DNA of 44,850 nt from Nitrospinota bacterium. GTDB taxonomy: Bacteria > Nitrospinota_A > UBA7883 > JACRGQ01. Positions 1 through 44,850 of the stretch are shown one piece after another (the first letter of the stretch is position 1; every line of letters begins with the position of its first letter). Location: contig JAOUMJ010000022.1 in the NCBI GenBank assembly GCA_029881495.1, positions 1-44,850 of the forward strand. The letters are read 5' to 3'. Under the pieces are notes generated by a model. That model ran no database searches and was not told the origin of the DNA. It was given only the letters and a program-made list of their open reading frames with translations. Both the position numbers and the translations under genes were made by a program.

Positions 1-166
1 GCAGGATTTGAACACTTGCCTTCGTGCCCGACCGAAGAGGGAGGGCATTTCCGACAGGAAATAGAAGGCAATCCAAACAAACTTCCACAGCTCCTGCCCC
101 CGCTACCTGAAATGCCTTTATGGAGATAATCGGAATTTCTTTCCTCTCGTACAACTCCTTACCCAA

Positions 167-1306
167 TCAATATTTCAAAAACTCCCGTATCTCCTTCTCC
201 TTTTCCAGAGCATCGCAGTAGCCGAGATTCAGAAGGATTGTTGTGTAGTTCGTATCAAACGACAGGTATGAAAGGAGTTCCCGCCCCGACTTCTCGCTAA
301 CCCCGATACCGCTTAAGAGATGTCTCATCATGAACGGGAACCTGTGAAATTGCTGGCTCGCCAGCTTACCAAGATCGCGGGACGGCCTTATGACAAGCAA
401 CGGAACCTCCCTGAGGTTGTCCGGGTGGCTGGCACGTGAAAACTGGTTCATTCTGCTGATCGTACGGTTTACGCGCTCCATTCTTTCTATATCAGAGTCC
501 AGCGAATCGAGAAAAATGGAGTTCATCAAAAGCCCCGCTATATCGGCAAGCACAACCTTCTCCGTTTTCTCATCATTCTTGCTTTGCAGATAATCCTGCG
601 TGCGCGGTTTTCTGCTCCCGATAGCGAATACCTTGTCGGCTCCTAGATGGATGGCCGAGCTGAGCGGAGAGATAAGCCTTATGCTTCCATCGCCGTAAAA
701 ATTGTCGTCGAGTTTCCGAGGGGGGAAGAAGAGCGGTATAGCGGTCGAGGCCATTATATGATCAACGGTCAAGCTGGTCCGCTTCGATATTCTTTGGCTC
801 CTTTCCCAATCCTCGAACGGTAAATTGGAATCGAAAAATGTCATATTGGTGCCGGTGCGATAGTTCGTGGCGCTGATAGCCAATGCATCGATAACGCCGC
901 GCTGAATATTCCTCTTTATTGTATGGAAATTTACCTCCCTCTCCAGCAGACTTCTCAGCGGCGCGGTATCCATCAGATAGTTCGCTTCGGATAGGCCAAG
1001 CCTCCCGCCAAGTACGAGATTCATGAGGAGCTTTACACCAAGAGATATGAGGGAGATGCCGTCCGAGCGAATGACCATATCTATTTTCAAGCCGCTCCAG
1101 AGCTTCCAAAGCCACTCCGAAGTCTTTCGGAAATCGTACGCGCCATACGCAAGCGCAGCTCCATTAACGGCCCCCGCGGAAACTCCGGTGATTATCTTAA
1201 ATGGAATTTCCTTGCTGTCGGTCATTTCGGAAACCGCCTTTATTACGCCTGTCTGGTAAGCTGTGCGCGCTCCGCCACCGACAAGTACAAGCCCGGATTT
1301 ACTCAT
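167..1306 (-). CDS. Patatin-like phospholipase family protein (RssA/YchK type)
   Basis: Predicted serine acyl hydrolase of the bacterial patatin family, likely acting on membrane lipids. The N-terminus carries the glycine-rich oxyanion motif (GGGAR, residues 10-14), then the nucleophile elbow GVSAG with Ser43 of GxSxG. The catalytic-dyad aspartate lies in YGDGS (Asp206). At 379 residues it is longer than the minimal RssA family (about 300); the extra C-terminal part has no motif I recognise. No signal peptide is seen, so it is probably cytoplasmic or membrane-associated. The ATG is preceded by a good ribosome binding site (GGAGAG, 6 bases upstream). It lies downstream of the helicase gene but is separated from it by a terminator, so it is probably a separate unit. 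The substrate cannot be told from sequence. Confidence 0.9.
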   Translation of the reverse strand: MSKSGLVLVGGGARTAYQTGVIKAVSEMTDSKEIPFKIITGVSAGAVNGAALAYGAYDFRKTSEWLWKLWSGLKIDMVIRSDGISLISLGVKLLMNLVLGGRLGLSEANYLMDTAPLRSLLEREVNFHTIKRNIQRGVIDALAISATNYRTGTNMTFFDSNLPFEDWERSQRISKRTSLTVDHIMASTAIPLFFPPRKLDDNFYGDGSIRLISPLSSAIHLGADKVFAIGSRKPRTQDYLQSKNDEKTEKVVLADIAGLLMNSIFLDSLDSDIERMERVNRTISRMNQFSRASHPDNLREVPLLVIRPSRDLGKLASQQFHRFPFMMRHLLSGIGVSEKSGRELLSYLSFDTNYTTILLNLGYCDALEKEKEIREFLKY

Positions 1307-1490
1307 TTGCTTCTCTCCGAAAAATGTCGTTAACGCTGACGAATTATACGATTTAAATTATAGCAGACGGGCACGGACGGGGCTTCAGGAAGAATTTAAT
1401 TCATCGACTGACAACACAGGGAAGAGAGATGGCAATATCAGCGAATTTTATTTGCAGATTTTACGGATCATCAACGAAAAGGGACTTGAA

Positions 1491-1523
1491 AATAAAAATC
1501 CGCGCTCCAAAGGGAGCGCGGAT
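1491..1523 (-). terminator. Rho-independent terminator after the DEAD-box helicase gene
   Basis: An 11-bp perfect stem (1498-1508 pairing with 1513-1523) closes a 4-base loop. Read on the minus strand it is followed by a T-rich run. It sits 19 bases past the helicase stop codon, as expected for its terminator. Confidence 0.88.
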
Positions 1524-1541
1524 ATGAATGGAATGCTAAGA

Positions 1542-2789
1542 CTACCTTGCGGCTCGCTGGTGACCGTAGTTGCGTCGCGGTCTGAAATTTCCGCGCTTCG
1601 CCGGTCGCCTGTTGAATTCGGCCTTTATCCTGGACGCTGCGGCCGCGGGTGAATGCCACGCGTGGCTTTCGTCCACAGGAAGGATAGATTTGGTTATCCG
1701 CTCAATGCTTCCGAGAAATCCACGCTCCTCGCTGTCGCAGAACGATATGGCGATGCCGGAAGCGCCGGCTCTCGCCGTTCGCCCTATCCGGTGAACGTAA
1801 TTTTCCGGTTCGTTCGGCATTTCAAAATTTATAACGTGCGAGATGTCCTTAACGTCTATTCCGCGCGACGCCACGTCTGTGGCCACGAGAACACGAACCT
1901 GCCCGTTGCTGAATTTCCTAAGCGCCTGCATGCGAGCCGACTGCGACTTATTGCCGTGTATCGCCTCTGCTTTAACCATATTCCTGTTCAGCTTCTGAGC
2001 GATGTTGTTCGCCTTATGCTTTGTCCTTGTGAATATCAGCGCGCGGTTTATCGCCGCATCTTCCAGAATGGAAAAGAGGAGAGCCTCCTTGTCCTGACGA
2101 TCCACAAAAAGAACCTTCTGCTCCACCTTCACCGCGGTAGAAGAGATCGGATTCACCTTAATGTGAATGGGATCCTTCAGGAGCCTCGCGGCCAGCTGTG
2201 AAGCTTCGCCCGGCATCGTGGCGGAGAAGAACATTGTCTGCCTGTTATCAGGTATCTTCGCGATTATCTTTTTGATGTCGTCGATAAATCCCATATCGAG
2301 CATCCGGTCCGCTTCATCAAGCGTGAAGACCTCCAGACAATCGAGGAATATGTGACGCTGATTCATCAGATCCAGAAGTCTTCCCGGCGTCGCCACAAGA
2401 ACGTCCACGTTTCGCGAAAGCGCCCTTATCTGGGAGTACATAGGCACCCCGCCATAGACCGCCGCGCAGGTTATTTTCAAATATCTGCTGTAAGTCTTGA
2501 AACTTTCACATACCTGATTCGCCAGTTCCCTGGTCGGAGCGAGAATGAGGGCTCGAGGTGAGTTTCTTTTTCCTGAAATCTTTCCTGCTGAAAGACGTTG
2601 CAGTATTGGGAGGGAAAAAGCCGCCGTTTTACCTGTACCGGTTTGCGCGGCTCCCAGCAGGTCTTTCCCTGCCAAAAGATGCGGAATTGCTTCGGCCTGT
2701 ATCGGTGTGGGAAATTCATATTTTTCCCCGCTCAATGCTCGGAGCAGTGGTTCGATAAGACCCAACTCCGCAAATGTTGTTTTATTCAT
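1542..2789 (-). CDS. rhlE: DEAD-box ATP-dependent RNA helicase, RhlE type
   Basis: ATP-dependent RNA helicase, expected to remodel structured RNA during ribosome assembly, mRNA decay or cold adaptation. All core motifs are visible: Q motif near residues 25-33, motif I AQTGTGKT (48-55), PTRELA (85-90), DEAD (158-161), SAT (189-191) and motif VI HRIGRTARAG near residue 340. The C-terminal tail is short, basic and rich in Arg/Gly/Asn, typical of RhlE proteins and used for RNA tethering. At 415 residues it is a normal length. The gene follows the RRM protein gene on the same strand (about 80 bases apart, with a GC-rich hairpin between), which suggests joint expression. It is followed by a strong terminator. 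RhlE is the best subfamily fit; SrmB or CshA-like naming cannot be fully excluded. Confidence 0.93.
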   Translation of the reverse strand: MNKTTFAELGLIEPLLRALSGEKYEFPTPIQAEAIPHLLAGKDLLGAAQTGTGKTAAFSLPILQRLSAGKISGKRNSPRALILAPTRELANQVCESFKTYSRYLKITCAAVYGGVPMYSQIRALSRNVDVLVATPGRLLDLMNQRHIFLDCLEVFTLDEADRMLDMGFIDDIKKIIAKIPDNRQTMFFSATMPGEASQLAARLLKDPIHIKVNPISSTAVKVEQKVLFVDRQDKEALLFSILEDAAINRALIFTRTKHKANNIAQKLNRNMVKAEAIHGNKSQSARMQALRKFSNGQVRVLVATDVASRGIDVKDISHVINFEMPNEPENYVHRIGRTARAGASGIAISFCDSEERGFLGSIERITKSILPVDESHAWHSPAAAASRIKAEFNRRPAKRGNFRPRRNYGHQRAAR

Positions 2790-2832
2790 GCTGAATATTT
2801 TCCTTAACTGTTTGAAATTATTTTGAAATATC

Positions 2833-2853
2833 CCCCCCGCTGGAAGCGGGGGG
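2833..2853 (-). terminator. GC-rich hairpin between the RRM and helicase genes (partial terminator or processing site)
   Basis: A perfect 9-bp stem (2833-2841 with 2845-2853) has a 3-base loop and lies 15 bases after the RRM stop codon. On the minus strand it is followed by only a weak T-rich stretch. It may stop part of the transcripts or protect the 3' end of the short RRM message, giving more RRM protein than helicase. The role is inferred from the structure. Confidence 0.5.
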
Positions 2854-2868
2854 AACAGGTTCCTACCG

Positions 2869-3135
2869 TTATCGGTAGCCCCTTGAGGTATTCGGCTTCC
2901 TGTCTTCTGCCTGGCTCACCTTCATGTTGCGTCCCTTGTAATCCATTCCGTTGAGCTCCTTTATGGCGGCGTCAGCGGCTGAATTATCCATCTCAATGAA
3001 CGCGAATCCGCGGGAACGGCCTGTGTCCCTGTCCGTGATAAGCTTGCAAGATTCCAGCTCGCCATGCTTCTCGAAAAGTTCGCGAAGGTCCGATTCCGTT
3101 GTTTCAAATGAAAGGTTGCCTGTAAAAATCTTCAC
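2869..3135 (-). CDS. Small RRM-domain RNA-binding protein
   Basis: A single RNA recognition motif fills almost all 88 residues. RNP2 is IFTGNL (residues 3-8) and RNP1 is RGFAFIEM (42-49), both with the aromatic residues that stack on RNA bases. The short C-terminal tail is basic (ending SRGYR), as in cyanobacterial Rbp and related bacterial RRM proteins. The start is GTG; a possible AGGATGG ribosome binding site lies about 11 bases upstream. It probably acts as an RNA chaperone with the helicase encoded just downstream. The region upstream contains two sizeable inverted repeats that could be a regulatory leader. Confidence 0.92.
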   Translation of the reverse strand: MKIFTGNLSFETTESDLRELFEKHGELESCKLITDRDTGRSRGFAFIEMDNSAADAAIKELNGMDYKGRNMKVSQAEDRKPNTSRGYR

Positions 3136-3239
3136 TATATATGTACCATCCTAAAAAAAAAATTATTGACGTATATCCTTAAATGGATAAAACGTATCGC
3201 GTAGCCCAACTTTGGAAAGAAAATCTGAGGCGGGTTTAT

Positions 3240-3292
3240 CTACTTCAGCATTTGCCAAAATGTGGCGTATTAATGTAACTGCTGAAGTGTAG
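3240..3292. repeat. Inverted repeat in the RRM upstream region
   Basis: The arm at 3240-3250 (CTACTTCAGCA) pairs with 3280-3292 (TGCTGAAGTGTAG) with bulged bases in the second arm, around a 29-base spacer. It starts about 105 bases upstream of the RRM start codon on the minus strand, so it could be a leader stem or an operator. No T-run follows on either strand, which argues against a terminator. Confidence 0.5.
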
Positions 3293-3329
3293 CACCTTTT
3301 ACCTGGTTTACATAACTTTTATTTTCAAA

Positions 3330-3384
3330 GGGGCATTTGCTCTCCTTACCGGCAAATGCGCCCGATAAGTGGAGTTAAATGCCC
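3330..3384. promoter_or_regulatory. Hairpin with a competing alternative pairing (possible leader switch)
   Basis: The arm 3330-3340 pairs with 3352-3363 in an 11-bp stem with one bulge. Bases 3331-3338 (GGGCATTT) can instead pair with AAATGCCC at 3377-3384, so two structures exclude each other. On the minus strand the loop carries AAGGAG followed 5 bases later by an ATG, opening only a three-codon frame (Met-Pro-Leu). This is seen directly; a regulatory role for the RRM-helicase transcript is inference. Confidence 0.35.
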
Positions 3385-3751
3385 TGCGGATAAAAACATA
3401 AACCTCCGGTGCCGATATTTTTTTAAAAAAGAGGCTCCCATGAAAACCGGACCCTCATATTGGATGGAATTCGGAAAAAAGGGCAATAATCCACCGCACC
3501 TACCAAGGGCAGAAAAAATTCAAAAGCGAGAGTAATTTTTGAAGCGGTCGTAGTGCACTGAATTTATGCCACTTGCCAAAGGAAAGCTTAAGAAAGATCA
3601 AAACCGGTCGAAAAAACTAACAGGGTGAGGAGGAGTAGCTGCAAGAGAATTACGAAAAAACTTCCGCTCAAGCCTGATGAAAATAAAATCACTCCTAGAA
3701 CGACACATATACTAATATATTACGGGAGTCAGTTTAAATTGGGGTTTCTGA

Positions 3752-4915
3752 ATGGATAAAGCGAATACAAAAGAGGCGCTTAAAGGGATATCCTTTCTGC
3801 TTGGAATAAGCAGTGAATCTCTTATGGTGACGGTTTCCGATATCCTTCGGCAGGCCGGGTGCGTCAGCGTGGTGCCGACCGAATCCGGCGACAAAACCCT
3901 CACTACCTTAAAGCGCGGATTTCGCACCCGGGAATACTTCGTGGTTCTCGACATGGATCTTGTGAAGATAAGCGGGATGGAAGTAGCCCGCGAGATCAGG
4001 GGGGATGCCAACCTCGAGAACCTGCCGATACTGATACTCTCCTCCGACCTTACTCCTGAACAGATAAGCATGGCCGCCGAAATAGGGGTTAACGGATTCA
4101 TCGTAAAGCCGTTTACCCCATCCGCGTTTGTAGAAAAGGCTTTGGCCATCATAGAAGCGCGCAAGAATCCGCCGGAACATATAAAGCTGATAATGCAGGG
4201 CGAAGAGCTCTTTAAAAGCCAGAAATACGAGGAGGCGCTTGCTCAATTCAATCTTTCAAAAAAGCTGAACAAAAGCGCGAGGATATTTGTAAATATTGGC
4301 GAAGTGCACGAAGTCAAAAAGGATTACAACCACGCCACAGAGAGCTACAAGGAAGCTGTGAAAATTAACCCAAAATACATCAAGGCTTACAATGCCGCCG
4401 CCAACATGTTCCTGAAACTTAAGAAATCATCCACGGCTCTCGCCTTCCTGAACAAAGCCGCGGAGATAAGCCCTAACAATCCTGACAGAATGATGCAGAT
4501 AGCGAAACTCCATCTGGAAAATGGCGACACTGAAAAGGCGGATGCGGCCTTCCAGAAAGCGATAAAGCTCAACCCGCACAAGAGCATAGAGGTTAGCGAA
4601 ACCCTCATTGCAAGCGAAAAGGCGGAAAAGGCCGAAGAGTATCTACGCAAATATCTGGAGCGGGATGAAAACCATATCGCCACCTACAACAAACTCGGGA
4701 TCGCGCTCAGGCGACAGGGGAGATGGCAGAAGGCGGTCGAAGAATACCGGAAAGCGCTCGCCATTTACAAGGATGACGAAGGCCTCTACTTCAATATGGG
4801 CAAAGCGTTTCTCGAGGGGAAAAGCTACGACCGGGCAAGAGACTGTTTCTACAAGGCGCTTGAGCTCAAACCGCAATTTCCAGAAGCATTGGCCGAGCTT
4901 AAAAAACTATCCTGA
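3752..4915 (+). CDS. Receiver-like domain fused to TPR repeats
   Basis: Residues about 10-135 form a CheY-like receiver fold. The candidate phospho-acceptor is Asp67 (VVLDMD), the switch serine is in LILSSD and the conserved lysine is Lys119 (FIVKP). The acidic pair that binds magnesium is replaced: where CheY has two aspartates this protein has Ser20-Ser21 in GISSES, and the usual proline after the phospho-site is Val. Residues about 145-387 are roughly seven TPR repeats, a protein-docking scaffold. No output enzyme or DNA-binding domain is present. I infer a signalling scaffold that may not be phosphorylated in the usual way. The start is ATG; only a weak purine-rich stretch lies upstream. 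It is convergent with the methyltransferase gene. Confidence 0.88.
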   Translation: MDKANTKEALKGISFLLGISSESLMVTVSDILRQAGCVSVVPTESGDKTLTTLKRGFRTREYFVVLDMDLVKISGMEVAREIRGDANLENLPILILSSDLTPEQISMAAEIGVNGFIVKPFTPSAFVEKALAIIEARKNPPEHIKLIMQGEELFKSQKYEEALAQFNLSKKLNKSARIFVNIGEVHEVKKDYNHATESYKEAVKINPKYIKAYNAAANMFLKLKKSSTALAFLNKAAEISPNNPDRMMQIAKLHLENGDTEKADAAFQKAIKLNPHKSIEVSETLIASEKAEKAEEYLRKYLERDENHIATYNKLGIALRRQGRWQKAVEEYRKALAIYKDDEGLYFNMGKAFLEGKSYDRARDCFYKALELKPQFPEALAELKKLS

Positions 4916-5081
4916 TACATCTTCCCTTTTTTTCCTTGCATATAACCCCGCGTCATGGAAAATCCAATCTGTGCGGTTATGGTTAATCACATATACTTAA
5001 TACTTCGAACGCAGATGGAGCCGAGGGGAACCGCAACGAAAATACTTTTCAGCCAGTTCCTTCATCCGAGTGCGACGAGTT

Positions 5082-5131
5082 TTGGCACCGCCAAGCATAG
5101 GCTTATGCGATGGCAAAATCCCACAAGCCTA
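5082..5131. repeat. Two small hairpins between convergent genes
   Basis: One stem pairs 5082-5086 with 5090-5094 around a 3-base loop. A second pairs 5098-5107 with 5122-5131, ten positions with one mismatch. They lie between the stop codons of the receiver-TPR gene and the methyltransferase gene. Neither has a T-run, so they are weak candidates for a 3' end structure. Confidence 0.3.
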
Positions 5132-5150
5132 CACCAAGGTGATTATCTTG

Positions 5151-5930
5151 TCAGGTAATGATACCTTTTGAATCAAGAAACTCATTTGGAACATCAAAAT
5201 TTTTCCGGCCAGCAATTGCGAAGTAATAAAGAGGTTGGCCTTCAACAGACAATCTGTGCCGATATCGCTCTATGTGGTAAACATCAAGATATTTCGAAAA
5301 TATCAATTCGCGGATCATTTTCGAAAACCCTGATTCATCACTGACATCAAAGAAAGACTCTTTTATATTGAATGCGACCCACCCTTCATCCTTGATAATG
5401 TTAAAGGCCTCAATGAATGCCTTGGTTGGAATATCTCCAAACCCCAAAGAGGCAACCGTTACCATGCAGTCACACTGCCATGAGGCGATTTCTTCTCTTT
5501 TTTCTTTATCCAGGCTGGTGAAATCTTCGACATAGTAGGCATCGTACACACCGGGCCTGTCACGCATAGTGGCATCATATGCTTCCGGGATAATATCCAC
5601 CCCTACCAGGCGGGAAACACCATGTTTTTTCAGCTCCTCCCCCATCATGCCGTTACCTGCGCCGAGATCCAATACTCGCAACTCGGAGAAATTATCTTGA
5701 GATTGTTTTACGGCAGATTCAATAATGGTTGCTACCTTGGCAGGAGATGCGCACTTCAAGCGGTCATAAAATATCTGCTCGTACAGATCTTGTACTTGGT
5801 AAATTTCATCATAATCATGGAATTTGATTTTACGTCGTCCTCCAGAACCCTGAAGATAGAAATAGACTTCATTCTGGCCAAGACTGGATAATTCGGGTTT
5901 TGGAAACTGTATACTGTGTCTTTTTAGCAT
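5151..5930 (-). CDS. Class I SAM-dependent methyltransferase, METTL27-like
   Basis: The SAM-binding motif I is VLDLGAGNGMMGEEL, followed by the acidic motif II loop GVDIIPEA, typical of Rossmann-fold methyltransferases. The order of motifs and the 'gaGnGmmGe' pattern resemble the Williams-Beuren region protein 27 group. A VTVASLGFGDIP segment takes the place of motif IV. The longest frame starts at a TTG (5951), but the ATG at 5930 has AGGAG just upstream and is the better start, giving 259 residues. Substrate unknown. It stands alone, divergent from the barrel gene at 6118, and its codons look somewhat more AT-rich than the neighbours, so transfer is possible but unproven. Confidence 0.8.
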   Translation of the reverse strand: MLKRHSIQFPKPELSSLGQNEVYFYLQGSGGRRKIKFHDYDEIYQVQDLYEQIFYDRLKCASPAKVATIIESAVKQSQDNFSELRVLDLGAGNGMMGEELKKHGVSRLVGVDIIPEAYDATMRDRPGVYDAYYVEDFTSLDKEKREEIASWQCDCMVTVASLGFGDIPTKAFIEAFNIIKDEGWVAFNIKESFFDVSDESGFSKMIRELIFSKYLDVYHIERYRHRLSVEGQPLYYFAIAGRKNFDVPNEFLDSKGIIT

Positions 5931-6117
5931 TGTACTCCTATTTTGTTTCAATGATATTTCACCCTTACGTTGGAGAGTGGCGATTCTCCAACTGAGTAAT
6001 TTCTATAAACAGTAAACCTTAATCGCTCCCATAATGCAAATTCCGCATGTTCTCCCGGGAAAAGGTCAACTTATATCTCATTTACCGATTACTCCCTTTT
6101 TGCAAAGTCGAAGTATA

Positions 6118-7131
6118 ATGAAAAACCATGAAATCCTTTTGGTGCGGCGGGGCAGAGTGAAACATACCTCCTTCAAAATTTTAATCCTGACGGTTGCGCT
6201 AGCTCTCACCATGGACATTATCGGAACCAACGGCGCGGAAGCGGTAAGAAGGTCGTCTGAAGTCGCAAAACTTATCCAGAAGGATTACGACAAAGAATCC
6301 CTTTTCGAGCGTTTCCAATTCAACGTGAAGGTGAGGGAGTTTGCTTTTGGCACACTCCATCTCAACATGCCGCGGATGCCGCGCTCGCGCCTGTCCGGGA
6401 AAAGGCTCCACCTGCAGAGGGACTGGTTCATCATGCGGATCAAGGCTGAAGAGATAGCAAAAAAGTATCCTGAGGTGAAAAACATTGTCTGGCACAACAT
6501 CCCACCCCCGCCCCCGACAAGAAATGATGACTTAAAGAAACCTGATAGCAAAAAGGAAGAAAGCAGGGAAGACAAGAAGGACGAGGCCGGTCAGCCCGCG
6601 AAAAAATCATCCAAAAAAATGAGAAACAGAAATCTGACTAACATAAACATAATCTATGGCCTTAAGAACCTGAAGAACAACTATTGGGAGCCAAAGGTTA
6701 TTCGCTCACAGCGAAATACCGGCTTTGAATTCGATTATGCCAAAAAGAGCTGGCCCGTCTCCGCACTTGCGGGAATATCTCAATCTTTCTCTGTAGGAAA
6801 CATCGCTCTTATCGGTTCCGAAGTAGCCGTGCAGAACACCATGCTTGAATTCGATTTCGGAATTAAGAAATATATCCAGGTCACAGAAATATTCCTCCCC
6901 TACATCTCGCTGGGAGGGGCAAGCATGCAGATAACCGAAAAAGGGGTAGCAGGGACCACCACCGTTTCAAACACAAAGGATATCTTTTACGGATACTTCG
7001 TTGGTGGAGGGATTCTGTTCAATCCGAACGAAACCTTTAATATTGGGATCGATTTCAAATCGATGTACGGATCGAAGGAACGGATGGCGGATTACGAACA
7101 GGCAATTCTCTTCATCGGGTTCGGGTTTTAG
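6118..7131 (+). CDS. Exported protein with a C-terminal outer-membrane barrel-like region
   Basis: No family recognised. From the ATG at 6118 the protein has a long basic n-region, a hydrophobic core (about residues 18-32) and a plausible signal peptidase site after GTNGAEA. The middle holds a charged, Lys/Glu/Asp-rich linker after a run of prolines, then a basic patch. The last 140 residues alternate polar and hydrophobic residues with Gly and aromatic positions and end in FIGFGF, the pattern of a small OmpW/OmpX-like beta-barrel with a terminal Phe. The longer frame from 6034 has no ribosome binding site and would bury the signal sequence, so the shorter start is preferred. Function unknown. 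Confidence 0.65.
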   Translation: MKNHEILLVRRGRVKHTSFKILILTVALALTMDIIGTNGAEAVRRSSEVAKLIQKDYDKESLFERFQFNVKVREFAFGTLHLNMPRMPRSRLSGKRLHLQRDWFIMRIKAEEIAKKYPEVKNIVWHNIPPPPPTRNDDLKKPDSKKEESREDKKDEAGQPAKKSSKKMRNRNLTNINIIYGLKNLKNNYWEPKVIRSQRNTGFEFDYAKKSWPVSALAGISQSFSVGNIALIGSEVAVQNTMLEFDFGIKKYIQVTEIFLPYISLGGASMQITEKGVAGTTTVSNTKDIFYGYFVGGGILFNPNETFNIGIDFKSMYGSKERMADYEQAILFIGFGF

Positions 7132-7231
7132 CGTCGACACTTGGCCCATCCAATATACCCAGCCTGGACCAGCCATGCCTATCTGCAAGTAACAGCCCGA
7201 CCCTTTAACCGCCCGGCAAGGAGTTGCTGAA

Positions 7232-10200
7232 TTACGGATTGATGTAGGCGGAACCTGCGTTGCTAGTCGAGCCGGGATCTTCCTGAGGCGCACCGACCAC
7301 CCTGTTAGTAGTTGTCGTACCGACCGACATACCGAACCTGTCTCCCGCCGCCGCATCATACGGAGTAACTTTCGTCACGACAGTAGGTGCCGTAGCAAGG
7401 AAAGTATAGGCCGCTCCAGCCTCGCCATTTTCCAGATACGAGCCGACAACAGCATTATTGCCGTTTATCGCAACCGAGTTCCCAAACGCCGCGCCGGTCA
7501 CAGGGGTCGTGGCCTTCACTTCGGAAGTTCCGCCCGTCCATGAGTTGGTGCCGTTATTTGTAAGAAGGAATGCCGCTCCAGAAGTTGCCGAAGATGTGGT
7601 CCTATCTATCGCGCCGACAAGAGCATAGCTTGCGCTCAAGGCGACCGAATATCCGAACTTATCTCCTGCGGCGTAAACGACCATCACGTTGTTTCCGGTC
7701 GTCCATGTATTAACCACGGGATTTGCCTTATTGAATGGATGAACCGCTCCCGAATTCGCTCCCCATAGCGACTGGTACGGAGCGCCTACCATTGCGTTGT
7801 CGCCGTCTATCGCAACCGAAAATCCGAACTGAGCCCCGGCGGCGCTGACAAGCGGAAGCAACTGCGCCCTGTCGCCCCATGTATTGGAGCCGTCATCCAT
7901 GAATACATATGCCGCGCCGGCATCTCCGACCGCGCCTGGATCCTCTTGCGGTGCACCGACTATCGCAAAGAGTCCGCTTATAGAAACCGATTTACCGAAC
8001 AATCCGTTCGCGGAACCGCCGCCTGAAAGTATTTTTGTTCCCGCCGACCATGTGTTTGTAGCCGGAGTAATCAGCTTGTAAACATATGCAACGCCTTGAC
8101 TGGAATTCTTTCCAGACGCGCCGACGATCGCATAGCTTCCGCTGATGGCAACCGACTTGCCGAAGTTATCCCCCGCCGCCGGATCGCTCGCCACTATCTT
8201 GGTCGCTCTCCCCCAGCTATTGTAGGTTGCATCTCTCTTGTATATATACGCCGCCCCCGCGTCCGCCCCACCGGCATCCTCGTAAGGCGCGCCGACTATC
8301 ATGTAGTCACCGCTAATGGCGACCGCTTCGCCAAACCCGTCAGACGCCTGCGGGTCGGTAGCCGCTACCTTACCGATCGAAGTGAAGTTCCACGACGTAG
8401 CCGGAAGAGCGTTGCCCGCTGGATCGGTGATGGTCCCCGCAAGATCTACCGAATACTGCGCCTTTGCCGAAGGGAGCCATGCGTTCGGCGTGAAGGTCGC
8501 GACCGTATCACCACCGCTAAAACCTAAAGTTCCTGCGACTCCGCCAGAGACCGGGTCTGTGACTGTAAACGATGTGCCGTCTATCGTCGCGGTATCCATC
8601 GGCTCCGAGAATGTGGCGATAACTTTTGTATCAATGGCGACATTCGTCGCGCCGCTTGCCGGGCTCTTAATTGTTACGGACGGAGGGGTGGTATCGATAT
8701 CTATTCCGTCACTGTTCCCCGACCACGCGCCGATATTGCCGGCAGTATCGACCGCGCGCACTTTAGCGAATAGAGTCTCTCCATCTGCACCGGTTATATC
8801 CTTGGTCAGAACATTGCCGACTGTGCCGCTGAACTTGGTACTCCCTCCAGGTATCGTACCTACTTGCAGTTCGTAGCTCGCCACGCCGCTACCACCTACA
8901 TCAGCAGATGCCCCCCAGCTGAATGTCACGGTGGTGACCTGACTGTATACCCCAGCGTCGGTGGGGGTGCCCGGTGCTGTCGGCAGAGTTATGTCGATAG
9001 TAATGCCGTCGCTGTTCCCCGACCACGCGCCCGTCAATCCCGCGCCGTTCACCGCCTGAACACGGGCGTAAAGCGTATTCGTATCAACGCCGGTAACATT
9101 CTTCGTAAGGACATTGCCGACATTGCCGCTGAATATGTCGCTTCCCCCCGGAGCGGTCCCAACCTGAAGGTTGTAGCTCGCTATTCCGCTTCCGGCGTCT
9201 GTCGCCGCAGCCCAGTTGAACGTCACCGTAGCGCTCGTGCTCCATAGCCCAGCATCTGTCGGTATTCCCGGCGCTGACGAAGCCGATGTATCTATCGTTA
9301 TCCCGTCGCTGTTCGCGGAGAAACTCCCCGCGGTTCCGGCGCCGTTTACCGCCTGAACTTTCGCGTATAGGGTATCGCCGTTGTTGCCGGTAATATTCTT
9401 TGAAAGAACATTTCCGACATCAGCGTTGAATACGTCGCTCCCGCCCGGCGTGGTGCCGACCTGGAGAACGTAACTGGCGACCCCGCTCTCGGCGTCCGCC
9501 GAGGCGACCCAGCTGAATGTAACCGTTGTGTTAGAAGTATATGTTCCTCCGTCTGTCGGGGTGCCGGGTGTGCTTGGCTGTGTGATATCTATCGTTATCC
9601 CGTCGCTGTTGCCTGAAAACGCTCCGCTAAGCCCCGCCCCGTTAACGGCCTGCACGCGCGCGTATAACGTTTGCGAATGCGAACCGGTAACAGTTTTCGT
9701 GAGTACGTTGCCGACGTCGCCGTTGAAGATGTCGCTTCCACCCTGAGATGTGCCTACTTGAAGATAATAGGATGTCACGCCGCTGTTTCCATCAACGGCA
9801 GGGGTCCAGTTGAATGTCACCGATGTCGAAGTGCTGTACACCCCAGCGTCTGACGGTATCCCCGGCGATGAAGGAGCAGTAGTGTCTATCGTTATGCCGT
9901 CGCTGTTCCCAGACCAGCTACCCACCGTACCCGCGCCGTTCTCCGCCTGAACCCGCGCGTAGAGGATGTCGCCGGTCACGCCGTTAATATCGTATGTGAG
10001 GACGTTGCCGATTGGACCGTTGAACTTGTTGCTCCCGCCGGGGGTCGTACCGACCTGGAGGTAGTAGTTTACGACCGTGCTTTCAGGGTCGGTTGCCGCC
10101 GTCCAGTTGAATGTCACTGTGGTAGAGCCGCTGTAAACGCCGATATCGGTAGGCGTTCCGGGGGTCGTCGGCGAAGTTGTATCTATAGTTATTCCGTTGC

Positions 10201-12877
10201 TGTTGCCGGACCATGCGCCTGTCGACCCGGCGCCGTTTACCGCCTGAACGCGGGCGTATAACGTATTACCGTTAGAGCCTGTCACGTTCTTTGTAAGTAC
10301 GTTGCCGACATCCCCGCTGAAGATATCGCTACCCCCCGGCGATGTACCGACCTGCAGATTGTATGAAGTGACGCCGCTGTCGGCATCAGTAGCGCCTGTC
10401 CAGATGAAGGTCACCGTAGTTGACGTTGTGTAGACCCCGGCGTCCGTCGGAACTCCCGGCACGCCGGGCGGAGATGTATCTATCGTGATCCCGTCGCTGT
10501 TTCCCGACCATGGGCTTACGTCACCCGTACCGTTCACCGACTGTACGCGGGCGTAAAGGGTCTGCCCGTGTGAACCGGCAATATCCTTCGTGAGAACATT
10601 GCCGACATCGCCGCTGAATATGTTGCTCCCGCCCGGGGCGGTTCCTACCTGCAGGTTGTAGCTTGCTACGCCGCTCTGCATATCCGCACCCGCCGCCCAT
10701 GTGAAGATCACCGTCGTCGACGATGTATACAGACCGTCATCAGTCGGGATCCCCGGAGCGGATGGGAGGGTCTGGTCTATAAGGAGTTCATCGAAAGTCG
10801 CATCCGTCCCCGCGTTGCCGACTCCGTCTGTGGCCGTGACCGCGACGTCATATGTATTATCCGTGAGCGCGGCAAGAGCATTAGCCGCAAGCGTCCAAGT
10901 GCCGTTGCCGTTGTTCACTGCAGTCTTCGTCTGCGCGTTTACGACCACAGAGATCGTCGCGCCGTTGTCGTCGACCGTTCCTGTAAGCTGTGGGCGGTTG
11001 TTGTTCGTAACGAGCGTATCGACCGTCACTACAGGTTTTGTGAGATCAACAAGAAGTTCATTTGTCGTCGCGTCGGTTGCCGAATTGCCCGCGACATCAA
11101 GAGCAGTGACCAATACCTCGTATGTTCCATCCGTAAGGTCGGAGTTCAGGCTTCCGGCGATAAGCGTCCATGAACCGTTCGCATTGTTCGTAGCGATCTT
11201 GGGGGCTTGCGCGCCAACCTTTACCGATATGGCCGCGGTAATGTCATCCACGTTCCCAGTCAATTCTGGATTCGCGCTCTTCGTGTTCAAACTGTTGACG
11301 GTAACCACCGGCGGGGTGAGGTCTATATCAAGTTCGTTCGTGGTAGCATCGTTCGCGAAGAGGCCGACCGTATCTGTGGCCTTCGCTTTAACGTCGTATA
11401 CCCCTTCAGGAAGAACGGTAAGGCTGTTGTCCGCAAGTATCCATGTGCCGTCGCCGTTATTCACAGCGGTCTTGGCCTGTCCGTTTACGACGAGGGTGAC
11501 GACCGTGTCCGGATCATTATCCGTCACCGTGCCTGAAAGCGGCGGCCTCTGATCATTCGTAGTGAGAGGATCGACAGTGACATCCGGCGCAGTCGTATCG
11601 ACGATTATCGCCTTGCTTCCGCTGTCGGACCAGTTACCCAATTCATCCCGTTCCTGCACATAGAGGGTATATGTACCGTCCGCGAGCGGCGATGATGGGA
11701 CGAGAGAAGTTGCTGTAGTTTCCGTTGTGTTTGCCGTCATGTCCGGGTTGTTCATCCTGTACCTGTAAGTGCCGACGCCGTCGCCGTCGCCGGGGGTCCA
11801 GCTCCATGTCGGCTGAGTATTGTCTGTCGGTGACGAGCCGGTGACGACAGGCGCGTTCGGCGGGGTGGTATCTACTATGATCGCGGCGAAGCCGGAATCG
11901 GACCAGTTGCCCGGTTCGTCCCGCTCCTGAACGTAAAGTGTGTGCGGACCATCCGTGAGTGCGGATGTTGGAGTGAATTCAAGAAAAGTGGTCTCTGTGG
12001 AAGCTACTGAAAGATCCTTGTCGTCAAGTTTATATCTGAATGTTCCGTTCCCCCCACCACCCGCAACCCAGCTCCATGTAGGGGTGGGATCTTTTGTCTT
12101 TGGCGGATTTTCGACAGATACTACAGGGGGGCTGGGGACCGGTCCATCCACCTTGATATCAAAATATCCGGATATCGACCAGTCGCCAAAGTCGTTCCTC
12201 TCCTGTACGTAAAGGGTGTAAACGCCGTTCGGAAATCCGGGGAGATCCGGCGTGTATGTCAGCTCGGTAGTTTCCATTGCGTCCACTATCGCGGTCTCAT
12301 CATCTACCGCGTATCTAAAGGTTCCGTTCCCTCCGCCGTTACCGAACCATGTCCATACGGGGGTGCTGTCGAGGCTAGGTGTTGTCCCGGATACGGTAGG
12401 AGCGGCAGGCATCGCAATCGGCGTGGCGTTTACGACAGCCGACTCCTTGCTCTCGCCATACCTGCTTACAGCCGTCACGACATAGTAATACTTCGAACCC
12501 CCTTCTAGATCCTTGTGCGTATATGTAGGTTTTAAAATTCCGTTAATCTTTGTGCCGTTTGTCGAAGAAACTATTGGCCCAGCAGGAAGATCAAGGATAA
12601 ATGTGTCTGTTGAGGTAGATGTCAGCGTGTCTGTGGATGTCAAGGTCGATGTGTCGGTAGAGGTAGGCGCTTCCTTCACCCAGTAGATATTGTAGGAGTC
12701 TGCCCTGAAGACTTCGTTCCAGGTAAGCGTAACTTCCACGATACCCGGTTCCGCCGCGGTGGCTACTACATTCTGCGGAATAGAAGGCTCATTGCCTGTC
12801 TGCTGAATGCCGCATGAGGCAAAGATGACCGCAAAAGCCGCCGCAAAAATAAATTTTACAGCCGGACGAAGAAACAT
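7232..12877 (-). CDS. Giant modular lipoprotein with FN3, Ig-like repeats and a seven-blade FG-GAP propeller
   Basis: About 1,880 residues. Numbered from the longer frame start at 12898, the lipobox is FASC with Cys29. The order is: FN3 (38-162, interrupted by a Ser/Thr/Asp-rich insert at 79-100); three Ig-like domains with YTLYVQERDE-type motifs (163-436); three others with LTGTVDDN and NGTWTL motifs (437-709); seven repeats of about 99 residues (711-1404); one Big_5-like domain with ATFSEPMD (1405-1507); and seven FG-GAP repeats (FGxSVAISGxxAIVGAP type, 1509-1888). Seven FG-GAP units match one integrin-alpha-like propeller. The ATG at 12877 has GGAAGTGAG upstream and puts the basic residues right before the hydrophobic core, so I prefer it. 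Probably surface-exposed and adhesive or matrix-binding; no catalytic domain is seen. Confidence 0.9.
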   Translation of the reverse strand: MFLRPAVKFIFAAAFAVIFASCGIQQTGNEPSIPQNVVATAAEPGIVEVTLTWNEVFRADSYNIYWVKEAPTSTDTSTLTSTDTLTSTSTDTFILDLPAGPIVSSTNGTKINGILKPTYTHKDLEGGSKYYYVVTAVSRYGESKESAVVNATPIAMPAAPTVSGTTPSLDSTPVWTWFGNGGGNGTFRYAVDDETAIVDAMETTELTYTPDLPGFPNGVYTLYVQERNDFGDWSISGYFDIKVDGPVPSPPVVSVENPPKTKDPTPTWSWVAGGGGNGTFRYKLDDKDLSVASTETTFLEFTPTSALTDGPHTLYVQERDEPGNWSDSGFAAIIVDTTPPNAPVVTGSSPTDNTQPTWSWTPGDGDGVGTYRYRMNNPDMTANTTETTATSLVPSSPLADGTYTLYVQERDELGNWSDSGSKAIIVDTTAPDVTVDPLTTNDQRPPLSGTVTDNDPDTVVTLVVNGQAKTAVNNGDGTWILADNSLTVLPEGVYDVKAKATDTVGLFANDATTNELDIDLTPPVVTVNSLNTKSANPELTGNVDDITAAISVKVGAQAPKIATNNANGSWTLIAGSLNSDLTDGTYEVLVTALDVAGNSATDATTNELLVDLTKPVVTVDTLVTNNNRPQLTGTVDDNGATISVVVNAQTKTAVNNGNGTWTLAANALAALTDNTYDVAVTATDGVGNAGTDATFDELLIDQTLPSAPGIPTDDGLYTSSTTVIFTWAAGADMQSGVASYNLQVGTAPGGSNIFSGDVGNVLTKDIAGSHGQTLYARVQSVNGTGDVSPWSGNSDGITIDTSPPGVPGVPTDAGVYTTSTTVTFIWTGATDADSGVTSYNLQVGTSPGGSDIFSGDVGNVLTKNVTGSNGNTLYARVQAVNGAGSTGAWSGNSNGITIDTTSPTTPGTPTDIGVYSGSTTVTFNWTAATDPESTVVNYYLQVGTTPGGSNKFNGPIGNVLTYDINGVTGDILYARVQAENGAGTVGSWSGNSDGITIDTTAPSSPGIPSDAGVYSTSTSVTFNWTPAVDGNSGVTSYYLQVGTSQGGSDIFNGDVGNVLTKTVTGSHSQTLYARVQAVNGAGLSGAFSGNSDGITIDITQPSTPGTPTDGGTYTSNTTVTFSWVASADAESGVASYVLQVGTTPGGSDVFNADVGNVLSKNITGNNGDTLYAKVQAVNGAGTAGSFSANSDGITIDTSASSAPGIPTDAGLWSTSATVTFNWAAATDAGSGIASYNLQVGTAPGGSDIFSGNVGNVLTKNVTGVDTNTLYARVQAVNGAGLTGAWSGNSDGITIDITLPTAPGTPTDAGVYSQVTTVTFSWGASADVGGSGVASYELQVGTIPGGSTKFSGTVGNVLTKDITGADGETLFAKVRAVDTAGNIGAWSGNSDGIDIDTTPPSVTIKSPASGATNVAIDTKVIATFSEPMDTATIDGTSFTVTDPVSGGVAGTLGFSGGDTVATFTPNAWLPSAKAQYSVDLAGTITDPAGNALPATSWNFTSIGKVAATDPQASDGFGEAVAISGDYMIVGAPYEDAGGADAGAAYIYKRDATYNSWGRATKIVASDPAAGDNFGKSVAISGSYAIVGASGKNSSQGVAYVYKLITPATNTWSAGTKILSGGGSANGLFGKSVSISGLFAIVGAPQEDPGAVGDAGAAYVFMDDGSNTWGDRAQLLPLVSAAGAQFGFSVAIDGDNAMVGAPYQSLWGANSGAVHPFNKANPVVNTWTTGNNVMVVYAAGDKFGYSVALSASYALVGAIDRTTSSATSGAAFLLTNNGTNSWTGGTSEVKATTPVTGAAFGNSVAINGNNAVVGSYLENGEAGAAYTFLATAPTVVTKVTPYDAAAGDRFGMSVGTTTTNRVVGAPQEDPGSTSNAGSAYINP
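8687..10768 (-). repeat. Seven in-frame tandem repeats of about 297 bases in the giant lipoprotein gene
   Basis: Each unit encodes about 99 residues with a core running PGTPTDAGVY, TTVTFNW, SYNLQVGT, GNVLTK, LYARVQAVNGAG and WSGNSDGITID. Unit starts fall near residues 711, 810, 909, 1008, 1107, 1206 and 1305 of the longer frame. The period is nearly constant, but the units are diverged at DNA level, so they are old duplications or are kept by selection rather than a fresh expansion. Confidence 0.88.
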
Positions 12878-13339
12878 TACAAACTCACTTCCAAACATAA
12901 AGAATTAAAAAAAATCGATTTACCTTCAAATCCCTGCACACTTCTGCATAAAAAATAGGGCAATGTTCATACCAATTATTTTAAACCCCGCCATATTTTT
13001 GGCGAAACATTACGATACGGAATGATATCTTTCAAAGCTATTGAATAATAATGATATATCTAAAATAGCACATCCCGGCCTTGATTTGTCTACATTTGTG
13101 GAAATATTTGTTTCAATTGATGATTTTGGCATAAATGTGCATATTATTATACCTAGTGCATCTAAAATACCCGGATTTCCAAATAGTTTGAACGGAAAAC
13201 CTAATCGCATCCCAGTTCGGATTTTTGACACTATTGAGAAATGTAAGATCAAAGGTTTTGCATGTTGAGTAGTAAAAACGAATTTTGTAGGAATCTGCCA
13301 TTTTTTGTCGGGTAAGGAGCGGCCGGAAGGGGGTCAATA
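12878..13339. other. AT-rich intergenic region
   Basis: It holds the upstream region of the giant lipoprotein gene (minus strand). The part from about 13000 to 13270 is notably more AT-rich than the flanking genes and contains one short open frame (described separately). I see no strong promoter or terminator. Confidence 0.5.
13041..13268 (+). pseudogene. Short open frame, possible degraded transposase start
   Basis: A 75-codon frame has a segment, TFVEIFVSIDDF, that resembles the first residues of IS982-like transposases. Nothing after it matches, there is no ribosome binding site, and the base composition differs from its neighbours. It may be an insertion-sequence remnant or chance. Terminal inverted repeats were not found. 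Confidence 0.2.
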
Positions 13340-14236
13340 CTACCAGTTTGCCCTGTATGCAAGTTCCCGTTCCTTAGCCGTCTCTATCCAATCATTCCAC
13401 TTAGCGCTGATCTCGTCATTTTGGATCCCGCTATGAAAGTGCAGTGAGAAAAAGAGATGTTTCTCATCGTTGTCGATACCTTTGGCGACAGTCTTTACCT
13501 CAATTTTGTTTATAGCATCATCCGGTTTGGCCCTGTCTGGGAAATATATAGAGACGGCATCCTGAATATCGGAGCTGTTACCGCCGTTTTGCATTTCATC
13601 CAGCGGAACAACATCCGCCTCCTCCTGCTCTCCCATGTCAACCCGCAGACCGCCGCTGGAAAGATTCTTCACAACGCCATACTTTTTCGTGCCGTCCGAA
13701 AGTTCCACCCGGATGTTCAGCGGCACCTCGCGCATCCCCCATCGAACTTCACTGCGCCTGTTTTGTGCACGGGAAATTTCCAATCCAGACCATTTGTTTC
13801 TCAAGATCGGATTCATCCTTTCACGAAGATCCTTGACCAGAAAGGGCTTGAGGAGATAGGCATTGGCCCCTTCGTATATCGCGTTTACAACGTCTTCCTT
13901 GTGCGCCTCGCCAGTGACCATAATGATCGGGACATCCCTGATGTACGGTTCTTCCGCCCTTCTTACCGTGCGCAAGACTTCGATCCCCGGAGTCTGCGGC
14001 ATATTCCAGTCGAGAAGTACCAGATCCAGTTGCGTGTTCGGATCATCGGTCTGGCGAAAAATAACAGAAAGGGCGTCCGTTCCGTTTCGCGCCTTGAACA
14101 CGTTATCGCGCTTTCTTTTAAAAGTGCAGATAGCGGAAAGCATATTTTCCATGGTTCTGATCATATTGGCCTGGTCGTCCACCAGAAGCACCTTGATCCT
14201 GTCCATATGCCTTAGAAATTCCAGATCGCTTATCAT
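13340..14236 (-). CDS. Response regulator with receiver and PilZ domains
   Basis: The N-terminal receiver has the acidic pair in LLVDDQ, the phospho-site in [10 protein letters not shown], the switch Thr in MVTGEA and Lys in LLKPF. The C-terminal PilZ domain carries the cyclic-di-GMP motifs RSEVR (RxxxR) and NLSSGG (D/NxSxxG), so c-di-GMP binding looks intact. The protein should join phosphorylation to c-di-GMP sensing, as in regulators of motility or polysaccharide export. The open frame extends upstream to 14350, but the first residues there are not conserved receiver sequence. I favour ATG at 14236 (GAGG about 12 bases upstream); ATG at 14206 is the alternative. It stands alone, divergent from marC. 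Confidence 0.88.
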   Translation of the reverse strand: MISDLEFLRHMDRIKVLLVDDQANMIRTMENMLSAICTFKRKRDNVFKARNGTDALSVIFRQTDDPNTQLDLVLLDWNMPQTPGIEVLRTVRRAEEPYIRDVPIIMVTGEAHKEDVVNAIYEGANAYLLKPFLVKDLRERMNPILRNKWSGLEISRAQNRRSEVRWGMREVPLNIRVELSDGTKKYGVVKNLSSGGLRVDMGEQEEADVVPLDEMQNGGNSSDIQDAVSIYFPDRAKPDDAINKIEVKTVAKGIDNDEKHLFFSLHFHSGIQNDEISAKWNDWIETAKERELAYRANW

Positions 14237-14635
14237 TTCCACTAATGACCTCGGAAAAAGTATCCATATCGATAACGAAGATTTCCTACTCAACGCAATT
14301 TTATACCCATTAGGGTCTAAAACGGAAATTATCATCGTATGCGGCCACAAGCCTGATTTTATTATGAAAATTTTACATGAAAATATTTAAAGGAAGAAAT
14401 TAAATGAGGCGGGGCTGGCAACAAACTTTTATTCCCGTTTTACCGGGTACAGCCGTTCGGCCAATCAGATGATCTTTGAGTGCCGCCCCTGCCTCTACAA
14501 ATAAGCTACACGATTATTGAAGTAAATACAGCCTACTAAAAATATTATTCTTAATGTAGAATTAGAGAAGTGTGAATGAATTCAACTCTCATCACAAACA
14601 GCAATCTCTCATTGTAATGATGGAGCCCGAAAGAG
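14237..14635. other. Divergent intergenic region between the receiver-PilZ gene and marC
   Basis: No supported gene. It should contain the promoters for both genes. The main content is the strongly structured 90-base element at 14406-14495, which has no T-run and is not a simple terminator. Confidence 0.5.
14406..14495. repeat. 90-base folded element with a 14-bp bulged outer stem
   Basis: Bases 14406-14420 pair with 14481-14495 in three blocks of 5, 5 and 4 bp separated by one-base bulges. Inside lies a CCCG/CGGG hairpin at 14434-14447, then a short GCCG/CGGC inverted repeat near 14452-14461. The form suggests a small RNA, a riboswitch-like leader or a small non-autonomous repeat of REP/MITE kind. 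I do not recognise a known family. Confidence 0.5.
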
Positions 14636-15277
14636 ATGCTCGACTGGGTAAAAGTAGGAAAAGACGCAGTATCCCTGTTCGCAATCATTGATCCTATAGG
14701 TTCGGTAGCCATCTTCCTAAGCCTTACAGCCCAGATGACGGAACTTCAAAAAAAGCAAACCGCAACCATCACAGCCATAACAATGGGGATAGTGCTGATA
14801 GTTTCACTTCTGATAGGCGAAAAATTCCTCCAGCTGTTCGGGATAAGCATACCTGCATTCAAGGTGGGGGGCGGGATATTGATATTTTTGCTCGCAATTG
14901 CCATGCTGAACGCACAAATCCCCGGCATTAAAAGAACTAAAGAAGAACAGCAAGAAGCAGAAGAGGCAGAAGACGTAAGAACGATCGGTGTGGTGCCTAT
15001 GGCTATTCCGCTCCTCGCTGGGCCGGGGGCAATTTCCAATGTCATTATCAATTCATACAAGATAACCAGCATGACAGGCTACCTTGTATATATCCTTACA
15101 ATAATTTTAATCGCTCTCTTCACATGGCTTACATACCGCTGGGGGGTTTCAATTTCATCCCATCTTGGTCGCACAGGAATAAACATAGTCACAAGGCTGA
15201 TGGGGCTACTTTTGGCGGCGATCTCTGTGGAAATTATCGCGAACGGTCTTAAAGGGCTCTTCCCGATACTTGCCTGA
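14636..15277 (+). CDS. MarC/UPF0056 family integral membrane protein
   Basis: A 213-residue protein with about six hydrophobic segments and the family signature DPIGSVAIFLSL near the N-terminus. A second conserved block is VVPMAIPLLAGPGAI, followed by GINIVTRLMGLLLAAISVE near the C-terminus. Family length is about 200-220 residues, so it is complete. A Glu/Ala-rich loop (about residues 100-117) separates the two halves. The family's transport role is not established, and the old link to antibiotic resistance is not supported. The start is ATG with only a weak upstream purine stretch. Same strand as the kinase cluster but 283 bases before it, so it is probably independent. Confidence 0.9.
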   Translation: MLDWVKVGKDAVSLFAIIDPIGSVAIFLSLTAQMTELQKKQTATITAITMGIVLIVSLLIGEKFLQLFGISIPAFKVGGGILIFLLAIAMLNAQIPGIKRTKEEQQEAEEAEDVRTIGVVPMAIPLLAGPGAISNVIINSYKITSMTGYLVYILTIILIALFTWLTYRWGVSISSHLGRTGINIVTRLMGLLLAAISVEIIANGLKGLFPILA

Positions 15278-15560
15278 AAACCGCGCTTCCTTTCGCTCCG
15301 TAATGTTTTCACCGACAATTTATGCGGTGTATTCTTATGTTACATATATATCAATATAATTTGTTCGGCCACTACTGCTCTGAAAATTTGCAAATTTATG
15401 CTAAAATAGCGACTAACAGTTAATCAACGCAGGAGGAGCGCTGGAGAAACTTTTCACATTTTATATATTTCGCTATTTTCTCTAAACTTTTTTGCATTTT
15501 CAATTTCGGGAGTTAGGCGTTCTTTCCACTCAGGCTCTCGACTTTGACTGAGGTTTATAG

Positions 15561-18506
15561 ATGCTGTTAAAGCTTGGCCTTCCCCGTGAAAGGATCAGAT
15601 ACCTGATCGTGATAATGACAATTATCACTTTCATAGTCACGGCCGTCTCTACCGGCCTTCTTTATACCGTTTCATTCGAACAGCAGACAACCCGCCTAAC
15701 AGAAACTGCCCAGAGCCAGGCAAAGCTTATAGAAGCGATGTTCAAACATGACGAACAGCATGGGCACATCACACAGATCGAAACCGAGCTCCATATACTT
15801 GGCCAGATGCAAGAGGCTCACAAGAATTACCAGGGGTTCGGCAAGACAGGAGAATTTACATTTGCCAAACTCAAAAACGGAAAGATACATTTTCTGCTGA
15901 CCCACAGACATTCAGGCAGCTTTGGCACAAATGAAGATCATCCCCCTTTTCCCATGACGGATAATTACGCCCAGCCGATGCAGATGGCGCTTAAAGGAAA
16001 ATCGGGTTCAATGATAGGTCTTGATTATCGCGGCGAAAAAGTTCTGGCCGCGTACGAGCCTGTCGCTTGGGGAGATGAACAGGTTGGGATCGTCGCGAAA
16101 ATCGATTTATCCGAAATACGAGCGCCATTCATAAAGACCGGGCTGATCACCGCATTAATCGCCATATTGGCGGTCTTTGCCGGGGCATATGTATTCAGGG
16201 AAATAAGCGACCCTTTAATACAGGAATTAAACGACAGCGAATTGCGCTACCGCCAACTGGTGGAATTGACCCCCGACGGATTTTTGATCCATTCAGACGG
16301 ACGGGTGGTTTTCGCGAATAGCGCGGCAAAAAAAATGCTTGGAACCGACAATCCCGACAGAATAACGGAGACGCCAATAGTTAACTTCGTCTTGCCGGAA
16401 TTTTGGGAAAACACAATAAACAGAATTTACAAAATGGCTGAGCAAAATAAACCGATAACCCTTATTGAAGAAACCTTCGTCCGAACCGATGGAACAATAT
16501 TAGACGTTGAGGTGATATCGATGCCGATCCTGTACAAGAACAAACCTGCGCTACAAATGGTTTTACATGACATAACGATACGCAAACAGCATCAAAAGGC
16601 GATTCTCGACAGATCAAGAGAGATGCAGACCATTTTCGACGCAATACCAGACATATATTTCCGCTTTAAACCGGACGGGACGATCATCGATTTTCATGCC
16701 TCCAGCTATTTTAAAATTGACCTGAAAGCCGCCCCCTGCATCGGCGAGAAAGCGGAAACCGTTTTTCCTGAAGATATGTTCGCAAAGGTTGCTCCCGCGA
16801 TCTCCGAAGTGGCACAGCAAAAAAGAGTAGCGAATATTGAGTTTAAAATGGCAAATCAAAACGGCTCCAGACACTTTGATTCCAGGCTCCTCCCTTTGCC
16901 GAATGGCGAAGTTATGTGCATGTTGCGCGATATAACCGACCGGAAAAAATCGGACATGGCTCTGCAACAGGTGGTTGTAGGAATTTCTTCCGCCAAATCA
17001 GGCGCGGAATTTTTCTCTTCACTTGTGTTAAACCTCGCGGGGACATTGAACATATCACATGCGCTGATAGGCAAAATTTGCGAAGACAATATGAATCGCG
17101 TGAAAACCATAGCAATATGCGCCGATGGAAAACTGGCGGAAAACTTTGAGTTCGATCTAGAAGGCACTCCTTGCCAAACCGTCATAAATCAAAGGTTATG
17201 CACCTATCCAAGCAACGTGACGCGCATGTTCCCGAAGGACAAGATCCTGATAGATATGGGGATCGAGTGTTATTCAGGCACACCCCTGTTTGGGTCGGAT
17301 GGCCGTTCACTGGGAATACTGGTAATCCTTGACCGGAATCCGATGGTAAACAGGGTGATGACGGAATCGATGCTGGAAATTTTCGCAACACGGGTCGCGG
17401 CAGAATTGGAGAGATGCCAGTACGAAGAGGATATCCGCAAGGCGAAGGATGACGCGGTGAAAGCGACGGAACTCAAGGACAAATTTCTATCACTTGTTTC
17501 GCACGACCTGAAAACGCCGTTATCATCGATAAACGGCTCTATCCAGCTTTTAAAGCGCGAAAACACGACTTTAAGATCCGAAAATCTTGGGAAGTTTATC
17601 GCCCTCGCCGAAAGCGCGGGGAAGCAGATGGGAAACCTTATTGATGAGGTGCTTACTATTAGCAGGTTTAAAACGGGCAAACTTAAACTGAATTGCTCAT
17701 TTTTCGATCCGTATTTCGCAGTGTACAAAGTTCAGGAGAACGTAAGGACGCTTGCCGAAGCAAAGAACATCATCCTTGAAAATAAAGTGATAAAAAACAA
17801 GCGGCTGTTCGCGGATTCTCAGTTATTAACGGAGATCCTTGCAAACCTCATGACAAACGCCATTAAATTCACAAATCCCGGCGGCACGGTAGCTCTCTCT
17901 TTCGACGAAGACAAAATGAACACTATCGTTATAGAGGACAACGGCATAGGCATCTCCGCCAAAAACCTGAAGAAGATATTTTCATTTGAAGAAAAAACAA
18001 CAACTCTCGGCACATCCGGCGAGGTCGGTACGGGAATGGGACTTCCACTGTGCAAGGAGATGGTAGAGGCGCATGGCGGAAATTTGAAAGTTGAATCTGC
18101 CTTAAACAAAGGAACCAGATTTTATGTGAGCCTTCCTGTCGTAAAACCAAAAATTCTGTTCGTCGATGACGAGGATAATTTCAGGATCTTATTCAGACAT
18201 CATCTGCAAAAGCTGGATCTGGAGTTCATCGAGGCGAGAAACGGCCTTGAAGCGCTGGAAATATTGAAAAGCAAAACTCCGCATTTGATAATTTCAGATC
18301 TATCGATGCCGGCAATGGACGGGTTCGCGCTTCTGGAAAATATCAAAAACAATCCCAGAACAAATACAATCCCCACCATAATCTTCACTTCCGATTCGAG
18401 CGTTGAAACAAGAAATCATGTCCTGCAGATGGGAGCTGACGATTTTCTGGAAAAGACCTCACCGCCAAACGAGTTCATCCCCCGTATTCGCAGGTATATC
18501 GGGTAA
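15561..18506 (+). CDS. Hybrid sensor histidine kinase with Cache-like sensor, two PAS, GAF and receiver
   Basis: A 981-residue membrane kinase. Order: TM1 (about 13-35), periplasmic Cache-like sensor (36-190) with GFGKTGE, LLTHRH and LDYRGEKVLAAYEPV, TM2 (192-213), PAS1 (225-342), PAS2 (345-465), GAF (467-620), HisKA with His648 in SLVSHDLKTPL, ATPase with NLMTNAIKF, EDNGIGI and GTGMGLPL, and a C-terminal receiver with Asp913, Thr943 and Lys965. All catalytic residues are present. The ATG is preceded by GAGG eight bases upstream. First gene of a plus-strand phosphorelay cluster. Its sensor closely matches that of the next kinase, so the two likely sense related ligands. The ligand is unknown. 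Confidence 0.94.
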   Translation: MLLKLGLPRERIRYLIVIMTIITFIVTAVSTGLLYTVSFEQQTTRLTETAQSQAKLIEAMFKHDEQHGHITQIETELHILGQMQEAHKNYQGFGKTGEFTFAKLKNGKIHFLLTHRHSGSFGTNEDHPPFPMTDNYAQPMQMALKGKSGSMIGLDYRGEKVLAAYEPVAWGDEQVGIVAKIDLSEIRAPFIKTGLITALIAILAVFAGAYVFREISDPLIQELNDSELRYRQLVELTPDGFLIHSDGRVVFANSAAKKMLGTDNPDRITETPIVNFVLPEFWENTINRIYKMAEQNKPITLIEETFVRTDGTILDVEVISMPILYKNKPALQMVLHDITIRKQHQKAILDRSREMQTIFDAIPDIYFRFKPDGTIIDFHASSYFKIDLKAAPCIGEKAETVFPEDMFAKVAPAISEVAQQKRVANIEFKMANQNGSRHFDSRLLPLPNGEVMCMLRDITDRKKSDMALQQVVVGISSAKSGAEFFSSLVLNLAGTLNISHALIGKICEDNMNRVKTIAICADGKLAENFEFDLEGTPCQTVINQRLCTYPSNVTRMFPKDKILIDMGIECYSGTPLFGSDGRSLGILVILDRNPMVNRVMTESMLEIFATRVAAELERCQYEEDIRKAKDDAVKATELKDKFLSLVSHDLKTPLSSINGSIQLLKRENTTLRSENLGKFIALAESAGKQMGNLIDEVLTISRFKTGKLKLNCSFFDPYFAVYKVQENVRTLAEAKNIILENKVIKNKRLFADSQLLTEILANLMTNAIKFTNPGGTVALSFDEDKMNTIVIEDNGIGISAKNLKKIFSFEEKTTTLGTSGEVGTGMGLPLCKEMVEAHGGNLKVESALNKGTRFYVSLPVVKPKILFVDDEDNFRILFRHHLQKLDLEFIEARNGLEALEILKSKTPHLIISDLSMPAMDGFALLENIKNNPRTNTIPTIIFTSDSSVETRNHVLQMGADDFLEKTSPPNEFIPRIRRYIG

Positions 18507-18535
18507 TAAACAACCTGTCTCCATCGGCAATCTTT

Positions 18536-18565
18536 GCCCGCACATTTGTGCCGGCTTTCTTTTAT
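18536..18565 (+). terminator. Weak terminator-like hairpin after the first kinase
   Basis: An eight-position stem with one mismatch (18536-18543 with 18548-18555) has a 4-base loop and is followed by TTTCTTTTAT. It sits about 30 bases after the kinase stop. If active, it would separate this gene from the second kinase, which lies about 190 bases downstream. Confidence 0.45.
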
Positions 18566-18698
18566 AAATATCGATAACTCATATTTTCTCCCTGTTTTTC
18601 CCGAAATTCCCGATAAAAATTAAATCAAACCACTGCGGACGTCAAACGTGGAATGGTGATAAAATGAGGGTTGAATACTTCACGGGATGCGGGGAACA

Positions 18699-20501
18699 AT
18701 GGAAAAAAGAAATACGGCAAAAGAGAGAATAATGTCGTTGGTGCTGACGATGTCGATTGTCTCGCTTCTGATAGCGTCGGCGGCTATCTCTATTCTGTAC
18801 AACGTATCCTTTGAACAGCAGAAACTGCGACTTATAGAAACCATACAGAGCCAGGCCAGCCTGATAGAGGCGATAGCGCGTCACGACATGAAACATAAAC
18901 ATGATGCTTTTGAAGAATCTTTTGAAGACACAATCGGACAGCTCCGGGATGCGCATGAAAATTATGTCGGTTTCGGCAAGACCGGCGAATTTGTGCTTGC
19001 AACTATCGAAGACGACCATATTAAATTTCTTTTGAGCCATCGACATGCCACAGGACCAATTAAGGGGAGCCATTCCCCCCCTATGATACCGATGGGATCG
19101 GACGTGGCCATACCGATCCAAAAGGCGCTTTTGGGGGAGGAAGGTGCCATTGTGGATGTCGACTACAGAGGGGAGAAGGTTTTGGCCGCCTTCCAGCTAG
19201 TGAAACTGGGAGAAACAAGACTTGCAATAGTCGCAAAAATCGATCTGTCGGAAATACGCGCCCCTTTCATCGAGGCAGGAGTATACACAACGCTCTTCGC
19301 GGTATTAGTCGTCCTTATCGGAACAAACATATTTATAAGGATCGGCGCTCCGCTCATCCGCCAAATGGAAGAGAGCGAACTTCGCCTCTCCAAAATCACG
19401 AACTCTTCAAGCGACGCTATCATAATGATAAATTCCATGGGGAAGATACGCTTCTGGAACCCGGCGGCAGAAAAGATGTTCGGATTCACCTTTGACGACG
19501 TTTATGACAAAAACCTTGAAAAATTCATTATCCCCCCAAGATACAGGGAGAAACACCTGGAAGGCTTAAAGCCGTTTGCGCTTACCGGAAAAGGGAATGT
19601 AGTCGATAAAACTTTGGAGATATCGGCAATTGATAAATTCGGAAGGGAATTTCCGATAGAGCTTTCCATCGCCTCTATCAACCTTGAAAACAACTGGCAC
19701 GCGGTGGGGACGATCAGCGATATTTCCGAGCGTGTGCGCGCGAAGGAAGAACTTCAGCGGGCGCATGACCTTCTCGAACATAGGGTCGTTGAAAGAACGC
19801 AGGAACTTACCCGCTCAAATGAAGAGCTGAAGGACTTCGCCTATATAGTTTCCCACGACCTGAAGGCGCCGCTAAGGGCCATCAGCTCCCTTGCGACATG
19901 GATAGCCGCCGATTACGAGGACAAGCTGGACGACGACGGAAAAGAGAATCTTCAGCTTCTCGTCAGCCGAACAAGAAGAATGAACGAACTGATCGAAGGA
20001 ATTCTTCACTATTCGCGGCTGGGAAGAGTGAAACCCGAATTGATGGAAATAAATTGCCTAACACTGGTTCAGGAAACGATTGAATCGCTCAATTGCCCTG
20101 AAAACGTGACAATCACAATAGACGGGGAATTACCGAAAATTGTTTACGACAAGGCCCAGATACGTCAACTTTTTCAAAACCTTATCAGTAACGCAATTGC
20201 GCATATGGACAAGCCCGAAGGGAAGATAACTGTAGGATGCGAAGATTTCGATAAACTATGGAAATTCAGCGTTAAGGACAACGGAGTCGGGATCGATACT
20301 AGACATTTCGACCGCATTTTCAAGATTTTTCAGAGCCTCAAGCCCCGTGACGAAAAAGAGTCCACAGGAATAGGTTTGGCTCTAGTGAGAAAAATTGTAG
20401 AATTAAACGGAGGGCTCGTCTGGGTGGAATCAAGTGTAGGAGTTGGGAGCACTTTTTACTTTACCATTCCGAAGGGGATAAAAGTTACAAAAGCCGAATA
20501 G
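18699..20501 (+). CDS. Sensor histidine kinase with Cache-like sensor and PAS domain
   Basis: A 600-residue membrane kinase: TM1 (about 13-34), periplasmic sensor with GFGKTGEF, LLSHRH and VDYRGEKVLAAF motifs, TM2 (about 197-214), PAS (about 230-345), a coiled-coil linker and HisKA with His386 in YIVSHDLKAPL. The ATPase has NLISNAIAH, DNGVGI and STGIGLAL. The HisKA type resembles phytochrome-like kinases that pair with Rcp1-type receivers, and such a receiver is the next gene. There is no C-terminal receiver. An ATG at 18687 would add four residues, but the ATG at 18699 follows GGGGAACA and is preferred. The sensor half is a clear paralogue of the kinase at 15561. Confidence 0.93.
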   Translation: MEKRNTAKERIMSLVLTMSIVSLLIASAAISILYNVSFEQQKLRLIETIQSQASLIEAIARHDMKHKHDAFEESFEDTIGQLRDAHENYVGFGKTGEFVLATIEDDHIKFLLSHRHATGPIKGSHSPPMIPMGSDVAIPIQKALLGEEGAIVDVDYRGEKVLAAFQLVKLGETRLAIVAKIDLSEIRAPFIEAGVYTTLFAVLVVLIGTNIFIRIGAPLIRQMEESELRLSKITNSSSDAIIMINSMGKIRFWNPAAEKMFGFTFDDVYDKNLEKFIIPPRYREKHLEGLKPFALTGKGNVVDKTLEISAIDKFGREFPIELSIASINLENNWHAVGTISDISERVRAKEELQRAHDLLEHRVVERTQELTRSNEELKDFAYIVSHDLKAPLRAISSLATWIAADYEDKLDDDGKENLQLLVSRTRRMNELIEGILHYSRLGRVKPELMEINCLTLVQETIESLNCPENVTITIDGELPKIVYDKAQIRQLFQNLISNAIAHMDKPEGKITVGCEDFDKLWKFSVKDNGVGIDTRHFDRIFKIFQSLKPRDEKESTGIGLALVRKIVELNGGLVWVESSVGVGSTFYFTIPKGIKVTKAE

Positions 20502-20547
20502 ATCCGGTATTGAATAGCGGCTGATTCGGAAACATTAAAGGAGATTT

Positions 20548-20985
20548 ATGTTTATGGACTCAAATATCTCGATTCTGCTCGTGGAAGACGATTCGGTCGA
20601 TATAAAGACCGTAAAGCGCGCGTTCAAGGAAGCCAACGTGACCAACCATCTTGATGTTGCGGGAAATGGGGAAGAAGCACTTTCATTCCTTAGGAACAAC
20701 AAAAATGCTGCCGCTCAAAACGGAAAAAGGCCCGGACTGATCTTCCTTGACCTCAACATGCCGGTCATGGGTGGGATCGAATTTCTTAAAATAATGAAAA
20801 ACGATCCGGAACTGAAAAGAATACCTGTAATAGTGCTTACAACATCCAAGGAAGAGACCGAACGAGTAGATAGTTTCAATCTTGGCGTAGCCGGCTACAT
20901 TATCAAGCCTGTCGATTTTTATAAATTTGTTGAAGCCGTAAGGGTGATAAACCTTTACTGGACCTTGAGTGAACTGCCATCATAG
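20548..20985 (+). CDS. Rcp1-like single-domain response regulator
   Basis: A 145-residue receiver of the Rcp1 group: acidic pair in LLVEDDSVD, phospho-acceptor Asp68 in IFLDLNMPVM, switch Thr in VLTTSKE and Lys in IIKPVDF. The inserted loop before the phospho-site (NNKNAAAQNGKRPG) and the C-terminal helix ending in YWTLSELP are typical of this group. A clear ribosome binding site (AAGGAG) precedes the ATG. It lies 46 bases after the kinase and 12 bases before the next one, so it is co-transcribed and is the likely phospho-acceptor of the kinase at 18699. With no output domain it may shuttle phosphate to the kinase encoded next. Confidence 0.95.
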   Translation: MFMDSNISILLVEDDSVDIKTVKRAFKEANVTNHLDVAGNGEEALSFLRNNKNAAAQNGKRPGLIFLDLNMPVMGGIEFLKIMKNDPELKRIPVIVLTTSKEETERVDSFNLGVAGYIIKPVDFYKFVEAVRVINLYWTLSELPS

Positions 20986-20997
20986 GGTAATCAGCTT

Positions 20998-22845
20998 ATG
21001 CCAAAAACGAATGTGCGGGTACTCCTTGTCGATGATGACATAGTAGATAGAAAAGCGCTGACAAGATATGTAAAGGAAAATAAGCTTCCTTACGAAATCA
21101 AGCCTGCGTCTTCGCTGGCAGAATGCCGAGATATCCTTAACGAGCAAAAATTCGATATCATACTTCTCGATTACCAGCTTGGGGACGGCACAGGCATCGA
21201 GATAATGCCCCTGACAAACGGCACTCCCGTCGTCTTTGTTACCGGCGGAGGGGACGAATCTATCGCCGCGGAAGCGCTGAAGCTTGGAGCATACGGATAC
21301 CTTATAAAGGACCCCGACCAGAAATACCTCGCCGTTCTAAGCGGAACTATCAATAACGTCGTAGACAGAAAAGCATCTGAAGAGGCGCTAAAGGATTCCG
21401 AAACCAAATTTCGCTCCGTTACCCGCTCCGCGAACGACGCGATCATCTCCTGCGACGACCAGGCAACTATAATTTCATGGGACGGCGGAGCGCAAAACAT
21501 CTTTGGATATACCGATGAAGAGGCGGTGGGACAGCCCGTGACCATACTTATCCCCCAGTCATACCTGGAAAAACATACGCATGGATTCAAGAAATTCACT
21601 CATACTGGGAAGGAAACTATAATCGGAAGAACCGTTGAATATTCCGGATTGAGGAAAAACGGAAGCGAATTCCCCATCGAAATGTCTCTCTCAACATGGA
21701 GGGCAAAGGAAAAAACATTTTTCACCGCTATCATTCGCGACATTACCGAACGGTCCAAATTCATCAAGGAACTCAACTTCGCGAAGGAAAGAGCGGAAAA
21801 CGCAACCCTCCTGAAAGATAAATTCCTGTCACTCGTCTCCCACGATCTCCGATCGCCACTGGGAACAATGCTCGGATTCCTCCGGCTCCTCCGTGCCGAT
21901 TCGTCAACAACAGAGGACGAACAGAAAATAAACAGGCTTGCTAACGCAGTCGACATTGGCGAGAACATGCTCAAACTTATCGAAGAACTGCTCGATATCG
22001 GCAGGCTCAGAACCGGTATCGTAAAGCCGAAATTGAGGTTTTGTGATTTGGGCGTCCTTACATTAAAGGTTTTAACCATGTACGGATTCATGGCGAAGGA
22101 GAAGGGGATAAAAGTTGAAAACGAAGTGCCGATACATACAAGGATATACGCGGATGCCGATCTCATAATCCAGGTTCTTCAAAACCTGTTTTTTAACGCC
22201 ATTAAATTCTGCAGGAAAGGGGATTCGATCGTTTTCAAATGTGAAACCGGCAAAAAAATCACACTATCAGTTATAGACACCGGGGTAGGGATTGAACCGG
22301 GCCGCCTGAAAAATCTTTTCAGTTATGAGATGCACACCTCCACAGTCGGCACAGCGGGTGAAACAGGCACCGGACTGGGACTTCCGTTATGCAGGGAGAT
22401 AATGGAGACTCATGGTGGGACATTGGAAATAGAATCTGAAATAAACAAGGGGACCAGCTGTGCCATCACCCTGAACATCGTGAAGCCGCGCGTCCTCCTG
22501 GTCGACGACGACAGGGTTGTCAGAAAAGTCATCATCAGCTACCTGAAAGATTTCGATATCGACATCGTTGAAACAGACGGAGCAAAAAACGCTTTGGATA
22601 TATTGGAAAAAGAAATCCCTCATCTTGTCATTATCGATATTCTTATGCCAGAAATGGACGGATTCCAGCTGACTCAGGCAATACGAAATGATCCAAAATA
22701 CAAACTGCTGCCAATCATAATTCTTACTTCCGACACTAATATTGAAACCAGACAGAAGGCGTTCCAGCTCGGCGCCGACGATTTCGCGCAAAAGAACTCG
22801 GACAAGAACGACTTTATCGCCCGTGTCCGCAGATTCGTCGGCTGA
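20998..22845 (+). CDS. Soluble hybrid histidine kinase (receiver-PAS-kinase-receiver)
   Basis: A 615-residue cytoplasmic protein with no transmembrane segment. It has a receiver with Asp58 in IILLDYQLGD, PAS (about 135-255), HisKA with His282 in SLVSHDLRSPL, an ATPase with NLFFNAIKF, DTGVGI and GTGLGLPL, and a second receiver with Asp547 in IIDILMPEMD. Both receivers keep the acidic pair. In the second, the lysine region reads DDFAQKNSDKNDF, like the equivalent receiver of the first kinase, so the two proteins share a common kinase-receiver module. Position last in the cluster and two receivers suggest an integrating node. The ATG is preceded by AGGG about 10 bases upstream. It is convergent with recO, five bases apart. 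Confidence 0.94.
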   Translation: MPKTNVRVLLVDDDIVDRKALTRYVKENKLPYEIKPASSLAECRDILNEQKFDIILLDYQLGDGTGIEIMPLTNGTPVVFVTGGGDESIAAEALKLGAYGYLIKDPDQKYLAVLSGTINNVVDRKASEEALKDSETKFRSVTRSANDAIISCDDQATIISWDGGAQNIFGYTDEEAVGQPVTILIPQSYLEKHTHGFKKFTHTGKETIIGRTVEYSGLRKNGSEFPIEMSLSTWRAKEKTFFTAIIRDITERSKFIKELNFAKERAENATLLKDKFLSLVSHDLRSPLGTMLGFLRLLRADSSTTEDEQKINRLANAVDIGENMLKLIEELLDIGRLRTGIVKPKLRFCDLGVLTLKVLTMYGFMAKEKGIKVENEVPIHTRIYADADLIIQVLQNLFFNAIKFCRKGDSIVFKCETGKKITLSVIDTGVGIEPGRLKNLFSYEMHTSTVGTAGETGTGLGLPLCREIMETHGGTLEIESEINKGTSCAITLNIVKPRVLLVDDDRVVRKVIISYLKDFDIDIVETDGAKNALDILEKEIPHLVIIDILMPEMDGFQLTQAIRNDPKYKLLPIIILTSDTNIETRQKAFQLGADDFAQKNSDKNDFIARVRRFVG

Positions 22846-22850
22846 TCACT

Positions 22851-23618
22851 TCATACAGCCTTTCCGATGTTGAAATAACGCTCCGTTTTAAAGACTCTTT
22901 GCAGACGGCTGTTCCTGAAAGCGGTTATCGATTTCTCTATCTCGTCAATCATCATCGGCGAAGGCTTGAGCCTTGCCGCCATCTCAAATCCGCCGGAGAG
23001 TATCTTTTCTAGAAATCTCGCGGAACCAAGCGATACCGGGATGGTAAATTCCACCCCCTTGGCGCACTTCTCGCATGATAGCCCCCCGCCTTCAGGATTG
23101 AAAAACGGCTTGCTGTTCAGCTCGAACTTTTTTCCGCATGTTACGCAGCGGTCAAGAGTCGGCCTGTATCCGAGGGAACTTAGGAATCTTACGTCGAAAA
23201 AGCGCGTTATCCACTCGTAACCCCGGCCGTTTTCGTTCTCCCCTATCCATTTGAGGGTGCGAACTACGGTGTCAAATGCTGTCCTGTTCGGATCGCCCTC
23301 CTTGAGTCCGGCCTCCACCATCTCCACCAGATAACATGCGCGGGAAAATTTATCGAGATTTGAAATGAAATTCATGTTGTTGCCGGTAAGCTCGATACTG
23401 CTCAGGATGAAAAGCTGGCTATGCTCCTTGCCGAGATAGGAGAGTTTTACCGTCTGAAACGGTTCGAGTCGGCCCAGAAAGCGGCTCTTCATTTTTTTGG
23501 CCCCTTTTGCGATAACGCGAACCTTTCCGTGATTCCTGCAAAAAACAGAAACTATCCTGTCGCTTTCTCCATAGTCCCAGTTCCTGAGTACAAGCGCTTC
23601 ATCGTTATAGCGTGGCAT
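22851..23618 (-). CDS. recO: DNA repair protein RecO
   Basis: RecO mediates RecF-pathway recombinational repair by loading RecA and annealing ssDNA bound by SSB. The N-terminal OB-fold region has the family start ALVLRNWDYGESDRIV, followed by VRVIAKGAKK. The zinc-ribbon is present: CVTCGK and, after FFNPEGGG, CEKC. At 255 residues it is normal length. The start codon lies four bases after the era stop codon, so translation is probably coupled; era-recO is a common gene order. The stop lies five bases from the stop of the convergent kinase gene, leaving no room for separate terminators. Confidence 0.95.
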   Translation of the reverse strand: MPRYNDEALVLRNWDYGESDRIVSVFCRNHGKVRVIAKGAKKMKSRFLGRLEPFQTVKLSYLGKEHSQLFILSSIELTGNNMNFISNLDKFSRACYLVEMVEAGLKEGDPNRTAFDTVVRTLKWIGENENGRGYEWITRFFDVRFLSSLGYRPTLDRCVTCGKKFELNSKPFFNPEGGGLSCEKCAKGVEFTIPVSLGSARFLEKILSGGFEMAARLKPSPMMIDEIEKSITAFRNSRLQRVFKTERYFNIGKAV

Positions 23619-23622
23619 GGTC

Positions 23623-24516
23623 CTATTTTATTCCTTGCCAGGCCTCCCGGATACTCTTTCCGTCCTTTGTCCAGTCTTTTTTCGTTTTCACCTTCAGGTC
23701 GAGATAGAATTTCCTTTCAAGTTCCCTTTCGAGCTCTTCCCTTGCCGCCTTCCCTATCGCCCCAATCATCTCTCCACCTTTTCCGATAACTATCCCCTTC
23801 TGGGACTCCTTTTCTACCCAGATGACCGCATGGACAACGGAGAGGTTTTCGCTTCGCTCCTTAAAATCGACTATCTCCACCATGCAGGAGTATGGCACCT
23901 CCTGTCGAGTGAGCTTGAAAACATACTCCCGGATAACTTCACTCGCAATGAATCTTTCATTCTGCTCCATCACCATATCGTCGGGGTAAAGTTTCGGCCC
24001 CTCCGGCAATAGCGAGAGCAGATGATTTTCAAGTTCGGCCACCCCCTCGCCGGTTTTTGCCGAAATAGGGAAGACATTTTCCATACCCATCTTCGCGAAA
24101 TCCTCTATTACAGGGAGAAGCGAGCCCTTGTCTGCCTTGTCGATCTTATTTATGGCGATAATGACAGGCTTCTTCTTCCCTTTCAGCTTCTCTATCCACT
24201 TCCTCTCGTATTCCGTTTCCCTGTGAAGAGGGTCGCTTAAAAACAGAAAGAGGTCGGCGTCGGCTATTCCACCTTCCGCCTCCTTAACCATCATCTGGTT
24301 GATTGTCTTCTTCGATTCGTGGAGACCCGGAGTATCGATAAAGATTATCTGGGAGTTCTCCTCCGTCTTTATGCCTACTATCCTGTTTCGGGTGGTCTGC
24401 GGTTTGGCAGTTACAATCGCTATCTTCTGGCCGCAAAGAAAATTCAAGAGGGTGGACTTGCCTGCATTGGGCATGCCCAAGATGCAACAATAACCGGTGT
24501 GAAATGGCTTTTCTAT
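23623..24516 (-). CDS. era: GTPase Era (start codon probably non-standard)
   Basis: Era is an essential GTPase that binds 16S rRNA during 30S maturation. Visible motifs: G1 GMPNAGKST, KPQTTR switch region, G3 DTPG, G4 NKID, G5 SAKTGEG, and a C-terminal KH domain with VIGKGGEMIGAIGKAAREELE. The first conventional start, TTG at 24480, falls directly at G1 and would remove the strand that leads into the P-loop. The same frame continues upstream without a stop as EKPFHTGYCCIL, which matches the normal Era N-terminus. No ATG, GTG or TTG exists there. An ATA at 24514-24516 overlaps the upstream gene's stop and gives a normal length; an ATT at 24529-24531 is the alternative. The true start is unresolved. 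Confidence 0.9.
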   Translation of the reverse strand: MEKPFHTGYCCILGMPNAGKSTLLNFLCGQKIAIVTAKPQTTRNRIVGIKTEENSQIIFIDTPGLHESKKTINQMMVKEAEGGIADADLFLFLSDPLHRETEYERKWIEKLKGKKKPVIIAINKIDKADKGSLLPVIEDFAKMGMENVFPISAKTGEGVAELENHLLSLLPEGPKLYPDDMVMEQNERFIASEVIREYVFKLTRQEVPYSCMVEIVDFKERSENLSVVHAVIWVEKESQKGIVIGKGGEMIGAIGKAAREELERELERKFYLDLKVKTKKDWTKDGKSIREAWQGIK

Positions 24517-25265
24517 TTTACACTCACAAATTTTGTAACGCTCAGCTCGGCTTCGTACGGACCGTCCTTTGCGTGGCTTATTGTCCCTTCCAGGGTAATG
24601 ACCTTTCCGATATAAGCTTCAAGCTCGGCGACTATTTCCCCCTTGATGTAATAACTGTTTTTCTGACCGCGACGAATCCGTACGGGTATCACCTGCAGTA
24701 TGTCGTCCGTGTAACGCATCAGTCTCCCGGTAACCGTTACTTTAGTGCGATCCTCCACATCCCCTTTGGTCTGTATCTCCTTTGCCTTCAGGAGCACCGG
24801 CTCGGAAAGCTTTTTGACAGCCACCAGATTGTAATAGACAGCCTTCTTTGGGGGGATGGCATAATCCTTAACCTCATGCTTGTATTCAACATCAACATTG
24901 ATTATTCCCTCATCGAGAGAAACATTTTTCAAATTGATGTCATAATTGTCAGTCGGCTTGGAAAGAACTACTATCACCATTTTCTTGTCGTAATTGATCT
25001 TCCGAAGATGCCTTTTCAGTTTGCTCAACCGCGAATGTGTTACCAGATTGTTTGCCTTGAATTTATTCGCGAAATATACGCCGCCCCTCTCCGACCTTAT
25101 AACCGTAAGTGAAGGTGGCTCGGTAAGTGATGTTCCGAGGACGTTCGTCGGAAGAGAATCTATCAACTGGTCGGAAGTAGACAACTTTTCAGCTGACGCG
25201 CTTCCTGCCGCAAACGCAACAGCTAATGCTGAAAAAATAAAGAAATGGCTAATCGGCTTTTTCAT
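24513..25265 (-). CDS. Exported protein with PrcB_C-like domain and C-terminal OB-like region
   Basis: A clear signal peptide begins at the ATG at 25265 (MKKPISHFFIFSALAVAFAA, cleavage after SASA). The middle, about residues 95-160, has a KKMVIVVLSKPTDNYDINL pattern followed by a strand-rich stretch. This resembles the PrcB_C domain, where a hydrophobic strand leads into 'P-T-x-x-Y-x-I'. The last 80 residues resemble an OB-fold (TVTGRLMRY, VITLEGTISH). The longer frame to 25307 lacks a ribosome binding site and hides the signal sequence. It is the first gene of an era-recO operon and its stop overlaps the era start region. Function unknown; assignment to PrcB_C is a motif-level judgement. Confidence 0.7.
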   Translation of the reverse strand: MKKPISHFFIFSALAVAFAAGSASAEKLSTSDQLIDSLPTNVLGTSLTEPPSLTVIRSERGGVYFANKFKANNLVTHSRLSKLKRHLRKINYDKKMVIVVLSKPTDNYDINLKNVSLDEGIINVDVEYKHEVKDYAIPPKKAVYYNLVAVKKLSEPVLLKAKEIQTKGDVEDRTKVTVTGRLMRYTDDILQVIPVRIRRGQKNSYYIKGEIVAELEAYIGKVITLEGTISHAKDGPYEAELSVTKFVSVK

Positions 25266-25570
25266 AAGACTAGAAAGTCTATCATGCAATTCATATTTAA
25301 CAAGCATTAACCGGCAAAATCTCCATGAATAGGCCTGTAATTCGCTTTATTCCCTGCTTTCCCCTGTGCCCTGAACCGTACACCATGTTTTTCATAGGCC
25401 GGATTTTACCAAAATCGCTTCGCCATGAAAACCGCTTCCCATGAAAATCGTATTGTCAGCAAACCAATAATGACCGACTGAACGGGTGGCAAGTGGTATA
25501 TTAGCTTATGATAGTAACAGGGCAATCCAAAAATAACGCGTTTTTAAACATTCAACCGGAATAAAACATT
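25266..25570. other. Divergent intergenic region
   Basis: No gene seen. It separates the minus-strand PrcB_C-like/era/recO operon from the plus-strand TVP38 gene and should hold both promoters. It has a short imperfect direct repeat, CCATGAAAA, at about 25423 and again at about 25439. No terminator is seen. Confidence 0.45.
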
Positions 25571-26254
25571 GTGAAAAAAAAGAGTGCTATAAAACTGATC
25601 TTCATTGTAATTTTTATTTCCGCGATTATTTTTATTTTCAGGTATTTCAATCTGCATGAACACCTTACTCTTCAGAAACTTCATAATCTGGTCGATTCAT
25701 TCGGTATTTTCGGACCGCTCGCTTTCGTCCTGTTGTACGCTGTCGCCTCTACCTTTGGCCTCCCCGGCACCATTTTCACCATCGCGGGTGGGATAATCTT
25801 CGGTAAATGGCTCGGCACTGCCTTGAACATTACCGGGGCAACGCTGGGGGCATGCGCGGCCTTTGCCATCGGACGTTTTGCCGCTCGCGATGTAATGGCT
25901 CAAAAATTCAGGGGACAAAAATGGTTCGATAAACTTGAAAAAGGGATAGCGGAAGACGGACTGAACTATATGCTGTTCGTCCGGCTCGTCCCGGTATTCC
26001 CCTACAACGGCCTCAACTACGGAGCGTCGCTAACCGGCATATCCTTCAAAAACTATTTAATAGGGACATTTTTCGGGATGATGCCAGCCTCGTTTATTTT
26101 CACCAACGCCGCCGCCGAAATAGGAGAATCAATAGAGGAGGGCTTCACGCTCACGGCGGGGATGATCACATCGCTTGTACTGCTCGGCATTCTTGCACTT
26201 GTTCCGATTGCCGTAAAGAAGTACAAGGTGTACAAAAAAAATCTCCCGGACTGA
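25571..26254 (+). CDS. TVP38/TMEM64 (SNARE-associated, DedA superfamily) membrane protein
   Basis: A 227-residue multi-pass membrane protein. Conserved blocks of the family are GLPGTIFTIAGGIIFGKWLGT, then FAIGRFAARD and the re-entrant segment LVPVFPYNGLNYGASLTGI with the conserved Arg before it (FVRLVP). The ends are hydrophobic: an N-terminal anchor at about 7-25 and a C-terminal helix at about 195-215. DedA superfamily members act in lipid scrambling or flipping and membrane homeostasis; the specific substrate here is unknown. The start is GTG, followed by a lysine-rich n-region; a GGA lies about 11 bases upstream. No other start fits. Confidence 0.92.
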   Translation: MKKKSAIKLIFIVIFISAIIFIFRYFNLHEHLTLQKLHNLVDSFGIFGPLAFVLLYAVASTFGLPGTIFTIAGGIIFGKWLGTALNITGATLGACAAFAIGRFAARDVMAQKFRGQKWFDKLEKGIAEDGLNYMLFVRLVPVFPYNGLNYGASLTGISFKNYLIGTFFGMMPASFIFTNAAAEIGESIEEGFTLTAGMITSLVLLGILALVPIAVKKYKVYKKNLPD

Positions 26255-26441
26255 AAAGCAGTCAGGTCAAAATATATCCGGTCAACATTTTCCTTTTCGT
26301 GACTGACCTGGCTAGGACAAATTTCAGCAGTGTTCCAGACACTCCATTCCTGTCTGCCACTGTTTGACATATTTAATAGATTCTCTAAAGTACACTGACT
26401 CAACTAACTTTTGTCGACTTGAATACCGAGCGATAAGACAC

Positions 26442-27164
26442 TTAAAATCGTAACGCTGCACCAAGAGCGAAGGTCTCATTTGTATCAGCGAAGGTAATAC
26501 CTTCCATTTTTATCGTCCCAGGATAAATTGAATATCTCCCTTCCATAAAAAGATCCACCCTCGCTGAGTGGTTATAGCCAAACCTGGCTACCAGCTCTTT
26601 TATGATGTAGTCATTGAAAATACCGTCACCCAAAGAAGTTGAGTTTTCCTGCAGAACCTGGCGCGTCCAGTATGCACCCTGCAGTGTAATACTTGTCTTG
26701 TCGCTAAAAGAGTATATCCCTCCGAATAGCCACTTGGTTTCGTTTTTAATCTCACCCCCAGGGTTGGTGAAAGCGTCCATACTGTATACAAGCGCGGCAT
26801 TGTCAGCCACTCTCCACTTTCCTTCAAATCCACCCTTTGCGGAAACTCCTTCTGTCGACGAACCGAGCATCACCGCTATTAACGCTAATTCATGCTTACC
26901 GTTCAGAAACAAGAACCTGTCTTTTAATCCGAAAGAATATATTTCAAAAGTATCGGTAATCCCGTAACGGATGTTAAATTTTGAATAGTCCGAGTAATAC
27001 TCCCGCGGCGTGTAATTCCATGCGCCGCTTATCTCCACCACAGACTTCGGCAACGTAAGCGGCCTCTCTACCTCGTTGGTCGGATACTCGAAATCCAGCG
27101 CGAACGATATGGCCGGAAACATAACCAAAATGCACGCGTGAACGATCAGCCTTGTATACCACAT
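26442..27164 (-). CDS. Putative outer-membrane beta-barrel protein
   Basis: No named family recognised. The 240-residue protein has an N-terminal signal peptide (hydrophobic core at 5-18, cleavage likely after ISFA). It continues with alternating strands rich in aromatic residues and glycine, such as KSVVEISGAWNY, FNIRYGITDTFEIYSFGL and ARFGYNHSARVDLFMEGRYSI. It ends in ALGAALRF with a terminal Phe, the signal for barrel assembly. About ten strands seem possible. The ATG follows GGGGCAAACTGT, a reasonable ribosome binding site. It lies alone on the minus strand, convergent with the TVP38 gene. Confidence 0.7.
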   Translation of the reverse strand: MWYTRLIVHACILVMFPAISFALDFEYPTNEVERPLTLPKSVVEISGAWNYTPREYYSDYSKFNIRYGITDTFEIYSFGLKDRFLFLNGKHELALIAVMLGSSTEGVSAKGGFEGKWRVADNAALVYSMDAFTNPGGEIKNETKWLFGGIYSFSDKTSITLQGAYWTRQVLQENSTSLGDGIFNDYIIKELVARFGYNHSARVDLFMEGRYSIYPGTIKMEGITFADTNETFALGAALRF

Positions 27165-27318
27165 ACAGTTTGCCCCTTTATAAGTTGCGATTATCCGAAT
27201 GGCACGACATGCAAGACAATGATGAACTGTAAATAAATAATAACCGAAGCTGAAGAGAGAGGAAACTATTTAAAATAGCAAGCCGGAAGAAGTCTCCCGG
27301 ATATGTTGAGGCGGGACG

Positions 27319-28343
27319 TTACCCGTTTAGTATCTTCATCGCAGTCTCGACATCTTCCTTGCTGCCGATATAGAGCGGAACCCTCTGGTGAAGGTCGGTC
27401 GGTTTCATGTCGAGTATTCGGTTCTTCCCGTCGGTCGCCAGCCCACCGGCATTCTCCGCCACGAACGCCAGCGGGTTCGCCTCGTATAGGAGCCTCAGCT
27501 TCCCCGTGCTTTTCGACGGCTCCTTGAAATCTATCGGGTACATGAATATCCCGCCGTAGAGGAGGTTGCGGTGAAAATCGGACACAAGCGATCCTATGTA
27601 CCTGCTTGAATAGGGGCGCCCGGTCTTCTTATCCTTATCCTTGAAATAGTTGATGACATCTTTTGTCTTTTCATCCCAGTAGGGGGTATTACCCTCGTTT
27701 ACGCTGTAGATCTTCCCCTTCTGCGGCGTCTTTATATTCGGATGCGAAAGGATGAATTCTCCCACGTTTGGATCGAGCGTAAAGCCATGCACGCCGTTGC
27801 CGTTACCAGTAGTTATTACCAGCATCGTTGAAGAGCCGTATATCGTATATCCCCCCGCGACCATTTTATGCCCCGGCTGAAGGAAGTCCTCGGTATCGTA
27901 ATCGGTGCCATCGGAGATCTTTTTATAGATGCCGAAGATCGTTCCGATACTTACATTAGCGTCGATGTTGGATGAACCATCCAGCGGGTCGTACACAAGG
28001 GCGTACTTCCCTTTCGGATACTGCTTCGGGATCTCGAGGATGTCGGCGTTTTCCTCCGACGCCATGCCGCAGAGGTAGCCTGTATGATCCATCGCCCTGA
28101 AGATTGTGTTGTTGGCAAACACATCAAGCTTCTGCTGTTCTTCATCCTGTATGTTATTGGTACCCGCCGCCCCAAGGACATTCAGGAGACCAGCCTTGTT
28201 TACTTCGTACGAGATGAGCTTCATGGCGACGATCAGCTCCATGAGCATCGACGAGAAATCGCCGGAAGCTGTAGGATGTTTCCTCTGCTCATCCATGATG
28301 AGCCTCGTTACGGTCGTACCGAGTTTTCTAAACTCATGGGCCA

Positions 28344-28344
<1 letters not shown>
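27319..28344 (-). CDS. fbp: Fructose-1,6-bisphosphatase class I
   Basis: Hydrolyses fructose 1,6-bisphosphate to fructose 6-phosphate in gluconeogenesis or carbon fixation. The metal-binding catalytic motif YDPLDGSSNID is intact, followed by NVSIGTIFGIY. Substrate-binding blocks include FTLDPNVGEFILSHP and the later SRYIGSLVSDFHRNLLYGGIFMYP. The C-terminal LHQRVPLYIGS matches the family end. At 341 residues it is normal length. Its ATG shares one base with the stop codon of glnB upstream, so the two are translationally coupled, a pairing I do not recall as standard. Confidence 0.97.
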
Positions 28345-28760
<416 letters not shown>

Positions 28761-28776
28761 TCACCCTGCAACAATC

Positions 28777-28992
28777 TTATTCTATCGTTGATTTTACCAG
28801 AGTGTATACAGCAATCCCATAGGCAAGAGCATTAAAAACAGCTATCAGCCAGTCGGTCGGACGAGAGGGGAGGCCGAATCCGTCAGGAATATACATGCCC
28901 GTAATATCCTGTAGCCCCTCCCCCTTTGGAAGGATAACGACGGAGCCTGCATAATAAAAAGAGCGTATAGCCGCCAATAATGCGGAGACCAT
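28777..28992 (-). CDS. Small membrane protein of unknown function
   Basis: A 71-residue frame on the same strand as its neighbours, between the outer-membrane protein gene and glnB. It has a hydrophobic N-terminal stretch (SALLAAIRSFYYAGSVV) and a clear C-terminal transmembrane helix (WLIAVFNALAYGIAVYTLV) with a proline/glycine-rich middle (GFGLPSRPTD). The composition is protein-like. The ribosome binding site is poor (AGG very close to the ATG). Function unknown; location next to glnB is the only hint. Confidence 0.55.
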   Translation of the reverse strand: MVSALLAAIRSFYYAGSVVILPKGEGLQDITGMYIPDGFGLPSRPTDWLIAVFNALAYGIAVYTLVKSTIE

Positions 28993-29093
28993 TACCTACC
29001 CGACCATCAGGAACAGGACATCTCCGCTTTCGCTCAGCCGTTGAAACTCAGTTTCCAAAGCCCTCAGGGAAGGTAGTTATTGACCGGACAATA

Positions 29094-30299
29094 TCAAAAT
29101 TGAACCGCGACCGACATCATCAGGACATCGTCACCCTCCATATCATCCGTTTCGACGATAATCGCCTTCTTCGGCGAGCCTTCAACAAGTCGCGCAAAGG
29201 CTGGATTATTGTTCATCGTGTAAAGAACCGCAAAGGATGAATCCTTTCGGAAATCCCTTTTCCAGCCGATGACCACCCGCTCCCGGGCAACCTGACGGAG
29301 ATCCTCCGCCGCCATCGTGTCAGGATCGTAATACTCGTACATTATCGTCATCAGCGTCCGCTCCGAAAGGCCGATGCAGAGTTCGGCAAAGGAAGAAACA
29401 GCCTTTGGAAAGTTCTCGGGGTTTAGCGTCACAGCCGACCCGTATTGAAATTCATCGACAAGACGGTTTAGATCGTCCTCGGCAACGGACAGATTATTGA
29501 AATAGCCATCATGGTGAGCCGCCTGGAGTTTTAGTGTGGCTATCGAATAACCGAACTCCATGTCGATCCCATAATGGTTGTTCCTCTCCTTTATCGGCGT
29601 CGTATATCGGTTGCCTGCGTATGCGCTTATGGCATAGCGCCATCGCACCCCGCCGGGAGAGTTCTGCACCATCGGATTGGGGTAGTTTGTAATATACAAG
29701 GTCTCGGGATAGATAGGCTCCCCGCTGCCGGAACCCCCCGCAAGCATCAATGCAACCGACTTCGCGCTGTTCGCGTCGGTCCCCGTGGTCCCCTCTCCGT
29801 TCACAACCGCCAGCGAAAGATCAATATGAGAAAATCTGGAATCGAGCCTTATGCCGTAATCCCACTCCCTTGTGCGCGTCATCGAGACCGGCCTGTTCCT
29901 CTCCTCCAGCGCGAACGTGTCGAAATGCCCAAACGGCACTTTCACCACGCCGAATTTTATCGCCGTATTCCGGGAGAGAAAGCGGTCAAACTCCATGTAG
30001 GTATCCTCTATGCTCCCTTCGCGCTTTTTCAATGCGTCATAGGCGCGGGAGTGGTCGTTAACCGTAGGCCGAAATTCGCCGCCAAACCTGGCGATAGTGT
30101 CTTCGCTAATCCTGTGGATATAATCGAGTTTCGCAGATGTATAAAAACTTGCCTCGGAGCCTGTCCATCCGATCCTGTGGTCCTGGAAAAAGGCAAAACC
30201 GATCACACCGTGTAAACCAGGCTCTCTCTCCTCAATCGCGAACGAAGCGGCAGGAAAGAGAAAACCGAATATAAATGCGCATGTTAAAAAACTTCTCAT
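29094..30299 (-). CDS. Putative outer-membrane porin-like protein
   Basis: A 401-residue protein with signal peptide (hydrophobic core 3-18, cleavage after ASFA). The rest is strand-rich with repeated porin-like segments: ARFGGEFRPTVN, AIKFGVVKVPFGHFDTF, WDYGIRLDSRFSHIDLSLAVVNGEG and WRYAISAYAGN. It ends in MMSVAVQF with terminal Phe. 'VPFGHFD' and the segment with 'VNGEG' recall phosphate-selective-porin-like barrels, but I cannot name a family. Its start overlaps the waaF stop by four bases (ATGA), so it is translated with the LPS genes. Confidence 0.72.
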   Translation of the reverse strand: MRSFLTCAFIFGFLFPAASFAIEEREPGLHGVIGFAFFQDHRIGWTGSEASFYTSAKLDYIHRISEDTIARFGGEFRPTVNDHSRAYDALKKREGSIEDTYMEFDRFLSRNTAIKFGVVKVPFGHFDTFALEERNRPVSMTRTREWDYGIRLDSRFSHIDLSLAVVNGEGTTGTDANSAKSVALMLAGGSGSGEPIYPETLYITNYPNPMVQNSPGGVRWRYAISAYAGNRYTTPIKERNNHYGIDMEFGYSIATLKLQAAHHDGYFNNLSVAEDDLNRLVDEFQYGSAVTLNPENFPKAVSSFAELCIGLSERTLMTIMYEYYDPDTMAAEDLRQVARERVVIGWKRDFRKDSSFAVLYTMNNNPAFARLVEGSPKKAIIVETDDMEGDDVLMMSVAVQF

Positions 30300-31315
30300 G
30301 GTTTACCTTCAATTATGTCGAACACCTCTTCCGCCCCTATCTCCTGCATACAGCGGAAATCGATGGGGCACTCACGTTTATAGCATGGGGCGCACTCAAC
30401 GCTCTTGTTTATTATCCTTACGTTGCCGGAGAGCGGCGCCGTGCGAACCGGATCGGTGGAGCCGAAAAGCGCAAGCACCTTCGCCCCGACTGCCGCGGCA
30501 AGATGAAGCGGACCTGAATCGTTTGCCACTATCCATTCGCATGATCTCATCACGGCGGCCATCTCCCCTATCGTTGTCCTTCCGGTCAGGTCGATTATCG
30601 CGCCGTTTTCCGGAGAGACGGTCTTCGCGAACTCGACGAGCTCGGTCGCCTGTACCCTTTCCGCCTTTGTCCCGAAGAGAACAACAACCCTTTTCGTCCT
30701 GCTGCGTATCAGGCCGATCAGCTCCTTTAGCTTCTCCTCCGGCCAGCATTTTGCGGGGCCGAACCTGGCTCCTAGGGGAATACCGACCGCCCCATTCAAG
30801 TCCCCAAGGGAGGCGGCAAAGTCGCGCTCAACTTCATATAGAGGAAATTCTATCTCTTTTGAAAAGCCCGATTTGCCGAAAACCTTCAGAAGGTTCAGAT
30901 AATAGTCGGTCATATGGAGCGTCTTGTCCGGCGGCATCCTGTGCGTAAGCAGGAGAGAGCGGAAATTTCCGCTATACCCGGCCCTGAGCGGCGCGCCTGT
31001 TCTATAGCCGTTCCAGGCGGAGCGGAACGAATTCGTAAAAAGGATGATCTTGCCGACACCGCTCAAGGAGAGCCCCCAGTGTATTCTCGCTTCGGATGTG
31101 CGGTTAAAAGTGACCACATCCCTTACGAAAGGAAACCGCCCGAAAATATCCTCAAGCCCCTCGCGGGCAAGGATCGTTATTGAACCGACTCCGTTGATCG
31201 ATGGGTCCCCGAAAATACCGGCAAGAGCCTTTATCGCGGGGAGAGCCATGATAGCGTCGCCGAGCCAGTTCGGGGATCTTACAGCGACCTCTATTTTCAC
31301 TTCATATTTTGCCAT
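30296..31315 (-). CDS. waaF: Lipopolysaccharide heptosyltransferase II
   Basis: A GT9-family transferase that adds the second L-glycero-D-manno-heptose to the LPS inner core. The N-terminal signature VRSPNWLGDAIMALPA is present. The ADP-heptose binding block is VANDSGPLHLAAAVGAKVLALFG followed by STDPVRTAP. A central LGARFGPAKCWPEEKLKEL matches the family. The 339 residues are full length. The stop overlaps the next gene's start by four bases, and the upstream acyltransferase stop is ten bases from its start, so these are in one operon. WaaC is the alternative, but the motif set fits WaaF. Confidence 0.92.
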   Translation of the reverse strand: MAKYEVKIEVAVRSPNWLGDAIMALPAIKALAGIFGDPSINGVGSITILAREGLEDIFGRFPFVRDVVTFNRTSEARIHWGLSLSGVGKIILFTNSFRSAWNGYRTGAPLRAGYSGNFRSLLLTHRMPPDKTLHMTDYYLNLLKVFGKSGFSKEIEFPLYEVERDFAASLGDLNGAVGIPLGARFGPAKCWPEEKLKELIGLIRSRTKRVVVLFGTKAERVQATELVEFAKTVSPENGAIIDLTGRTTIGEMAAVMRSCEWIVANDSGPLHLAAAVGAKVLALFGSTDPVRTAPLSGNVRIINKSVECAPCYKRECPIDFRCMQEIGAEEVFDIIEGKP

Positions 31316-31325
31316 CTAGTTTCGC

Positions 31326-32303
31326 CTATATGACCGAGGAGAGGTCGGCTCCATACCCGGATTCGATGAAACGCTTTTCAAGAGCTTCGCACTCCTTCAC
31401 TATCTTTTCCGTAGGTACTATCGACCACTTCCTGTGGAGCCAGAACCAGACGCCGGGGTGTTTTTTGATGAACTCGCTCTGGAGATCGGAAACGATTGTA
31501 GAAAGGTTAAAGACATCGACGCTCGTCTCTCCCGTAGGCTCATATGAAATGGCTGGTAAGAAACTGACTTTATGGGTGTTATCAAGCTGGGGGACGGAAA
31601 ACATAGGGACTATAGCCGCGCCGGTGCGGAGGGATATCACCGCAGGCGCCTTTACTGTCGCCGACCAGCGGCCCAAAAACCGTATCCATACCTCGTTAAA
31701 GGAAGCTTTCTGATCGACAGTCACGGAGACGATCTTCCCTTCGCGTATACGAGCGAGCATCTCTCTTAATGCGCGCTCCTTTTTTATAACCTTCATGCCG
31801 GAGCCTGTCCGTATCGCATCCATCTTCCTGTCGAGGAAGAAATTGTCGACCTCCCTTATAACCCAGTGGACGGGATAGCCTTTCACGGCGAGCGCACCGT
31901 TTATCAGCTCAGCATTGTAGTAGTGCATCGTCGGGATGATAACCCCCTTCCCCTTGGCAAGAGCGGCATCGAGATGTTCAAGCCCTTCAAACGTGACGAA
32001 CTCGTTTACATTTTCCTGGTTAAGCGCCCCTATCTTGCAGAACTCGGCGTAAACCCTTCCGAGATTCAGATATACATCTAGGCCGATCTTTTCAAACTCA
32101 TCGTCGCTCTTTCCAGGGAACACGGGCCTAAGGTTTTCCCGCATGATCCCCCTTCTCCTTTTAGTAATGGGCCAGAGAAGAAGAGCTATGCTCTTCCATA
32201 GCGCATAACCAAAACTTCTCGGCGAGATCCTCGTGAACTCAAAAATGGCCCAGACCGGAATATATAGAAGCAATTCTATTACTATGTTCTTCTTTTTTTT
32301 CAT
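31326..32303 (-). CDS. Lipid A biosynthesis acyltransferase (LpxL/HtrB family)
   Basis: A 325-residue membrane-associated acyltransferase that probably adds a secondary acyl chain to lipid A. It has an N-terminal hydrophobic anchor (about 7-22) with basic flanks. The catalytic motif is His127-x4-Glu132 (HYYNAE), followed by the substrate block HWVIREVDNFFLDRKMDAIR and the later VSVTVDQKASF. The aromatic residues in HYYNAE differ from the frequent HxGNWE form, so acyl-donor specificity is uncertain. Its start overlaps the hisH stop by four bases (ATGA), and waaF follows ten bases on. Confidence 0.9.
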   Translation of the reverse strand: MKKKKNIVIELLLYIPVWAIFEFTRISPRSFGYALWKSIALLLWPITKRRRGIMRENLRPVFPGKSDDEFEKIGLDVYLNLGRVYAEFCKIGALNQENVNEFVTFEGLEHLDAALAKGKGVIIPTMHYYNAELINGALAVKGYPVHWVIREVDNFFLDRKMDAIRTGSGMKVIKKERALREMLARIREGKIVSVTVDQKASFNEVWIRFLGRWSATVKAPAVISLRTGAAIVPMFSVPQLDNTHKVSFLPAISYEPTGETSVDVFNLSTIVSDLQSEFIKKHPGVWFWLHRKWSIVPTEKIVKECEALEKRFIESGYGADLSSVI

Positions 32304-32911
32304 TTTTCGCCGGCCAACCCGGCAAAATTCTCCAGTATCTTCAGACCTTCAGCCTGACTCTTTTCCGGGTGAAACTGGGTTGCGAAGATATTCCCCTTCT
32401 CGACGGCTGAAACGAAATTAAAACCGTAGTCGGTCGTCGCGATGGAGACATCCTCCTCAGGGTCGACGTAATATGAATGAACGAAATAGAAGTAGGTTCC
32501 GTCATGTATCCCTTCCAGAAGACGGCTGTCCCTGGATATATCGACGGAATTCCATCCCATGTGCGGGACCTTCATCTCGTCGGCTGGGAACTTGCGCACC
32601 TTCCCCTTTATGAGGCCGAGTCCCTTGCAGTTGCCGAACTCGACGCTCTCTTCAAAAAGGAGTTGAAGGCCGAGACATATTCCGAGAAACGGCTTTCCGC
32701 TTTCGATGAACGACTTTATCGGAGTGATGAGCCCGTATTTCTCAAGATTCTCCATGCAGACGGTGAAGGCGCCAACGCCTGGGAGCACGACGCCGGAGGC
32801 TGATTCGATTACGGAGATGTCGCGGGTAATTATCGCTTCGGCGCCTACCTTTTCAAAGCCTTTCTGAACGCTCCGAAGGTTTCCCATTTCATAATCAACA
32901 ATGGCGATCAT
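32300..32911 (-). CDS. hisH: Imidazole glycerol phosphate synthase subunit HisH
   Basis: Glutaminase subunit that supplies ammonia to HisF for the imidazole ring of histidine. Class I amidotransferase triad: Cys79 in LGICLGLQLLFE, His181 and Glu183 in TQFHPEKSQ. The N-terminus MIAIVDYEMGNLRSVQKGFE and oxyanion strand LPGVGAF are standard. The 203 residues are full length. It lies 32 bases after hisB and overlaps the acyltransferase start by four bases. HisA and HisF, which usually follow, are not in the window. Confidence 0.96.
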   Translation of the reverse strand: MIAIVDYEMGNLRSVQKGFEKVGAEAIITRDISVIESASGVVLPGVGAFTVCMENLEKYGLITPIKSFIESGKPFLGICLGLQLLFEESVEFGNCKGLGLIKGKVRKFPADEMKVPHMGWNSVDISRDSRLLEGIHDGTYFYFVHSYYVDPEEDVSIATTDYGFNFVSAVEKGNIFATQFHPEKSQAEGLKILENFAGLAGEK

Positions 32912-32943
32912 CAGCTTACGAATCCCTGGCTATAAATCTGTTA

Positions 32944-33528
32944 TTAGAGACTGCCTTTTGTGGAAATTACACCCTTGGCCCTCGGTTCGCGGGAAGTCGC
33001 GATATCGAGAGCTTTTGCCAAAGCCTTGAAAACGGTTTCAGCCATATGGTGAAGGTTTGTTCCATACTCGACCTGTACATGGAGCGTCAGCCCTGCGTTG
33101 TTGCTGAACGCGTGGAGGAATTCCTCTATCAGCTCGGCGTCGAAATCGCCAATCTTACCCTTGAGCCCGTTCCCCTTGAACACCATGAACGGACGACCGG
33201 AAAAATCTACTGTCACCGACGAAAGCGCCTCATTGAGAGGTACGACCGCGTGGCCAAAACGCTTTATTTCGCGCTTTTCGCCTAGAGCCTTCGTGAACGC
33301 CTGGCCGAGAGTTATTCCGCAATCTTCCACCGTGTGGTGAAAGTCCACTTCGGTATCGCCGGTTGCCTTCAATTCGATATCGAAAAAACCGTGATGAGCA
33401 AGCTGGTTCAGCATATGATCGAAAAACGGTATCGTCGTGCTGATGTCGGCCTTGCCACTGCCGTCGATCTTGAGGCTTGCGGTTATATCCGTCTCCTTGG
33501 TTTTCCGCTCTATGCTGGCACTTCCCAT
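32944..33528 (-). CDS. hisB: Imidazoleglycerol-phosphate dehydratase
   Basis: Converts imidazole glycerol phosphate to imidazole acetol phosphate in histidine synthesis. The manganese-binding motifs are DHMLNQLAHHG and DFHHTVEDCGITLGQA. C-terminal motifs HHMAETVFKALAKAL and the end IATSREPRAKGVISTKGSL match monofunctional HisB. At 194 residues there is no phosphatase domain, as in most bacteria outside the enterics. First gene of a histidine/LPS cluster. No clear ribosome binding site precedes the ATG at 33528. Confidence 0.97.
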   Translation of the reverse strand: MGSASIERKTKETDITASLKIDGSGKADISTTIPFFDHMLNQLAHHGFFDIELKATGDTEVDFHHTVEDCGITLGQAFTKALGEKREIKRFGHAVVPLNEALSSVTVDFSGRPFMVFKGNGLKGKIGDFDAELIEEFLHAFSNNAGLTLHVQVEYGTNLHHMAETVFKALAKALDIATSREPRAKGVISTKGSL

Positions 33529-33635
33529 AATTAAGATATGATATCTCTTTTTATCACTATAAAGAAGGTAAAATCCCCAAGCGAGTCTGAAACTTTTTTA
33601 CAGGGGAAACTATTCTCTTCATCTCACCGCATTTG

Positions 33636-35519
33636 TCAGAGAAGGAATTCCACAGTATCGTTTGAGCCTTTTCCAGTAACCTTCATCGAAGGGAGACCCT
33701 CTTTACTCCACTTATCCAGGTTTGATCCCGACAGGCGAAGCGATATCATCCTGTCCCCCTCCAGCACGCGGCTCTTTCCCCCTTTTACAAAAATAATAAT
33801 ATGTGCGGACGGAGAGCGAGGAAGCATCGTTTCATCAATCCCCAAGTCCCTTAGCCCCTTTTCCCAGTAATCTGTCAAAGTATTTTTACCCGGTGCCTTT
33901 CGCGAGAGGTATGCATGCTCCCCTTTTTTCATATTTTCCATCTTGTCGAGAAGCGCCTTACTGCCGGCGAACATCTCGTTGTCATCCTTGAAACATTCAC
34001 CTTTGAACCCTCCCCCCTGTTCAAAGACGGCGACATAACCCCCTTTAACGGTTTCAGGGCAGACGACATACTCCTCATTCCACCTGATTTTCGCCAGCGC
34101 GTCTCTTGTAGTGGTGTTATACCCCCCTTTGTATGTTGCATACCGTTTGAGCGGCGAACTCTCCAGCTCAATGGCGTTTTGTATTCTGGAGCCGTGGAGG
34201 AGTTCATCGGCTGGATGAAAAAGGAAAATGCCGGCCTGACCAGCCAGCGCGGAAAGATCTCCATACGAGAGATTTTTCAACTCATCGAGAAGCTCCATGC
34301 CTAGAGCCTCCTTCAATTTTATTTTGCGGCCTGATAGCCCCTTTTCCAAAAGACCGGGCCAGGCATCACGAGACTTGAGCGACTGCATGTATACCGGAAA
34401 CGCGATTTCATGCCTCCCCGCATAAACGGCGTTTCGCGCCAGCTCCATCCGTAAGGCAAACCCGACCTTTCCGCATATGGGACAATCACCCGTTATCTCC
34501 CCTTCCAGCGTCTCTTTCGGCTGTACCTTGAAGATGGAGGATACATTTAAAAGGGAGATATAATGCTCCACTGCGGCACTGAAATTGCCGGTGTCATACG
34601 CGGTCTGAATCAGTCCTTCCAGCGCGTCTATTCTTACGGGATCTTTTCTGTTTGCCTCCAGATACGCTTTATAGGCCTTATCGTTGTCACCGGCCAGCTT
34701 ATACCACCGCCCCATATCGAGGTTCGAGGTGAAAAGTGATTGGTTCAATTTTCTTCCAAACATCGCCCTGTCGATATATCTTGCGGGGAGGTCCCCTGCA
34801 TTGATCCCTCTTCTATTTATCTCCTCCACAGCGGCATAGGGATGCAGAAGGAGCGCCCTCTCATGTAATTCATACCTTGCGTGCAAATCTTCTATCTTTT
34901 CAGCCTGCGCCAGGTACCACAGTGAAAGCTCCCTGTTCGATACAGTAACTGTGAATTCGGGTATAACCTCATCCTTTTTTGTCTGCGCACCGGAGATCTG
35001 TGCAATATACTTAATATCCCATTCGAGGTACCAGTTGTCGTTTACCTTTATCCAGTACTCTTCGTCCGGCAGTTCAAGGGTGGCACCATCACCGAGGGCG
35101 AACATCTGGATATCGGTTTTGGAAGATACCTTCGCGCGGCTCTTGTCATCCGAAAGTGAAATACTTTCTATGCGAAATGAAACATATCGGGGTATGTATT
35201 CCTTTTTAAATGGATCATCGCTTGCGACCTCCCCTTTTCCGCCGTGATCTGCGCCGTTTTTCTGAACACTTGCCACGCCGGCTCCGAGATGCGGCTGTGC
35301 GACAAAATCATTCAAGGATATCTTTGCTCGAATTTCGGGGGAGAACATACCGTATATCCCCTTCCAGTCGCTCTTCATTTTTGCTTCGTAAAGAGCTGTC
35401 TGCCGCGCGGTCAGCGTGAGAACGTTCTTCCTGTCATGTTTGCCGACCCTTGCCGTGCCAGACTCCGTTGGAGCAAGCAACATAATCGTTGACAGGAAAA
35501 AGATTATTGCGCCTTTCAA
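33636..35519 (-). CDS. Large secreted TPR-containing protein of unknown function
   Basis: The likely start is TTG at 35519, whose last two bases overlap the upstream gene's TGA, with GGAGG seven bases before it; this gives 627 residues. A TTG at 35534 would lie before that ribosome binding site. The signal peptide is KGAIIFFLSTIMLLAP. Then comes a helical and strand-rich domain (about 35-170, ALYEAKMKSDWKGIYGMFS onward) resembling an NTF2-like fold, followed by TPR-type helices (about 210-420, with YKAYLEANRKDPVRIDALEGL). One CPICGK motif has no visible partner. The C-terminal 200 residues match nothing I know. Third gene of a coupled operon. Confidence 0.72.
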   Translation of the reverse strand: MKGAIIFFLSTIMLLAPTESGTARVGKHDRKNVLTLTARQTALYEAKMKSDWKGIYGMFSPEIRAKISLNDFVAQPHLGAGVASVQKNGADHGGKGEVASDDPFKKEYIPRYVSFRIESISLSDDKSRAKVSSKTDIQMFALGDGATLELPDEEYWIKVNDNWYLEWDIKYIAQISGAQTKKDEVIPEFTVTVSNRELSLWYLAQAEKIEDLHARYELHERALLLHPYAAVEEINRRGINAGDLPARYIDRAMFGRKLNQSLFTSNLDMGRWYKLAGDNDKAYKAYLEANRKDPVRIDALEGLIQTAYDTGNFSAAVEHYISLLNVSSIFKVQPKETLEGEITGDCPICGKVGFALRMELARNAVYAGRHEIAFPVYMQSLKSRDAWPGLLEKGLSGRKIKLKEALGMELLDELKNLSYGDLSALAGQAGIFLFHPADELLHGSRIQNAIELESSPLKRYATYKGGYNTTTRDALAKIRWNEEYVVCPETVKGGYVAVFEQGGGFKGECFKDDNEMFAGSKALLDKMENMKKGEHAYLSRKAPGKNTLTDYWEKGLRDLGIDETMLPRSPSAHIIIFVKGGKSRVLEGDRMISLRLSGSNLDKWSKEGLPSMKVTGKGSNDTVEFLL

Positions 35520-37006
35520 ATATGCTTCCTCCAAATCTGGTAATAGGCTACCCGGCCCGCGTAGCTGTAATTATCTGCAATCCAATTTACGAAAAGCGGC
35601 GCATAGACATTGAGTTTACGCTCCTCGTTGTTGTCGATAGCGAGATCCACAAGGACTATGAGATTCGGTTTGTCCTCATCAAGCGCTTTCACAAGCTCCC
35701 TTTCCTCACTTTTATCTTTTAGCGTACCAGGAAGGAGCCAGTCATATCCCGACGGGTTGTCCCTGTCGGCAAGGTAATAGATCAGCGGATTCAAAGGAAC
35801 CGAAAATATCTTGTCACCAGGTCTGGTTTCTGTGTCTATCCAGTCAACAAGAGCGTTTACAATGGCGACATCGTTTTTAGGCGCATAGATGCCGGCAGCC
35901 CGTCCCTTTTGCATTCTGGTCTCGTTTGACTGAACCGCCCCAATGGAACCAGCATAAAAACCGTTTGCGAGATTAAGATCGGCCATATACAGAAAGAAAA
36001 CGACGACGATGCCAGATAGCGCAAAAGCCCTTCCATTTGCAGGTTTGATCCTGTCAACAAGGATATTGGCGACAATAGGCGCCGCTATGAAAAAGAGCGG
36101 CAGGCATCGAATGAGATTATCGAAGCCCGCGCGGCCTATTACTACCCCAAGCGCGGCAAACTGAAGATAGCCGAGGAGGAGATATCTTTCGCTCATTCGT
36201 GTGTTTTTCCGATATGAAACAATACCGAGATATACCAGGAATGCCGATGTGAATATCGGGAGATAGAAAAGGAGATTTTCAAGGAAGGCGAAAAGGCCGA
36301 ATTCTCTCCCCTGATACCCTTCGAACAAAGATGGAAAAGAATTTCCCCAGATACCGACCTCTACTGACATCCGCTGAAAAAGGTATGAGCCGTATTTTAC
36401 GGCAATCATGGTGAGTAACGCCGCGCCTGAGACAACCGTTATCCAAAATTCATTTTTCCCGTCTTCAAATCTTTTCCAAAGGACAAATGAATACGCGGGC
36501 AAAAGGATGAAAAAGACCTCAACCTTGAAAAGATATACAGAAATTAGCCCTGCTATGAGCCAGGGGTAATTACTTTTGGACTCCAGAAATTTAAGCAAGG
36601 CGAACGCATTCAGCAAAAACACGAAGCCGTAAAACCGCTGATAATAGACAGCCGGCGCTGAAACCGACAGGAGAACCGCCGCAACAAGAAATCCGCCGGA
36701 GATGAAACGCCTGGCGATATGGTACGTGAGGAAAGGCAACAATGCGGTAAGAAAAGCAAACGCGTACCGTACATTTATCATCTCCATTCCGAATAAACGG
36801 TATACGGCTTCGACAATTATGTATCTCCCCTCCGGATACCCCATAAAATCGGTCATCACTTTCTGGCCATTCATGTAGCGTATCGCCCCGTAATAAAGGG
36901 CGCCTTCGTCCCAAAGGTTAAGTCCGTACCTGCAAAAGGAGATGAAATAAATGGATGAAAAAAGAAAAACCAAAAGTCCGACAGCGCCCGGCCCAGATTT
37001 CAGCAT
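35516..37006 (-). CDS. GT-C-type membrane glycosyltransferase (PMT/ArnT-like)
   Basis: A multi-pass membrane protein of about 496 residues with ten or more hydrophobic helices. The first luminal loop has LNLWDEGALYYGAIRYMNGQ, where Asp-Glu is the usual acidic site of GT39/ArnT-like enzymes, followed by YPEGRYIIVEAVYRLFG. The C-terminal soluble part starts at about residue 380. It should use a polyprenyl-phosphate sugar as donor; the acceptor is unknown. ATG at 37006 is preferred over 37075 because GAGG lies eight bases before it and it leads straight to the first membrane helix. It follows the TPR lipoprotein (16 bases) and overlaps the next gene (TTGA). Confidence 0.82.
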   Translation of the reverse strand: MLKSGPGAVGLLVFLFSSIYFISFCRYGLNLWDEGALYYGAIRYMNGQKVMTDFMGYPEGRYIIVEAVYRLFGMEMINVRYAFAFLTALLPFLTYHIARRFISGGFLVAAVLLSVSAPAVYYQRFYGFVFLLNAFALLKFLESKSNYPWLIAGLISVYLFKVEVFFILLPAYSFVLWKRFEDGKNEFWITVVSGAALLTMIAVKYGSYLFQRMSVEVGIWGNSFPSLFEGYQGREFGLFAFLENLLFYLPIFTSAFLVYLGIVSYRKNTRMSERYLLLGYLQFAALGVVIGRAGFDNLIRCLPLFFIAAPIVANILVDRIKPANGRAFALSGIVVVFFLYMADLNLANGFYAGSIGAVQSNETRMQKGRAAGIYAPKNDVAIVNALVDWIDTETRPGDKIFSVPLNPLIYYLADRDNPSGYDWLLPGTLKDKSEERELVKALDEDKPNLIVLVDLAIDNNEERKLNVYAPLFVNWIADNYSYAGRVAYYQIWRKHI

Positions 37007-37022
37007 CCGGCCCACCTCACTT

Positions 37023-38294
37023 TCAGTTGATAACGAGTTTCCCAGCCTCTTTGGCGGAATCTGAAGCCGGCGCAAGAGTTAATGCGGACTTGAACTCAGC
37101 GTTGGCCCCTTTTTTGTCACCCTTGCCGAGCAGAACCTTCCCTTTTAAAAGATGGAGGTCGGCAAGACCTTCTTTCTCGGTTTTCTGGATGATCGCGAAT
37201 GCTTTTTCAATATGACCTAGCGAGGCTTCGAAATCTTTTTTCGCGTAGGCAAGTTTCCCAAGATAGTAGTAAAATCCCTTTTGATCCTTAGGTGAAATCA
37301 CAAGGCCGTCCAGCAGTGTTGAAATTGCATAGTCCAGCTCCTTGTTCGCTTCCAGGCAGAGCTCGGCAATATCGACGCGTGCCACGGAAAATTCCGGATT
37401 CAATTCAATCGCCCTTCTAAAGGAGTGAATGGAATTCGGAAAATCCTTCTTCTTCTGGTAGAACTTTCCTATCCAGTAGTGAGTGAATGAGATTCCCGGA
37501 TCGAGAGCGAGAGCATTATCGAGGTGTTTCTTCGCTTCGTCTATTTTCCCCGTCAACATGTACATCTGCCCGAGGCTCAGATGCACATAGGCGTATTTGT
37601 CATTCAGTTCCAGCGACTTCAAATAATATTTTTCTGCCTCTTCCCACCTGTTCTGTTCATCGGCCCATCTTCCGAGGTAGTTATAGGCGATGGCGGATTT
37701 TGGATTAATCGAAAGAGCCTTATCAAGAGCCTGCTTGGCCCGGGCGTATGCGCGGACATTGACATTGTTAATGCCAAGATTTTCCCACGCCCGTTCGGAA
37801 CCGGATTCCAGTTCGACCCATTTCTCGGAATATCTTATGACGTCATCGCTCCTGTTCATCTCCGTACAGACCTGGATCAAGATTATTACGCTATCAACAT
37901 AATCCGGTTTCAATTCGAGAGATTTTTCAAAATGCGACGAAGCTTCAGGAAGATTTCCCTGGTGGAAATTGACTACCCCCCTCCAATGTTCCCTTACATG
38001 CTCCAGCTCTTTTGGAAATTCAGATCCGGTCGCTTCGATAGCGGCAAAGGCCTCGGGATATCTCCCCGCAGTCCCTAGAATTTCCGCCTTCAGGAAATAG
38101 GCGCCCCAGTTTTGCGGGTATGCCTTAATGGCGTTATCAGTTTCATTTACCGCCTTATCGTAGCTCCCGGCAGTGAGGTATTCGTTGGCTATCTGCAAAT
38201 AGATCTCTGAATCCGATTTTCTCTGTTCCTCGGAAGCCGTACATGAAGCAAGAAAAAGAATGAAAAAAAGGAATGCGGTTTTTGAAATATTCAT
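37023..38294 (-). CDS. TPR-repeat lipoprotein
   Basis: The lipobox is LASC with Cys18, so the protein is anchored in a membrane facing the periplasm. The rest (about 28-420) is built from roughly ten TPR repeats; the clearest are EKYYLKSLELNDKYAYVHLSL and the block with HLDNALALDPGISFTHYW. No enzyme domain is present. I infer a scaffold for the GT-C enzyme and the secreted TPR protein encoded directly downstream, in the manner of PilF/PEL-type assembly lipoproteins. The start ATG has no clear ribosome binding site and is only about 20 bases past a strong terminator, so expression is puzzling. Confidence 0.85.
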   Translation of the reverse strand: MNISKTAFLFFILFLASCTASEEQRKSDSEIYLQIANEYLTAGSYDKAVNETDNAIKAYPQNWGAYFLKAEILGTAGRYPEAFAAIEATGSEFPKELEHVREHWRGVVNFHQGNLPEASSHFEKSLELKPDYVDSVIILIQVCTEMNRSDDVIRYSEKWVELESGSERAWENLGINNVNVRAYARAKQALDKALSINPKSAIAYNYLGRWADEQNRWEEAEKYYLKSLELNDKYAYVHLSLGQMYMLTGKIDEAKKHLDNALALDPGISFTHYWIGKFYQKKKDFPNSIHSFRRAIELNPEFSVARVDIAELCLEANKELDYAISTLLDGLVISPKDQKGFYYYLGKLAYAKKDFEASLGHIEKAFAIIQKTEKEGLADLHLLKGKVLLGKGDKKGANAEFKSALTLAPASDSAKEAGKLVIN

Positions 38295-38312
38295 ATTAGG
38301 GTATGAATATAC

Positions 38313-38347
38313 AAAAAACCCCCGGCTTTCACAAGCCGGGGGTTTTT
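38313..38347 (-). terminator. Strong bidirectional rho-independent terminator
   Basis: A 10-bp perfect GC-rich stem (38319-38328 with 38333-38342) has a 4-base loop and runs of A on one side and T on the other, so it works on both strands. It ends the small secreted-protein gene, whose stop is at 38381. Confidence 0.95.
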
Positions 38348-38380
38348 ATCTGTGATTTTCTATCAGCTAAACTTTAGGTC

Positions 38381-38785
38381 TTACCACCTGAAGTTAAAAC
38401 CTGAATTGTTCGTCATGTTGAAAATTGATGTATAGCCAACGACCGAACCGGCGCCGGAAATCAATACAGAACCGCGCTCGGTACCGCCACTTGTTGTTGC
38501 GGCATCAAATACTGTACCTGCCAAGTTGCCGACAGTTGCTGTTGTGAAGTTCCACCCTTCATTGGACTGCAACACCCTTGTGGTTGAACCCATAGAAGTC
38601 TTATCCAGTTTGAAAAAGGTTACTGTTGCTGTTACAGCAGTTCCGCTTTGGTTAAGAGCGTTGATAACTGTGATCCAAGCTGTGGTGTTACCTGTACCAC
38701 CACCATACCAGAAGCCTCTGTCAGCAGAAGCTGTTCCCGCAGTCATCATGACCGCAACAACGAGAGCAAAAAGTGTTTTTCTCAT
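38381..38785 (-). CDS. Small secreted beta-rich protein
   Basis: A 134-residue protein with a classic signal peptide (MRKTLFALVVAVMMTAGTASA). The mature part (about 113 residues) begins DRGFWYGGGTGNTTAWITVIN and is rich in Thr, Gly, Asn and Ser. Alternating hydrophobic residues suggest an Ig-like beta-sandwich; it ends in FNFRW. The open frame continues upstream to 38887, but the ATG at 38785 follows an excellent GAGGAGG site and is clearly the start. It has its own -10 candidate, leader and strong terminator, so it is a single-gene unit and probably abundant. Function unknown; its neighbour is an envelope glycosylation-like operon. Confidence 0.85.
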   Translation of the reverse strand: MRKTLFALVVAVMMTAGTASADRGFWYGGGTGNTTAWITVINALNQSGTAVTATVTFFKLDKTSMGSTTRVLQSNEGWNFTTATVGNLAGTVFDAATTSGGTERGSVLISGAGSVVGYTSIFNMTNNSGFNFRW

Positions 38786-38861
38786 TTGAGAATCCTCCTC
38801 AAATCCTATTAAGTTAATAATTATCGAACTGTTTAAATTTCTTATCCCAGGGTAAAGGATA

Positions 38862-38897
38862 CTATGGAACGTCGACCAGGTATTCACCAGTCTTCAA
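38862..38897 (-). CDS. Leader mini-ORF with a perfect ribosome binding site
   Basis: A TTG start at 38897 is preceded, after six bases, by GGAGG within a perfect AAGGAGGTG (38902-38910). The frame encodes 11 residues (MKTGEYLVDVP) and stops 76 bases before the start of the secreted-protein gene. It may be a regulatory leader peptide or a remnant of an older start. Translation is inferred only from the ribosome binding site. Confidence 0.4.
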   Translation of the reverse strand: MKTGEYLVDVP

Positions 38898-38923
38898 AAA
38901 GCACCTCCTTCCGCACAAATTTT

Positions 38924-38929
38924 ATTATA
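38924..38929 (-). promoter_or_regulatory. Candidate -10 box for the small secreted-protein gene
   Basis: On the minus strand it reads TATAAT exactly and would start transcription about 130 bases before the gene, just ahead of the leader mini-ORF. No good -35 box is seen at 17 bases, so it is a partial match only. Confidence 0.4.
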
Positions 38930-39341
38930 CTCAAAATATCCAACTTTTTTCATTTACCATCTTTTCGGTAGCTCTTTTCAAATACATGAGCGTTTTTATC
39001 GAAAAACGGTAATAACACCTCTTTTTTCGCTATTTTTTCACGTCCGGCCTGAAGGCCATCATGTCAAATAACAAATCGCAGTTTGAGATATCCATGGTTC
39101 TTTTATCGTCTAAAACAGCTGAAACTTTAGTTGACCTCGACAAATATTTCTTCACTCTTTTCACCTCAAATCTTTACTATTCATCCACAGTAGGTGCACA
39201 TTTCGTTCCTAAATGTATGGAGCAGTAACGTATTTTGAGACACAAGGTGTATCTACTGAATAAACATATCGTTAGAGTTCAAGATCTATTTTGGGATGTA
39301 GTATCAGGAAAATGATTACCGCCCTTTCGCTGTATAATAAA

Positions 39342-39438
39342 GTATACACTAGGAATATTTTACCTACCAGTATAAACATGACTGGACACATGAACACCCG
39401 GCGAAATTATCCGTAAATCAGTACGCGCCAGTGTATAC
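39342..39438. repeat. Inverted-repeat pair enclosing about 79 bases
   Basis: GTATACACT (39342-39350) and AGTGTATAC (39430-39438) are exact inverted copies. Between them lies a CCAGT/ACTGG inverted repeat (about 39368-39386). A TATAAT at 39333-39338 is just outside. It could be an operator pair or a small element. Confidence 0.35.
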
Positions 39439-39492
39439 ATTCGCCAAGTTGGCTTCATAATTACAACTTACTGGATAAGTGACGATTGGCTC

Positions 39493-39521
39493 TTGAAAAG
39501 AGCTATCGGCTGGTACATACT
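39493..39521 (+). promoter_or_regulatory. Candidate promoter of tRNA-His
   Basis: TTGAAA at 39493-39498 and CATACT at 39516-39521 are spaced 17 bases apart, and the tRNA begins about 15 bases later. The boxes match the sigma-70 consensus only in part. Confidence 0.35.
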
Positions 39522-39536
39522 TACCGCTTGCAAAAT

Positions 39537-39613
39537 GGTGGGCGTAGCTCAGTTGGTAGAGCTCTGGATTGTGGCTCCAGCGGTCGTGGGTTCAAGTCCC
39601 ATCGCTCACCCCA
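39537..39613 (+). tRNA. tRNA-His (GTG)
   Basis: The full cloverleaf folds: acceptor GTGGGCG/CGCTCAC with one G-U pair, D-stem GCTC/GAGC, anticodon stem CTGGA/TCCAG with loop TTGTGGC (anticodon GTG at 39571-39573), and T-arm with TTCAAGT. A G precedes position 1 (39537), opposite C73, the special extra base of histidine tRNAs. The CCA end is encoded (39611-39613). Confidence 0.98.
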
Positions 39614-39737
39614 TAAAATGCACTTTCTTTCATGCGCCGGTAAAAGCGAGTTTGCATAAAAATAGCCGGTCGATTATACTTTCAAGGGATGATAACGTAA
39701 TAAATAGTTTTTCAACGTAAAACAAATGAGGTAGTTA

Positions 39738-40124
39738 ATGTCAGATCTTGATCCAAATTTAAGAGTTCTAATCGTTGACGATTTTGCTACTATGCGAAAA
39801 ATTGAGCGGAACATACTTGGACAACTCGGAATAAAGAATGTCGATGAAGCCGATGATGGTTCGACTGCACTGCCAAAACTGCTGAACAATCCTTACGATG
39901 TAGTACTGCTTGACTGGAACATGCCCACCATGACCGGTCTTGAACTGCTACAGGCGATAAGGGCCGAGGACAACTTGAAAGATCTCCCTGTTTTGATGGT
40001 TACGGCTGAAGCGCTAAAAGATAATATTGTCGCCGCCGCTCAGGCAGGAGTAAATGACTACATCGTGAAGCCGTTCACTGCGGGAACCCTTGAAGAGAAA
40101 CTGAAAAAGGTACTGAAGACATAA
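39738..40124 (+). CDS. cheY: CheY-like single-domain response regulator
   Basis: A 128-residue receiver with all key residues: Asp14-Asp15 ([12 protein letters not shown]), phospho-acceptor Asp59 in [13 protein letters not shown], Thr89 in MVTAEA and Lys111 in YIVKPF. The sequence is very close to chemotaxis CheY, which binds the flagellar switch. The ATG follows GAGG within a clear ribosome binding site. No other chemotaxis or flagellar gene lies nearby, so its partner is elsewhere or it acts in another pathway. Confidence 0.93.
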
Positions 40125-40226
40125 CCGATTCTCAAGGTGAATTTTGATTCCTTCACCGGTTGAGGGAGAAATTTAGCCGCAGATATCAAGAAACCGTTAC
40201 AGGGCAGAGAAATTCAGCTGTGCGGC

Positions 40227-40958
40227 TTACTCCATATCCTCAATCTCTTTTTTAAGAATTTTCGCCTCGACAAAATCATTTTTCAATTCCAGCGCCTTGT
40301 TAATATTGCCAAGCGCCTCATCTTTTCTACCCCATTCCTTGTAGGCACGGGACATATTGAAATAGAGCGCTTCGTCGGTAGAGTCTATCTCAAGTGCTTT
40401 TCGGTAGTTCCTGAGAGCCTCATCAAACATCTCGTTTTTCCTCAGCTCAATGCCGAGTTCGTTGAACAGGTCCAAGTTCTTTCTGTCAAAAAGATCGGTG
40501 CTCTCAGCCATTGCGTCGAAATGTTTTTTTGCTTCATCGGTCTCGCCCAACGCCATGTGCGCCTTGCCTTTACCCAGGTGAGCCTCAAGATTTTTATCGT
40601 CCTCCTTTAGAACTTTGCCGAACTCAAATGTTGCCGCATGGTATTCCTTCTTCTGGAGGTGTTCCTGAGCAACTTTTATCTGTTTGGAAACCTTTTCAGC
40701 CTTTTTCTGCTCTGCCGTTTTTTTCTTGAACTGACACTCATGCTTTGCGCAATCGCCGAATTTTTCCAGGAAATCGGCCTTATTTACTGTCAATGCCACA
40801 AACTTCGTATGCGTGCCGTCCGGCTTGAGGAAAAACAGCTCTACATCACCTTTGCTATTCTCCTTCGCGTAGTAATGCAATGCGTGAGATGAACTGGCGG
40901 CCGTGCCCGCTGAACCAAGCGTAAGCGGTTTTTGTTCGTAAAAGATCCCTTCGATCAC
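40227..40958 (-). CDS. TPR protein with a small N-terminal domain
   Basis: A 243-residue protein without signal peptide. Residues 1-80 are a strand-rich unit (GIFYEQKPLTLGS, VELFFLKPDGTHTKFVALTV) that I do not recognise; two cysteines are in DCAKHEC. Residues about 95-243 form four or so TPR repeats, including ALRNYRKALEIDSTDEALYFN, separated from the first domain by a lysine-rich helix. The start is GTG with an excellent GGAGGG site six bases upstream. It lies 68 bases after the bactofilin-TPR gene on the same strand and probably works with it. The C-terminal TPR part resembles that of the receiver-TPR protein at 3752. Confidence 0.82.
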   Translation of the reverse strand: MIEGIFYEQKPLTLGSAGTAASSSHALHYYAKENSKGDVELFFLKPDGTHTKFVALTVNKADFLEKFGDCAKHECQFKKKTAEQKKAEKVSKQIKVAQEHLQKKEYHAATFEFGKVLKEDDKNLEAHLGKGKAHMALGETDEAKKHFDAMAESTDLFDRKNLDLFNELGIELRKNEMFDEALRNYRKALEIDSTDEALYFNMSRAYKEWGRKDEALGNINKALELKNDFVEAKILKKEIEDME

Positions 40959-41026
40959 CTTCGTCCCTCCAGTGATATAACTGGTAAATAAAGCCGTGCA
41001 AGATAACTGCTATGGCGCGAAACCAC

Positions 41027-42802
41027 TTACAAAGTCTCTTCAGCACTTCCTGGCGCTGTCGGTTCTGCCGCCTCCGGCGCTACTCCAGTATTAGCAAGCG
41101 GTGTAGCGGCGGCCGGGCTGTTTTTTACCTTTGCTTCCCTGAACTTCTTAAGCTGTGACAGGAACCACGCATTACCAGGATTCAGTTTCATGGCGCGCAA
41201 AACATTTTCGATAGCCTTATCGTACTCCCCTTTTCGGAAATAGATTTCCGCAAGCGTGTCAATGTAGTCGGGAAGATTTGAATCATACTTCATAGAATCG
41301 ATCGATCTTTTTTCAGCAATATCAAGATCCTTCATTTCCATCGCCAGCGCCCAGGCGAGGCGGTTGAGTGCCGGAGTAAAATCGGGATCCAATTCAAGGA
41401 TCTTGTTGCAGTAATAAATGGACCTGCTCCATTCCCCCAGCTTGCTGTATGTCGTTGCAAGCCCGTGGTAGGCACGTATATTGTCAGGCTCCTGGGCAAG
41501 AGCAAGATTAAAGAACTCTATAGCTTTATCCGTTAAACCTTCGGTCAGGTGTTCATAGCCGGTATTGTTCATCTCTTCCACGTGTTTGCTGTCGAGCCTT
41601 CCAAGCCTTCTGAATTCTAGCGCCGCCTGCTTTTCATAGCCGAATTTGTAATAAAGATTTGCCAGGGCAAGACGGGCATCCTTGTTGTCTGAATCAATTC
41701 TCAGCAGATCCTTAAAAGTTTCAGAGGCCTCCCTGAGTTTTCCAACCTTTCTTTGCAACTGGCCGATTATCATCAAATCCTCGGATTTCGGTGGATCGGA
41801 AACGACCAATTCCTGATAGATCTCAAGAGCTTTTTCAAGCTGGTCATTTTCCTTATGCAGGGAAAAGAGTTTATGTGCCGCTTTCTTGTTATTGGGACTT
41901 GCGCTTACAATTATCTTCTGTATCTTTATCTGGCCTTTAATATTTCCGGAAGATTTATAGAAATCGGCTAGCTTCTCTGATATCTCCTTTTCATCAGGCT
42001 TTTTCTGCAGATATTCCTCATAGAACGGGACAGCCTCATTAAATCTCCCGGATCTGTCAAGGGAGATTGCGAGTTCCTTTTTGAGCTGAAAACCGCTTCC
42101 GATAAGGTCGTTTACACGCAAGAATAGCACTGCTGCCTTTTCATACTCTTCCGCTTCGTACCATGATTTGGCAAGAGATAGAAGCTTTTCTGAATCATCA
42201 CCTACGCTGTACTGGTAGATCATCCTTGAAACAAAATTATCCCTGAATTCCTTCTTGGAATAATCCACGAACCAGAAACCTAATATGCCTAATGTAAAGA
42301 TCAGGAACAGAACCGCGAGCGGGCCCTTGAAACTTTTTACAGAATACGCAACTCCGCTACTCTCCCATGGAGCGGTCTCTTCATATTCACCTTTTCTGTT
42401 GCCGTTCTCAATATAGAGCAGTGCGGGCTCTATCTCCTTTTTGCCGTTGCCTGAAACCTTTTTCATAGTTTTCGGGGGCTTGTCGGGCATCTGGCAATTA
42501 CCTTTGAATACCGCGCCCTCTTCTGATTGGAAAACAGGCGTATCAATATTCCCGGTCAAATGGCTCTCGTTGAATATGGAGATCTTCTCCGCAGCCTTGA
42601 CATCCCCTATCACCTCACCCATGTTGAAAAGAGTACCGGCAAAGACCTTCGCCTCAACCTTCCCTCTGTTCCCAACAATCAAGGTGTCATCGGTCCTTAT
42701 CTCCCCCTGGAAGATTCCATCGAACCTGAGTGCGCCTTTGAATTTCAAGACGCCATTCATCTTTACTCCAGCGCCGAAATATGAATTCAGCTCTTCGTGC
42801 AT
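41027..42802 (-). CDS. Bactofilin domain fused through a membrane helix to TPR repeats
   Basis: A 591-residue protein. Residues about 1-105 are a bactofilin (polymer-forming cytoskeletal) beta-helix: GVKMNGVLKFKGALRFDGIF, then IVGNRGKVEAKVFAGTLF with the typical 'G-x-V-x-A' ladder and IDTPVFQSEEGAVFKGNC. A polar linker follows, then one transmembrane helix (about 159-180, GPLAVLFLIFTLGILGFWFV), then at least eight TPR repeats (about 200-550) and a Pro/Ala-rich tail. With the bactofilin part cytoplasmic, the TPR part would face the periplasm. Bactofilins are normally 100-200 residues and soluble or membrane-associated, so this fusion is unusual. The ATG has GGAGGG just upstream. Confidence 0.88.
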   Translation of the reverse strand: MHEELNSYFGAGVKMNGVLKFKGALRFDGIFQGEIRTDDTLIVGNRGKVEAKVFAGTLFNMGEVIGDVKAAEKISIFNESHLTGNIDTPVFQSEEGAVFKGNCQMPDKPPKTMKKVSGNGKKEIEPALLYIENGNRKGEYEETAPWESSGVAYSVKSFKGPLAVLFLIFTLGILGFWFVDYSKKEFRDNFVSRMIYQYSVGDDSEKLLSLAKSWYEAEEYEKAAVLFLRVNDLIGSGFQLKKELAISLDRSGRFNEAVPFYEEYLQKKPDEKEISEKLADFYKSSGNIKGQIKIQKIIVSASPNNKKAAHKLFSLHKENDQLEKALEIYQELVVSDPPKSEDLMIIGQLQRKVGKLREASETFKDLLRIDSDNKDARLALANLYYKFGYEKQAALEFRRLGRLDSKHVEEMNNTGYEHLTEGLTDKAIEFFNLALAQEPDNIRAYHGLATTYSKLGEWSRSIYYCNKILELDPDFTPALNRLAWALAMEMKDLDIAEKRSIDSMKYDSNLPDYIDTLAEIYFRKGEYDKAIENVLRAMKLNPGNAWFLSQLKKFREAKVKNSPAAATPLANTGVAPEAAEPTAPGSAEETL

Positions 42803-42987
42803 AATCCCTCCACCTGTATACAGGCTATGAAAACAAGTATTTAGATAGAATATCCTTCAAAGTGGGTCAAGTCAAGCGTGACATATTCCGCAATGACATG
42901 GACTGAAACCTTCATTTACATTTTTCATTCGCGTGGTTCTATTCGTAACTCCAATATAAACGATATACCGCAGAATTAAAAAAATAG

Positions 42988-44559
42988 TTATCGCCTGACG
43001 TCCTTCAGAAAATATCCACCCAAGGGGAGTTTACCGCTTTTTTCCACTACGATTCTCTCGGAAGCGCTAAATAAGCCTATCAATGAAACGGCAAACAGAA
43101 GGATATAGGCGTATTTCCAGCTAAAAATTATCGTATCTCGAAACCTTGTCACCAACCCGGCAACACCGAGGGAAACCACCATAAAATAATAGGGGAGTAT
43201 CGGATACGACATCCGGCAGAGAGCATAAAATGAGATCGCGACAAAAAATACAATACCGAATACGAAAATAGGCAACCACCTGAGAAATATGGTCTCACCC
43301 TCCCCCTTTTCCCTGAATATAAGCAAAAAGCCGTATAAAAATAACGGAAGGGTGACATACAGGGACCACTTTGCGTCCGGGATAAATGAATCAGCCATAT
43401 TTGGAACGCGTCCGGTAACCCCGGCAGGGAAATTATTCAGAAAGAATCCATTGGAAAGTCCGTTCAGAAAAACACCTGCCTTGAACGGTATCAGTTTCAG
43501 CTCTTTGGCAGGATTTTCCATTATATATTTGAACCCGAGACGATACCCGTCCCTAATCATTGCGAGATGCCTTTCGTCCGTCGGGTCAAGACTGGCTACA
43601 TAGCCGTCTTTCAGTTCGAGACTGTAACCCTCATATTCAACAACCGGCGAGTATGTCCCGTTGGCGTTTACATGGTGCCCCTCCAGGAAATTGAACGGGC
43701 CGTTTAGCGCCGTTGGAACAAAAACCGGCAGGGAGGCATTTTTATATGAGGCGTTCAATTCAGTCATAAAGGAATAATTCCTTGCCACCCAAGGGGCGAC
43801 TATGAGCAAAAATCCTGCGATGGCCGTCAGCGCAACAACCCCCTTTTTCGCGGGACTCCACCCCCTGCGCAATAGACCGAAAAGAAAAAAGATGAATAGT
43901 ACCAGTATATATTCAGAACGTGTGAGGCACGCAGAAGCGGACGCAATCCCGAATAAAAATGATATCGCCAGTTGATTTATCCTGACGAAGGTGGGCTCTT
44001 TCATTAATATCACGTACAGGGCCACTGCAATGCTTAAAGTAAAAAAGTACACATTCTCAATGTTCAGACCGCCGGAGATAAAGATCAGCGCGAATGATGC
44101 TGAGCATAGAATCGATGTGATAACGGCTACACCCCTGCCATAGAGTATCCGCGCGGTCAAGTATACGGCAGGAACAGACAACGCCCCCAGCATCGCGTAC
44201 ATTATTTTGATGCTGAAGTAGTCAAAACCGAAAATACGGATAAAAAATACCAGTGTCCATGCGGTGAACGGCGGGACAAAAGGTATGTTAGTCCCCTTAC
44301 CTTCAAGGAAATTCCTAGCAAGGAACACGAAAAAATCGGCGTCCGAAAAGTGAAAGACCGATCCCGCCTCCTGCCTCATCCCAAGGTGCCTCGTCACGTC
44401 GTCAATAATCCACCCCGTCGACGATATGTGCATATACCTCATCACAAAGGAAAATATGGCAATGAGAATTATGAAGAGGGTTTCACTTCTTTCCCAAACG
44501 GTCCCGCTATTGTCTTCCGGCAAAGCGCCTCCGTATCCCGATAATGCCGTCTTTTGCAT
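42988..44559 (-). CDS. GT-C-type membrane glycosyltransferase-like protein
   Basis: A 523-residue protein with about eleven hydrophobic helices. After the first helix the loop has FSDADFFVFLARNFLEGKG, an acidic site of the GT-C/PMT-like type, followed by FVPPFTAWTLVFFIRIFG. Long soluble loops lie between about residues 275 and 390. The end, after the last helix, is short (KSGKLPLGGYFLKDVRR). It probably transfers sugars from a polyprenyl-phosphate donor outside the cytoplasm. The start is ATG after GGTGGA. It lies 51 bases after a macro-domain gene and about 185 bases before the bactofilin-TPR gene. Confidence 0.78.
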   Translation of the reverse strand: MQKTALSGYGGALPEDNSGTVWERSETLFIILIAIFSFVMRYMHISSTGWIIDDVTRHLGMRQEAGSVFHFSDADFFVFLARNFLEGKGTNIPFVPPFTAWTLVFFIRIFGFDYFSIKIMYAMLGALSVPAVYLTARILYGRGVAVITSILCSASFALIFISGGLNIENVYFFTLSIAVALYVILMKEPTFVRINQLAISFLFGIASASACLTRSEYILVLFIFFLFGLLRRGWSPAKKGVVALTAIAGFLLIVAPWVARNYSFMTELNASYKNASLPVFVPTALNGPFNFLEGHHVNANGTYSPVVEYEGYSLELKDGYVASLDPTDERHLAMIRDGYRLGFKYIMENPAKELKLIPFKAGVFLNGLSNGFFLNNFPAGVTGRVPNMADSFIPDAKWSLYVTLPLFLYGFLLIFREKGEGETIFLRWLPIFVFGIVFFVAISFYALCRMSYPILPYYFMVVSLGVAGLVTRFRDTIIFSWKYAYILLFAVSLIGLFSASERIVVEKSGKLPLGGYFLKDVRR

Positions 44560-44610
44560 TCCACCCGCTGTGAAATATGGGTGCCAATGATCTATTCTTT
44601 CCGCCGGTTC

Positions 44611-44850
44611 TCAATACGTCGCCGCCTGCAATCTCTGCTTGAAAAGTTCGAGCGCTTCCTCGCCGTAAAGGCAGAAAACAACTTCCTTTATTCCGCTCCC
44701 CTGCTCAAGATAGGCAACGGTCGTCTTTATCATTATCTCCGCGCACCTGTTCAGCGGAAATCCGAATATCCCTGTGCTGATGGCGGGAAAGGCGATCGAC
44801 CTTAGGCCGTTCTCGTCAGCGGCCTTCAGCGAATTGATCGTCGCGTTTCG
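44611..44850 (-). CDS. Macro-domain protein, C-terminal part (cut by the window edge)
   Basis: An open frame runs from the window edge to a TGA at 44611, 79 codons, with no start inside. The sequence has the macro-domain core IAFPAISTGIFGFP, which binds the distal ribose and phosphate of ADP-ribose, preceded by NSLKAADENGLRS and followed by CAEIMIKTTVAYL and EVVFCLYGEEALELF. This fits MacroD/YmdB-like ADP-ribose or O-acetyl-ADP-ribose hydrolases. The N-terminal half, with the catalytic asparagine and aspartate region, is outside the window. Confidence 0.88.
   Translation of the reverse strand, partial: RNATINSLKAADENGLRSIAFPAISTGIFGFPLNRCAEIMIKTTVAYLEQGSGIKEVVFCLYGEEALELFKQRLQAATY

Follow-up and report, generated by a model that had tools for sequence, protein, structure and literature searches.

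A bactofilin fused through a single transmembrane (TM) helix to a long TPR arm is encoded in the window, the whole 44,850-nucleotide stretch of DNA analysed here, and this bactofilin-TM-TPR fusion represents a conserved family across three phyla, not a one-off. We propose that the protein acts as an integral-membrane bactofilin, in which the N-terminal beta-helix would polymerise along the inner membrane, on its cytoplasmic side. The flexible linker that follows, with some 55 residues here and 23-67 in the family as a whole, would join the beta-helix to a TM helix that stands in for the membrane-targeting peptide usually found at the N-terminus. The TPR superhelix at the C-terminal end would then reach into the periplasm, where a conserved distal cap may dock a client, most probably a peptidoglycan or other envelope enzyme or a protein that regulates one. 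A cytoplasmic filament would thereby set the client's site of action on the far side of the membrane, and the soluble bactofilin of most of these genomes may co-assemble with the fusion. We assign a probability of roughly 0.55 to this reading of a cytoplasmic bactofilin polymer whose periplasmic docking arms position a client; the target of the arms is probably peptidoglycan, a part of the reading that carries less weight than the whole.

The fusion gene (41027-42802, minus strand; 591 aa) was delineated by ORF calling, Pfam, hydrophobicity and AlphaFold2 modelling, and starts at an ATG with a good Shine-Dalgarno sequence in front of it (AGGTGGAGGGATT-ATG, as read from the sequence; the Shine-Dalgarno and leader occupy 42803-42820, minus strand). 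The first-pass annotation had recognised a bactofilin beta-helix at the N-terminus and suggested that its predicted structure be compared with that of BacA, and the comparison bears this out. Residues 8-104, the polymerisation domain (42491-42781, minus strand), match Pfam Bactofilin (PF04519) with an E-value of 1e-23 and a score of 83.8 bits, against a gathering cut-off of 27.9. Modelled by itself, this domain reached a mean pLDDT of 93.8, and its best PDB matches are the Thermus bactofilin filament 6rib (target-normalised TM-score 0.94, rmsd 1.1 Å) and BacA 2n3d (TM-score 0.88, rmsd 1.5 Å). F99 of the fusion aligns with BacA F130 and Thermus F105 at the C-terminal polymerisation interface; the F130R substitution abolishes BacA polymerisation (PMC12448750), and PDB entry 6ria is a crystallised Thermus F105R mutant.

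A full-length AlphaFold2 model, for which 29 homologues from the family were aligned, places the beta-helix at residues 7-100 (pLDDT 94-98), followed by a linker whose residues 113-160 fall below a pLDDT of 50 and are disordered; low pLDDT and low identity together delimit this linker as residues 105-160 (42323-42490, minus strand). The prior claim of one transmembrane helix also holds, in that the sole hydrophobic segment of the protein spans residues 161-179 (Kyte-Doolittle mean 2.39) and is modelled as a helix at residues 162-185 (42248-42319, minus strand). Where at least eight TPRs had been anticipated, the model contains ten TPR helix pairs and then a capping helix, which together form the arm (residues 204-561; 41120-42193, minus strand) at a pLDDT of about 95. 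Many TPR families score above the Pfam cut-off in this C-terminal part, and the top PDB fold matches of the arm are TPR superhelices.

A search for the same architecture and its neighbouring genes across genomes, another check proposed with the first annotation, gave a divided answer: the architecture is conserved across three phyla, but the neighbours are mostly not. In the window's phylum, the long fusion form is present in 18 of 24 genomes, a TPR-less form of about 163-172 aa in four, and a short soluble bactofilin alone in two; all three of the TPR-less forms examined closely carry a hydrophobic C-terminal segment. Bactofilin frames of more than 400 aa occur in 58 of 77 Nitrospinota genomes, and all of those examined closely have TPRs after a hydrophobic helix, the helix being weak in three. 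A third, small phylum also carries the fusion (genomes G095 and G173), and none was found in other phyla among the matches listed (the best 150 or so, with 336 genomes sampled from many families). Long frames in G238, G275 and G294, considered as further fusions, proved to be artefacts, and an 875-aa frame in G048 was set aside because its bactofilin domain sits at the C-terminal end. A single-sequence scan of genome contigs returned one ordinary clostridial bactofilin. The fusion of G009 (L041, 8686-10320) departs from the others in that its C-terminal part runs into unrelated sequence, probably the result of a frameshift or of faulty assembly.

On a tree of the bactofilin core, the fusions and the TM-tailed forms stand apart from the short bactofilins, with support of 85/99, which is below the tool's starred level, and the fusions have one origin. 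The forms that have lost the TPR arm and kept the C-terminal hydrophobic segment, in effect tail-anchored bactofilins, are placed separately on this tree (L054/L055, L057 and L098). It is thus the arm, not the TM anchor, that was lost several times, and the scatter of these forms indicates that the anchor is kept more strongly than the arm. In L057 the arm was probably lost rather than never gained, since the gene lies in the same ccmABC-era-recO context as the full-length fusion of L045. The idea that the arm had split off as a separate protein in TPR-less species was rejected, as those species lack any distinct protein with the cap.

Conservation along the protein is uneven. Mean pairwise identity is 46% in the bactofilin core, 15% in the linker, 20% in the TM helix and 21-24% over most of the TPR arm, then rises to 33% at residues 442-474 and to 47% in the distal cap (residues 475-556; 41135-41380, minus strand), whose NRLAW...DTLxE...QLxKF pattern is kept across phyla. 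The length of the arm after the TM helix differs among members, from about 276 to 566 residues. A cap model trained on Nitrospinota caps only gave 67-137 bits (best stretch) to fusions of the other two phyla and at most 34 bits to other TPR proteins in the fetched loci; in a whole-genome search, with a model that included the sequences in question, fusions scored 141-179 bits and the next best TPR protein 57-83. The protein is well conserved at its two ends and drifts in the spacer and arm between them, as would be expected of a polymer end plus a binding tip. Because the predicted periplasmic part forms a TPR superhelix whose tip is conserved, its most likely role is to dock a client.

Parts of this arrangement have precedents. 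Like the fusion, the canonical bactofilins (Caulobacter BacA, Thermus TtBac and Myxococcus BacNOP) possess the right-handed beta-helix fold (TM-scores 0.88-0.94), the Pfam Bactofilin domain and the polymerisation Phe; however, they are mostly shorter than 200 aa, soluble and equipped with an N-terminal targeting peptide, whereas in the fusion the core is followed by a TM helix and then by a TPR arm of 360 residues. Flanking domains of bactofilins vary (PMC12364344), and about 3.2% of UniProt bactofilins, mostly gammaproteobacterial, bear a TM helix (PMC12448750). These share the mode of anchoring with the fusion, but their helix is N-terminal to the core, whereas that of the fusion is C-terminal and is predicted to carry a periplasmic domain. 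A closer functional parallel is the recruitment by BacA of PbpC (PMC12448750) and LmdC (PMC10945521), both of which are bitopic proteins with a periplasmic enzyme domain. In both cases a cytoplasmic polymer is coupled via a TM helix to a periplasmic domain, as proposed for the fusion; these are two-protein systems ending in an enzyme, whereas in the fusion the link is covalent and a TPR scaffold takes the place of the enzyme. The M23 peptidase gene beside the bactofilin gene that is the hallmark of the BacA-LmdC system has no counterpart here: the seven genomes searched do contain M23 genes, yet none in the vicinity of the fusion gene, and an LmdC-type partner was accordingly rejected. For the arm, the nearest analogies are NlpI, a TPR lipoprotein that scaffolds peptidoglycan hydrolases (PMC7049810), and LbcA, the TPR partner of CtpA, a protease controlling endopeptidases (PMC12569750). 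In these proteins a TPR superhelix is the proposed docking platform for envelope enzymes, as it is in the fusion arm, although both are outer-membrane lipoproteins without a cytoskeletal domain; LbcA is a fold neighbour of the arm, among hundreds of TPR matches.

The genes around the fusion had been taken to hint at an envelope-assembly machine. Their identities were read correctly: the next gene (40227-40958, minus strand), 68 bp after the fusion, encodes a soluble TPR protein of 243 aa (Pfam) with a strong ribosome binding site (GGAGG, 7 nt before a GTG start), and the upstream gene (42988-44559, minus strand) encodes a GT-C membrane protein of the PMT_2 type (Pfam, E-value 1.5e-10). The machine itself finds little backing. 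The GT-C gene is common only to the window and its nearest relative, G001, and belongs to no conserved unit. The downstream TPR gene is linked to the fusion within family f1 only, where it adjoins the fusion in 7 of 10 fusion loci; there the two genes mostly overlap by 4 bp or lie at most 37 bp apart (68 bp in the window), so that their co-transcription in f1 is plausible. Orthologues of the downstream TPR gene from the remainder of the class are distant from the fusion; at four of seven loci (L106, L107, L108 and L110) they adjoin a convergent gene for a CheY-like single-domain response regulator. The same convergent pair occurs in most f1 loci, the window included (CheY-like gene at 39738-40124, plus strand; Pfam and locus comparison), and the CheY gene is a frequent partner of the downstream TPR gene rather than of the fusion. 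With the GT-C gene in two genomes only and the TPR gene tied to the CheY gene elsewhere, an operon-encoded machine was rejected. The TPR/CheY pair sometimes stands beside a gene of about 400 aa resembling the MEMO1/AmmeMemoRadiSam type, and the N-terminal 75 or so residues of the downstream TPR protein form a distinctive domain. Nitrospinota genomes mostly carry the fusion as a lone gene between RNase PH-like and sodium/calcium-exchanger-like genes, as assigned by reading the sequences.

These neighbourhoods bear on what the arm might serve. It could scaffold a process other than wall synthesis, such as outer-membrane or surface-polymer assembly, motility or chromosome anchoring, which we regard as somewhat unlikely. 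TPR proteins serve many complexes, the Ccm/Era/RecO or CsgG-like lipoprotein neighbours of some genomes do not indicate peptidoglycan, and in G011 a short soluble bactofilin gene directly follows parA-parB (L060, around 8763-10073). Myxococcus BacNOP is reportedly linked to ParABS. On the other hand, the targets of most bactofilins that have been studied are enzymes of the envelope or of peptidoglycan (PMC12448750, PMC10945521), and at the compared fusion loci neither a conserved neighbour naming a client nor a specific alternative client was found. The CsgG/GNA1162-like lipoprotein gene (product of about 250 aa) is convergent beside the bactofilin gene in two phyla, at loci with a fusion or a TM-tailed form (L045, L047, L048, L049, L054, L057 and L094).

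A second alternative concerns the polymer. The fusion might be an anchor subunit, sparse in filaments of soluble bactofilin, that hooks these filaments to membrane and periplasm, its own polymerisation not being the point. Most fusion-bearing genomes do encode a separate short soluble bactofilin, from a separate branch of the tree (in the window's genome, a second bactofilin gene of 140 aa), and a filament whose subunits all bore a ten-TPR arm might be overcrowded, in which case the fusion may be a minor subunit. The crowding also counts against the docking-arm reading, as does the repeated loss of the arm, which shows that it is dispensable in some lineages. However, the polymerisation Phe is retained in 40 of the 44 fusions, no less consistently than in short bactofilins, and in G006 and G009 only the fusion was found, in assemblies 92% and 87% complete. 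We consider a purely anchoring role unlikely and favour the fusion as a polymer subunit with a docking arm of its own.

Placement of that arm in the periplasm, which the first reading of the gene had proposed along with the domain order, draws support from the architecture shared by three phyla and from positive-inside charges. Within the 15-17 residues flanking the TM helix, the 44 fusions average 3.8 K/R on the N side versus 2.3 on the C side, and a net charge of +2.7 versus +0.1; net charge is higher on the N side in 35 and lower in five, a bias whose significance the Wilcoxon p-values overstate, as the 44 are related sequences and not independent trials. The window's own protein lacks the bias, with two K/R before the helix and four after, and is ambiguous. 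The canonical N-terminal targeting peptide is missing from the fusion, which is anchored by the TM helix C-terminal to the core. The BacA-type peptide is 8 residues long (PMC12448750), and in many fusions the core begins only a few residues after the first Met, leaving no room for one. Taken together, these features argue for a bactofilin in the cytoplasm and a TPR arm in the periplasm (N-in/C-out). A reversed topology, or an arrangement with both domains in the cytoplasm and the arm recruiting partners there, for instance the downstream TPR protein, would suit the K/R-richer C side of the window protein and the close spacing in f1 of a TPR gene whose product has no obvious signal peptide, but is quite improbable, given that the family-wide charge bias points the opposite way, that known bactofilins are cytoplasmic, so that one TM helix puts the C-terminus outside, and that the downstream TPR gene is unlinked outside f1.

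How a cytoplasmic bactofilin polymer controls enzymes across the membrane is a question for the field that has so far been studied in two-protein systems. With polymer, anchor and predicted periplasmic arm in one family, the question becomes testable with one gene, and the conserved distal cap offers a defined bait for the client. It is tempting to go further and envisage a trans-envelope cytoskeleton in one polypeptide, in which filament subunits cross the inner membrane and show ordered periplasmic docking tips, in Nitrospinota and two other phyla, replacing separate adaptors; we hold this broader proposal tentatively, at a little under even odds. No published description of a bactofilin with a C-terminal TM-TPR extension, in Nitrospina or elsewhere, was found in the open-licence literature. 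Among known marine nitrite oxidisers, members of the Nitrospinota are the most abundant, and they grow as helical to slender and curved rods (PMC8026999); the fusion, present in most of their genomes, is a concrete candidate for control of their shape. Elsewhere in the window, a gene at 7232-12898 (minus strand) encodes an 1888-aa protein with seven FG-GAP repeats and bacterial Ig-like and fn3 domains, which is large and probably either secreted or displayed at the cell surface.
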